Shown here: one piece after another, positions 1-37,037 of the stretch | How positions within the stretch are numbered: position 1 is the first letter of the stretch | Layout: each line of letters opens with the position of its first letter | Assembly (NCBI GenBank): GCA_019454765.1 | Contig: JACFNR010000027.1 | Location: 1 to 37,037, forward strand | Origin: Trueperaceae bacterium | Lineage (GTDB): Bacteria; Deinococcota; Deinococci; Deinococcales; Trueperaceae | Direction: 5' to 3' | Length of the DNA: 37,037 nt | Position numbers and translations under genes: made by a program | The notes under the pieces: model-generated | Database searches by the model: none | Told to the model about the DNA's origin: nothing | The model's input: the letters and a program-made list of their open reading frames with translations, nothing else

Positions 1-51
1 AGTCGACTCATAATCGATTGGTCGCTGGTTCGAACCCAGCAGGGCCCACCA
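1..51 (+). tRNA. tRNA with CAT anticodon, 3' portion (tRNA-Ile2 or tRNA-Met)
   Basis: The window opens inside a tRNA gene. The anticodon arm pairs positions 2-6 with 14-18 around a 7-nt loop carrying CAT at 9-11. The T arm pairs 24-28 with 36-40 around the loop TTCGAAC. The 3' acceptor strand is 41-47, the discriminator base is A48, and CCA is encoded at 49-51. A CAT anticodon means either elongator Met or the lysidine-modified Ile2 tRNA. The anticodon stem and variable/T-arm bases resemble bacterial Ile2 tRNAs as I remember them, but the D arm and 5' acceptor strand lie outside the window, so I leave the identity open. A toxin-antitoxin remnant begins 6 bp downstream. Confidence 0.88.
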
Positions 52-57
52 GTTCAC

Positions 58-297
58 ATGACCAAGAGGAACATCACGCTCTCGCTTCCCGAGGACTTGG
101 TCAGGCGGGCGAAGGTCTTGGCGACTCAACAAGGCACGTCCGTCTCTGCCTTGGTCGCGCACCTCCTCGAGCAGGCTGTCGGCGGTGGGAACGATTACGA
201 GTCCATCTGGGCGGCGGAAGAGCGTCTCATGCAGACGGGCATCGGCCTCGAGGTCGGCCAGGTGCTTCCGACCCGCGACGAGGTTCATGAGCTGTGA
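58..297 (+). CDS. VapB-like ribbon-helix-helix antitoxin
   Basis: A 79-aa protein whose first ~40 residues match a ribbon-helix-helix DNA-binding fold: a short beta strand (NITLSLPEDLV), then two helices ending LVAHLLEQAV. The C-terminal half is acidic and would be the toxin-neutralising tail. Antitoxins of this type bind their PIN-domain toxin and repress their own promoter. The ATG lies only 6 bp after the tRNA CCA end, so transcription may be shared with the tRNA or start inside it. The stop overlaps the start of the PIN gene by 4 bp, the usual VapBC arrangement. The partner toxin is broken, so this antitoxin may now be orphaned. Confidence 0.7.
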   Translation: MTKRNITLSLPEDLVRRAKVLATQQGTSVSALVAHLLEQAVGGGNDYESIWAAEERLMQTGIGLEVGQVLPTRDEVHEL

Positions 298-601
298 GCC
301 TGGAGTTCGTCGATGCCAACGTTCTCCTTCACGCCTACGACGTCACGGCCGGAGAACGACACGAAAGGGCTCGTGAGTTGGTGGGGCGCCTAGGCAGGAC
401 CCGGTCCGGCGCCTCGAGCGTTGAGGTTCTCCAAGAGTTCTACGTGAACGCCGTCCACGAGACCGCGGTTCCGCTCTCACCCGCCTCGGCGCGCGAACGA
501 GGGGCGGTGCTAGGACTATGGGCGGTGCACGCGCCAGGGTCTCCTTCTGGGACGCGATGATCGTTCGATCCGCTGGCGCCCTGGGCTGCAAGGTGCTCTG
601 A
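294..601 (+). pseudogene. VapC-like PIN-domain toxin, frameshifted and shortened
   Basis: The first frame (from 294) gives a PIN N-terminus with the first acidic residue in EFVDANVLLHAYD and a conserved segment VEVLQEFYVNAV, then runs to a stop at 560 with an unrelated tail. A second frame, 539-601, encodes VSFWDAMIVRSAGALGCKVL and a stop. This is recognisably the later PIN motif with the catalytic Asp of the FWDAMI segment. The segment normally lying between the two pieces is largely missing, and the usual C-terminal end after the KVL segment is absent. I read this as a small deletion with a frameshift plus 3' erosion. PIN toxins are Mg-dependent RNases; this copy should be inactive. Confidence 0.72.
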
Positions 602-706
602 GGTAAGGCCAATGACCACGCCCATCGTCACCATCAGAACGCACGAGAAGGCCTTCGCGAAGATCACGAGGAAGCCGCGAGCCCCCGCGTCCCTCTGACG
701 CCCCCT

Positions 707-1735
707 TCAGTACAGCCGCTCCGTGTCCAGGACGTTGAGTAGCGGCGCGCCGGCCAGGTAGCGGCGAAGGTTGTCGCAGAAGAGCTCCACGATCCGCTCG
801 TTCTCCCGCTCCGACGTGCTGGCGGAGTGCGGGTAGATGGTCACCGTCGGGTGCGTCCAGAGGGGGCTGCCTGTCGGCAGCGGTTCGACGGCGGTAACGT
901 CGAGGGTGGCGTGCGACAGGTGGCCAGAGTCGAGGGCGGCGAGGAGCGCCGCCTCGTCCACGACCGCGCCTCTGGCGATGTTGACGAGCATCGCCCCGGG
1001 CCGCATGGCCCGGAACGCCGCCTCGTCCATGAGCCCTTCCGTCTCGGGGGTGTGTGGCGTGATGAGGCAGACGTAGTCGGCCTGGGCGAGTACGGCGTGG
1101 AGGTCGGCGGGGCCGTGCACGCCGTCGACGCCCGGTGTTGCCGGGTCGGCGCCCGCGGCGTGCCGCTTGACGGCCACTACCCGCATGTCGAACGCCTTCG
1201 CGAGGCGCGCGACCTCCGTCCCGATCCGGCCGTAGCCGATCACCGCCAGCGTCTTACCCGTGAGTTCGCCGGTGGCGAAGCGCCGCCACGTGCGCTCGCG
1301 CTGCTGCCGCCTGGCGAGGTCGGCGCGCTTGACGTGCTCGAGGATGGTCATCATCACGAACTCGGCGAGGGGGCGGGCGTGGACGCCGCTCGCTGTGGTG
1401 AAGCGGGCGTCCATCCTGTCGAGGTCGTGGCGGCGCACCAGCTGGCCGATGCCGGCGCTGGTGGCCTGCACCCAGCGCACGTTGGGCGCGCGCTCCGGTA
1501 GCTGCCGCAGGCCCGTGTAGTCGAAGTCGAAGAGGATCTCGGCCGCTCCGAGGAGCGCCTCCCAGCGCACCTGCTCGGCGTCGGTGCGCTCGAGTGGCGC
1601 CCCGATGTGGTCGGCGACGTAGCGAGGCCTGGGCAGGAGCTCGGGGTGATACCTGACGTCGAGCCGCTCGTCGACTCCGCGGATGACCTCGACGAGCTCG
1701 GGCTCCACGTAGGAACAGATCAACACCGTCGGCAT
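707..1735 (-). CDS. D-2-hydroxyacid dehydrogenase, NAD(P)-dependent
   Basis: A 342-aa cytoplasmic oxidoreductase of the D-isomer 2-hydroxyacid dehydrogenase family, which interconverts 2-keto acids and D-2-hydroxyacids. The Rossmann nucleotide loop is GYGRIG at residues 167-172. The catalytic Arg-Glu-His set is visible as R255 (NIARGAV), E284 (DVTAVEPLP) and H303 (YPHSAS). Length is normal for the family. The N-terminal substrate domain is diverged and gives no substrate prediction. The gene is followed on the minus strand only by the toxin remnant. The upstream ABC permease ends 38 bp away, so co-transcription with the exporter is possible but not shown. Confidence 0.85.
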   Translation of the reverse strand: MPTVLICSYVEPELVEVIRGVDERLDVRYHPELLPRPRYVADHIGAPLERTDAEQVRWEALLGAAEILFDFDYTGLRQLPERAPNVRWVQATSAGIGQLVRRHDLDRMDARFTTASGVHARPLAEFVMMTILEHVKRADLARRQQRERTWRRFATGELTGKTLAVIGYGRIGTEVARLAKAFDMRVVAVKRHAAGADPATPGVDGVHGPADLHAVLAQADYVCLITPHTPETEGLMDEAAFRAMRPGAMLVNIARGAVVDEAALLAALDSGHLSHATLDVTAVEPLPTGSPLWTHPTVTIYPHSASTSERENERIVELFCDNLRRYLAGAPLLNVLDTERLY

Positions 1736-1772
1736 CGGCCGCCTCCAAGTGGTGCCGCGTGGCCTCGGCGCC

Positions 1773-2591
1773 TCAAAGCCGCGCGATCATCTCGGCCCGC
1801 CTGAACCGCCGCGCGCCCGCCCACAGGAGCGCGGCCGCCGCCAACCACAGCACGAGCCCCAGCCCGGCCACCAGCCACACGCTCAGGTAGATGACGCCCA
1901 CGGCTTGGGCCACGACGAGCGCGACCACCGGCAGCACCACCACGCCCCCCAGCTGGTACGCCTCCTGGAAGGTGCTGACGCGGGCCGACACGAGTACGGT
2001 GGCGCCAAGGCCGACGGCCGCGGCCGCCGGCATGACCCAGAGCGCCAGCACGACCCACATCCAGGTGGGCAGGAACACGCGGCCCATCACGGGCCAGGCG
2101 GCGATGTTGGCGGTGAGGCAGTAGAGGGCGAAGGCGCCGAGTCCGAGCGTGACGGCCGGCAGCCAAGCCGAGAGCATCTTGGCGCTGAGCAGGTCGCGGT
2201 CGGAGACGGGGCTGTAGATGAGCGCCTCGAGGGTCTTGCGCTCCTTCTCGCCCGCGAACGAGTCGGCGGCGAGCACGCTGGCGAACATGAGCGGCACGAC
2301 GAGGAGGAGGGGCGCCAGCAGGTAGACGAGGCCGAGGACCACGACCTTCTGCGGGTCGTCGAGCCCCTCCACGCTCGCCAGCAGCGTGGGCGAGAGCTCG
2401 CCGAGTTGCCGCACGAGGTCGCCGCCCTGGTCCGCGGCGGCCGGCGCCATGAGGGCGAAGAGCAGCGGCAGGCCGACGGTGAAGAGGACGGGCACGACGA
2501 TGAACGGCACCAGCACGGCCTTGCTCGCGAACGCCACGCGCACGTCCTTGGCGACGATGGCCCGGATGGCGCGGGCGCGGCGGCCCGTCAC
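1773..2591 (-). CDS. ABC-2 type exporter, permease subunit
   Basis: A 272-aa integral membrane protein with about six hydrophobic segments. It carries the ABC-2/NatB-type signature SFAGEKERKTLEALIYSPVS near residue 115, the cytoplasmic coupling segment of export permeases. A periplasmic loop of about 50 residues follows the first membrane helix. It starts at GTG and overlaps the upstream ATPase stop by 4 bp (GTGA), so the pair should be translationally coupled. The family exports ions, small molecules or peptides; nothing here fixes the substrate. Confidence 0.85.
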   Translation of the reverse strand: MTGRRARAIRAIVAKDVRVAFASKAVLVPFIVVPVLFTVGLPLLFALMAPAAADQGGDLVRQLGELSPTLLASVEGLDDPQKVVVLGLVYLLAPLLLVVPLMFASVLAADSFAGEKERKTLEALIYSPVSDRDLLSAKMLSAWLPAVTLGLGAFALYCLTANIAAWPVMGRVFLPTWMWVVLALWVMPAAAAVGLGATVLVSARVSTFQEAYQLGGVVVLPVVALVVAQAVGVIYLSVWLVAGLGLVLWLAAAALLWAGARRFRRAEMIARL

Positions 2592-3601
2592 GGCTCGGCC
2601 CCGTAGAGGGCGAAGTAGACGTCGGCGAGGGTGGGCTCGAGCGGTTCGACGCGCGTGACGCTCAGCCCGGCGCCGACCAGGGCGGCCACCAGCGAGGGCG
2701 TGGCACCGTCTGGGAGGCGCGACACGGTGAGCGTGTCCTGCCCGGGGTCGTCAGGGGCGTCGTCCGGGGACGCGATGTCGGCGTCGGGGTGGCGCGCCGC
2801 AATGAGCGCTGCCGCGGCGGCGCGCTCGCCCGGCGCGACGCCAACGCGCAGCTTGCCGTGCGGCGCGAGGCGGGTGAGCTCGGTCGGGGTTCCGAGCGCG
2901 GCAAGCTCGCCGCCGCGCATGACGGCCACGCGGTCGCACACGCGTTGCGCCAGGTTGAGGTCGTGGGTGCTGAGCACCACCGTGCGCCCCTCGTGCGAGA
3001 CCTGCTCGCGCACCAGCTCGACGACCTGACGGGTGGCGACCGGGTCGAGGCCGGAGGTGGGTTCGTCGAGGAACAGCAGCTCCGGCTCGTGCAGCAGGGC
3101 GCGAGCGAGGGCGAGGCGTTGGCGCATGCCCTTGCTGAAACCGCCCACCAGCGCCTCGGCCGCGCCTGCGAGCCCGAACTGCTCGAGCACCTCGTTCACG
3201 CGTGCACCCACCCGCTCGGCGGGGTAGCCGTAGAGGTCCGCGAAGTAGCGCAGGTTCTGCCGGGCAGTCAGGCGCTCCTCGAGCGCGGGGTTCTCGGCCA
3301 GCACGCCGAGGCGGGCTCGCACCTCGGTGCCGTGCGCGAGCGGCGACATGCCGAACAGCCGCGCCTCCCCGCCAGTGGGCGTCAGCACCCCGGCGAGGAG
3401 CCTGAGCGTGGTCGTCTTGCCTGCGCCGTTGTGACCGAGGAGCGCGAACAGCTCGCCACGAGCGACCGTGAACGACAGCGGCGCCACGGCGACCTTGTTG
3501 CCGAAGGCGCGGCTGAGCTCGCGCGCCTCGACCACGGCCGTGTCTGGTGGTCTGGGCGTGGGGCGGGCGCCGGCGGCGCCGCGCGCCTGGGAGGCGGTCA
3601 T
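2588..3601 (-). CDS. ABC transporter ATP-binding protein (exporter type)
   Basis: An ATPase of about 337 aa. Walker A is GHNGAGKTT, the signature loop is GFSKGMRQRLALARALL, Walker B is LLFLDEPTSGLDP and the H-loop is LSTHD. A C-terminal extension of about 100 residues follows the nucleotide-binding domain, as in CcmA/NatA-type exporter ATPases. The start could be GTG at 3604 or the adjacent ATG at 3601; I prefer the ATG. The first ~25 residues are a Pro/Ala-rich extension before the ABC core. It works with the overlapping downstream permease. An inverted repeat, CACCGG/CCGGTG, spans the region just upstream of the start. Confidence 0.88.
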   Translation of the reverse strand: MTASQARGAAGARPTPRPPDTAVVEARELSRAFGNKVAVAPLSFTVARGELFALLGHNGAGKTTTLRLLAGVLTPTGGEARLFGMSPLAHGTEVRARLGVLAENPALEERLTARQNLRYFADLYGYPAERVGARVNEVLEQFGLAGAAEALVGGFSKGMRQRLALARALLHEPELLFLDEPTSGLDPVATRQVVELVREQVSHEGRTVVLSTHDLNLAQRVCDRVAVMRGGELAALGTPTELTRLAPHGKLRVGVAPGERAAAAALIAARHPDADIASPDDAPDDPGQDTLTVSRLPDGATPSLVAALVGAGLSVTRVEPLEPTLADVYFALYGAEP

Positions 3602-3757
3602 CACCGGATTCTACCGGTGGGCGCGGCGTGGCGCGTGGCGGCGCCGTTGACGGCGGTTTGACGTCGGCCCGCTACCGTGACTGCATCCAAGGCCCCCGGG
3701 CGGGGGTCCGGCCCGAAGCCGCCGACGGCTCACGGCGAGGATCTGCGAGGTGAGAGA

Positions 3758-5977
3758 ATGCGCAAGGCCTTACACCGACTCACGAGCTTCTTCCTGAGCG
3801 TCGGGCTCCTCACGATGGGAGTCCCGGTTCGGGCCCAGGTCGACGGTTACGCCGACGCGCGCGCGGAGCTGAGCGCCGGGATGGCCGAGGTGGCCGGCAT
3901 CCGCGGGCTGCTGGACCGGGCGGCGTTCGACCTGGACGAGCTCGCCATGGAGCTCTTCTTCGAGGACGCCGAGGGCATCGCGGCGTGGGTGACCGACAAC
4001 GTCGCCTACCAGCCGTACCGCGGGCTGCTGCGGGGCGCGCAGGGGACGCTGCGGGCGCGCGCCGGCAACGCGCTCGACCAGGCCGTCCTCCTGGCGTCGC
4101 TCCTGGGTCAGGCCGGTTACGACGTGCGCGTCGCCCTCGGCACCCTCGACGACGCGCAGGCGGCCGAGCTGCTGGGCACCACGGCGGCGGCGCCCGCGCG
4201 CGACTACGGGGAACTGGAGGCGCGCTTGCGCGCGGCGCTGCCGAGCATGGACTGGGACCTCTTCTTCGCCGCCCAGCCCGACGCGGACCGCTCCGCCGAG
4301 ACGGCGGAGCTGGCAGGCGCGCTGGGAGCGGCGCTGGCGGACGCCGGCGTCCAGCTGGCGAGCGCCGGGCCCGACCTCCTGGCGGAGGCGGCCGAGTACG
4401 CCTGGGTGGAGTACCGGTTGGGCGACGGCGAGGCGTGGGCCGCGGCGCACCCCGCCGCGCCGTTCGTGGCGGGCGCCGAGCCCGAGGTCGCCGAGCGGTT
4501 GGAGGGCGGCGTCCCGGAGGCGTTGCAGCACCGCGTCAGGTTCGAGGTGCTCGTCGAGGTCCTCGAGGGCGACGAGCTGACGGTGCGGCCGGTCATGCCG
4601 GCGTGGGAGCGGCCCGCGGCCAACGCCGACGGCGTGGTCATCTCCTACTCGAACGTGCCGAACACGGCCGCCATGGAGGCTGACCTGCCTACCGTGCTGG
4701 CCGAGAGCGAGTTCTGGGTACCGACCTTCATGGGCGGAGTCCCCGAGGGGGCGCAGGCGTTCGACATGATGGGGGCCCTGCTGACCCCCGAGGACGCCGC
4801 CAACCCCATGGCCGGCGTGGTCAGGAACGTGCGGCGCGGCTTCAGCGACGCCATCGGCGGCCTCGGCGGCATGGGCGGCGAGCCCACCGGCGAGGCCGTC
4901 GCCCTGACGGCGCAGTGGCTGGTCGTGACGCTCGTGGCTCCGGGCGGCGAGGAGCGGGAGTTCCGCCGCACGGTCTTCGACCGCATCGGGGCCGAGGCGC
5001 GCGAGGCCGGCGCCGTGACCACGGCCGCGATGACGCGCGAGGAGGCGGAGCTGCGCCTGCTCACGGAGCACCGGCTGATGATCTTCCCCGGTGCCACGCC
5101 CCGCGACTTCCTGCTGGACGAGTACCTCGAGCAGGTGTTGGCCAGCGAACCGCTCCTCGAGCGCGCCCTGGCCCTCAGGTACGGCGTCGAGCCGGAGCGC
5201 GGGCTGGCGGAGTCGCTGGCGCAGGGGTCGCCGGTCGAGCACTTGCTCACCATGGCGCTGTTCGACCAGGGTCCGGCCGGGCAGCTGTCGTGGCGGGCGG
5301 AACCTGGCCTGCTCATGTTCTCGGACGGGCTGGCCGGGAGCGTGGAGGAGGCCAGAATCGTGAGCCGCCTCGACATCGTGAACAACTCGCGGCGCACCCT
5401 CGGCGCCGGCGGGCCGGCGAGCATGCTGGCTCAGGGCGTGTGGGAGACGTTGACCGAGCGCGACCTCCTCGGCGACCGGCGTCACAACACCGCCAACTTC
5501 CGGGGCGACCTCACGGTGGTGGAACCGTTCGGTGCTGCGCCGGCCGGGTTGTCTGCGGAGGCGCGCCGCAACCTGCAGCGCGACCTCGACCTCGGTTACG
5601 CCGCACTGGTCCCGGCGGGCGCCGACGCCTGGTGGCGCGTCGACCCGACCACGGGCGAGACGCTCGGCATCACGGCGGACGGGCGGGGCCAGTCGCTGAC
5701 CGAGTACACGATCATGCTCTACGACAACGCCTTCACGCTCATGTTCGCTATGAAGAGCTACAACGACTGCACCAAGGGCAACCCCTCGTGGGAGGCAGAG
5801 CTCTGCTGCCTCGCCAAGGCGCACATCAGCAACATCTTCGGGATAGGCCTCGGCCACGCCATCGGCGGTTTCGGCTTCGGCGGCGCCGTCCTGGGCATGG
5901 CGGCGTTGTCTTTCAACATCACCTCGGGCCTGCTCGGCACCAACTTCGCGGACCTGTTCCCAGGTGGCGTCTGCTGA
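3758..5977 (+). CDS. Secreted transglutaminase-fold-like protein with Cys-bearing C-terminal tail
   Basis: I chose the ATG at 3758 because GAGGTGAG precedes it and a clear Sec signal peptide follows (Arg/Lys start, hydrophobic core, VRAQ cleavage region); this gives 739 aa. Around residues 97-125 the segment RARAGNALDQAVLLASLLGQ followed by AGYDVRVALG looks like a transglutaminase/protease core helix, but the position of the usual catalytic Cys is not Cys. The long middle region has no motif I can name. Near residue 630 a WWRVDPTTGETLG segment recalls similar secreted transglutaminase-like proteins. All four cysteines (671, 683, 684 and the final residue 739) lie in the last 70 residues, around a Gly-rich hydrophobic stretch (about 690-735). 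Function unknown; probably periplasmic or surface-associated. Confidence 0.65.
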   Translation: MRKALHRLTSFFLSVGLLTMGVPVRAQVDGYADARAELSAGMAEVAGIRGLLDRAAFDLDELAMELFFEDAEGIAAWVTDNVAYQPYRGLLRGAQGTLRARAGNALDQAVLLASLLGQAGYDVRVALGTLDDAQAAELLGTTAAAPARDYGELEARLRAALPSMDWDLFFAAQPDADRSAETAELAGALGAALADAGVQLASAGPDLLAEAAEYAWVEYRLGDGEAWAAAHPAAPFVAGAEPEVAERLEGGVPEALQHRVRFEVLVEVLEGDELTVRPVMPAWERPAANADGVVISYSNVPNTAAMEADLPTVLAESEFWVPTFMGGVPEGAQAFDMMGALLTPEDAANPMAGVVRNVRRGFSDAIGGLGGMGGEPTGEAVALTAQWLVVTLVAPGGEEREFRRTVFDRIGAEAREAGAVTTAAMTREEAELRLLTEHRLMIFPGATPRDFLLDEYLEQVLASEPLLERALALRYGVEPERGLAESLAQGSPVEHLLTMALFDQGPAGQLSWRAEPGLLMFSDGLAGSVEEARIVSRLDIVNNSRRTLGAGGPASMLAQGVWETLTERDLLGDRRHNTANFRGDLTVVEPFGAAPAGLSAEARRNLQRDLDLGYAALVPAGADAWWRVDPTTGETLGITADGRGQSLTEYTIMLYDNAFTLMFAMKSYNDCTKGNPSWEAELCCLAKAHISNIFGIGLGHAIGGFGFGGAVLGMAALSFNITSGLLGTNFADLFPGGVC

Positions 5978-5981
5978 GGCG

Positions 5982-6842
5982 TCAGCTCCCGGCGTCGCGC
6001 CGCGCCCAGGTGGCCCGCAACCAGCGGGCGCACAGGTCGACCCAGGCGTGGGCGTTCTCGGGTAGGGCGGGGCGGTCGGCGTTGGCGACCGGCTCGGCGG
6101 TCGACAGGCCGTGCGGACCGTGCGCGAAGTGGTGGTACTCGTACGGCACGCCCGCCGCCTCGAGGGCCGTGACGAAGCGCAGCGACTGACTGGCGGGGAC
6201 CGTCTGGTCCTCGCCAGTCGTCCACACGAACGCGGGCGGCGTCTCGGGGCCGACGGCCGCCAGGCAGTCCTCCTTGAGGAGACGGGTCAGGCGTCCGGCC
6301 GGCGGCAGCCAGTCGAAGCTGAAGACGGCGTAGCACGGCACGATGGCGTCGGGCCGGGAGGAGTGCTCGAGGAGCCCGTCGTTGGCGGTCACGCCGCGCG
6401 CGGCGAGGTCGCCGTACTCGGTGCGCTCCGCCGCCACGAGGTCGTCGCGGTGCCACATGGTCCCGAGCATGGCGGTCACGTGGCCGCCGGCGGAGAAGCC
6501 CATCACCGCCACGCGCGTGGGGTCGACGCCCAGGTCGGCGGCGTGCTTGCGCACCCAGCGAACGGCGCGGGCGGCGTCCACGGCGGGGTGAGGGTAGGTG
6601 GCGTGCTCGCGGATCGAGTAGCGCAGCACGAAGGCCGAGAAGCCGTGACGCATGAAGGCGAAGGCGGCCGGGTCGGCCTCCCGCTGAGAGAGGAACTCGT
6701 AGCCGCCACCCGGGCACACGATCAGGGCGGGCCGGGGGTTCTCGAGCGAGCTCGGAAGCTGGTCGGAGCGCGGCCGATCGAAGAGGGCCGCCTCCAGCGT
6801 GACGGCGCGGTCCGGGTTCATGGTGACGGTGAAGCTGCGCAT
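5982..6842 (-). CDS. Alpha/beta hydrolase, acetyl esterase-like
   Basis: A 286-aa alpha/beta hydrolase of the acetyl-xylan esterase/Aes-like group (BD-FAE type). The nucleophile elbow is GFSAGG (S117). The oxyanion motif is CPGGGY (43-48), replacing the HGGG of classical family members. The likely acid is D212 in TGEDQTV and the base H244 in HGPHG. There is no signal peptide, so it should act in the cytoplasm, possibly on acetylated sugars or small esters. It converges with the secreted protein gene across a gap of only 4 bp. No neighbouring carbohydrate cluster refines the substrate. Confidence 0.82.
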   Translation of the reverse strand: MRSFTVTMNPDRAVTLEAALFDRPRSDQLPSSLENPRPALIVCPGGGYEFLSQREADPAAFAFMRHGFSAFVLRYSIREHATYPHPAVDAARAVRWVRKHAADLGVDPTRVAVMGFSAGGHVTAMLGTMWHRDDLVAAERTEYGDLAARGVTANDGLLEHSSRPDAIVPCYAVFSFDWLPPAGRLTRLLKEDCLAAVGPETPPAFVWTTGEDQTVPASQSLRFVTALEAAGVPYEYHHFAHGPHGLSTAEPVANADRPALPENAHAWVDLCARWLRATWARRDAGS

Positions 6843-6886
6843 GCCGCCAGCCTACGTCCGTGGCGCGAGCGGGCGTGCGGGGTGGC

Positions 6887-7573
6887 TCACGGCACCATGC
6901 GCCTTATGACGGCGAGGGACCCGAGTCCCAGCACGGCCAGCAGCGCGAGCCCCCAGAGGGCCAGGCCGAGCGCGCCCTGGGCCACCAGCCACGCCTCGAC
7001 CTCGCCGGCCACGCCCGCCCTGAAGACGAGGAGGATGACCACGGCGAGGACGAGGGTGAGGCCGACGAGGGCGGCGATCAACGCCAGGGCGCCCCAGCGC
7101 TTGTTGATGGCGGCGCAGAAGTAGCCGCTGACGAAGAAGAGCATGGCTATGACGAAGTAGGCGAGGAACGCCGTGCCGGGCGCGTCGCCGCCAAGCGAGG
7201 GGAGGGTCACGTAGCCGTTCATGCCCCAGCCGTGGGTGGCGCGCTCGATCACGCCGATCGCGGCAAACGCGGCGGCCAGCATGCCGGAGGTGAGGGCCGC
7301 CGTGAGGAGGGTGCCGAGGTGGAAGTCGCGTCGGGTGATGCTCAGGGCCTGGGAGAACGGGAACGTGAGCGTCAGCGCCTGCACGCCCACGACCAGGAAG
7401 GACCAGAGGGGAGCGCCGGCGGCGCCGAAGCCGTACTTCGCCTCGCTGGTGGGTATGAGCGCGAACACGAGCAGGGCCAGCAGCAGCGCGCCGGCGAGGA
7501 TGAGCAGGGGCATGTACACGTAGGTGGTGCGGTTGAGTAGCTGTAGCCTCACGACCTTGATCACGTTCGTCAT
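6887..7573 (-). CDS. ABC transporter permease of a YtrA-type GntR-ABC operon
   Basis: A 228-aa membrane protein with about six hydrophobic helices and no nucleotide-binding motif. Its ATG overlaps the stop of the upstream ATPase gene by 4 bp, so it is the membrane partner of that ATPase. The order regulator-ATPase-permease matches operons of the B. subtilis ytr type and related small exporters, which often respond to cell-envelope stress or peptide antibiotics. That functional link is from family knowledge; the substrate is not readable from this sequence. Confidence 0.75.
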   Translation of the reverse strand: MTNVIKVVRLQLLNRTTYVYMPLLILAGALLLALLVFALIPTSEAKYGFGAAGAPLWSFLVVGVQALTLTFPFSQALSITRRDFHLGTLLTAALTSGMLAAAFAAIGVIERATHGWGMNGYVTLPSLGGDAPGTAFLAYFVIAMLFFVSGYFCAAINKRWGALALIAALVGLTLVLAVVILLVFRAGVAGEVEAWLVAQGALGLALWGLALLAVLGLGSLAVIRRMVP

Positions 7574-8475
7574 CCGCGGCTCCTTCCCTCGTCGGGCCGG
7601 GCGCTCCGGCCGGGTTCGGTGATGCGGACGATCAGTTGTTGAAGCGAGACGGGCGCGACCTCGAGGCCGCGGGCGGCGAGGCGGGCGCGCTCCTCGCCCT
7701 CGAGCCGCCCGAGCACGGTGACGGAGGCGACCCGGCCGAGCCGTTCGGTGTGGATGACCTCGCGCCCGGCCGCGAAGGCCTCGACGGCGCTCGAGTCGCC
7801 CACGACGTTGACGGCGCGGCCGCGCGCGTCGTCGGCGCTCTCGTCCATCACGACGCGGCCGCCGTCGAGCACGACGATGCGTTCGAGCAGGCTCGCCACC
7901 TCGTCGATCAGGTGCGACGACAGGACGATGGTGCGGGGGTGATCGGCGTAGTCCTCCAGCAGCCGGTCGTAGAAGGTCTGGCGCGCCGCGGCGTCGAGGC
8001 CGAGGTACGGCTCGTCGAAGAACGTGATCTCGGCCCGGGCCGCCATGCCGATGGTGACGCCCACGGCGGAGAGCTGCCCGCGCGACAGGCGCCTCACCGG
8101 CTTGTGGAGCGGGAGCTGGAAGTCGGCCACGAGCCGGTCTGCCAGGGACTGGTCCCAGGCGGCGAAGAAGAGGCGCGCCATGGCGAGGGCGTGCCCGACC
8201 TTGACGCCGTCCGGGTACTTCTGGTTCTCGCGGACGAAGCAGGTGCGCCGCAGGACGCGCGAGTTCTCGTAAGGCTCCTCGCCGTACACCTTGACGGCGC
8301 CGCTGGTCGGGAACGCTTGCGCCGTGATCATCGACATGAGCGTCGTCTTGCCGGCGCCGTTGCGACCGAGCAGGCCGTAGATCACGTCCTTCTCGAGGGC
8401 CAGGCCCACGTCGTCGAGTGCGAGGGTCGCGCCGTAGCGCTTGGTCAGGTGGTTGACTTCGACTACCGTGTTCAT
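7570..8475 (-). CDS. ABC transporter ATP-binding protein of a YtrA-type operon
   Basis: A 301-aa ATPase starting at the ATG at 8475, where the MNTVVEVNHLTKRYG start matches the usual ABC N-terminus; the longer open frame upstream is read-through of another frame. Walker A is GRNGAGKTT, the signature region is RRLSRGQLSAVGVTIGMA (a variant of LSGGQ), Walker B is ITFFDEPYLGLD and the H-loop is LSSHL. After the core come about 80 residues of C-terminal domain. Its start overlaps the GntR stop by 4 bp and its stop overlaps the permease start by 4 bp, a fully coupled three-gene operon. Confidence 0.87.
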   Translation of the reverse strand: MNTVVEVNHLTKRYGATLALDDVGLALEKDVIYGLLGRNGAGKTTLMSMITAQAFPTSGAVKVYGEEPYENSRVLRRTCFVRENQKYPDGVKVGHALAMARLFFAAWDQSLADRLVADFQLPLHKPVRRLSRGQLSAVGVTIGMAARAEITFFDEPYLGLDAAARQTFYDRLLEDYADHPRTIVLSSHLIDEVASLLERIVVLDGGRVVMDESADDARGRAVNVVGDSSAVEAFAAGREVIHTERLGRVASVTVLGRLEGEERARLAARGLEVAPVSLQQLIVRITEPGRSARPDEGRSRG

Positions 8476-8867
8476 CGCTGCTTCCTTCCCGCGAAGTGCT
8501 CCCGCAGGAGTGCGGTGAGCGCGGTCTCGTCGAGGCCGAGCTTCTCGGCTTCGACCACGAGCGGTTCTACGTAGCTGGCGGCGAACGCCGCTCGCCGCTC
8601 GGCGAGCAGGGCGCGCCTCGCGCCCGGCGCCACGAACATGCCGATGCCACGCTGCTTGGCCAGGATCCCCTTGTCGACGAGCAGGTTGACGCCCTTCGCT
8701 GCCGTGGCGGGGTTGAGCCGGTAGAACGCCGCGAGCTCGTTCGTGGAGGGCGCCTGGGCGTCCTCGGGCAGGCTGCCGTCGACGATCGAGTCCTCGATGC
8801 GTTCGGCGATCTGCAGGAACAGTGGTCTGGTGTCGTCGATCGTCCGGCCTCCGCTTCCTTGGTTCAT
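8472..8867 (-). CDS. GntR-family regulator, YtrA subfamily
   Basis: A 131-aa protein with an N-terminal winged helix (PLFLQIAERIEDSIVDGSLP, then APSTNELAAFYRLNPATAAKG) and a short helical C-terminal tail of about 45 residues. This size and layout are typical of YtrA-type GntR repressors that autoregulate ABC operons. The start at 8867 is favoured over the longer frame to 8945 because the conserved N-terminus begins about here and a 24-bp palindrome overlaps this ATG. It is the first gene of the operon. Confidence 0.85.
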   Translation of the reverse strand: MNQGSGGRTIDDTRPLFLQIAERIEDSIVDGSLPEDAQAPSTNELAAFYRLNPATAAKGVNLLVDKGILAKQRGIGMFVAPGARRALLAERRAAFAASYVEPLVVEAEKLGLDETALTALLREHFAGRKQR

Positions 8868-8884
8868 TAGTCGAGTAATGAACC
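8861..8884. promoter_or_regulatory. 24-bp operator-like palindrome over the GntR start codon
   Basis: Two perfect 9-bp arms, GGTTCATTA and TAATGAACC, are separated by 6 bp (GTCGAG). The GntR start codon (8865-8867) lies inside one arm, and the predicted transcription start falls in the other. A dimeric YtrA-type repressor bound here would block initiation of its own operon. The site is seen directly; the binding protein is inferred. Confidence 0.75.
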
Positions 8885-8889
8885 GATGG

Positions 8890-8918
8890 AGTGTACGGCT
8901 TGGCGCGGTGTCCGTCAA
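8890..8918 (-). promoter_or_regulatory. Sigma-70-like promoter of the GntR-ABC operon
   Basis: On the minus strand TTGACG (8918-8913) and TACACT (8895-8890) are separated by exactly 17 bp. The expected start is near 8883, inside the palindrome and about 16 nt before the ATG, so the mRNA leader is very short and has no Shine-Dalgarno sequence. Confidence 0.65.
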
Positions 8919-9105
8919 GTGCGGCCGCGCCATGACCCATGTCAACGCGCTACCGCGAATCGGAACGGTTCAATTCGAGGGCTATGCACCGGGCAGCGGT
9001 ACGCCGCCCGCCGCGAACGAGTACCCTGACCCAGGCGAGCCACGCCGCGGCCGGAACCGGCACAGCGTGGTCGCTCGCCATGGCAACTCAGCAGGAGGCA
9101 AGTCG

Positions 9106-9165
9106 ATGTCCAACGTGATCGGTCCCGAAGTCCTCGCGCCCAGCGCCCCGCCAAGGTCGAGCTGA
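9106..9165 (+). CDS. 19-aa leader peptide coupled to ccoN
   Basis: A short open frame, MSNVIGPEVLAPSAPPRSS, begins 7 nt after a strong AGGAGG (9093-9098). Its TGA shares one base with the ccoN ATG (TGATG). The oxidase gene itself has only a weak ribosome site inside this frame, so translating the leader would deliver ribosomes to ccoN. The peptide is not hydrophobic, so it is not an oxidase subunit of the CbaD type. Whether it senses anything is unknown. Confidence 0.55.
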   Translation: MSNVIGPEVLAPSAPPRSS

Positions 9166-10610
9166 TGGCCCAGACCTCGCCGGTGCTGGCCGTCAAACGT
9201 CCGCTCACGGTCAGCAAGACCAGCGTCGAGCCCGTCGCCGACAGCGACAAGCGCTGGACGAGCCTCATCTACTCCTACGCCGGCGCCGCCACGTTCTGGC
9301 TCATCTGGGGCACCCTGGTCGGCCTGTACCTGAGCTACAAGTTCGCGGCGCCCGACGTCGACCACATCTCGTGGCTCTCCTACGGGCGGCTCCGGCCCGT
9401 GCACACGAACACGGTGTTCTGGGGCTGGTCGTCGCTCGCCATGATCGCCGCGGCGCTCTACGTGGTGCCGCGCACGAGCATGCGCCGGTTGTGGTCGTAC
9501 CCCCTCGCCTGGGTAGCCTTCTGGCTCATCAACGTCTCGGTCCTGGCCGGCGACGTGATGCTGATGGCCGGCATCAACAACGCCGGTCAGGAGTACCGCG
9601 AGTACATCTGGCCCGTGCAGCTGGTGTTCGCCGTCGGCGTCATCCTGGTGGCCTACAACCTCGCGCGCACCATCGCCGACAGGGGCATCGAGGAGATCTA
9701 CATCTCCAACTGGTACATCATGGCGGCGTTCCTATGGACCATCCCGCTCGTGGTCTTCGCCTACATCCCCTTCTACCAGCAGAACGCCATCAGCCAGACC
9801 GTCATCCAGGGCTACTACATGCACATGGGCGTGGGCATGTGGTTCACGCCGTTCGTGCTGGGGCTCACCTACTACGTGCTGCCCAAGCTGCTCAACAAGC
9901 CCATCTACTCCTACTCGCTCGGCGTGTTGGCGTTCTGGGCGCAGCTGATCTTCTACACCATGATCGGCGCCCACCACTTCATCTTCGCCCCGACCCCGTG
10001 GTGGATCCAGACTGTCGCCATCATCTTCAGCGTCGCCATGATCATCACGCTCGCGGCCGGCACGGGCAACTTCCTGCTGACCATGAGGGGCGAGGGGCGC
10101 ACCATCGCGCGCTCGTACAGCCTCCCCTTCATCCTGGCCGGCGTGATCTCGTACTTCCTCTTCTCGGCGCAGGGGTCCCTCGAGGCCATCCGCAGCCTGC
10201 AGGGGATCTGGCACTTCACCAACTACACCGTCGCCCACTCGCACCTGACGATGTACGGCTTCGTCGTGCTCCTCATCTGGGGCGCCCTGTACGGCCTGCT
10301 ACCGCGCCTCACGGGCCACGAGCCGCCCGCCTTCTGGGTGGGCGTGCACTTCTGGTTCGCCGTCGTGGGGCTCACGCTCTACTCGTTCGCGCTGATGATC
10401 GGCGGCAGCGTCCAGGGCCTCAGCTGGATGAGCGGCTCCCCGTTCATCGAGTCCGTGAAGGCCATGGCGTCGTTCTGGCTGTGGCGCGCCGTGGGCGGCA
10501 CGCTCATGTTCCTGAGCCACATCATCTTCGCCTTCAACATGTGGGCGATGCGGCCCCGCGCCGCCACCAGTAGTGCGGCCGCCCCGGCGGCCACCGAGGT
10601 GGCGCAGTGA
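9165..10610 (+). CDS. ccoN: cbb3-like (C-family) cytochrome c oxidase catalytic subunit
   Basis: A 481-aa polytopic protein, subunit I of a heme-copper oxidase. The low-spin heme ligand is H80 (RPVHTNT). CuB ligands are H220 (YMHMGVG) and H270-H271 (MIGAHHF). Y264 (LIFYTMIG) aligns with the cross-linked active-site Tyr of cbb3 enzymes. H358 and H360 (AHSHLTMYG) are the high-spin and second low-spin heme ligands. The helix-VII tyrosine and the downstream CcoO-like gene place it in the C family rather than the A or B families; the Glu pattern of NO reductases is not evident. It would reduce O2 at the membrane using electrons from its cytochrome c subunits. First large gene of the operon; its stop overlaps ccoO (GTGA). 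Confidence 0.9.
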   Translation: MAQTSPVLAVKRPLTVSKTSVEPVADSDKRWTSLIYSYAGAATFWLIWGTLVGLYLSYKFAAPDVDHISWLSYGRLRPVHTNTVFWGWSSLAMIAAALYVVPRTSMRRLWSYPLAWVAFWLINVSVLAGDVMLMAGINNAGQEYREYIWPVQLVFAVGVILVAYNLARTIADRGIEEIYISNWYIMAAFLWTIPLVVFAYIPFYQQNAISQTVIQGYYMHMGVGMWFTPFVLGLTYYVLPKLLNKPIYSYSLGVLAFWAQLIFYTMIGAHHFIFAPTPWWIQTVAIIFSVAMIITLAAGTGNFLLTMRGEGRTIARSYSLPFILAGVISYFLFSAQGSLEAIRSLQGIWHFTNYTVAHSHLTMYGFVVLLIWGALYGLLPRLTGHEPPAFWVGVHFWFAVVGLTLYSFALMIGGSVQGLSWMSGSPFIESVKAMASFWLWRAVGGTLMFLSHIIFAFNMWAMRPRAATSSAAAPAATEVAQ

Positions 10611-11884
10611 ACCTCCACAAGAACCACTGGCTCCTCTTCAGCGTGACGTTCTTCGTGTTCGTCGGCCTCTCGCTGATCATCGCCATCTTCCCCGCTATGT
10701 GGGTGCAGGACAACTCCGAGCCGCTGCCGGGAGCCGTGCCCCTCACGGCGCTCGAGCGCGAGGGGCTCGGCGTCTACGTCGCCGAGGGGTGCGTGGCCTG
10801 CCACACCCAGCAGGTGCGTCCGCTCGAGATGGATCAGGCGTGGGGGCGCCCCGCCGCGCCCGGCGACTACGCCTACGTCACGCCCCTCGGCGTCTGGGCG
10901 CCCTACGCCCCCGCCGTGCTCGGCAGCGAGCGCAACGGCCCGGACCTGACGAACGTCGGCGCGCGCCAGGCGAGCGACGTGTGGCAGTACATCCACCTCT
11001 ACAACCCGCGCGCGGTGGTCCCCGACTCGGTCATGCCCGCCTACCCGTGGCTCTTCGACCGCGTCGCCGACGCGCCCCCCGGCAAGGCCGTGCCCGTCCC
11101 CGCCGCGTTCGCGCCGAAGGACGGCTCGAAGGTCGTCCCCAACGCACGCGGCGAGGCGCTCGTCGCCTACCTGCTCTCCCTGAAGCAGGTGTCGCTGACG
11201 GCCGCGCCGGCCGCCGAGGCCGCACCCGCCGCCGCAACGTCGGCGGCCACGGGAGCGCCCGGGACCGCCCCCGCCACTGAAGTTCCCGCGGCCGCCCCGC
11301 CCGCGGCCGCGCCCGAAGCGCCTGCCGCCGAGACTCCGGCCGCCGAGCCGGCCGCCGCCGAGCCGTCTGCCGCCGAGGTCCCCGCCGCCGAACCGTCTGC
11401 CGCCGAGCCGGCCGCCGCCGAGCCCGTGACCCAGGGCGCCGCTGCGGCCACGACGGGGTCGGCCACCACCGAGGCCGCCACCGCCGAGGCCGCTGCTGCG
11501 GAGCCCACCACCGCCGAGGCGGCGCAGCCGGCCGCGCCCGTGGAATGGGACGAGGCGCTCGGCGAGTCGACGTTCATGGCCTCCTGCGCGGCTTGTCACC
11601 AGGCGACGGGGCAGGGCATCGTGGGCGCCTTCCCGCCCCTGGTGGGCAACGCGGTGGTCGGTGCCGACGACCCGGCCGAACACATCGCCACGGTGCTTTA
11701 CGGCAAGCCGGGGGGCGGCGTGATCGACGGCGTGACCTACACCTCTCCCATGCCGCCCTTCGCCGCCCAACTCAGCGACGAGCAGATCGCGGCCGTCATC
11801 AACCACGAGCGCACCAGCTGGGGCAACTCGGCCACGCTCGTGACGCCCGATGCCGTCGCGGCCGCCAGGAAGGCAGGACAGTGA
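10607..11884 (+). CDS. ccoO: CcoO-like monoheme cytochrome fused to a second cytochrome c domain
   Basis: A 425-aa protein with a GTG start overlapping the ccoN stop. Residues about 8-32 form one membrane anchor. The first heme site is CVACH at 62-66, followed by QQVRPLE, NGPDLTNVGAR and the MPAYPWL segment carrying the axial Met, all typical of CcoO/FixO. Standard CcoO ends near residue 200. Here an Ala/Pro/Glu linker of about 120 residues follows, then a second cytochrome c domain with CAACH at 327-331. The fusion puts a CcoP-like electron entry domain on the CcoO chain. The C-terminal domain closely resembles the cytochrome domain of the gene at 12158. The protein faces the periplasm. Confidence 0.88.
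   Translation: MNLHKNHWLLFSVTFFVFVGLSLIIAIFPAMWVQDNSEPLPGAVPLTALEREGLGVYVAEGCVACHTQQVRPLEMDQAWGRPAAPGDYAYVTPLGVWAPYAPAVLGSERNGPDLTNVGARQASDVWQYIHLYNPRAVVPDSVMPAYPWLFDRVADAPPGKAVPVPAAFAPKDGSKVVPNARGEALVAYLLSLKQVSLTAAPAAEAAPAAATSAATGAPGTAPATEVPAAAPPAAAPEAPAAETPAAEPAAAEPSAAEVPAAEPSAAEPAAAEPVTQGAAAATTGSATTEAATAEAAAAEPTTAEAAQPAAPVEWDEALGESTFMASCAACHQATGQGIVGAFPPLVGNAVVGADDPAEHIATVLYGKPGGGVIDGVTYTSPMPPFAAQLSDEQIAAVINHERTSWGNSATLVTPDAVAAARKAGQ
11341..11424 (+). repeat. Low-complexity Ala/Pro/Glu linker repeats in ccoO
   Basis: The coding sequence for the inter-domain linker contains short GC-rich repeats encoding runs of PAAEPSAAE and PAAAEP. A 24-bp stretch at 11341-11364 recurs exactly at 11401-11424, 60 bp downstream. 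Such repeats can change copy number and so vary linker length between strains. Confidence 0.7.
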
Positions 11885-12147
11885 CCCAGCTACTCCGCCT
11901 CGTGACGACGTTGCAGCACGAGATGCACGGCGCGGCCGCGGCCGGCGCCGCCCAGCCCGACGACTTCTCCCTGCGGACGGCGGACCATCACGCCATGGCG
12001 CCGCAGGGGGGTTACGAGTACGTGCTCGTGATCATCGGCGTCGTCGTGACCGTGCTGCTGACCATCTACACGATCAAGCTACTCGTCAAGCCCGGCGAGG
12101 TCGGCCCCGGACACATCAAGCGCAAGATCTTGACGGGCGACCGGTGA
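11881..12147 (+). CDS. Small one-helix membrane protein of the oxidase operon
   Basis: An 88-aa protein if started at the GTG at 11881, which overlaps the ccoO stop by 4 bp. One membrane helix lies at about 46-67 (VLVIIGVVVTVLLTIYTIKLL), followed by a basic cytoplasmic tail ending KRKILTGDR. Size and position recall CcoQ-type accessory subunits, but the sequence does not match a motif I recognise. Internal ATGs at 11923 and 11997 are alternative starts; the latter would leave just the helix and tail. The residues before the helix are His- and Met-containing. It is likely an assembly or stability subunit of this oxidase. Confidence 0.65.
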   Translation: MTQLLRLVTTLQHEMHGAAAAGAAQPDDFSLRTADHHAMAPQGGYEYVLVIIGVVVTVLLTIYTIKLLVKPGEVGPGHIKRKILTGDR

Positions 12148-12157
12148 GGGGGGCGGC

Positions 12158-13054
12158 ATGACCGACCGTAACGAAGAGGGCCGCCGCGCGGACGAGGCCG
12201 CCGCCACGGTCACGGGCGGCGCCGGCGCGGCCGGGGACCAGACCCGCGTCGACGTCTACCTGGACGGCGGCGAGCAACCCATCGTCAGCTACCGCCCGCC
12301 GGTCAGCTTCGAGCTCGACTCCACTCAGCTGGAGGACGGGCAGCACGTCCTGCGCATCGAGGCGTTCGACTCGAGCGGCAACAAGGGCGTTCGCACCGTG
12401 CCTTTCAGCGTCAGGAACGGACCCGGCATCGCCGTGCACGGCATAACGCCCGGCGACGTCCTCGACGGCAAGATCGAGGTGCTGGTCAACTCGTACGGCG
12501 GCGTGGGCGAGAAGGCGTGGGAGCCGTCGCGAGCGGAGACGCCAGCCCCCATCCCCACCTGGACCTGGGTGCTGGTGCTCCTGATCGCTGCGTTCGGCGT
12601 GTTCTACGGCGTGCGTCACTGGAACCCGTCGGCGGACTTCGCGGCCACGCCGACCTTCAGCTCGACCACCGTCCAGACCAGCCAGGCGCCGGGCGCCGCC
12701 GCCGGCCCGGCCGGCGCTCCCAGTGGTCAGGGTGGCGGAGCCAAGGGCGAGGCGCTCTACGCCAACCTCTGCTCCGCCTGCCACCAGGCCACCGGCCAGG
12801 GCCTGCCCGGCGTCTTCCCGCCGCTGGCGGGCGACCCGGTCGTCACGGCCGACGACCCCACCGAGCACATCACCACCGTCCTGCACGGCAAGCAGGGCTC
12901 CACCATCGACGGGGTGACCTACGCCTCCGCCATGCCCGCCTTCGCGGGCCAGCTCTCCGACGAGGAGGTGGCCGCCGTGATCAACCACGAGCGGACCAGC
13001 TTCGGGAACGCCGCGCCGACCGTCACGGCTGAGCAGGTCGGCGCCCTGCGCTGA
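12158..13054 (+). CDS. Membrane-anchored cytochrome c with N-terminal Ig-like domain (CcoP-like)
   Basis: A 298-aa protein without signal peptide. Residues about 29-86 form an Ig-like beta domain (VDVYLDGG, FELDSTQLEDGQHVLRIEAF, DSSGNKG). A shorter strand-rich segment follows at about 90-115. A single helix at about 133-151 is preceded by PIPTW, similar to the PLPRW anchor start of CcoP. A linker then leads to a class I cytochrome c with CSACH at 205-209 and a likely axial Met in SAMPAF. With the heme domain in the periplasm, the Ig-like domain should be cytoplasmic, which is unusual. The protein takes the place of CcoP as last gene of the operon; the canonical diheme CcoP is absent. Confidence 0.8.
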   Translation: MTDRNEEGRRADEAAATVTGGAGAAGDQTRVDVYLDGGEQPIVSYRPPVSFELDSTQLEDGQHVLRIEAFDSSGNKGVRTVPFSVRNGPGIAVHGITPGDVLDGKIEVLVNSYGGVGEKAWEPSRAETPAPIPTWTWVLVLLIAAFGVFYGVRHWNPSADFAATPTFSSTTVQTSQAPGAAAGPAGAPSGQGGGAKGEALYANLCSACHQATGQGLPGVFPPLAGDPVVTADDPTEHITTVLHGKQGSTIDGVTYASAMPAFAGQLSDEEVAAVINHERTSFGNAAPTVTAEQVGALR

Positions 13055-13078
13055 GCGGTCTCCCGAGAGGGCGTTGTC

Positions 13079-13112
13079 GTGGTGGGTGCACCGGACGAGG
13101 TGCGCCCACCAC
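13079..13112. terminator. Hairpin between convergent genes
   Basis: A 14-bp stem, GTGGTGGGTGCACC with GGTGCGCCCACCAC, has a 6-nt loop and one mismatch. It sits 24 bp after the oxidase operon and just before the end of the minus-strand NodB-like gene. There is no U-tract; it could end both transcripts. Confidence 0.6.
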
Positions 13113-13128
13113 CCGGTGGCGCCCGACG

Positions 13129-14490
13129 TCAGTCGCCGAAGAGCGCCTCCGACAAGAGCACGACGTCCACGTCGGCTGCCGCGAGGTGCGCCAGGATCGA
13201 CGCCAGGTCCTCCATGTAGTAGTAGGTGTCGACGTCAGAGCCGCGGGGGTAGACCTGGTGGAACACGAGCACCAGCCAGGCGCGCTCGGTGGCGGCCCGG
13301 TCTATCAGCGCGTTGATCGCCGACGGGGGGTCGGCCGCGCCGAGGCTCACCGCCCGGATGCGGTAGGGGTCGGCGGGTGGCCACGTCTCGAGACCCTGGT
13401 CGCGCACGATCGTCCGTCCGGCCGCGAAGTAGCGCCGGACCTGCGCTAGCGACTCCGCGTCGTAACCGCCGTAGGGGTAGGCGATCAGGTCGACCCCGCG
13501 CTGGAAGCCGTTCTCCAGCAGCCACGTCTTCACCCGCGCCAGCTCGGCCGTGAGCGCTTCCGGCGTGAGCGTGTCGAGGCCGCCGTCCTCCAGCAGGCTC
13601 GCCTGGTGGGCGATGACCTCCCAACCGGCGAAGCGCTCGGCCGTCAACAGCTGGTCGACCGTCATGAAGGTGTCGACGCCCACGAGGTCGACGATGGCGG
13701 CGATGCTGGCGCGGATGCCGAGCCGTTGCGCCAGCGGCAGGGCGAAGGCGAAGGCGCCGTCGCGGGCGTCGTCGAAGACGAGCGAGACCTTGCCGCGGGC
13801 CGGGAGGTCGAGCGCGCCGAGGTAGTCGAACCAGGCCGTGACGGGGCCGGTGCCGTCGTCCGCGAGGCTGAGTTGCATGTCGGTGACGGCGGCGAGGTCG
13901 ATGGTGGGCCGGCCGCCGGTCGCCGTCGTGCCCAGCCCCACCGTGATCGTGAACCACTCGCCGTCGTGGCCGTAGGAGAAGGCCGGGTCGGCCACGCCCG
14001 TCAGCACCGGGAACGAGTCGTAGGTCTCGAAGCCGTCGGCGCTCAGGTAGAGCGACAGGTAGCTCAGGTGCTCGAGCCCGCTCAGCCTGAGCGTGAGGGT
14101 CAGGAAGCTCCCGCTCAAGTCGATGGGGTTCAGGTTGGTGGCGCGAACGTTCACCTGCAGGGCGTCGCCGTCGGTGTCGACGCGCAGCGAGCGCGTGCCG
14201 ACGAGGACCTCCTCCAGGTCGGCGGCGGCCACGCCGGCGGTGGTCTGCTTCACGAACGGCGTGTCGTACTGGAACGTGTCGATCGGCGTGCCCGGACCGG
14301 CGACGCGCGCCACCGCGTTCGGCCTGAGCTCGAGCGGCGCCGGCTGCGCGGCGCCTTGCGCGTTCGCCGGGGACGGTGGCGCGGCGCACCAGACCGCCAG
14401 CGCCAGGGCGATCCGGATGACGGCGCTCCGGCGTCGATCGGCCGCCACGGCGGCTCGGCTGCTATGAGGCGGTCGGGTCGTGGTCGTCAT
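13129..14490 (-). CDS. Secreted NodB-type polysaccharide deacetylase-like protein
   Basis: A 453-aa protein with an N-terminal signal sequence (hydrophobic 23-40, cleavage near ANAQ). Residues about 50-220 form a beta-rich module resembling a carbohydrate-binding domain. The C-terminal half (from about 232) is NodB-like: a beta strand with FDDARDG (D240-D241), then H295 in EVIAHQASL, then AYPYGGYDAES and LVLVFHQVYPRG. The usual metal pair is a His-x3-His, but the second position here is Leu299, so the metal site looks incomplete. It may deacetylate or merely bind cell-wall or capsule sugar. It follows the SufR-like regulator by 27 bp on the same strand and may be co-transcribed. Confidence 0.7.
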   Translation of the reverse strand: MTTTTRPPHSSRAAVAADRRRSAVIRIALALAVWCAAPPSPANAQGAAQPAPLELRPNAVARVAGPGTPIDTFQYDTPFVKQTTAGVAAADLEEVLVGTRSLRVDTDGDALQVNVRATNLNPIDLSGSFLTLTLRLSGLEHLSYLSLYLSADGFETYDSFPVLTGVADPAFSYGHDGEWFTITVGLGTTATGGRPTIDLAAVTDMQLSLADDGTGPVTAWFDYLGALDLPARGKVSLVFDDARDGAFAFALPLAQRLGIRASIAAIVDLVGVDTFMTVDQLLTAERFAGWEVIAHQASLLEDGGLDTLTPEALTAELARVKTWLLENGFQRGVDLIAYPYGGYDAESLAQVRRYFAAGRTIVRDQGLETWPPADPYRIRAVSLGAADPPSAINALIDRAATERAWLVLVFHQVYPRGSDVDTYYYMEDLASILAHLAAADVDVVLLSEALFGD

Positions 14491-14517
14491 CCGCCCATTA
14501 TCGCCGCCCCGGCCGCG

Positions 14518-15186
14518 TCAGGGAGGACCCTGGCCCTTCTGCGCCTCGGCGAGGCGCGCGAACACGCAACTCGACTCCCCGTCCGCCATGCAGGAGGTGA
14601 GGCCGAGCGGCTCGCCCAACAGGAGCGACACGAGCCGCTCGTCGAAGCGGCACACGGCGCGCGTCTCGTTGGCGACGTTGTGGAACACGCAGTTGACGGC
14701 GGCCACCCCCACGCCGCCCGGTGCCACCGCGGCGTGGTACCCGAGCTGGTCGAGGATGGTGACGACCGCCGCGCGTCGGGCCTCTGGGTCGAGGCCCACG
14801 AGGTACGGGAGCCACTCCGCCGCGACGTCGTCGGCCATGGTCATCAGCACCTCTTCGGCCGTGTCGTCGCCGACCCGCTCCCGGATGGCGCGGAAGAGGT
14901 TCAGCGAGAGCAGGTCGTAGCGGCGCGGGAACGACTCGAGCCCCTGATGGGTCAGGCCGTAGGTGCGGCTGGGGCGGCGGCCGCTCGGCCGCGAGCCGAC
15001 GTGCACCACCAGCCCGTCGCGTTCGAGCGCCGTGACCTGTTGCCTCACGGCCGTGCGCGTCACGCCGAGGCGGCCCGCCAGCTCGTCGAGGGTCAGCCCT
15101 GCCGGCTTCGCCCTCAACAACTCCTCGAGCAGGGCGTCTCGCGTCGCCTTCGGCGGCGTGCTCGTCTGTGGTGACGCTCGCGTCAT
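14518..15186 (-). CDS. SufR-like winged-helix regulator with Fe-S cluster cysteines
   Basis: A 222-aa protein from the ATG at 15186. The open frame continues to a GTG at 15222, but its first codons are the parS-like site, so I reject that start. Residues about 31-63 are a DeoR/ArsR-type helix-turn-helix (TLDELAGRLGVTRTAVRQQV) with a wing. The C-terminal domain carries C166, C179, C199 and C207, spaced like the cluster ligands of SufR-type [4Fe-4S] regulators. Such proteins control iron-sulfur assembly or redox genes. No suf genes are in the window; the nearest candidates are the divergent secreted protein and the downstream NodB-like gene. Confidence 0.78.
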   Translation of the reverse strand: MTRASPQTSTPPKATRDALLEELLRAKPAGLTLDELAGRLGVTRTAVRQQVTALERDGLVVHVGSRPSGRRPSRTYGLTHQGLESFPRRYDLLSLNLFRAIRERVGDDTAEEVLMTMADDVAAEWLPYLVGLDPEARRAAVVTILDQLGYHAAVAPGGVGVAAVNCVFHNVANETRAVCRFDERLVSLLLGEPLGLTSCMADGESSCVFARLAEAQKGQGPP

Positions 15187-15205
15187 GGTCGCTCTCGTGG
15201 TCGAT

Positions 15206-15221
15206 TGTTCCACGTGAAACA
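15206..15221. promoter_or_regulatory. parS-like 16-bp site (ParB binding)
   Basis: The 16-mer TGTTCCACGTGAAACA matches the bacterial parS consensus TGTTNCACGTGAAACA at every defined base. ParB binds such sites to start chromosome segregation, and they usually cluster near the replication origin. It lies between a regulator and a divergent gene, 20 bp upstream of the regulator ATG. An operator read as a CACGTG box is the alternative. No parA or parB gene is in the window. Confidence 0.7.
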
Positions 15222-15322
15222 CCCCGGCGGCCGCTGGGATGGACCGTTCGGCGCGGCCCGCCGTCCGGGCGCGCGCTCGACTCCCTTAGTAGCCCCTACC
15301 GGCCAACAATAACATAAACGGC

Positions 15323-15350
15323 TTGCATTTTCGTCAGAGAGTGTTACAAT
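15323..15350 (+). promoter_or_regulatory. Sigma-70-like promoter for the DUF5602-like gene
   Basis: TTGCAT (15323-15328) and TACAAT (15345-15350) are 16 bp apart in a locally AT-rich stretch that stands out from the GC-rich surroundings. Transcription would start near 15357, giving a leader of about 40 nt before the GGAAGGAG ribosome site. Confidence 0.7.
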
Positions 15351-15398
15351 GCACTTCGGTAAGCGCGTTCCCCGTGAATGCGGGAAGGAGCAATCGTT

Positions 15399-15872
15399 AT
15401 GGTCAACCGCTCGAACGAAACCTCGAAAAGTATGTCGCGCCGCATAGCCTTCATCGCGGCAGCCCTGGTGGTCGCCGCACTGCCGATCGCGTTCGCTCAG
15501 AGCGCCGACCTCACCAAGTCGCCGCCGCCCGCCCCGTACGTCAACGCATCGACGCTCGTCCAGCTGCCCGACTTCATCCCGGGCGCCGGGGCCCTCTTCA
15601 TCGACCCCGCCAACGCGCCGACCGGGCCGTGGCTCGCCTACGGCAAGGACGGCAACCTCATCGAGGTGTTGTTCATGATCCCGGTCAGCGGCATGGACAA
15701 GGCCCAGAACTGGAACGACCTGGCCGCCGGCCTCCTGGCGCAGATCGGCTTGACGGTCGACCACGTCGACGTCTCCTACAACGGCGGCCACCCCGGCCTG
15801 GCCGAACCGCACTACCACATCCGCCTCGCCTTCGTAGACGCCGCCACGCAGCAGGCGCAACTGAACCCGTGA
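15399..15872 (+). CDS. Secreted TTHB210/DUF5602-like protein
   Basis: A 157-aa protein. The ATG at 15399 follows GGAAGGAG by 8 nt, and a signal peptide ends at FAQS (about residue 34). In the mature part, GPWLAYGKDGNLIEVLFMI, VDHVDVSYNGGHPGLAEPHY and HIRLAFV resemble the pattern of the DUF5602 family, whose T. thermophilus member TTHB210 has a known structure but uncertain role. This assignment is from memory of the pattern, not an alignment. The conserved His residues may bind metal. It is divergent from the SufR-like regulator with its own good promoter and is followed by a strong terminator, so it is a single-gene unit. Confidence 0.68.
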   Translation: MVNRSNETSKSMSRRIAFIAAALVVAALPIAFAQSADLTKSPPPAPYVNASTLVQLPDFIPGAGALFIDPANAPTGPWLAYGKDGNLIEVLFMIPVSGMDKAQNWNDLAAGLLAQIGLTVDHVDVSYNGGHPGLAEPHYHIRLAFVDAATQQAQLNP

Positions 15873-15920
15873 CGGCGCCGGCGGCCTGAGCCGCCGCGTC
15901 GCAACATCGATCGACAAGCG

Positions 15921-15955
15921 GCTGCCGGCCCCGAGCGCGTCTCGGGGCCGGCAGC
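15921..15955. terminator. Strong bidirectional terminator hairpin
   Basis: A perfect 15-bp stem (GCTGCCGGCCCCGAG with its complement) and a 5-nt loop lie between the convergent secreted-protein and subtilase genes. No T-run is present on either side, as is common in high-GC genomes. Confidence 0.75.
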
Positions 15956-15978
15956 GTCGTGGCGGGGCCGCCCGTGCC

Positions 15979-18051
15979 TCAGGGGACCTTCGCGACCGTG
16001 ACCGTGACCGCGTTGCCGGCGTCGGGCGCGTAGGCGCCGAAGCGCACCTCGATGGTGGCCTCGCCGAACCACTCGCCCGACTCGCCCAGGACGCCGTTGC
16101 CGTTCGGGTCGGTGCCCGCCTGCACCGTCAGGGGGCCGGGCAGGGCGTCGGTCAGGGTGAACAGCCCGTCGGCGTCGAGGATCGCGTCAGGGTAGCCCGC
16201 CACCCTGAGGATGAGGTCGTCGCTGGGCTCTGGGGGTGGGGGCGGGCCCATGAGGTGGTCGTACGCGCCGGCCGCGTCGACGAAACCGAAGCCGTACTCC
16301 GGGTCGCGGCCGGGGGCGCCGCGGTCGATGGCCGTGGCGCTCAGCGCCTGCTCGATGGCGGCCTTGCCCGCCGCGGGTGCGGCGCTGCGCAGCATGGCGA
16401 TCACGCCCGCCACCGCCGGCGCGGCCATGCTCGTTCCCTGCAGCCTGCCGTAGCCGGCCACGGGGCCCGGGTAGGTCACCACCGTGCTGAGCACCCCCTC
16501 CGTCCTCGACCCGCCCGGCGCCGCGATGAACATCTGCGGTCCGAGGTGGCTGTAGCAGGCCCTGAGCCCGCCCGGTTCCGTGGCCGCCACCGCCAGCACC
16601 TCGGGGTAGGCGGCCGGGTAGAAGATGGGGTTGGTGGTCGGCGCCGGGCAGGCGAACTCGTCGTTGCCGGCGGCCGCCACCAGGCTCACGCCCAGCTCGT
16701 CGGCCGCGCGCAGGGCGTCGCGGACCCCCTGACCGAGGTCGAAGGCCGCGCCGATGCTCATGTTGACGACCTGGGCTCGCGGCGAGCCCTCGTTCACGAC
16801 GTACTGAAGCGCCCGCACCAGGCTCGCCGTCGTCATGCTGCAGGCGGGACCGACCGCCTCGCCGAGGTTGACGAGGAGCAACCGGGCGTACGGCGCCACG
16901 CCCGCCACGCCGACGCCGTTGTTGGCGACGGCCGCGGCGATGCCCGCCACGTGCGTGCCGTGCGTGCCGCAGACCGCGCCGGGGGCGCCCACGGGGCCGC
17001 CGCCGGCAGCGGCGTCGTAGGTGGCCACCACGTTGGCGGCCAGGTCCGGGTGCGTCGGCAGGAAGCCCTGGTCGAGGACGGCGACGGTGGCCCCCGCCCC
17101 GCCGGCGACGCCCCACAGCGCCTCCACGCCGAGCTCGTCCAGGTTCCACTGCTCGGCTCGCAGCGGGTCCACGCTGGCGGGCTCGAGGAGGCGGGGGAAC
17201 TCGACGAAACCGACGCCCGCCGTGCCCTGCAGGGCCGCGGCGGCCCTCACGGCGCTGCCGGTCGGCACCGTCACCAGGGTGAGCCCGGCCGCCTCGAACG
17301 GCTCCGTCGCCGCCTCCACGCCGAGGTCGGCGAGGGCGGCGCGCACGGCGACCTCGCGCCCGGCGAAGGTGGCGGCGCCGCCAACGCCGTCGACGGATTC
17401 GGACCCGTTGGCCCGCAGCACGACGCCGGGTCGCTCGAGCCCGACGATCAGCGTGGTGGTGGGTGCCGCCAGCAGCTCCGGCGCCAGGTGGGCGTCCAGG
17501 CGGTCGTGGGCGCCGATGGCGCTCGCGGCGGCCCGACCGGGGGCCGCCAACGTGGCGAGCGCGGCCTGGTCGGGCGCCGCCAAGGCGGAGCCGCCGGGGC
17601 CGCCCACCACGATCCCGCTCACGTCGGGGTAGGCGAACGTGACCTCGCCGCTCGTGGCCACGTACTGCTTGCCGCGGTGGGTGGCCGTCAGCCGCACCCG
17701 GAACCGCGCCGGGAAGCGCGGCATGGCCGCCGGGTCCACGATAACGGTGACGACGGCGCTGCCGCTGCCGTTACTTGGCGCGAAGGAGACGGCGCCGGCG
17801 AGGGTGGGGTCGGTCGGGAGGGCCTCGATGACCCAGTGCGACGGCGCCGTCACCACCACGTCGGCCCGGGCGAAGCCGGTCATGCTGGTGGTGACGGTCT
17901 CGACGGCGACGGTGGGCGGCGGCTCCTGGAAGCACCCCGCCAACAAGAGGCTCGCGAGCGCCACCATGAGCGCCGCCGCGAGCCAGGCCTTGCGGCGCGC
18001 TGCCGCGCGTCCAGGGTGGTGCCAGTGGGGTTCCGGGTCGCGCCTCGTCAT
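15979..18051 (-). CDS. Subtilisin-family (S8) serine protease, lipoprotein
   Basis: A 690-aa protein started at the ATG at 18051, which has GGAG 8 nt upstream; a GTG at 18060 lacks such a site. A lipobox ends at C40 (LLLAGC), so the enzyme should be lipid-anchored outside the cytoplasm. Residues about 45-145 are beta-rich and about 200-290 look like an inhibitor-I9-type propeptide. The catalytic triad is D327 (VAVLDQGF), H367 (GTHGTHVAG) and S541 (GTSMAAP), with oxyanion N463 (AAGND). After the protease domain comes a Pro-rich hinge and a C-terminal beta domain of about 90 residues. Cys pairs inside the catalytic domain may form disulfides. It is a general extracellular protease. Confidence 0.92.
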   Translation of the reverse strand: MTRRDPEPHWHHPGRAAARRKAWLAAALMVALASLLLAGCFQEPPPTVAVETVTTSMTGFARADVVVTAPSHWVIEALPTDPTLAGAVSFAPSNGSGSAVVTVIVDPAAMPRFPARFRVRLTATHRGKQYVATSGEVTFAYPDVSGIVVGGPGGSALAAPDQAALATLAAPGRAAASAIGAHDRLDAHLAPELLAAPTTTLIVGLERPGVVLRANGSESVDGVGGAATFAGREVAVRAALADLGVEAATEPFEAAGLTLVTVPTGSAVRAAAALQGTAGVGFVEFPRLLEPASVDPLRAEQWNLDELGVEALWGVAGGAGATVAVLDQGFLPTHPDLAANVVATYDAAAGGGPVGAPGAVCGTHGTHVAGIAAAVANNGVGVAGVAPYARLLLVNLGEAVGPACSMTTASLVRALQYVVNEGSPRAQVVNMSIGAAFDLGQGVRDALRAADELGVSLVAAAGNDEFACPAPTTNPIFYPAAYPEVLAVAATEPGGLRACYSHLGPQMFIAAPGGSRTEGVLSTVVTYPGPVAGYGRLQGTSMAAPAVAGVIAMLRSAAPAAGKAAIEQALSATAIDRGAPGRDPEYGFGFVDAAGAYDHLMGPPPPPEPSDDLILRVAGYPDAILDADGLFTLTDALPGPLTVQAGTDPNGNGVLGESGEWFGEATIEVRFGAYAPDAGNAVTVTVAKVP

Positions 18052-18139
18052 GGTGGACACTCCGTTCGCCCCGTGATACCCCGCCGCGCGGTCCCATCAG
18101 TGACAACCTCCTGAACCCTGCCTTCATCGTCGCCCCGGC

Positions 18140-19795
18140 TCAGCGGCCGCGCAACTGCCCGAGGTGAGCCAGGAGGCCCGCGGTGGACGCGTCGTGCGTG
18201 CCGGGGGCGGAGGCGCCCGCCCGCACCTCGCCCAAGAGGTTCGTTGCCAGCTCCTTGCCGAGCTCCACGCCCATCTGGTCGAAGCTGTCGATGTCCCACA
18301 CCACCCCCTGGGTGAAGATGGCGTGCTCGTACAGGGCGATGAGGTTGCCGAGGGCGTGCGGCGTCAGCTGCGGCATGAGGATGGAGGTGGTGGGGCGGTT
18401 GCCCGGGAACGACTTGGCGGCGCTTAGCAGCTCGAGGCGGTCCGCCGGTGCTCCCTGCTCCTCCAGCATGGCGCGCGTCTGCGCCCTGGTGCGGCCGAGC
18501 ATGAGCGCCTCGGTCTGAGCGAGGAAGTTGGCGAGGAGGATGTCGTGGTGCTCCGTCAGCGCGTGGAACGGCCTGGCGGGCGCGATGAAGTCGGCCGGGA
18601 TCAGCTTGGTGCCCTGGTGGAGCAGCTGGTAGTAGGCGTGCTGCCCGTCGGTGCCGGGCGAACCCCAGATGATGGCACCGGTCTGCCAGGCGACTCTCTC
18701 GCCGGCGAGGTCGACGTCCTTGCCGTTCGACTCCATGAACGCCTGCTGCAGGTAGCTCGGCAGGTAGCGGAGCGACTCGTCGTACGGCAGCACGGCGGAG
18801 CTCTCCGCCCCGAAGAAGTTGCCGTACCAGACGCCAAGGAGCCCCATGAGCAGGGGGGCGTTGCGGTTCGGGTCGGCATCCTGGAAGTGCCGGTCCAGCT
18901 CGTGCGCGCCCTCGAGGAGCTCCACGAAGCGTTCGTAGCCGACCGCCAGCACGATGGAGAGGCCGATGGCCGACCAGAGCGAGTAACGCCCGCCGACCCA
19001 ATCCCAGAACGCGAAGACGTTCTGGCGCTCGATGCCGAACTCGGCCACCTTGGCGAGGTTGGTGGAGACGGCGACGAAGTGGCGCGCCACCGCCTTGTCG
19101 CTCTTCAAGCGCTCGACCAGCCAACGCCTGGCCGTGTGCGCGTTGGTCATCGTCTCCTGCGTCGTGAACGTCTTCGACGACACGACGAACAGGGTGCTCT
19201 CGGGCCGCAGGCCCGCGAGCACCTCGCTGATGGCCGCCCCGTCGACGTTGGAGACGAAGTGGGTGGTCAGCGCGGCGGTGGTGTACGGCTTCAACGCCGT
19301 GACGACCATCTGCGGACCGAGGTGCGAGCCGCCGATGCCGATGTTGACGACGTCGGTGATCCGCTCGCCCGTGTGGCCACGCCACTCGCCGCGGCGCACG
19401 GCGCCGGCGAAGCGCTCCATCTGCGCCAGCACCGCGTTGACGTCGGGCATGACGTCCTTGCCGTTCACGAGGATCGGCGTGTTGGAACGGTTGCGGAGCG
19501 CCACGTGCAGTACCGCCCGGTCCTCGGTGGTGTTGATGCGTTGGCCCTCGAACATGGCGCGCCGCCGGGCGGCGAGGCCCCGCGCCTCGGCCAACGCCAG
19601 CAGCAGCTTCACGGTCTCCTGCGTGATGCGGTTCTTGCTCAGGTCGACGAAGAGCTCGCCCGCCTGCATGGAGAAGCGTTCGAAGCGCTTGTCGTCGCCT
19701 TCGAACAGGTCGGCGACGCGCACGTTCTCGAGTTGGCGCTGATGCGCCCGCAGCGCCTCCCAGGCCTCGGTGCTCCCTTTCGGGTGGTCGGTCAT
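18140..19795 (-). CDS. pgi: Glucose-6-phosphate isomerase
   Basis: A 551-aa enzyme of the long bacterial/eukaryotic PGI type, interconverting glucose 6-phosphate and fructose 6-phosphate in glycolysis. The sugar-phosphate segments GIGGSHLGP (153-161) and [12 protein letters not shown]270 (VGGRYSLWS), the [16 protein letters not shown] block and K514 ([10 protein letters not shown]) are all present. The usual WGEPGTNGQH motif reads [10 protein letters not shown], so the catalytic-base Glu is Ser379. GGAGGTAA lies 6 nt before the ATG and includes the stop codon of the upstream aldo/keto reductase, so the two are translationally coupled. Confidence 0.93.
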
Positions 19796-19799
19796 GGCT

Positions 19800-20858
19800 T
19801 TACCTCCCGGTCGCCGGCGGCTCCCCGCCGTCCTCGCTCGAGCGCCGCCAGATGTTGATGCCCGCGTCGACGGCGAGCTCGTCGAGCCGCGCCAGCTCCT
19901 CCGCCGTGAACTCGAGGTTGGCGAGCGCGCCGACGTTCTCCTCCAGCTGCCGCACGCTCGACGCGCCGATCAGGACGGAGGTGACGCGCGGGTCGCGCAG
20001 GCACCAGGCGAGGGCGAGCTGCGCCAGGGTCTGGCCGCGGCCCCTGGCGATGTCGTCGAGGGCGTGCACGCGCTCGAGCGTCTCCTTGGTGAGCATCGAC
20101 TCCTTGAAGGAGCCCGCGCGGCTGGCGCGCGAGCCCGGCGGCAGCGTGTCGTGGACCTCGCTGGGCTTGACGCCCAGGTAGCGTGACGTGAGGAGCCCCT
20201 GCGCGAGCGGCGAGAAGACGATGCAGCCGGCGCCCTCGTCGGCCAGCACGTCCAGGAGGCCCCCCTCGATCCAGCGGTTGAACATCGAGTAGGACGGCTG
20301 GTGGATGAGCAGCGGGGTGCCGGCCTGGCGCAGGAGGGCGGCGGCCTCGCGCGTGGCGGAACGCGAGTAGGACGACACGCCCGCGTACAGCGCCCTCCCC
20401 TGCTGCACGGCGCTGGCGAGGGCGCCCATCGTCTCCTCGAGCGGGGTGGCCGGGTCGAAGCGGTGACTATAGAAGATGTCCACCCAGTCGAGCCGCATGC
20501 GCTTCAGGCTCTCCTCGAGGCTCGACAGGAGGTACTTGCGCGACCCCCACTCGCCGTACGGTCCTGGCCACATCTCGTAGCCGGCCTTGGTGGAGATGAC
20601 GAGCCGGTTGCGGAGGCCAGCGAAGTCGGTGGCGAGGATCTCGCCGAAGTTGCGTTCGGCCGAGCCGGGGGGCGGGCCGTAGTTGTTGGCCAGGTCGAAG
20701 TGGGTGATGCCCAGCTCGAAGGCGCGCGTGAGGATGGCGCGCATGGTGCTCAAGGGGCGGTCGTCGCCGAAGTTGTGCCAGAGGCCGAGCGACACCTTGG
20801 GAAGTAGCAGGCCGGAGCGGCCCACGCGGGCGTAGGTCATCTTATGGGCGTCGGTCAC
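19800..20858 (-). CDS. Aldo/keto reductase, YghZ/Gpr-like
   Basis: A 352-aa NADPH-dependent reductase of the AKR superfamily. The catalytic tetrad is visible: Asp in FDLANNYG, Tyr in NNYG, Lys in [11 protein letters not shown] and His in FYSHRFDP. The [14 protein letters not shown] and [15 protein letters not shown] segments are typical of the YghZ group, which reduces L-glyceraldehyde 3-phosphate and methylglyoxal. The start is uncertain: GTG at 20858 or ATG at 20840. It lies between the Rrf2 gene (23 bp) and pgi (4 bp) on one strand. That suggests an operon linking a redox-responsive regulator to triose and hexose phosphate handling. Confidence 0.87.
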
Positions 20859-20881
20859 GCCCTCAGGTTAGCCCTTGGGCG

Positions 20882-21421
20882 TCAGGCGTCGGCGCTCACG
20901 CGCCCGCGCGTGGTGGGCGTGGGCGCCGCGCCGTTGCCGCCGGGCGGGTCGATGAGCTGGTCGAGCCGCACGCTCGACAGCGCCTCCCGGATGGTGAGCG
21001 AGGCGCCTATCCAGGCCAGGTTGAGGCGGCAGTAACCCTTGCGCTCGGTGGTGGCGCAACGCTCCCTCGTCTGGCAGGTGTCGACGACGAGCGGCCCCGA
21101 CATGGTCTCGATCACGTCGAGGAGCGAGACGGTGGCCGGGTCGACGATCAGCGTGACGCCGCCGTTGCGGCCCTGGCGGTTCTCGACGTAACCCGCCTGC
21201 GCCAGGCGCCTCAGCACCTTGGCGAGGAAGGCCGGCGGCTTCTTGAGGTCGGCTGCTATCCTGGCGGCCGCCGCGCCGGGGTTCTCCGCCGCGTAGATGA
21301 GCGCGTGGATGGCGTAGCTCTCCTCCTTGCGGAGGACCGTCCGGTAGGGGGAGGTTGCCGCTGGCTCTACCACCCCTGAACGGTACCAAGAAACCAGGAC
21401 CGGTGCCTCCACGTTTATCAC
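20882..21421 (-). CDS. Rrf2-family regulator with three cysteines (NsrR/IscR-like)
   Basis: An Rrf2-type winged helix (SYAIHALIYAAENPG, then helices and the wing ENRQGRNGGVTL) is followed by C116, C122 and C131, a C-x5-C-x8-C set like the Fe-S ligands of NsrR, IscR and RsrR. NsrR-type members sense NO, and this gene is divergent from nirK, which favours that role by context. The GTG at 21421 gives 179 aa, but the conserved fold begins about residue 26, so the true start may be further in; no clear ribosome site decides it. The C-terminal ~20 residues are low-complexity. Assignment to NsrR specifically is inference. Confidence 0.8.
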   Translation of the reverse strand: MINVEAPVLVSWYRSGVVEPAATSPYRTVLRKEESYAIHALIYAAENPGAAAARIAADLKKPPAFLAKVLRRLAQAGYVENRQGRNGGVTLIVDPATVSLLDVIETMSGPLVVDTCQTRERCATTERKGYCRLNLAWIGASLTIREALSSVRLDQLIDPPGGNGAAPTPTTRGRVSADA

Positions 21422-21446
21422 GATGCGCGATTGGCGTCCAGGACGT

Positions 21447-21464
21447 AGGTTAATCGGCTAACCT
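21447..21464. promoter_or_regulatory. Palindrome between the Rrf2 gene and nirK
   Basis: AGGTTA and TAACCT arms are separated by 6 bp. The site is 26 bp from the Rrf2 start and about 127 bp from nirK, in the shared control region. It is a candidate operator for the Rrf2 regulator; its sequence does not match the E. coli NsrR consensus. Confidence 0.5.
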
Positions 21465-21489
21465 GACCGGGCCCGGCAGGACATCTGTC

Positions 21490-21567
21490 CTTGGTCGAGC
21501 CTGGAGCCCGGGACTAACTTGGAGTCACGAGTCCGTGTTAGGCGGTGACCCTCGCCGCTCGACCAAG
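21490..21567 (+). promoter_or_regulatory. Long inverted repeat in the nirK leader
   Basis: CTTGGTCGAG (21490-21499) and its exact complement CTCGACCAAG (21558-21567) enclose 58 bp, with partial pairing continuing outward (TCC/GGA) and a smaller GGACT/AGTCC pair inside. If transcribed, it folds into a multi-stem leader ending 23 nt before the nirK ATG, just before the AAAGGAGCAGG ribosome site. Confidence 0.45.
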
Positions 21568-21590
21568 ACGGACACCAAAAGGAGCAGGAC

Positions 21591-22760
21591 ATGCGAGACA
21601 AGCGCGGAAACCTCCCCCTGGGCGTCATCTACGCCGTCGCCGCGATCATCGTCGCGCTAGCGGTGGGGGTGGCACTGTTCGGCACGAGCGTCGACGCCGC
21701 CCCGGCTCAGCAGGCCGGCGCCGACCACGGGCACGACCTGACCATCAACCAGCCCGCCGGCGAGCACGTGGCCCTCACCGACCCCGAGGACCTCGTCCCC
21801 GTCGAGGAACTCCCCGTTATCAAGGCCGTCCTCGGCTACGCCCCCAACGCGGCGCCGCCCGTCGACCGCGACTACCGCGCCCACGTCGAGGTGGAGCTCG
21901 AGACGACCGAGGAGGTCCTGCGCCTCGCGGACGGCGTCGAGTACCGCTTCTGGACCTTCGGCGGCGCGGTCCCCGGCCCCATGATCCGCGTGCGCCACGG
22001 CGATTACGTCACCTTCACGCTGCAGAACCACCCCACCAGCCTCATGCCGCACAACATCGACCTGCACGCCGTGACCGGCCAGGGCGGCGGCGCCGAGGCC
22101 ACGCTCATCTCCCCCGGCCAGCAGGCCACCTTCTCGTTCTCCGCGCTCGTCCCGGGCGTCTACATCTACCACTGCGCCACGGCGCCCGTTGGCATGCACA
22201 TCGCCAACGGCATGTACGGCCTGATCGTGGTGGAGCCCAAGGAGGGCCTGGCGCCCGTCGACAAGGAGTTCTACGTCGTGCAGGGCGACTTCTACACCAA
22301 GGGCGACTTCGGTGAACGCGGCCTGCAGGACTTCGACATGCAGCGCGCCATCAAGGAGGACGCCGCCTACGTGGTCTTCAACGGCTCCGTCGGCTCGCTG
22401 GTGGGCGAGAACGCGCTGTTCGCCGACGTGGGCGACAAGGTCCGCATCTTCTTCGGCAACGGCGGCCCGAACCTGACCAGCTCGTTCCACGTCATCGGCG
22501 AGATCTTCGACACCGTCAACGTCGAGGGCGGCCGCCTCATCAACCACGACGTCCAGACCACGTCGGTTCCGGCGGGCGGCGCCGTGATGGTCGAGTTCGG
22601 GGTCGACGTGCCCGGCACCTACAACCTGGTGGACCACGCCATCTTCCGGGCGTTCAACAAGGGCGCCGTCGGGCAGCTCGTGGTCGTCGGCGAGAAGAAC
22701 CCGACCATCTTCACCGAGCGCACCGACATCAGGCCCTACGACCCGGACGCCACCGAGTAA
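21591..22760 (+). CDS. nirK: Copper-containing nitrite reductase
   Basis: A 389-aa periplasmic enzyme reducing nitrite to NO, with an uncleaved anchor or signal at residues 10-37. Type 1 Cu ligands are H154, C195, H203 and M208. Type 2 Cu ligands are H159, H194 and H349. The catalytic pair is D157 and H300. The loop [15 protein letters not shown] is the short form found in class II NirK. RBS AAAGGAG lies 9 nt before the ATG. A His-rich stretch (DHGHD) follows the anchor. No nitrate reductase or NO reductase gene is in the window, so denitrification cannot be shown to be complete here. Confidence 0.95.
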
Positions 22761-22777
22761 CGAACCGCTTGACTCGC

Positions 22778-22815
22778 GCGTGGGGCCCGACCGCCGCCAG
22801 CGGCGCGCCCCACGC
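22778..22815 (+). terminator. Hairpin between nirK and nirV
   Basis: A 9-bp perfect stem, GCGTGGGGC with GCCCCACGC, encloses a 20-nt loop that contains a second small stem (GCCGC/GCGGC). It lies 17 bp after the nirK stop and 21 bp before the next start. It probably lowers downstream expression or protects the nirK mRNA end rather than stopping all transcription. Confidence 0.55.
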
Positions 22816-22836
22816 CTCCAGGACGGAAGGTCGACC

Positions 22837-23670
22837 GTGACCACCCGCACCCACTCACGCACGCGCACCCCGGCGCCGCGGCGCCGCGCCGCCCGCCTGA
22901 CGCGCCGCTTCGCGGCCGCCGTGGCGGGGCTCTGGCTCCTCGCCGCCGCCATGCCGACCACCACCGCGGCCGCCGCGACCAGCATGGTCGCCATCGAGGG
23001 CGGGGAGGTCGAGCTCCTCTTCCCCGTCGAGGGTGAGGCCGCGACGGTGGTGGAACCGTTCCGGATCGACGTCGTGCCTGTCACCAACGCCGAGTTCCTG
23101 GCGTTCCTCGAGGCCAACCCGGAGTGGCGCCGCAGCGCCGTCCCCGAGGTGTTCGCGGGCAGCGCCTACCTGCGCGCCTGGGACGGCGACCTCGACCTCG
23201 GTGCGCTCGACCCGTCCGCCCCCGTGACCGACGTCAGCTGGTTCGCGGCCGCCGCCTACTGCGAGGCTCGCGGCGCGCGGCTGCCCACCGAGGCCGAGTG
23301 GGAGTTCGTGGCCAACGCCGGCTACGCCGGCCCCCGCGGCCGCGACGAGGCGGGCTACGCGGCGCGCGTGCTGACGCTCACCACGAGCCGCGCGCAGCGG
23401 CCCGGACCCGTCGGCATGGACGAGGCCAACTACTACGGCGTCAAGGACATGCACGGCCTCGTGTGGGAGTGGGTGTTCGACGTGGGCTCGAGCTTCAACA
23501 CGGGCGACAGCCGCTCCGACGGCGACCGCCGCCTGCAGCTCGTGTGCGGCGGCGGGAGTGCCGGCGCCGTCGACAAGAGCGACTACGCCGCCTTCCTGCG
23601 CTACGCGTTCAGGAGCGGCCTGACCGGCGGTTACTCCAGCGGCGGCCTCGGCTTCCGCTGCGCCGGGTGA
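22837..23670 (+). CDS. nirV: NirV-like secreted FGE/sulfatase-modifying-factor fold protein
   Basis: A 277-aa protein from the GTG at 22837, which has GGACGGAAGG 6 nt upstream; a long Arg-rich n-region and hydrophobic core (to about residue 48) make an export signal. The rest is a formylglycine-generating-enzyme fold: MVAIEGGEVEL, then FRIDVVPVTNAEFLAFL, PVTDVSWFAAAAYCEARGA, RLPTEAEWEF, MHGLVWEWVFD and GGLGFRCAG. The active-site Cys pair of true FGE is not in place. NirV proteins of this fold are encoded next to nirK in Rhodobacter and others with an unsettled accessory role. Context therefore supports NirV over sulfatase activation; no sulfatase is nearby. Confidence 0.8.
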   Translation: MTTRTHSRTRTPAPRRRAARLTRRFAAAVAGLWLLAAAMPTTTAAAATSMVAIEGGEVELLFPVEGEAATVVEPFRIDVVPVTNAEFLAFLEANPEWRRSAVPEVFAGSAYLRAWDGDLDLGALDPSAPVTDVSWFAAAAYCEARGARLPTEAEWEFVANAGYAGPRGRDEAGYAARVLTLTTSRAQRPGPVGMDEANYYGVKDMHGLVWEWVFDVGSSFNTGDSRSDGDRRLQLVCGGGSAGAVDKSDYAAFLRYAFRSGLTGGYSSGGLGFRCAG

Positions 23671-23682
23671 GGTAGGGAGGCC

Positions 23683-24510
23683 ATGATGACGACCACACGC
23701 GATCACGCCGCGGCCCGCCGCCGCGCCCGGCTCCTCGCCGCGTTCGCGGCCGCCGCGCTGCTGGCCGCATGCGGCGGCAAGGCGGAGGAGGGCGGCGGCC
23801 GCGCGGAAGGCGCGCAGCACGTGATGGCCACGGCCACGCAGGCCGAGACGCCGCACGCGCCGGACCAGCACGCAGCGCCCGCCCCCGCCGACCCGCACGC
23901 GGGCCACGACGGGCACGAGGCGGCGCCCGCCACCCCGGACACGCACGCCGCGCCGGCCCCGGCCGACCCGCACGCGGGCCACGACGGGCACGAGGCGGCG
24001 CTGCCCGCGGCGGAACTGCCCGGCACCTCCATCTACCACCTCGGTGGCGCCTTCACGGGCCAGGACGGCGCCGAGTTCCGGCTGGCCGAGCTGCGCGGCG
24101 CGCCCACCGTCGTCGTGATGTTCTACGGCGACTGCACCACCGCGTGCCCGCTCCTCGTCAAGTCGGCGCAGGACATCGAGCAGGCCCTGCCCACCGAACT
24201 CGCCGCCAGGACGCGGTTCGCGATGGTCTCGTTCGACACCGAGCGCGACACGCCCGACAAGCTGCGCGCCTACGCCGAGTCCCTGGGGCTCGACAAGGCG
24301 AGCTGGCACTGGCTCGTCGGCAGCCCCCTGCTTACCCGGCAGCTCGCCACCCTGCTCGGCGTCCAGTACCGCGACGCCGGCAACGGGGTGTTCGCCCACA
24401 GCAACCTGGTGACCGTGCTAGACGCCGACGGCGTGCCCGCCGCGCGCGTCGAGGGCCTGGGCGCCCCGCTCGACGGCGCCGTGGCCGCCATCCGCGCGGC
24501 GCTCGAGTAG
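23683..24510 (+). CDS. SCO1/SenC-like copper chaperone lipoprotein
   Basis: A 275-aa lipoprotein (lipobox ending LLAAC, C30). Residues about 55-105 are His-rich with two copies of a 19-residue unit. The thioredoxin-like domain follows, with the Cu-binding CTTAC (C151, C155) and H239 in FAHSNLVTVLD, the full SCO ligand set. SCO proteins deliver Cu to oxidases; here the position after nirK and nirV suggests loading of the NirK copper centres or general periplasmic Cu supply. The cbb3 operon about 10 kb away has no Cu chaperone of its own in view. Start codon 12 bp after the nirV stop. Confidence 0.88.
   Translation: MMTTTRDHAAARRRARLLAAFAAAALLAACGGKAEEGGGRAEGAQHVMATATQAETPHAPDQHAAPAPADPHAGHDGHEAAPATPDTHAAPAPADPHAGHDGHEAALPAAELPGTSIYHLGGAFTGQDGAEFRLAELRGAPTVVVMFYGDCTTACPLLVKSAQDIEQALPTELAARTRFAMVSFDTERDTPDKLRAYAESLGLDKASWHWLVGSPLLTRQLATLLGVQYRDAGNGVFAHSNLVTVLDADGVPAARVEGLGAPLDGAVAAIRAALE
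23869..24000 (+). repeat. Duplicated His-rich 57-bp unit in sco
   Basis: Units at 23869-23925 and 23944-24000 both encode HAAPAPADPHAGHDGHEAA and are separated by 18 bp. The last 39 bp of each copy are identical at DNA level, so the duplication is recent or maintained by gene conversion. Confidence 0.9.
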
Positions 24511-24545
24511 GCGCCGCGCCGGGTCCGGCGCACGGCGGGAGCGCG

Positions 24546-24571
24546 GGGCGGCGGGGGCGCCCCCGCCGCCC
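24546..24571. terminator. 26-bp perfect GC palindrome between convergent genes
   Basis: Arms GGGCGGCGGGGGC and GCCCCCGCCGCCC meet with no spacer, between the end of sco and the end of murQ (1 bp from the murQ stop). Likely a two-way terminator; no U-tract. Confidence 0.65.
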
Positions 24572-24572
24572 G

Positions 24573-25481
24573 TCAGCCGCCGGCCAGGTCGGCGAGCGCA
24601 TCGCGGACGCTACCGCCGCGCGCGCGCAGCGCCGCCTCGGCCCGCTCCGCCGTCACGCCGGCCTTCGTCATCACGATGGCGCGCCTGATGTCGTCGCCGG
24701 CCGCCGCCAGCGCCTTGGTGGCGGCGGCCTCGTCGACGCCCGCGCCGCGCGCCACGATCTGCACCGCGCGAACGCGCAGCTTGGCGTTGACGGGCCGCAT
24801 GCCCACCATGAGGTTGTCGTACGCGCCGCCCAGGCGCACCAGCACCGTGGTGGAGAGGGCGTTGAGGGCGGCCTTCTGGGCGGTGCCGGCCGCTAGGCGC
24901 GTGCTGCCGGCCAGCACCTCCGGCCCGGTCGCGAGGAGGACGCCCACGTCGCCGGCGCGCAGCAGGGCCGTGCCTGGGTTGTTGGCGATCCCGACGGTGA
25001 ACGCGCCGCGCGCGCGGGCGTGCTCCAGCGCCGCGACGGTGTAGGCCGTGCCGCCGCTGGCGGCGACCCCCACCACCGCGTCGAGTTCTCCGATGGCGGC
25101 GGCGGCCACGTCGTGCCCGGCGGCCGCCACGTCGTCCTCGGCCCCCTCCTTGGCCTGGGTGGTGGCCGAATCGCCGCCCGCGAGGAGCGTCAGGGCGCGG
25201 TCGAAGCCGAACGTCGGCGCCAGCTCGGCGGCGTCTTGCACCCCCAAGCGGCCCGAGGTGCCCGCCCCTATGTAGACGAGGCGCCCGCCGCGGCGCAGCC
25301 GCTCCTCTATGCCGGTGGCGGCGCGCTCCAGGTCGGGCAGGGCGGCGGCCACGGCGTCGATGGCGCGGCGGTTGGCGTCCGTGATTGCCGCGAGGATCCG
25401 TGCGGCGGGCCAGGCATCCAGCCCCGAGTAGTCGGCGCTGGCGGCCTCGGTGGCCGCGCGGCCGTTCGGTGGCTTCGTCAT
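24573..25481 (-). CDS. murQ: N-acetylmuramic acid 6-phosphate etherase
   Basis: A 302-aa cytoplasmic enzyme that cleaves the lactyl ether of MurNAc-6-phosphate to GlcNAc-6-phosphate and D-lactate in peptidoglycan recycling. The SIS domain carries VYIGAGTSGRLGVQDAAELAPTFG in which E86 is the conserved acid, and AKEGAEDD holds the second conserved Glu. A C-terminal UBA-like helical segment (TKALAAAGDDIRRAIVMTKAG) is typical. Length matches the family. The ATG overlaps the GNAT stop by 4 bp, so it ends a coupled gntR-GNAT-murQ operon. Confidence 0.95.
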   Translation of the reverse strand: MTKPPNGRAATEAASADYSGLDAWPAARILAAITDANRRAIDAVAAALPDLERAATGIEERLRRGGRLVYIGAGTSGRLGVQDAAELAPTFGFDRALTLLAGGDSATTQAKEGAEDDVAAAGHDVAAAAIGELDAVVGVAASGGTAYTVAALEHARARGAFTVGIANNPGTALLRAGDVGVLLATGPEVLAGSTRLAAGTAQKAALNALSTTVLVRLGGAYDNLMVGMRPVNAKLRVRAVQIVARGAGVDEAAATKALAAAGDDIRRAIVMTKAGVTAERAEAALRARGGSVRDALADLAGG

Positions 25482-26446
25482 AGGGGGCCCTCGACGCGTT
25501 GGTAGGTGCGCCACACGCGCGCGCCCAGCTTGCCGTAGAAGGGCGTGAGCGTCGTCCAGTTGATGACCGCGTCGGTGGCCCCGCGGTTCGCCAGCCAGAC
25601 GGCGCCTGCTCGCACCAGCGCGAGGCCGAGGCCGCTGCCCCGGGCGGACTCGCTCACGCCAAGCGGACCCATGCCGCCTGGGCGGTCGGCCACGTCGGCC
25701 ATGAGCGCACGGCGCCAGTGGAGGCTCGGTCCCAGCACGGCCTCGTCGCCGGTGAAGACGGCGCAGAAGCCGTCGGCGCGCGCCTCGCCATCGCGCTGGA
25801 GGGTGAGCACGGTGGCGCCGGCCGCCAGGTAGGCGCCAACCTCGGCCGTCCAGCGGCCGGGGAAGGCGCGGGTCACGAACTCGAGGGCGGCGGCCGGATC
25901 GTCGTCGCGGACGCGCCAACCGGGGGGCAGGGGCGCCGCCGGCGGCTCGAGGCGCAGGTCGACGTGCAGGTCGTGTTCGGTCGCGAGGAAGCGCGCGCCG
26001 GCGCGGCGCGCCAGGCGCCACAGCGCCGGGCTGGATTCCTGGGGCGGCCCGGGGAGGAGGTGGTTGGCGTCGCTGCCGAGCCGGTACGTGCGCGCGCCGC
26101 GTTCGCGGAGGCGCGCGAACAGCTCGGCGAGGAGCCGCCCGCCGACGCCCCGGCCCTGCCACGGCCCCGCCACGGCGAGCAGGGAGACCCAACCGACGCC
26201 CGCCGGCAGCCAGCTGGCGGTGGGGGTGCGGCCGTGGGTCACGCCCACCAGCTGGTCCCCGGCGAAGGCGCCGAGGAGGAGGGTGGGGTCGTGATGCGCG
26301 GCCAGGCGGTCGCGCCAGGCGCGCTCCTCGAGCGGGTAGAGCTCGGCGCGGGCGCCCCAGGCCGAGCGCCACAGGCCCGGCACCAACGCGGCCTCGCCCG
26401 CCGTCAGTTGCCGCACGGTGACTGCCGCGGCCCGCGCGGCCGTCAC
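25478..26446 (-). CDS. Two-domain GNAT N-acetyltransferase
   Basis: A 322-aa protein started at the GTG overlapping the GntR stop by 4 bp. It has two GNAT folds. The first (about 10-160) carries the acetyl-CoA loop VAGPWQGRGVGGRLLAEL. The second (about 175-322) carries LGVSESARGSGLGLALVRAG and ends with TPFYGKLGARVWRTYQR. Tandem GNATs of this kind acetylate small amines or amino sugars. Its place between a GntR regulator and murQ suggests a muropeptide or amino-sugar substrate, which is inference. No kinase motif is present. Confidence 0.75.
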   Translation of the reverse strand: MTAARAAAVTVRQLTAGEAALVPGLWRSAWGARAELYPLEERAWRDRLAAHHDPTLLLGAFAGDQLVGVTHGRTPTASWLPAGVGWVSLLAVAGPWQGRGVGGRLLAELFARLRERGARTYRLGSDANHLLPGPPQESSPALWRLARRAGARFLATEHDLHVDLRLEPPAAPLPPGWRVRDDDPAAALEFVTRAFPGRWTAEVGAYLAAGATVLTLQRDGEARADGFCAVFTGDEAVLGPSLHWRRALMADVADRPGGMGPLGVSESARGSGLGLALVRAGAVWLANRGATDAVINWTTLTPFYGKLGARVWRTYQRVEGPL

Positions 26447-27189
26447 AGGGCCCTCAGGTCGAGCGCGAGGCGGTAGCGGTCGCCGCGGTAGGCGCTGCGG
26501 GTGTACTCGAAGGGGCGCTCGCCCTCGTCGAAGGTGGTGCGCTCGAGGGCGAGCACCGGTGCGCCCTGGGCCAGGCCGAGCGCGCGCGCCTCGGCGCGGG
26601 TGGGCAGGCGGGCGCCTATGGTCTGGCGCGCCCGCACCGGCCTGATGCCGAAGCGGACTTCGAGGCAGCGGTAGAGGGAGCCGCCCGCCGCGAGCTCCTC
26701 GGTGGGCAGGTCGGCGAGGCGGGTGGCGAGGTGGGCCTCCTGGAGCGCCAGCGGCTCGCCGTCGGCGGTGCGCAGGCGCGTGACCCGCAGCACCGTGGCG
26801 CCGGGTTCGAGTCCCAGCGCGGCGGCAACCTGGTCGTCGGCGGGCACGCGCTCCGCCTTGAGCAGCCGGGCGCCGGGCTCGAAGCCGAGGTGGCGCGCCT
26901 CGTCGGTGAAGCCGAGGACGCGGTCGATGATCTGCTCGAGCGGCCGCCCGCGCACGTAGGTGCCGGAGCCCTGCTGCTGCTCCACGCGCCCTTCGGCGAC
27001 GAGCTCCTTGAAGGCGCGGCGCACGGTCATGCGCGACAGGCCGAGGCTGGCGGCGAGGTCGCGTTCGGAGGGGAGCGCGCGGCCCTGGTTGATGCGGCCG
27101 GCGTCGATGGCGTGGATCAGCTTCTCTTTGAGCTGCAGGTAGGCAGGGGTGGGCAGTGCCTTGTCGATGCGGATGTCGTCGAGTTCCAT
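26443..27189 (-). CDS. GntR/UTRA regulator (NagR/HutC type)
   Basis: A 248-aa repressor. The N-terminal winged helix includes PSERDLAASLGLSRMTVRRAF. The C-terminal UTRA effector domain (about 85-245) ends with ERPFEYTRSAYRGDRYRLAL, the conserved end of NagR, DasR and TreR relatives. UTRA domains often bind phosphorylated amino sugars such as GlcNAc-6-P, which fits a murQ-nagZ locus. The gene is divergent from the solute-binding protein, and candidate binding sites lie in the shared control region. Translation of the next gene is coupled. Confidence 0.88.
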   Translation of the reverse strand: MELDDIRIDKALPTPAYLQLKEKLIHAIDAGRINQGRALPSERDLAASLGLSRMTVRRAFKELVAEGRVEQQQGSGTYVRGRPLEQIIDRVLGFTDEARHLGFEPGARLLKAERVPADDQVAAALGLEPGATVLRVTRLRTADGEPLALQEAHLATRLADLPTEELAAGGSLYRCLEVRFGIRPVRARQTIGARLPTRAEARALGLAQGAPVLALERTTFDEGERPFEYTRSAYRGDRYRLALDLRAL

Positions 27190-27286
27190 CGCGCTGACCT
27201 TCCTGTTCGCCCGTCGCGCGGCGCCGGCGCGACCGCCGAGGGCGCCTGCGCTGCCGCCGCGGGCGTGGACCTACCACCAGAACGTA

Positions 27287-27304
27287 CCACTGCTATACCA
27301 GTGG
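27287..27304. promoter_or_regulatory. GntR/UTRA operator-like palindrome
   Basis: CCACTG and CAGTGG arms flank CTATAC, placing a TGGTATAG-like half-site similar to TGGTCTA-type NagR/DasR sites. It lies 98 bp upstream of the gntR start and 106 bp upstream of the solute-binding protein. Confidence 0.55.
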
Positions 27305-27340
27305 GTCAACGCCCGTTGGCCTCGCGCTCACCGATGCGGC

Positions 27341-27369
27341 TTGAAGGTGGTCTTAAAGTGGTCTATCGT
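27341..27369 (+). promoter_or_regulatory. Promoter of the ABC-nagZ operon with an operator repeat in its spacer
   Basis: TTGAAG (27341-27346) and TATCGT (27364-27369) are 17 bp apart. Two direct copies of GTGGTCT, 11 bp apart (27347-27353 and 27358-27364), fill the spacer. TGGTCT is the half-site of NagR/DasR-type regulators, so the divergent GntR protein could block RNA polymerase here. Confidence 0.55.
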
Positions 27370-27409
27370 GGAAGACGTAAGCGACGCTTCGTGCATGAAG
27401 GAGGTTCGG

Positions 27410-29176
27410 ATGCCGCGTAACAGACTCACGACCCTGGTCACGGCCCTGGTCCTGGCTGCTTGGGGGACGGCGCTAGCGCAACCCAAGGTGGTCGACTACC
27501 CCAACCTGGGCATGACCCCTGCCACGGTGGGCGGGACGCTCACGTTCCCGCTCGCCGACTCGCCACCCACGTTCCTCTACTACGCTCAGATCGACAACAA
27601 CACCCAGACCCTGACCGGCGTCGTCTTCGATTCCCTCGTCGAGTTCAACCTCGAGACCTACGCCATCGAACCCGCCCTCGCGGCCAGCTGGGACGTCAGC
27701 GCCGACGGCACCGTCTACACCTTCCACCTGCGCCAGGGCGTGACGTGGCACGACGGCACGCCGTTCACGGCCGCCGACGTCGTGTTCACCTACACCCAGA
27801 TCATCACCAACCCCGAGGCGCGCGCCGGTGACGCCGCCCAGTTCATGTTCACGGTCGACGGCGAGCAACGCCCCGTCACGTTCGAGGCCCCCGACGACGC
27901 CACCGTGGTCATGACCCTGCCGGCCCCGTCCGCGGCGTTCCTGCTCCAGCAGCGCTTCCCCATCTTCCCGAAGCACAAGCTCCTCCCCTTCACCGTGGAG
28001 GGCGGCGCGCAGCAGGCCGACATCAACAACGCCTGGCCCACCGACACCCCGCTTGCCGAGGTCGTGGGCACCGGTCCGTTCATGTACGACAGCTACGTCG
28101 CCGGCCAGAAGGTCGGCCTCGTGCGCAACCCCAACTACTGGAAGGTCGACTCCGCCGGCACCAGCCTCCCGTACGCCGAGCGCCTCGACTACCTCGTGGT
28201 GCGCGGCAACGAGGCGCAGGCGGCCCAGTTCCTCGCCGGCAACCTGGCCGTGCTCAACATCTCCGGCGCGCAGTTCCCCGACTTCAAGGACCGCGAGGTG
28301 GCCGGCGCCGACTTCCGCGTCGTGACCAGCCCGGCCCTCTTCGGCTCCCCGCCGCACGTGGCCTTCAACTTCGACGACCCCGCCTTCTCCGAGGTGTTCG
28401 GCGACGTGGCCTTCCGCCGCGCCATGGAGCGCGCCGTCGACCGCGAACGCGTCATCGACGACGTGTACAACGGCCTCGCCGAGATCCCCGGCACCCCCAC
28501 CGCGCCCGCCGACGGCACCTTCTACGAGGACACCAAGCCCCTGATGCTGCCGTTCGACCTCGCCGCCGCCGCCGCCGCCCTCGACGAGCTCGGCATCAAG
28601 GACACAGACGGCAACGGCGTCCGCAACGTGCCCTCCGGCAGGGACCTCGAGTTCTCGCTGACCTACAACGCCGACTCGAGCACCTTCACCGACATCGCCA
28701 CCATCCTCCAGAACGACTTCGGCAAGATCGGCGTGAAGGCCAACCTCGTGGGCGTGCAGGGCTCGGCGCTCCTCTCCACCGGCCTCGCGGGCGACTACCA
28801 GGCCATCATCATCGCGCTGGGCAACCAGCCCGACCCCGAGCTGCGCAAGCCCATCTGGCAGCCCGGCGGCTCGCTCTACTACTGGCACCGCTCCACGCAG
28901 CCGGCCACGCCGGGCGGCGAGCCGAACTTCGCCGCCATGGCCGACTGGGAGAAGCGCATCTACGACATCTTCGACCAGGGCACCACCCTCGTCGACCGGA
29001 CCGCGCGCGTGGCGCTCTACAAGGAGTGGCAGCGCCTCAACGCCGAGAACGTGCCGGTCATCATGATCGCCAAGCCCGCCAACATCGCGGCGGTGCACGA
29101 GAACGTGGGCAACTTCGTCTACAACCTGGGCGTCATCCCCGGCTACAACCCCGTCCCGCACTACTACGTCAAGTAG
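27410..29176 (+). CDS. ABC transporter solute-binding protein, family 5 (oligopeptide type)
   Basis: A 588-aa exported protein. The ATG at 27410 has AAGGAGG 5 nt upstream and is followed by a signal peptide ending ALAQ. The body shows the DppA/OppA pattern: PALAASWDVSADGTVYTFHL, RQGVTWHDGTPFTAADVVFT, GTGPFMYDSYVAGQKVGLVR and FRRAMERAVDRERVIDDV. Family 5 proteins bind di- and oligopeptides, nickel, or oligosaccharides including chitobiose and murein peptides. Linkage to nagZ and murQ favours a cell-wall fragment as ligand, but that is inference. It is the first gene of a four-gene operon and is followed by a strong hairpin. Confidence 0.9.
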   Translation: MPRNRLTTLVTALVLAAWGTALAQPKVVDYPNLGMTPATVGGTLTFPLADSPPTFLYYAQIDNNTQTLTGVVFDSLVEFNLETYAIEPALAASWDVSADGTVYTFHLRQGVTWHDGTPFTAADVVFTYTQIITNPEARAGDAAQFMFTVDGEQRPVTFEAPDDATVVMTLPAPSAAFLLQQRFPIFPKHKLLPFTVEGGAQQADINNAWPTDTPLAEVVGTGPFMYDSYVAGQKVGLVRNPNYWKVDSAGTSLPYAERLDYLVVRGNEAQAAQFLAGNLAVLNISGAQFPDFKDREVAGADFRVVTSPALFGSPPHVAFNFDDPAFSEVFGDVAFRRAMERAVDRERVIDDVYNGLAEIPGTPTAPADGTFYEDTKPLMLPFDLAAAAAALDELGIKDTDGNGVRNVPSGRDLEFSLTYNADSSTFTDIATILQNDFGKIGVKANLVGVQGSALLSTGLAGDYQAIIIALGNQPDPELRKPIWQPGGSLYYWHRSTQPATPGGEPNFAAMADWEKRIYDIFDQGTTLVDRTARVALYKEWQRLNAENVPVIMIAKPANIAAVHENVGNFVYNLGVIPGYNPVPHYYVK

Positions 29177-29198
29177 CGGCGGCGCCTAGCTGAAGACC

Positions 29199-29230
29199 CC
29201 CGGGCCGACACGCGCGCGTGCCGGCCCGGG
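29199..29230 (+). terminator. Intra-operon hairpin after the solute-binding protein gene
   Basis: A stem of CCCGGGCCG-x-CACGCG against CGCGTG-x-CGGCCCGGG, with one mismatch and almost no loop, lies between the binding-protein gene and the permeases. Hairpins here usually reduce permease expression or stabilise the upstream mRNA, giving excess binding protein. Confidence 0.65.
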
Positions 29231-29253
29231 CTATCTAGACCCGAGAGGCCCGG

Positions 29254-30225
29254 ATGTTCTCCTACCTGGTCAGGCGCGTGGCCATCATGCTCCCCACCCT
29301 CGTGCTCGTGTCGGTGGTGTGCTTCGTCGTCATCCAGGCGGCGCCCGGCTCGTTCACGGACCGCTACCTCGAGGACCCGCGCATGGGTCCCGAGGCGGTG
29401 GCGCGCATCAACGCCCAGCTGGGGCTCGACCGGCCCCTATACGAGCAGTACCTGAGGTGGGTGGGCGGCATCGTCACTCGCCTCGATTTCGGTTACAGCT
29501 TCTTCGCGAACCGCCCCGTATCTACCGTGATCGGCGAACGGCTCTTCTGGACCATCGTGGTGGCCGGCGTCACCATGTTCTTCTCCTGGCTGGTGGCCGT
29601 GCCGCTCGGCATCGTGACCGCCCTCAGGCGCAACGGCTTCACCGACGCCGTGGCCAGCTTCATCGGCTACGTGGGCCTGGCCGTGCCCGACTTCCTCATC
29701 GCGCTCCTGCTCATCGCCCTGGTGCTGCAGGCCGGCGGCACGCAGGTGGGCGGCCTCTTCAGCCCGCGCTACATCGGCGCGCCGTGGAGCTGGGCCAAGC
29801 TCGTCGACTTCTTGAACCACATGTGGATCCCCATCCTCGCCATCGGCACCACCGGCGTGGCGTCGGTCATGCGCCAGATGCGCGCCAACCTCTTGGACGT
29901 GCTCAACGCCGACTACGTGCGCACGGCCCGCTCCAAGGGCCTGGCCGAGCGGCGCGTCATCAACCGCCACGCCGTGCGCACCGCCATCAACCCGCTCGTC
30001 AGCATGCTCGGCCTGAGCCTGCCCGAGCTCATCAACGGCACCATCATCGCCAGCATCGTCCTCAACCTGCCGACCATCGGCCCGCTGCTGTACGACTCGC
30101 TCCTCGCCAAGGACCAGTACGTGGCCATGTCGCTGCTCCTCCTCGCGAGCCTGCTCCTGATGGTCGGCAACCTGCTGGCCGACGTGGCGCTCGCGTGGGT
30201 GGACCCGAGGATCCGCTATGACTGA
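29254..30225 (+). CDS. Oligopeptide-type ABC permease, DppB-like
   Basis: A 323-aa membrane protein. The start MFSYLVRRVAIMLPTLVLVS is typical of DppB/OppB, followed by a large periplasmic loop (GLDRPLYEQYLRWVGGI) and the EAA coupling loop DYVRTARSKGLAERRVINRHAVRTA. About six membrane helices. It pairs with the DppC-like permease 9 bp downstream. No ATPase subunits follow in this window, so they must be supplied from elsewhere or shared with another transporter. Confidence 0.9.
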   Translation: MFSYLVRRVAIMLPTLVLVSVVCFVVIQAAPGSFTDRYLEDPRMGPEAVARINAQLGLDRPLYEQYLRWVGGIVTRLDFGYSFFANRPVSTVIGERLFWTIVVAGVTMFFSWLVAVPLGIVTALRRNGFTDAVASFIGYVGLAVPDFLIALLLIALVLQAGGTQVGGLFSPRYIGAPWSWAKLVDFLNHMWIPILAIGTTGVASVMRQMRANLLDVLNADYVRTARSKGLAERRVINRHAVRTAINPLVSMLGLSLPELINGTIIASIVLNLPTIGPLLYDSLLAKDQYVAMSLLLLASLLLMVGNLLADVALAWVDPRIRYD

Positions 30226-30234
30226 GGCGGGAGC

Positions 30235-31350
30235 GTGAGCGCCACGGCCACCCGCCCGGCGCGCCGAGGCGGCGACGCGGCGGACGTTGGCCCCAGCCAG
30301 GCGCGCCTGGCGTGGCGCCGCTTCGCGCGCTCCCGCACCGGCATCTTCGGCGGCGTCATCCTCGCGCTGCTCTACCTCGTCGCCCTCGCCGCGCAGTTCC
30401 TCGCGCCATACGACATCACCACCCAGCACCGCGCCGTCTACCAACCGCCGCAACCCGTGCGGGTGTGGCGCGAGGGCCGGCCGCGGTGGCCCTTCACCTA
30501 CGCCATGAAGCAGGACCGCGATCCCGTCACGTTCCGGCGCATCTTCGTGCCCGACCTGGAGCAGCCGCTGCCCATCAGGCTCTTCGTGAAGGGGGAGACG
30601 TACCGCTTCCTCGGGCTGTTCGCCACCGACCGCCACCTGTTCGGGGCCGTGGGCGGCGACTACTACCCGCTCGGCACCGACCGCTTCGGGCGCGACCTGC
30701 TGTCGCGCATGCTGGTGGGCTCGCAGGTGTCGCTCACCGTGGGCCTGATCGGCATCCTCATCTCGTTCAGCATCGGCATCCTGGTGGGCGGCCTCAGCGG
30801 CTACTACGGGGGTTGGATCGACCAGGTGCTGCAACGCCTCATCGAGGTGCTGCTCTCCTTCCCGCGCATCCCCATCCTGCTTGCCCTCGCCACCGTCATC
30901 CCCACCACCTGGCCCTCCACGTACGTCTACATGGGCATCGTGGCGGTGCTGGCGCTCATCGGTTGGGCCGGCCTGGCGCGCGTGGTGCGCGGGCAGGTGC
31001 TGGCCGTGCGCGAGATGGAGTTCGTGACGGCCGCCAGGGCGCTCGGCGCGCGCGACCTCAAGATCGTCGTCCGGCACGTGGTCCCCAACCTCATGTCGTA
31101 CCTGGTGGTGGCCGCCACGCTGGCGCTGCCCGGCTACATCCTTGGGGAGAGCGCGTTGTCGTTCCTGGGCCTGGGGGTGAAGGAGCCGATGACCTCGTGG
31201 GGGCTACTCCTCAAGGACGCGCAGAACTTCGAGTCGCTGAGGCTCTACCCGTGGCTGCTGGCGCCCGGCGCCATGATCATCGTGTCGGTGCTGGCCTTCA
31301 ACTTCGTGGGCGACGCGCTGCGCGACGCGGCCGACGTGCGCTCGCGGTGA
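30235..31350 (+). CDS. Oligopeptide-type ABC permease, DppC-like
   Basis: A 371-aa membrane protein with a GTG start. The N-terminal ~25 residues form a soluble Arg-rich leader. The first helix (GGVILALLYLVALAAQFLAPY) is followed by an unusually long periplasmic insert of about 85 residues before the YPLGTDRFGRDLLSRML segment. The EAA loop is MEFVTAARALGARDLKIVVRHVVPN, and GESALSFLGLGVKEPMTSWG near the end is a DppC hallmark. Companion to the preceding permease. Confidence 0.9.
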   Translation: MSATATRPARRGGDAADVGPSQARLAWRRFARSRTGIFGGVILALLYLVALAAQFLAPYDITTQHRAVYQPPQPVRVWREGRPRWPFTYAMKQDRDPVTFRRIFVPDLEQPLPIRLFVKGETYRFLGLFATDRHLFGAVGGDYYPLGTDRFGRDLLSRMLVGSQVSLTVGLIGILISFSIGILVGGLSGYYGGWIDQVLQRLIEVLLSFPRIPILLALATVIPTTWPSTYVYMGIVAVLALIGWAGLARVVRGQVLAVREMEFVTAARALGARDLKIVVRHVVPNLMSYLVVAATLALPGYILGESALSFLGLGVKEPMTSWGLLLKDAQNFESLRLYPWLLAPGAMIIVSVLAFNFVGDALRDAADVRSR

Positions 31351-31389
31351 GGCCCCGCGCCCCGGCCTTCAGAAGCAAGAGGTGACGCC

Positions 31390-32928
31390 ATGACCCGCCT
31401 GCCGCTCATGATCGACCTCTCCGCCGCCGCCCTCACGCCAGAAGAGCGCGAGCTCCTGGCCGAGCGGCGCGTGGCCGGCGTGTGCCTGTTCGGCCGCAAC
31501 GTGACGGACCGCCACCAGCTGGCCGACTACGTGGCCGAGGCGCGCGCGCTGGCCGGTGACGAGCTGGTGGTGGGCATAGACCAGGAGGGCGGCGGGGTGC
31601 TGCGGCTGCTCGACGTGCCGTTCCCGCCCGCCGCCATGGCGCTGGGCGCCGCCGACGACCCGGTGCTCACGGAGGAGGTGGCCGCCGCCACGGGCCGCGC
31701 CCTCGCCGCCGTTGGGGTGAACCTCGACTTCGCGCCCGTGGCCGACGTGAACTCCAACCCCGCCAACCCCGTGATAGCCGACCGCTCGTTCGGCGCCGAC
31801 CCGGCGCTGGTGGCGCGCCACGTGGCGGCGTTCGTGCGCGGCCTGCAGTCGGCCGGCGTGGGGGCCACGCTCAAGCACTTCCCCGGCCACGGCGACACGA
31901 GCCTCGACTCGCACCTCGACCTGCCGGTGGTCGACCGCTCGCTCGGCGAGCTGCGCGCCACCGAGCTCGTGCCGTTCCGCGCGGGCATGGCCGCCGGCGC
32001 GGCCGCCGTGATGAGCGCCCACATCGTGCTGCCGCGGCTCGAGCCCGGCGTGCCCGCCACCCTGTCGCGCCGCGCCATGCACGGCCTGCTGCGCGAGGAG
32101 CTCGGCTTCGAGGGGTTGAGCGTCACGGACGCGCTCGACATGAAGGCCGTCGCCGACCGCTTCTCGCCCGGGGAGGCGGTCGTGCGCGCCCTGCTGGCGG
32201 GCGTGGACGTGCCGCTCACGCTCGGGTCTGTCGCCAAGCACCGCTCAGTGCTGGCAGCCATCGACGAGGCGCTGGCGGCGGGCGGGTTCGGGCCGGACGG
32301 CCTGGCGGGACCGCTGGCGCGCCTCGCCGCGTTCGCGCGCGCCTACCCCGCCCGCGCGGAGGGCGGCCGGTTGGACGCCGCGGTCGAGGCCGCCGACCGC
32401 GCCACCATGGCGCGCGCCACCCGCGCCGGCCTCGTGACGCTCGCCGGACCCCTCCCGGAGCTGGCGCCGGGCGACAGGGTGGCGGTCCTCGCCAACCGGA
32501 CCGTGCGCGCCAGCGCCGCCAGCCAGGTGAGCGCCCGGCCCGCCGAGGGGTTGGTGGAGGAGCTGCAGCGGCGCGGGGTGCAGGTCGCGTGGCTCGAGCT
32601 GCCGTGGGGCGAGGCGGTCGACCCCACTCCCTTCCTTGGGGGCCTGTCGCCCCTCCCGCGCGCCGTGCTCTACGCCTCCACCAGCCGCACGCGGGTGGCG
32701 GAGGGCGAGGCCGTCACGGCGCGCAACGCAGCCGAGTGGGCGCGTCACGCCGGCAGGGAGTTCGTGCACGTTGCCCTCTGGAACCCGTACTCCGCCGAGC
32801 TGGTGCCGGGGCCGGCGCTGCTGGCGTTCGGCTACCGGGGGACGGTCGCCGCGGCCGTGGTGGAGGCGTTGATGGGGGGCGGCGCCTCGGCGCGGGCCCC
32901 GGTACCGCTAAGAGCGTTGGCTAAGTGA
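31390..32928 (+). CDS. nagZ: Glycoside hydrolase family 3 beta-N-acetylhexosaminidase (NagZ-like)
   Basis: A 512-aa cytoplasmic enzyme (no signal peptide) that removes GlcNAc from muropeptides. VGIDQEGGGVLRL (about 61-73) and KHFPGHGDTSLDSHLDLP hold the substrate Lys-His and the D173-H175 acid/base dyad typical of NagZ. The nucleophile is D247 in VTDALDM. Beyond the catalytic barrel (~330 aa) it has a C-terminal alpha/beta domain of about 170 residues, as in two-domain Gram-positive NagZ. It follows the permease gene by 39 bp with AGAGGTGA before the ATG. Its 3' end overlaps the convergent HEPN gene by 8 bp. Confidence 0.93.
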   Translation: MTRLPLMIDLSAAALTPEERELLAERRVAGVCLFGRNVTDRHQLADYVAEARALAGDELVVGIDQEGGGVLRLLDVPFPPAAMALGAADDPVLTEEVAAATGRALAAVGVNLDFAPVADVNSNPANPVIADRSFGADPALVARHVAAFVRGLQSAGVGATLKHFPGHGDTSLDSHLDLPVVDRSLGELRATELVPFRAGMAAGAAAVMSAHIVLPRLEPGVPATLSRRAMHGLLREELGFEGLSVTDALDMKAVADRFSPGEAVVRALLAGVDVPLTLGSVAKHRSVLAAIDEALAAGGFGPDGLAGPLARLAAFARAYPARAEGGRLDAAVEAADRATMARATRAGLVTLAGPLPELAPGDRVAVLANRTVRASAASQVSARPAEGLVEELQRRGVQVAWLELPWGEAVDPTPFLGGLSPLPRAVLYASTSRTRVAEGEAVTARNAAEWARHAGREFVHVALWNPYSAELVPGPALLAFGYRGTVAAAVVEALMGGGASARAPVPLRALAK

Positions 32929-33337
32929 GTGGCCGCATCTCGTTCGCGAAATCAACGAGCATCTCTGCCTGGCGCATCGCCACCTTCAGGTCGTTTCGAC
33001 TGACGTGGATCATGCCGTACTGGGCCTTGTCCTTGAGGTCTATCAGGCGCCGCAGCGCCGTTGCTGCTTCGGCGCCCCGTGGCATGACCATCGCAACCAG
33101 AGGTTCGGCGTCGTGGTGGTCGTCGCCTCGCGAGCGGCGACCTAGGGCGTAGCAGCAAGCGGCATCGACTGCAGCTATGCCAGCGAGCACCGTAAGCGAT
33201 GCGGCTACGCTCCACGAGGCGGCATCGTCCTCATCCTGCAGAAGACGAGCTACCTCCAAGAACTTCCCGGCTGACGTCGCGCGGGTGCGCCCCTCCGCCG
33301 AGCCACATCCTTCGGTCCTTGTCTTCCCACGACTCAC
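32921..33337 (-). CDS. HEPN-domain protein, likely toxin (SAV_6107-like)
   Basis: A 138-aa helical protein with a GTG start overlapping the nucleotidyltransferase stop by 4 bp. The helical core has AAVDAACCYALGRRSRGDDHH, giving an R-x4-H-like pattern, followed by ALRRLIDLKDKAQYG and a final helix. HEPN proteins paired with minimal nucleotidyltransferases form toxin-antitoxin modules in which HEPN is an RNase and the transferase neutralises it, in known cases by adding AMP. The match to the actinobacterial SAV_6107-type group is from memory. The canonical second-helix Rx4-6H is degenerate (KAQY), so activity is uncertain. Confidence 0.72.
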   Translation of the reverse strand: MSRGKTRTEGCGSAEGRTRATSAGKFLEVARLLQDEDDAASWSVAASLTVLAGIAAVDAACCYALGRRSRGDDHHDAEPLVAMVMPRGAEAATALRRLIDLKDKAQYGMIHVSRNDLKVAMRQAEMLVDFANEMRPLT

Positions 33338-33963
33338 GTGACCGCCTCCCCAAGGAGTACCTGCGCCGGCGGTCCCGTGAGGGTCACCGCGTCGCTTAGT
33401 AGCTCATCGACGATGGGTGGGTGTTCTTGCTTCAAGCGCTCGAGTTCCTGAACGCCTATCTCGGCGATGCCGGCGTGGTGCCCCGTCCACCCGAGTACGA
33501 GGCCCGCGAGCTCGTCCAACTGGCGGCGCCATCCCCCATCTTCCTCGACCGTTGCTTCCGGGCGGACTATGAACAGATCGACGTCGCTACTGGCGCCGCC
33601 GTCACCCCGAGCCACCGAGCCGAAGAGCGATGCGTGACAAGGCGGCGTTGCCCAAGTTGTGAGTTCGCTCCTGAGGCGGTCGATCAGTGCTTGTCGCAAG
33701 GAGAGTAGAGCCAGAACGGGCTCAGCCGCCAGGTGCCGACGGTTCAAAGTGAAGAGCAGTGCGGCGCCCGCCCCAGCCTCTTGAACGTTGACCAGCCCCT
33801 GTTCTGCGAGGCGCTGCAAGACTCGAGCGACCGTGCTGCGGGACCCACCGGAAAGCCGCGCTACCTCACGCCCGCTCAACGGCCGCGTGGTCCTCGCCAA
33901 CACCACGAGGACCTTGCTGGTGCTGTCCGGGAGGACCGCTAGGTAGGGCGCCGAAGAGTCCAT
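33334..33963 (-). CDS. MNT-type nucleotidyltransferase antitoxin with N-terminal winged helix
   Basis: A 209-aa protein. Residues about 10-75 form a winged helix (LVVLARTTRPLSGREVARLS, STVARVLQRLAEQGLV). The nucleotidyltransferase core follows at about 105-190, with FGSVARGDGGASSDVDLFIV giving the GS...D-x-D metal motif. Fusing DNA-binding and transferase domains lets one protein be both autorepressor and antitoxin. It lies upstream of and overlaps the HEPN gene. The start codon sits 5 nt after a TATGAT -10 box and next to a 32-bp palindrome. Confidence 0.8.
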   Translation of the reverse strand: MDSSAPYLAVLPDSTSKVLVVLARTTRPLSGREVARLSGGSRSTVARVLQRLAEQGLVNVQEAGAGAALLFTLNRRHLAAEPVLALLSLRQALIDRLRSELTTWATPPCHASLFGSVARGDGGASSDVDLFIVRPEATVEEDGGWRRQLDELAGLVLGWTGHHAGIAEIGVQELERLKQEHPPIVDELLSDAVTLTGPPAQVLLGEAVT

Positions 33964-33968
33964 GGGTC

Positions 33969-33974
33969 ATCATA
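33969..33974 (-). promoter_or_regulatory. -10 box for a leaderless MNT-HEPN transcript
   Basis: TATGAT on the minus strand ends 5 nt before the ATG at 33963, so transcription would begin at or near the start codon. No convincing -35 at 16-18 bp is visible; the palindrome occupies that region. Confidence 0.5.
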
Positions 33975-33984
33975 CTGAACGTGG

Positions 33985-34016
33985 CCCATATCTGGGTCAT
34001 GTGACCCAGATATGGG
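33985..34016. promoter_or_regulatory. Perfect 32-bp palindromic operator of the MNT-HEPN module
   Basis: Two perfect 15-bp arms, CCCATATCTGGGTCA and TGACCCAGATATGGG, are separated by TG. A further GGGTCAT half-site overlaps the region just upstream of the ATG (33964-33970). Position and symmetry indicate autoregulation by the winged helix of the MNT protein. Confidence 0.8.
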
Positions 34017-34108
34017 GCGACGGTGGTTGCCCCCTAATCGGCGACCAGCACGCCTTGAACCCCTGGCCGGGGCACGCTGCTTACGGGAACCGGACCCGAA
34101 CTCGCCGC

Positions 34109-35872
34109 CTACCCGGCGCGAAGATGCGCCACGACCCCGCCGGCCTCTCGCAACATGGCCTCGTAGGGGGTCACGGGTGCGAAGCGGAAAGGACGCGGCG
34201 CGCTCCCAGGGCCGTCGATCAGCAGGACCGTGCCGGCCGCCAGGTCCAGGTCGAGGACGGTCTCGGGCGTGAGTGCTTCGTAGAACGCCTCGTCTGCGAG
34301 GGTGATGGCGATGAGCCCCTCGTCGCGCGCGCCCAGCCGGTAGAGGGGAGCGATGCTGGGCGCTATCACGGCGCGGACCCCGGCAGTCAGCAGCGCCCGC
34401 ACGGACGACGCCCGGTTGCTGCCCACCCCGAAGTTCTCGTCGCCCACAAAGACGGTGCCATCAAGGTGGCGCTCCGCGGCGGAGGGGTCGAGGTGGTGGA
34501 GCAGGAGCCGCCGCGCCACGCGCGGGTCGGGGTCGCTGGACGTGCCAACGCCGGGGACGCTGGAGGGGGTCAGGTCGTCCGTGGAGATGAGGCCCCGCAG
34601 CCTGACGACGTTGCCGGTCGTGGGCCACGTGACCGTGGGTGCCGCGGTGCCGGGGCGGTCGGTGGTCGGCGCGTCGCCGTCGGCGTTGAGCCGGCCCGTG
34701 CGCGCCGCGGTGCCGGCGGCGCGGCCGCCCACGAGGATGATGTGCGCGCGGGGCGAGCCGAGCCGGCCGAGGGTGTTGCGGTTGCCGGTGAACACGGCGA
34801 CCTCGCCGTCGGCCAACCGCGTCATCCCGAAACCGAAGCACGGGCCGCAACCGGGGGCGAGGAGGGTGACCCCGGCGGCCTCCATCCGGCTTACGATGCC
34901 GGCCTCGCCGAGTCGCGCCAGCACGCCGGCCGTGGCGGGCGCGACGACGGTGGGGACTGCCACCCGCCCGTCGAGTTCAGCCGCGAAGGCGGCGACCTCC
35001 TCGAAGGTGCCGCCCGAGCACGTGCCCACGATCACCCGGTCGACGCGGGTGGCGCCGAGGTGCTCGAGCGGCACGGCGTCGGCCGGGTTGCCGCTGCGCG
35101 CCGCGGTGGGGCGCACCCGGCCGAGGTCGAGCGTGAGGGCGGGGGTGGCGGGCGGCGGCGCGTCGTCCGCCCCCGCGGGGAACGTGACGGTGAGGGCCAC
35201 CGCCTCGGGCACCACGTTGGCGAGGACGGCGCGCTCGGAGGGGGTCAGGCCCGCGAGGCCCGCCCCGCCGAACTCGAGCGCCTTGCCGGTGGCGAGGCGG
35301 GGCGTCGGGCCGCCGTCTCGCAGCAGCCCGAGGAGGGTGAGCGCCGCGTCGCGCGCCGTGACGCCCGGCGCGAGGGCGCCGACCACCTCGACCCGCAGCG
35401 TCTCGGGCACGCGCAGCACGAACCTGCCCGTGTGGATGGCGGCCGCCAACGTGGTGGGTTGCGCGGCGAACGCCACCACCCCGTACGCGCCCAGCGTGGG
35501 CGCGTGCGAGTCGTTGCCCAGCACGAGCATGCCGGGGCGCAACCTGCCGCTGGCCGGGAGGGCGTGGTGCTGGATCCCCTGGCCCACCAGGCGCTCGGCC
35601 CCGAAGCGCTCCACGAACTCGTCCTCGACCCGGCGCAGCTCGAGCACCCGGTCGCGGTCGGCGCCCGAGTAGGTGTCCGCCGGCCCGGTGTGATCGCGCA
35701 CCAGGACGAGGGGGGCGGCGGAGCGGGTGGTGCCCAGCGCGCCCAAGACGGGGCACAGCGCGGGGGTGGTCCAGTCGTCGGTGACGATGAGGTCGACCGC
35801 GAGGTCGACCTCCTGTCCGGCGGGCGCGCCGAGAAGGCGCTCGATGCGCGTTCTGGGCCCGGGGTCGGTCAC
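34109..35872 (-). CDS. Single-chain LeuC/LeuD-like hydro-lyase (aconitase superfamily)
   Basis: A 587-aa protein, GTG start overlapping the upstream gene by 4 bp. The N-terminal ~400 residues are LeuC-like: LVLGNDSHAPTLGAYGVVAF, ALAPGVTARDAALTLLG, and the three 4Fe-4S cysteines in IVGTCSGGTFEEV and PGCGPCFGFG. The C-terminal swivel domain is LeuD-like: GDENFGVGSNRASSVRALL, then GVRAVIAPSIAPLYRL. The substrate-loop Ser of aconitase (GSSRE) is Asn486 here. LeuC and LeuD are usually two chains in bacteria; fused forms occur in homoaconitase-like or aconitase-like enzymes. It catalyses reversible dehydration of a hydroxy acid whose identity is unknown. Confidence 0.83.
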   Translation of the reverse strand: MTDPGPRTRIERLLGAPAGQEVDLAVDLIVTDDWTTPALCPVLGALGTTRSAAPLVLVRDHTGPADTYSGADRDRVLELRRVEDEFVERFGAERLVGQGIQHHALPASGRLRPGMLVLGNDSHAPTLGAYGVVAFAAQPTTLAAAIHTGRFVLRVPETLRVEVVGALAPGVTARDAALTLLGLLRDGGPTPRLATGKALEFGGAGLAGLTPSERAVLANVVPEAVALTVTFPAGADDAPPPATPALTLDLGRVRPTAARSGNPADAVPLEHLGATRVDRVIVGTCSGGTFEEVAAFAAELDGRVAVPTVVAPATAGVLARLGEAGIVSRMEAAGVTLLAPGCGPCFGFGMTRLADGEVAVFTGNRNTLGRLGSPRAHIILVGGRAAGTAARTGRLNADGDAPTTDRPGTAAPTVTWPTTGNVVRLRGLISTDDLTPSSVPGVGTSSDPDPRVARRLLLHHLDPSAAERHLDGTVFVGDENFGVGSNRASSVRALLTAGVRAVIAPSIAPLYRLGARDEGLIAITLADEAFYEALTPETVLDLDLAAGTVLLIDGPGSAPRPFRFAPVTPYEAMLREAGGVVAHLRAG

Positions 35873-37037
35873 GCCGCGTCGGCGGCTAGCGCTGTTCCCG
35901 TGGCCGCCTCGGGCCGGCAGTAGCGGACGGTCCGGAACCGCCGCGCCAGCGCCGTGACCCGCTCGCGGACCTGCGCGCGCGGCGCCTCGCCCGTGAGGGC
36001 CCCGTGCATGAGCCCGGCGAGCTGCACCATCTCGGGTTCGCGCATGCCCAGCCTCGTGGCCTCGGGCGTCCCCAGCCGCAGCCCCTTGCGGCGCAGCGAC
36101 GGGATGAGGTTCACGTTGGCGATGAGGTTGGCCTCGTGCAGCGCCTCGACCGCCTCGTCCGGCGTGGCGCGCGGGCTCACGTCGAGCCACACCTGGTGCG
36201 AGTCGGTTAGCCGCTCGCCGCCCTGCACGGCCAGCCCGAGGCGCCTGAGTTCCGCGCCGAGGGCGCGCGCGTTGGCCACGGTCTGGCGGGCGTAGGCCGC
36301 GCCGTGCTCCTGCGCCTCCGCCAGCGTGACGGCGAGGGCCGCCACGTGGTGGAGGTGGAAGTTGGAGACGTGGCCGGGGAAGATGGTCGCCTCCACGCGC
36401 GCCACGATGTCGTCGCGGTTCGTGAGGATGATGCCCTTCTGTGGCCCGGGCAGCGACTTGTGGGTGCTGCCCGACAGCACGTCGGCGCCCTCGCGCAGAG
36501 GGTCCTGGAAGAGGCCGCCGGCGAGCAGGCCGAGGACCTGCGACGCGTCGTAGACGATGATGGCGTCGGGCCCGGCGAGGCGCCGCAGCTCCCTGACCGG
36601 GTGCGCGAAGAGGATCATGGAGGCGTCGAGGTAGATGACGTCCGGCGGCGCGGCCGCGAAGGCGCGTTCGCAGGCGGCCACGTCGATGGTGGCGTTGGCG
36701 GCGTCGTACGGGATCAGGCGGAGGTCGTCGGTCAGCCGCGCAGCCACGCTGCGCGCCGCGAAGTGCCCGCCGTCCTCCATGGCGAGGTGGTAGAAGGTGC
36801 CGCCGCGCTCCAGCACGGAGTGGATGACGATGTTCGTGCAGTTCTCCCCCGAGAGCGGCCGCACGTTGGCGTGGCGGGCGCCGAACACGCTGCAGGCGAG
36901 CTCCTGCGCCGCCACCTCGACCTCGGACAAGTGCTTGCCGCCCACGTAGCGCCACTGCGGGTTCTGGAACAGGTAGCGGTGGCCTAGGTCCGACGCCATG
37001 ACGCTGCGAGCCGCGGGGCTGAGCAGGTTCTCTGTTG
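35869..37037 (-). CDS. Serine hydroxymethyltransferase-like PLP enzyme, 5' end beyond window
   Basis: The frame stays open to the window edge, and residues before the internal ATG at 36999 (TENLLSPAARSV) match the SHMT N-terminus, so the gene continues upstream. Counting from that ATG, K181 in GSTHKSLPGPQKG is the PLP lysine and D151 in YDASQVLGLL holds the cofactor ring. The RYVGGKHLSEVEVAAQELAC and PLSGENCTNI segments fit SHMT. Differences from GlyA (YDASQ instead of DMAHI, THKSLPGPQKG instead of THKTLRGPRGG) suggest a specialised relative acting on a different aldehyde or amino acid. Coupled to the LeuC/LeuD-like gene by a GTGA overlap. Confidence 0.8.
   Translation of the reverse strand, partial: TENLLSPAARSVMASDLGHRYLFQNPQWRYVGGKHLSEVEVAAQELACSVFGARHANVRPLSGENCTNIVIHSVLERGGTFYHLAMEDGGHFAARSVAARLTDDLRLIPYDAANATIDVAACERAFAAAPPDVIYLDASMILFAHPVRELRRLAGPDAIIVYDASQVLGLLAGGLFQDPLREGADVLSGSTHKSLPGPQKGIILTNRDDIVARVEATIFPGHVSNFHLHHVAALAVTLAEAQEHGAAYARQTVANARALGAELRRLGLAVQGGERLTDSHQVWLDVSPRATPDEAVEALHEANLIANVNLIPSLRRKGLRLGTPEATRLGMREPEMVQLAGLMHGALTGEAPRAQVRERVTALARRFRTVRYCRPEAATGTALAADAA

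Follow-up and report, generated by a model that had tools for sequence, protein, structure and literature searches.

We analysed 37,037 nucleotides of a Trueperaceae bacterium genome (assembly GCA_019454765.1, contig JACFNR010000027.1, positions 1 to 37,037 of the forward strand), and we refer to this whole stretch as the window. The genome is 2.9 Mb in size and 97% complete, and its nearest relatives by CcoN are Deinococcota bins. The window contains a cbb3-like operon, with the following features:

9107-9165, + strand: 19-codon leader open reading frame, with AGGAGG at 9093-9098 and a TGA that overlaps the ccoN ATG
9165-10610, + strand: ccoN, encoding CcoN, the catalytic subunit I, of a divergent C-family clade (Pfam COX1, 260 bits)
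10607-11884, + strand: ccoO with an extra C-terminal cytochrome c (Pfam FixO, 121 bits, residues 7-155)
10790-10804, + strand: CVACH heme c motif of the CcoO domain (from the sequence)
11204-11521 (approximate limits), + strand: Ala/Pro/Glu-rich linker in the CcoO fusion (from the sequence)
11558-11806, + strand: fused cytochrome c domain of CcoO, of the c552 or tethered-NirK type (residues 318-400)
11881-12147, + strand: protein with one transmembrane helix at the ccoQ position, with a C-terminal P-x-E...H-I-K motif predicted to be cytoplasmic
12158-13054, + strand: protein with an Ig-like domain, a FixP_N-like transmembrane helix, and a cytochrome c (the Ig protein), the proposed CcoP counterpart
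12245-12487, + strand: N-terminal Ig-like beta domain of the Ig protein, predicted to be cytoplasmic
12536-12568, + strand: invariant ETPxPxPxWxW motif of the Ig protein, whose Glu is paired in alignments with an invariant Glu of canonical CcoP
12557-12616, + strand: transmembrane helix of the Ig protein (structure model)
12740-12985, + strand: cytochrome c domain of the Ig protein (residues 195-276)

Neighbouring genes either overlap by 4 nt or are 10 nt apart, which looks like the spacing of one translationally coupled operon. A preliminary description of this DNA had placed four genes at 9106 to 13054. All four are where it put them, but the start of ccoN is corrected to 9165. The leader open reading frame is probably incidental because none was seen in the close relatives L006 and L007. 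A scan of the operon for promoters and terminators found nothing. Near the operon, at 14518-15222 on the minus strand, is a gene for a winged-helix regulator with several Cys residues near its C-terminus, possibly an Fe-S sensor.

The operon shares several features with canonical ccoNOQP. CcoN has a COX1 fold nearest to 3mk7 and 5djq, the closest solved structures are cbb3 CcoN/CcoO, and a monoheme CcoO/FixO subunit is present (PF02433, 121 bits against a cut-off of 29.6). The gene order is also N-O-small-P. However, the window CcoN scored 242 bits against the ccoN equivalog TIGR00780, below its cut-off of 583. One scan of 84,980 genomes found 38 further loci, with CcoN identities of 48 to 86%. 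The preliminary description had suggested looking for the same four-gene order in other genomes, and it does recur. CcoO was present in 38/38 loci and the Ig protein in all 35 loci with a contig long enough to hold it. These loci are spread over seven phyla (Deinococcota, Pseudomonadota, Acidobacteriota, Nitrospirota, Ignavibacteriota, Bacteroidota, and Myxococcota), with isolates of Halomonas, Hymenobacter, Filimonas, and Cryomorpha among them. In 21 genomes, the ccoN model separated two kinds of CcoN cleanly, with canonical proteins at 640 to 755 bits and variant proteins at 220 to 277 bits. Both kinds occur in 16 of these genomes, and five, including the window genome, have the variant alone. 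A maximum-likelihood tree of 39 variant and 17 canonical CcoN proteins divided them with full support, about 4 substitutions per site apart; it was midpoint-rooted and so gives the separation, not the relative age of the two sides. The window CcoN sits in it with Deinococcota, beside Pseudomonadota and one acidobacterial bin. Judged by its sequence, the variant represents a second branch of the cbb3 (C) family, deeply split from the first. Most Bacteroidota variant CcoN proteins (L019-L043) have an N-terminal extension of 100 to 270 residues, consisting of a signal peptide, a helix, and a cytoplasmic FDETVTNLTPxQL segment, and this extension is duplicated in Chitinophagaceae.

We examined the active site using P. 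stutzeri numbering. Six His residues (60, 207, 257, 258, 345, and 347) and Tyr251 were invariant in all 39 variant CcoN proteins, and Glu122, Glu125, Tyr223, Thr293, and Tyr317 were also identical in 39/39. The single proton path of cbb3 oxidases runs past Ser240, Tyr223, and the residues around them. In all 39 proteins, Ser240 is replaced by Gly, Thr321 by Ser, Glu323 by Gln, and His243 by Ala or Gly (Ala in the window CcoN). The heme-copper superfamily also contains NO reductases (sNOR, gNOR, nNOR, eNOR, bNOR, cNOR, and qNOR). In the described NOR families, the active-site Tyr is swapped for E, N, Q, or D (table in PMC8756737), whereas the variant retains it. Furthermore, sNOR, gNOR, and nNOR are B-family relatives (PMC11388526), as are eNOR and bNOR, whereas the variant belongs to the C family. 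Identity with gNOR, sNOR, or nNOR was rejected on both counts. Because Tyr251 is kept, and the described NORs either replace this Tyr or are in the B family, the enzyme is most likely an oxygen reductase by the Tyr and family criteria. The window genome does encode three enzymes recognised by motif on contigs C8, C62, and C39 (L004, L005, and L003), of which two are sNOR-like, with HDxAN where the Tyr motif would be, and one is NorB-like, with WVEGVWE.

We found no description of this operon among open-access papers. However, the catalytic subunit alone may have been encountered before. PMC5492636 cites an 'unknown group' of Muntyan et al. 2015, a group in the COX1 tree apart from cbb3, and cbb3 is marked there by a mandatory active-centre Glu. 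The variant has Gln at E323. The two could be the same, in which case the 'unknown group' may be the catalytic subunit of the variant operon.

The preliminary description had noted a second cytochrome fused to CcoO on an Ala/Pro/Glu linker, and a separate cytochrome with an Ig-like domain. Both are real. The fusion is the majority state, with an extra cytochrome on CcoO in 34 of the 38 loci, and the separate cytochrome is the Ig-TM-cytochrome c protein at 12158-13054. It had also been proposed that the heme total equals that of CcoO plus CcoP. This is so in the window but fails as a rule, because three c hemes were counted in only 10 of the 34 fully readable operons and two in the other 24. 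A cytochrome is present on the Ig protein in 13 of these 34. Tethered cytochromes occur on both chains in 10 operons, on CcoO only in 21, on the Ig protein only in 3, and on neither chain in none. Therefore, the conserved feature is the presence of one or more tethered cytochromes of the c552 type beside the heme of CcoO itself, on either chain. The similarity of the extra domain to Thermus c552, and to the cytochrome that some Cu nitrite reductases carry on a tether, is in keeping with an arm for electron entry. CcoO proteins with a C-terminal cytochrome c are also the subject of NCBIfam PRK14486 (CcoO-cytochrome c fusions), which matched the window CcoO over residues 9-195 with 135 bits, far under the model cut-off of 447. 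The tethered cytochromes are very likely where electrons enter, and the alternative entry route suggested earlier agrees with this.

No diheme CcoP of the canonical kind had been seen in the operon, and this holds for the whole window genome, in which no ccoP match rose above the cut-off. The best match to the ccoP HMM was the Ig protein itself, at 40 bits against 180. A profile of the canonical CcoP N-terminus found just short cytochrome c pieces in the window genome and in five other genomes, four of which have only variant CcoN by the ccoN model. A canonical ccoP elsewhere in the window genome was rejected on these two results. The window genome also gave no match to FixG_C or FixH, which represent the ccoG and ccoH assembly proteins of canonical cbb3. 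Of these two, FixG_C was present in 6/6 genomes with canonical cbb3 and in 0/7 without a known one, and one of those seven had a borderline FixH match.

We propose that CcoP is not simply absent, as the preliminary description had it, but has a counterpart in the Ig protein. Its 24 aligned members share 20 invariant positions, including ETPxPxPxWxW at the start of the helix. Pfam FixP_N, the N-terminal domain of CcoP, matched 10 of the 24, although weakly (best E value, 0.005). When the helix stretch was aligned with canonical CcoP by hhalign, the invariant Glu residues of both were paired (E value, 0.0013; probability, 18%). In canonical cbb3, a CcoP Glu, which may or may not be the one paired here, has been placed at the entrance of the proton path. 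A CcoP-N HMM run over 4637 open reading frames put Ig proteins in most of the top ranks, with single E values of 0.03 to 7. This evidence for a FixP_N helix, whose signature in CcoP is Glu-x-x-N-x-x-P-x-W, is cumulative and not decisive. Because of the FixP_N-type helix, the matching Glu, and the ccoP gene position, we think that the Ig protein, which we call P', probably corresponds to CcoP. It differs from CcoP in its Ig domain and in having one heme or none. Where CcoP has two heme c sites, the window Ig protein has one, and 21 of the 34 readable operons have none on this chain.

The one-helix protein sits at the ccoQ position, between ccoO and the Ig gene. An alignment of 27 members showed a P-x-E...H-I-K tail with P, E, H, and K in common, although the HIK tail is missing from the Hymenobacter and Spirosoma proteins. 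Similarity to CcoQ was marginal (hhalign E value, 0.0002; probability, 47%). Pfam FixQ did not match, and the other Pfam families gave scattered chance matches alone. The idea that this protein is a stray CcoP helix was unsupported (hhalign probability, 3%). Neither it nor the Ig protein has a significant solved relative. Many of the Bacteroidota one-helix proteins (L022-L041) have a signal peptide with a CxxC pair immediately after it, which may bind metal or form a disulfide.

In a structure model, the Ig protein consists of a beta domain joined by one helix to a cytochrome c. The window Ig domain scored 20.3 bits against Pfam Big_7, slightly under the gathering cut-off of 24.1, and Foldseek with this domain alone returned no match under an E value of 0.2, and so no significant solved Ig fold. 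Heme is attached to cytochrome c outside the cytoplasm. Because a single helix separates the cytochrome c from the Ig domain, the latter is probably in the cytoplasm. The K+R counts follow the positive-inside pattern, with 2.1 before the helix and 1.0 after it.

A search of the phylum with an Ig-TM profile found Ig-TM-cytochrome c proteins in two other families, which matched in the Ig part alone (E values of 1e-16 to 1e-22). In the two loci examined, the Ig-TM-cytochrome c gene is followed by genes for an FbcX-like protein, a Rieske protein, and cytochrome b. We assign these proteins as FbcC of the Thermus-type bc1, which has the order FbcC-FbcX-FbcF-FbcB. Ig-bearing FbcC proteins include L088 1492-2244, L097, L109, and others, and the homologous domain of L088 scored 24.4 bits against Big_7, above the cut-off. 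FbcC and the Ig protein have homologous Ig domains, but FbcC belongs to complex III, with a Rieske protein and cytochrome b, neither of which is in the window operon. Their Ig domain would be common to one complex III and one complex IV, with a predicted place at the inner face of the membrane.

The electron donor in the window organism is likely to be alternative complex III (ACIII), judging by co-occurrence. The cytochrome b of bc1 was not found in the window genome, and bc1 was rejected as its donor for this reason. The genome does have an operon whose products are a pentaheme protein, an ActB-like protein of 1036 residues, a protein of the NrfD type, and other membrane proteins and cytochromes, which looks as expected of ACIII. 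In L023, the genes directly after the cco operon are an actA-like one for a pentaheme protein, a molybdopterin/FeS actB, and one resembling NrfD/ActC. We propose ACIII as the donor because of these three observations. The window genome also encodes an aa3 oxidase, and ACIII could feed this enzyme too.

We consider it fairly probable that these genes together specify a complete heme-copper cytochrome c oxidase from a divergent branch of the C family, built as N-O-Q'-P' and fed by ACIII. In the complex that we infer, CcoN would hold a low-spin heme b and a heme b3-CuB centre with its Tyr cofactor, and would use O2 as its substrate. CcoO would assemble beside it with one heme c. A c552-type cytochrome, carried on the long flexible linker of CcoO, on P', or on both, would gather electrons, from ACIII in the window organism, and pass them to the CcoO heme. 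The single helix of P' would pack like the FixP_N helix of CcoP, with its Glu kept at the cytoplasmic edge, where it may serve in proton uptake. In the predicted topology, the N-terminal Ig-like domain of P' would be in the cytoplasm, at the face that bears this Glu, and the one-helix protein would take the place of CcoQ. Some observations count against this model. The FixP_N and CcoQ likenesses are each weak singly, S240 of the proton path and E323 are both replaced, and the operon has an NO-stress context in Bacteroidota and Halomonas.

Two alternatives concern the origin and integrity of the operon. Its unusual parts might be a local accident or signs of decay, and the CcoO-cytochrome c fusion is indeed missing in L007. 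The preliminary description had named such a loss in a close relative as grounds for suspecting an accident. The loss does occur, but the fusion is spread over the tree, and because of this its absence from L007 is a secondary loss. With 38 loci over seven phyla, isolates included, and 20 invariant positions in the Ig protein, conservation rules this explanation out, and we regard it as extremely improbable. It is also possible, although we doubt it, that the Ig protein is an FbcC-type cytochrome recruited to the operon and no kin of CcoP, with its FixP_N-like helix arising by convergence. The identical domain order and the shared Ig domain described above would fit such a recruitment. However, FbcC matches the Ig part alone, its helix is different, without ETPxPxPxWxW and without a match to the CcoP-N HMM, and the Ig gene occupies the position of ccoP.

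The remaining alternative concerns the substrate. The enzyme might be mainly an NO reductase, or an NO-tolerant oxidase of nitrosative stress and not a housekeeping O2 reductase, with the replaced E323 and S240 reflecting altered substrate or proton handling. Near the 39 variant loci are genes for flavohemoglobin (6), the heme protein HTHP (6), cupins of two kinds (7 and 8), DUF488 (5), Rrf2 (9), and Crp-type regulators (10-11), although these counts overstate independence because the loci are related and Hymenobacter is over-represented. Flavohemoglobin, HTHP, the cupins, and DUF488 were all absent from the neighbourhoods of 16 canonical ccoN loci in the same genomes, where Rrf2 occurred twice and Crp five times. 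Flavohemoglobin and HTHP recur in Halomonas and Hymenobacter. A small protein with no Pfam family is encoded beside several Hymenobacter copies of the operon (L029 3816-4142, relative to ccoN, and similar). However, none of the NO-stress neighbours adjoins the window operon, Tyr251 is kept where described NORs replace it, and the window genome already has NorB-like and sNOR-like enzymes. We therefore think a main role in NO reduction or nitrosative stress unlikely, and we favour an ACIII-fed oxidase.

A bolder interpretation can be put forward only as speculation, and we think it unlikely to hold in full. The clade would be a second C-family lineage of deep origin, and its CcoP would have been rebuilt with a cytoplasmic Ig-like domain at its core, one also present in the cytochrome subunit of the Thermus-type complex III. 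Respiratory complexes with tethered c-type cytochromes would use this domain in common for docking or sealing on the cytoplasmic side. With S240 and E323 lost and the Ig-protein Glu kept, protons would take a rewired path, and the enzyme would serve NO-exposed respiration in several lineages.

The variant clade is large and deep, and it makes several mechanistic questions testable. Standard profiles under-score its CcoN (about 240 bits against 583), so that genomes carrying it are easily logged as having an incomplete cbb3 oxidase or none. The clade is a natural test of which C-family parts are essential. The CcoP hemes appear to be dispensable while one tethered cytochrome stays, and Ser240 and Glu323 appear to be dispensable as a set in a C-family oxidase. 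A homologous Ig domain at the cytoplasmic face, an unusual setting for an Ig fold, would link complex III with complex IV. Furthermore, the NO-stress neighbourhood makes the question of O2 or NO as the substrate testable in cultivated Hymenobacter and Halomonas.

Follow-up and report, generated by a model that had tools for sequence, protein, structure and literature searches.

The minus strand at 34109–37037 of the window (the whole 37,037-nucleotide stretch of Trueperaceae contig JACFNR010000027.1 analysed here) encodes an SHMT-superfamily enzyme and a single-chain aconitase-superfamily enzyme whose genes overlap by 4 bp. We tentatively favour the reading, which we regard as a serious possibility, that the two enzymes form a self-contained accessory module in which the fused Fe-S hydro-lyase dehydrates the compound of the first enzyme, 3-hydroxyaspartate being the most economical intermediate. 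The pair unites two enzyme families for which we found no earlier description as partners, and its arrangement suggests a compact, so far uncharacterised two-step pathway via a beta-hydroxy amino acid.

An overlapping gene pair

The anatomy of the pair, the coupling of its genes and the residues kept and lost can be read directly from the loci compared. The features of the locus, all on the minus strand, are as follows.

35869..37037, minus strand: SHMT-superfamily (threonine-transaldolase-like) PLP enzyme, its 5' end lost at the contig edge
36937..36981, minus strand: loop 1, HRYLFQNPQWRYVGG, with the KYAEG catalytic Glu changed to Phe and Tyr65 to Val
36538..36540, minus strand: Gln in YDASQ, in place of His
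36457..36459, minus strand: PLP-binding Lys, in GSTHK
35869..35872, minus strand: GTGA stop/start overlap (4 bp) of the SHMT-like and hydro-lyase genes
34109..35872, minus strand: single-chain aconitase-superfamily hydro-lyase with a LeuC/HacA-like large part and a LeuD/HacB-like small part
34613..35872, minus strand: large Fe-S part, residues 1–420
34532..34582, minus strand: substrate-recognition loop TDDLTPSSVPGVGTSSD, rewritten and devoid of Lys and Arg
34409..34423, minus strand: GSNRA replacing GSSRE, the second Ser being Asn
34109..34612, minus strand: small part, residues 421–587 and the stop codon

The first-pass annotation had described an SHMT-like gene coupled by a 4-bp overlap to a single-chain hydro-lyase; reading frames, Pfam matches and the GTGA junction confirmed this. 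The SHMT-like frame (35869–37035, minus strand) is open at the contig edge and lacks ≈ 51 N-terminal codons, since a full-length orthologue of 440 residues was matched from residue 52. The hydro-lyase gene (34109–35872, minus strand) starts with GTG and encodes 587 amino acids. The overlap was kept as GTGA or ATGA in all eight loci examined. In seven comparisons with the window copy, dN/dS was 0.18–0.32 for the SHMT-like gene and 0.24–0.50 for the LeuCD-like gene, and both genes look to be under purifying selection. Because the same genome encodes separate GlyA, AcnA-, LeuCD- and LysTU-type enzymes, the pair is an addition to the housekeeping set. At the gathering threshold, no RNA element was detected in nine pair loci or in the window; a c-di-GMP-II match near the pair of G087 lay on the opposite strand.

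The SHMT-like enzyme

The window protein matched Pfam SHMT (2.6e-40). Its family conserves the PLP Lys, the Asp, the stacking His and the carboxylate Arg, which are common to SHMT and hence do not discriminate. Loop 1 (HRYLFQNPQWRYVGG) was invariant across the nine rows of alignment A2, and in all ten family rows Phe and Val replace the folate-loop catalytic Glu of KYAEG (which we take to be E57 in E. coli numbering) and the Tyr of the RYYGG pair. This Glu was missing from every family row and every transaldolase-type row compared, and likewise from three SHMT-side tree rows (G148, Paraburkholderia and Mesorhizobium). The Gln of YDASQ was present in 10/10 family rows; the corresponding residue was His in 19/19 SHMT and transaldolase rows compared.

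In a tree of SHMTs and transaldolases, several rows of which are long branches, the family joined the rows of OrfA-type and NRPS-linked proteins (95/97); the FTase and ObiH rows came in at the next node (94/96). An AU test rejected the tree that united the family with GlyA and the M. jannaschii-type SHMT (p-AU 0.014), the tested group having been chosen after inspection of the tree. Pairwise, a full-length orthologue scored 258 bits against M. jannaschii SHMT and 158 bits against ObiH. The top-scoring NCBIfam model for four family members was the SHMT model PRK00011 (280–300 bits, below its 335-bit cut-off), and the fluorothreonine-transaldolase model gave 218–252 bits (cut-off 650 bits), the matches stopping by position 420 of its 609 positions. 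The FTase control L053 reached 1208 bits on the latter model. Three transaldolase-type controls, L051 (195 and 186 bits on the transaldolase and SHMT models, respectively), L052 (210 and 186) and L088 (154 and 143), leaned slightly to the transaldolase model, whereas the SHMT-like family leaned to the SHMT model. As judged from these comparisons, a transaldolase-type ancestry appears supported but not settled.

The fused hydro-lyase

A single chain matched both Pfam Aconitase (8.9e-46) and Aconitase_C (2e-6), and all eight family members searched matched these classical models. Cys285, Cys342 and Cys345 are predicted to bind the cluster, and Ser485 and Arg487, equivalent to Ser642 and Arg644, are retained within GSNRA. 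All ten fused-family rows keep the three cluster Cys residues and the equivalents of Ser642 and of Arg447, Arg452 and Arg644. The same ten rows carry GSNRA and TPS-x-VPG and lack GSSRE and the usual small-subunit recognition region; none has a Lys or Arg in the recognition loop, which contains one in 8/9 comparison rows. Judged from the alignment, both substrate-recognition sites are rewritten. In a tree, the fused family formed a separate branch (100/100). An AlphaFold2 model for the locus, built on three sequences, had a pLDDT of 41 and was unusable.

The first-pass annotation was right that the enzyme is fused, but its LeuC/LeuD-like label needed correction, homoaconitase and archaeal-type IPMI being nearer than the genome's own LeuC: the best match of solved structure was 4kp2, and tblastn gave 147 bits against the genome's LysT-type protein and 106 bits against its LeuC. 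The best NCBIfam score was 223 bits against a cut-off of 385 bits, and none of the 25 families listed (of 26) had its cut-off reached by the enzyme.

The proposed divergence of both enzymes from GlyA and LeuCD at motif positions was borne out by alignments and trees. Grouping with normal GlyA and LeuCD, the outcome named by the annotation as contrary to its proposal, was not seen in the trees, although the SHMT-like family still scored higher on the SHMT model. Ordinary GlyA and LeuCD are unlikely identities in view of the motifs, the tree and the separate housekeeping copies; we retain them as a rival because the model scores favour SHMT.

Distribution and relocation of the pair

Hydro-lyase orthologues occurred in 11 of 111 genomes of the phylum, all within Trueperaceae (11/39 family genomes). 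The SHMT-like gene was found in ten of the 111, namely the same carriers minus G089, and adjoins the hydro-lyase gene in 10/11; the G089 copy begins at base 9 of its contig. Thus, both genes were present in all ten carriers in which the SHMT side is visible. The pair lies between DegV and ComM genes in G091 and G093; the same site without the pair is a gap of ≈ 100 bp in G092 and, in the genome that the window comes from, of 180 bp. In G105 and G107 it lies between tRNA-Glu and tRNA-Val, a site that spans 127 bp in G106 and 279 bp in G104, both without the pair. The pair moves as one unit, occupying different sites between genera, and relatives have empty sites. Within the reach of gene calls and contigs, no third gene accompanied the pair across genera. 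The gene calls were heuristic and missed some genes, including the G105 hydro-lyase; the contigs of G079, G089 and G094 extend only slightly past the pair on one or both sides, and the comparison left out the duplicate loci L009, L010 and L036. The DegV-like neighbours of the pair in G087/G088 show ≈ 33–35% identity to the one in G093 and flank it on the other side.

The neighbourhood analysis called for by the annotation yielded co-occurrence in every carrier with a visible SHMT side and, within the reach just given, no constant third partner. A joint pathway for the two enzymes is supported by this co-occurrence (10/10), the 4-bp overlap and the joint relocation; being adjacent is no proof that the enzymes share a substrate.

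Among 279 sampled genomes outside the phylum, no fused GSNRA relative was recognised. One further hydro-lyase match, in G169, was a two-subunit enzyme, and four further SHMT-like matches were found outside the phylum, of which three keep YAEG. Of 301 genomes in the phylum of G169, at least two of which also belonged to the earlier sample, 23 matched. The best match was inspected in eleven of the 23, leaving out twelve matching genomes and some second matches, and proved to be a two-subunit GSSRE enzyme in ten and a fused GSSREQ enzyme in one; the SHMT-like gene was absent from the ten GSSRE loci (≈ 4.7 kb each). The fused GSSREQ enzyme, that of G620, is homoaconitase-like and lies within a lysine-type operon. 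No relative was found in viral contigs. An exact-peptide pattern scan of genome contigs returned two loci, those of G093 and G094, and missed most of the orthologues found later. The pair was unreported in the literature searched, a search that most subscription journals lay outside.

Proposed pathway and alternatives

The annotation's suggestion that the pair could build or degrade a hydroxy diacid or an unusual beta-hydroxy amino acid is a fair guess. Beyond this, we infer a shared substrate, a direction and the identity of the aldehyde. The first enzyme would join a glycyl unit to glyoxylate in an aldol reaction, giving 3-hydroxyaspartate. In the fused enzyme, the Ser would abstract the alpha proton and the Fe-S cluster would remove the beta hydroxyl, resulting in dehydration and perhaps rehydration; 3-hydroxyaspartate would thereby yield iminosuccinate and then oxaloacetate and ammonia. 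We favour 3-hydroxyaspartate because it is compatible with both chemistries: it would be an aldol product and, as "3-aminomalate", it has the malate backbone bound by IPMI-type enzymes.

More doubtful is the specific proposal that the pair is a glyoxylate assimilation route, a minimal travelling unit in Trueperaceae that leads through a transaldolase-type PLP enzyme and the fused hydro-lyase to iminosuccinate and oxaloacetate. Here Thr or Gly would supply the glycyl unit that the PLP enzyme joins to glyoxylate; the hydro-lyase would have been re-tooled from IPMI/homoaconitase by a change of the basic recognition loop to an acidic or neutral one. PF02423, presumably the iminosuccinate reductase family, matched in 35/39 family genomes irrespective of the pair. 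PF00463 (isocitrate lyase) matched in 16/39, 14 of them partially only (four pair carriers among these 14); a two-part match was found in two of the 39 genomes, neither carrying the pair. These distributions do not discriminate for the 3-hydroxyaspartate reading.

The strongest rival, though an unlikely one, is that the pair makes a specialised metabolite, like other transaldolase-clade members. The first enzyme would then build a beta-hydroxy amino acid on a non-carboxylate aldehyde, and the hydro-lyase would take another malate-type acid from that pathway as its substrate. In the plasmid collection, the nearest relatives come from apparent natural-product clusters: L051 adjoins what we take to be clavam-type genes, other relatives adjoin P450 and radical-SAM genes, and another adjoins an NRPS gene. 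However, a search across genera (within gene-call and contig reach) showed no third gene by the pair, whether for an NRPS, for tailoring or of another kind, and a relocating two-gene unit speaks for common metabolites being joined by a short link.

Still less probable is a catabolic or detoxifying pathway in the reverse direction, with the Fe-S enzyme forming a beta-hydroxy amino acid by hydration or isomerisation of an unsaturated or hydroxy acid and the PLP enzyme cleaving it to glycine and an aldehyde. Both aldol-type PLP and Fe-S hydro-lyase reactions are reversible, and the 3-hydroxyaspartate scheme could serve glyoxylate assimilation or 3-hydroxyaspartate removal; against this direction, no transporter or regulator was found travelling with the pair (again within gene-call and contig reach). 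Least probable is a redundant housekeeping-type pair, a divergent SHMT paralogue beside a fused IPMI/homoaconitase: the near-cut-off SHMT score exceeding the transaldolase score, the best pairwise match to M. jannaschii SHMT and the G620 enzyme in its lysine-type operon favour it, but it is opposed by the lost folate Glu, the tree separating the family from GlyA, the genome's own GlyA, LeuCD and LysTU-type genes, and the rewritten GSSRE and recognition loop in 10/10 family rows.

The pair would carry transaldolase-type chemistry beyond antibiotic clusters, and the fused enzyme offers a natural experiment on substrate change in an aconitase-type active site. If the 3-hydroxyaspartate reading is true, the pair would lead from C2 units to C4 acids by a new route.

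Comparison with known systems

In the beta-hydroxyaspartate cycle (AGAT, BHAA, BHAD and ISR), the aldolase is of the D-threonine-aldolase type and the dehydratase is a PLP enzyme; both are unrelated to the enzymes of the pair, although the chemistry is of the same kind as that proposed here. In that cycle, the aldol step leads to 3-hydroxyaspartate, which is dehydrated to iminosuccinate (PMC8166194). Neither an aminotransferase (AGAT) nor an iminosuccinate reductase was found beside the pair by the heuristic gene calls.

By sequence, the best match of solved structure for the SHMT-like family is M. jannaschii SHMT (4bhd), which we take to be tetrahydromethanopterin-linked. This enzyme keeps YAEG...RLYQG, whereas the family has YLFQ...RYVGG. 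The L-threonine transaldolases (ObiH/ObaG and FTase) and OrfA/KaTTA share with the family the tree position and the loss of the folate Glu; the W-R/H-Y/F stretch of loop 1 and the DGGHF and THK-x-PGPQKG motifs are likewise common to transaldolases and the family (LipK lay outside this comparison). KaTTA, in the OrfA cluster, is reported to have TTA activity (PMC10495429). The SHMT-like family differs from the transaldolases in its shorter loop 1 and in the His-to-Gln change, unique among the compared rows. In contrast to transaldolase systems, the pair has no recognisable biosynthetic cluster alongside, and its partner is an aconitase-superfamily enzyme.

For aconitase X, the Pfam AcnX model was matched weakly in 2/8 members of the fused family at E ≤ 0.001 (best 1.5e-4), whereas the classical models were matched in all eight. 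With IPMI and homoaconitase (LeuCD, HacAB and LysTU), the fused enzyme has in common the domains, the three cluster Cys residues, the DH, DSH and NRN-GR motifs and the catalytic Ser and Arg. It differs from them in being a single chain with GSNRA and a changed recognition loop, in having C[AS]GGT where they have CTN, and in its long separate branch.

Gene pair and genomic background

The two overlapping genes of interest encode an SHMT-like protein and a single-chain hydro-lyase of the aconitase superfamily:

C27 1-37037: window, contig of a 2.9-Mb genome in 93 contigs
35869-37035, minus strand: SHMT-superfamily reading frame at the right end of the window, 5' end open
34109-35872: hydro-lyase gene, 587 residues, large aconitase domain and aconitase C-terminal domain in one chain

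Comparison with orthologues indicated that ~51 N-terminal codons of the SHMT-like gene are missing. The genes share a 4-base overlap, GTGA, and a stop/start overlap of GTGA or ATGA was present in all eight loci examined. The genome encodes a separate, clear GlyA (533 bits) and three further aconitase-family enzymes with small domains on contigs C5, C9 and C37 (called AcnA-, LeuCD- and LysTU-type here on the basis of their length, arrangement and similarity); thus, neither gene of the pair seems to fill a missing housekeeping function. Relative to the window copy, dN/dS was 0.18-0.32 for the SHMT-like gene and 0.24-0.50 for the hydro-lyase gene (seven comparisons each).

Beside the pair (window 32921-33963) are two overlapping small genes. 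One encodes a winged helix together with a nucleotidyltransferase domain, and the product of the other matches no Pfam family; by sight they form a HEPN/MNT-type toxin–antitoxin pair. Window positions 24573-32928 encode a SIS-domain protein (MurQ-like by sight), a GNAT protein, a GntR-UTRA regulator, an oligopeptide-type ABC transporter and a GH3 enzyme (NagZ-like by sight), perhaps a peptidoglycan-recycling set.

Distribution and relocation of the pair

Among 111 genomes of the phylum we found 11 clear orthologues of the hydro-lyase, the window's own included, and 10 of the SHMT-like protein (loci L009 and L010 are those of G093 and G094 and were counted once). The other ten hydro-lyases are 52-75% identical to the window's; further matches in the phylum, at 31-40%, look like ordinary paralogues. 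Carriers of the two genes coincide, with the exception of G089, whose hydro-lyase begins at contig base 9. All carriers belong to one family (11 of its 39 genomes, in five genera), sampling beyond this family, the Trueperaceae, being broad and thin. PF02423, which we take to be the iminosuccinate reductase family, occurs in 35 of the 39 and does not track the pair. Neither does isocitrate lyase: partial PF00463 matches were found in 14 of 39 family genomes, four carriers among them, and both halves in two, neither a carrier.

The pair moves as a unit, either by transfer or by repeated loss and rearrangement. It lies between DegV-like and ComM-like genes (names assigned by sight) in G091 and G093. 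The same genus includes G092, assembled as one contig, in which these flanking genes are ~100 bp apart; the distance is ~180 bp in the window's own genome, where the pair is located elsewhere, and ~1.1 kb in G090, which gave no match to the pair. A second site is a tRNA array:

L038 3719-7135 and L039 6472-9856: pair inside the Lys-Glu-Val tRNA array, genus g15; array without the pair in two relatives

Here the pair separates tRNA-Glu from tRNA-Val (G105 and G107); the corresponding spacing is 127 and 279 bp in G106 and G104 of the same genus, and the contig of G103 stops before it is reached. Clustering of neighbouring gene calls revealed no third gene that flanks the pair in different genera, a negative that is limited because the calls are heuristic and some contigs are short. 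Neighbour links between genera consisted of a CtaG-like gene several genes off and weakly similar DegV paralogues.

A -10-box-like element precedes the pair in six of eight upstream regions, which suggests that the pair may have its own promoter:

L034, L036, L031, L032, L033 and L040: CTTATGATA (-10-like), directly upstream of the SHMT-like gene

In G091, G093 and G083, a palindrome resembling CTTTCG..TTCGAAAG comes after CTTATGATA. The ATG follows the element very closely in G087, G088 and G079, and the mRNA may be leaderless there. Directly upstream of the pair in G087 is a c-di-GMP-II riboswitch (L032 7038-7121); being on the opposite strand, it would control the neighbouring gene.

Ancestry and motifs of the SHMT-like protein

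The best solved match of a full-length orthologue was M. jannaschii SHMT (258 bits), followed by ObiH (158) and Thermus SHMT (147). In a 29-row tree, in which several rows are long branches, the family grouped first with the OrfA-type and NRPS-linked rows (95/97), next with FTase and ObiH (94/96), and stood apart from both GlyA and the M. jannaschii SHMT. L051 is called OrfA-type on the basis of its neighbours and organism; the FTase row is genuine (1208 bits on the curated fluorothreonine-transaldolase model). Removal of three rows, including ObiH, left the join at 91/90, and at 96/95 with FTase. In this reduced set, a topology placing the family together with GlyA and SHMTs of the Mj type was rejected (p-AU 0.014, for a group chosen after the first tree). 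Model and pairwise scores lean against the transaldolase reading and towards SHMT: the family scored 280-300 on the NCBIfam SHMT model (cut-off 335) and less, 218-252, on the transaldolase model (cut-off 650), whereas the transaldolase-type controls L051, L052 and L088 leaned slightly the other way.

The PLP lysine, Asp, stacking His and carboxylate Arg are retained in the family. The folate-catalytic Glu of loop 1 is present in 8 of 19 comparison rows, every one SHMT-type, and in no transaldolase-type row; all ten family rows lack it (loop 1: HRYLFQNPQWRYVGG). It is also missing from three SHMT-side rows (G148, Paraburkholderia and Mesorhizobium). An additional His, found in 19/19 other rows, is Gln in 10/10 family rows. 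We assume the E57 and Y65 numbering and the roles of these loop and active-site residues. The Mesorhizobium protein, encoded on a plasmid (L091 4812-6116) with an amino-acid ABC transporter on one side and dihydroxyacetone kinase genes on the other, may be an aldolase that acts on a different hydroxy amino acid.

The fused hydro-lyase

Homoaconitase and IPMI large subunits were the best solved matches of the hydro-lyase, whose family forms a separate 100/100 branch with a long stem. All ten family rows retain the three cluster cysteines, the DSH and NRN-GR motifs, the GIQHH histidine and the GS-x-R Ser and Arg. Nine rows extend as far as the DH pair, and each of them has it; in one row (G107) Gln replaces the KALEF Glu. 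CTN has become C[AS]GG and GSSRE has become GSNRA throughout (10/10). The small-subunit loop reads [ST]TDD[LI]TPS-x-VPG[VI]G[TSA]S-x-D in every family row. Its second TDD Asp is found in 10/10 family rows versus 0/9 others, and from TPS to the final Asp it has no Lys/Arg, which 8 of 9 comparison rows do have (the other is haloarchaeal). According to PMC7308503, the small subunit binds its substrate through two regions, GSSRE and that of the recognition loop. With the catalytic residues kept and both regions rewritten, the hydro-lyase has probably preserved its chemistry but altered its specificity.

Single-chain fusion is not unique to this family: G620 encodes a homoaconitase-like GSSREQ enzyme in a lysine-operon-like setting (L123 7422-9323), perhaps an independent fusion of both subunits.

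Proposed coupling

A transaldolase-type PLP enzyme makes or consumes beta-hydroxy-alpha-amino acids, and enzymes of the aconitase superfamily strip a hydroxyl next to an acidic C-H. Aconitase X provides a precedent: it acts in this way on cis-3-hydroxy-L-proline, using the Ser642 equivalent as base, while an Asp sits at the nitrogen of the substrate (PMC8184944). Given this precedent and the product type of the PLP enzyme, a shared beta-hydroxy-alpha-amino acid would be the simplest link. IPMI-type enzymes also expect a malate backbone, and 3-hydroxyaspartate, which arises by aldol addition of a glycyl unit to glyoxylate, is the beta-hydroxy-alpha-amino acid with exactly that backbone. Judged from residues, a recognition loop that has lost its basic side chains and gained conserved aspartates would match a substrate with an amino group in place of the third carboxylate.

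Comparison with known systems

Literature searches brought up no account of the pair. Both enzymes come from known superfamilies; what looks new is the fused hydro-lyase subfamily and the coupling of the two genes. The QWRYV stretch of the SHMT-like family resembles EWHFP in ObiH and DWRFP in NRPS-linked rows. Adjoining RidA, SHMT and threonine ammonia-lyase genes occur on a Haloarcula plasmid (L093 2384-5727); the S. clavuligerus cluster is similar in that genes for a Rid protein and for a threonine/serine dehydratase lie close to the SHMT-like one.
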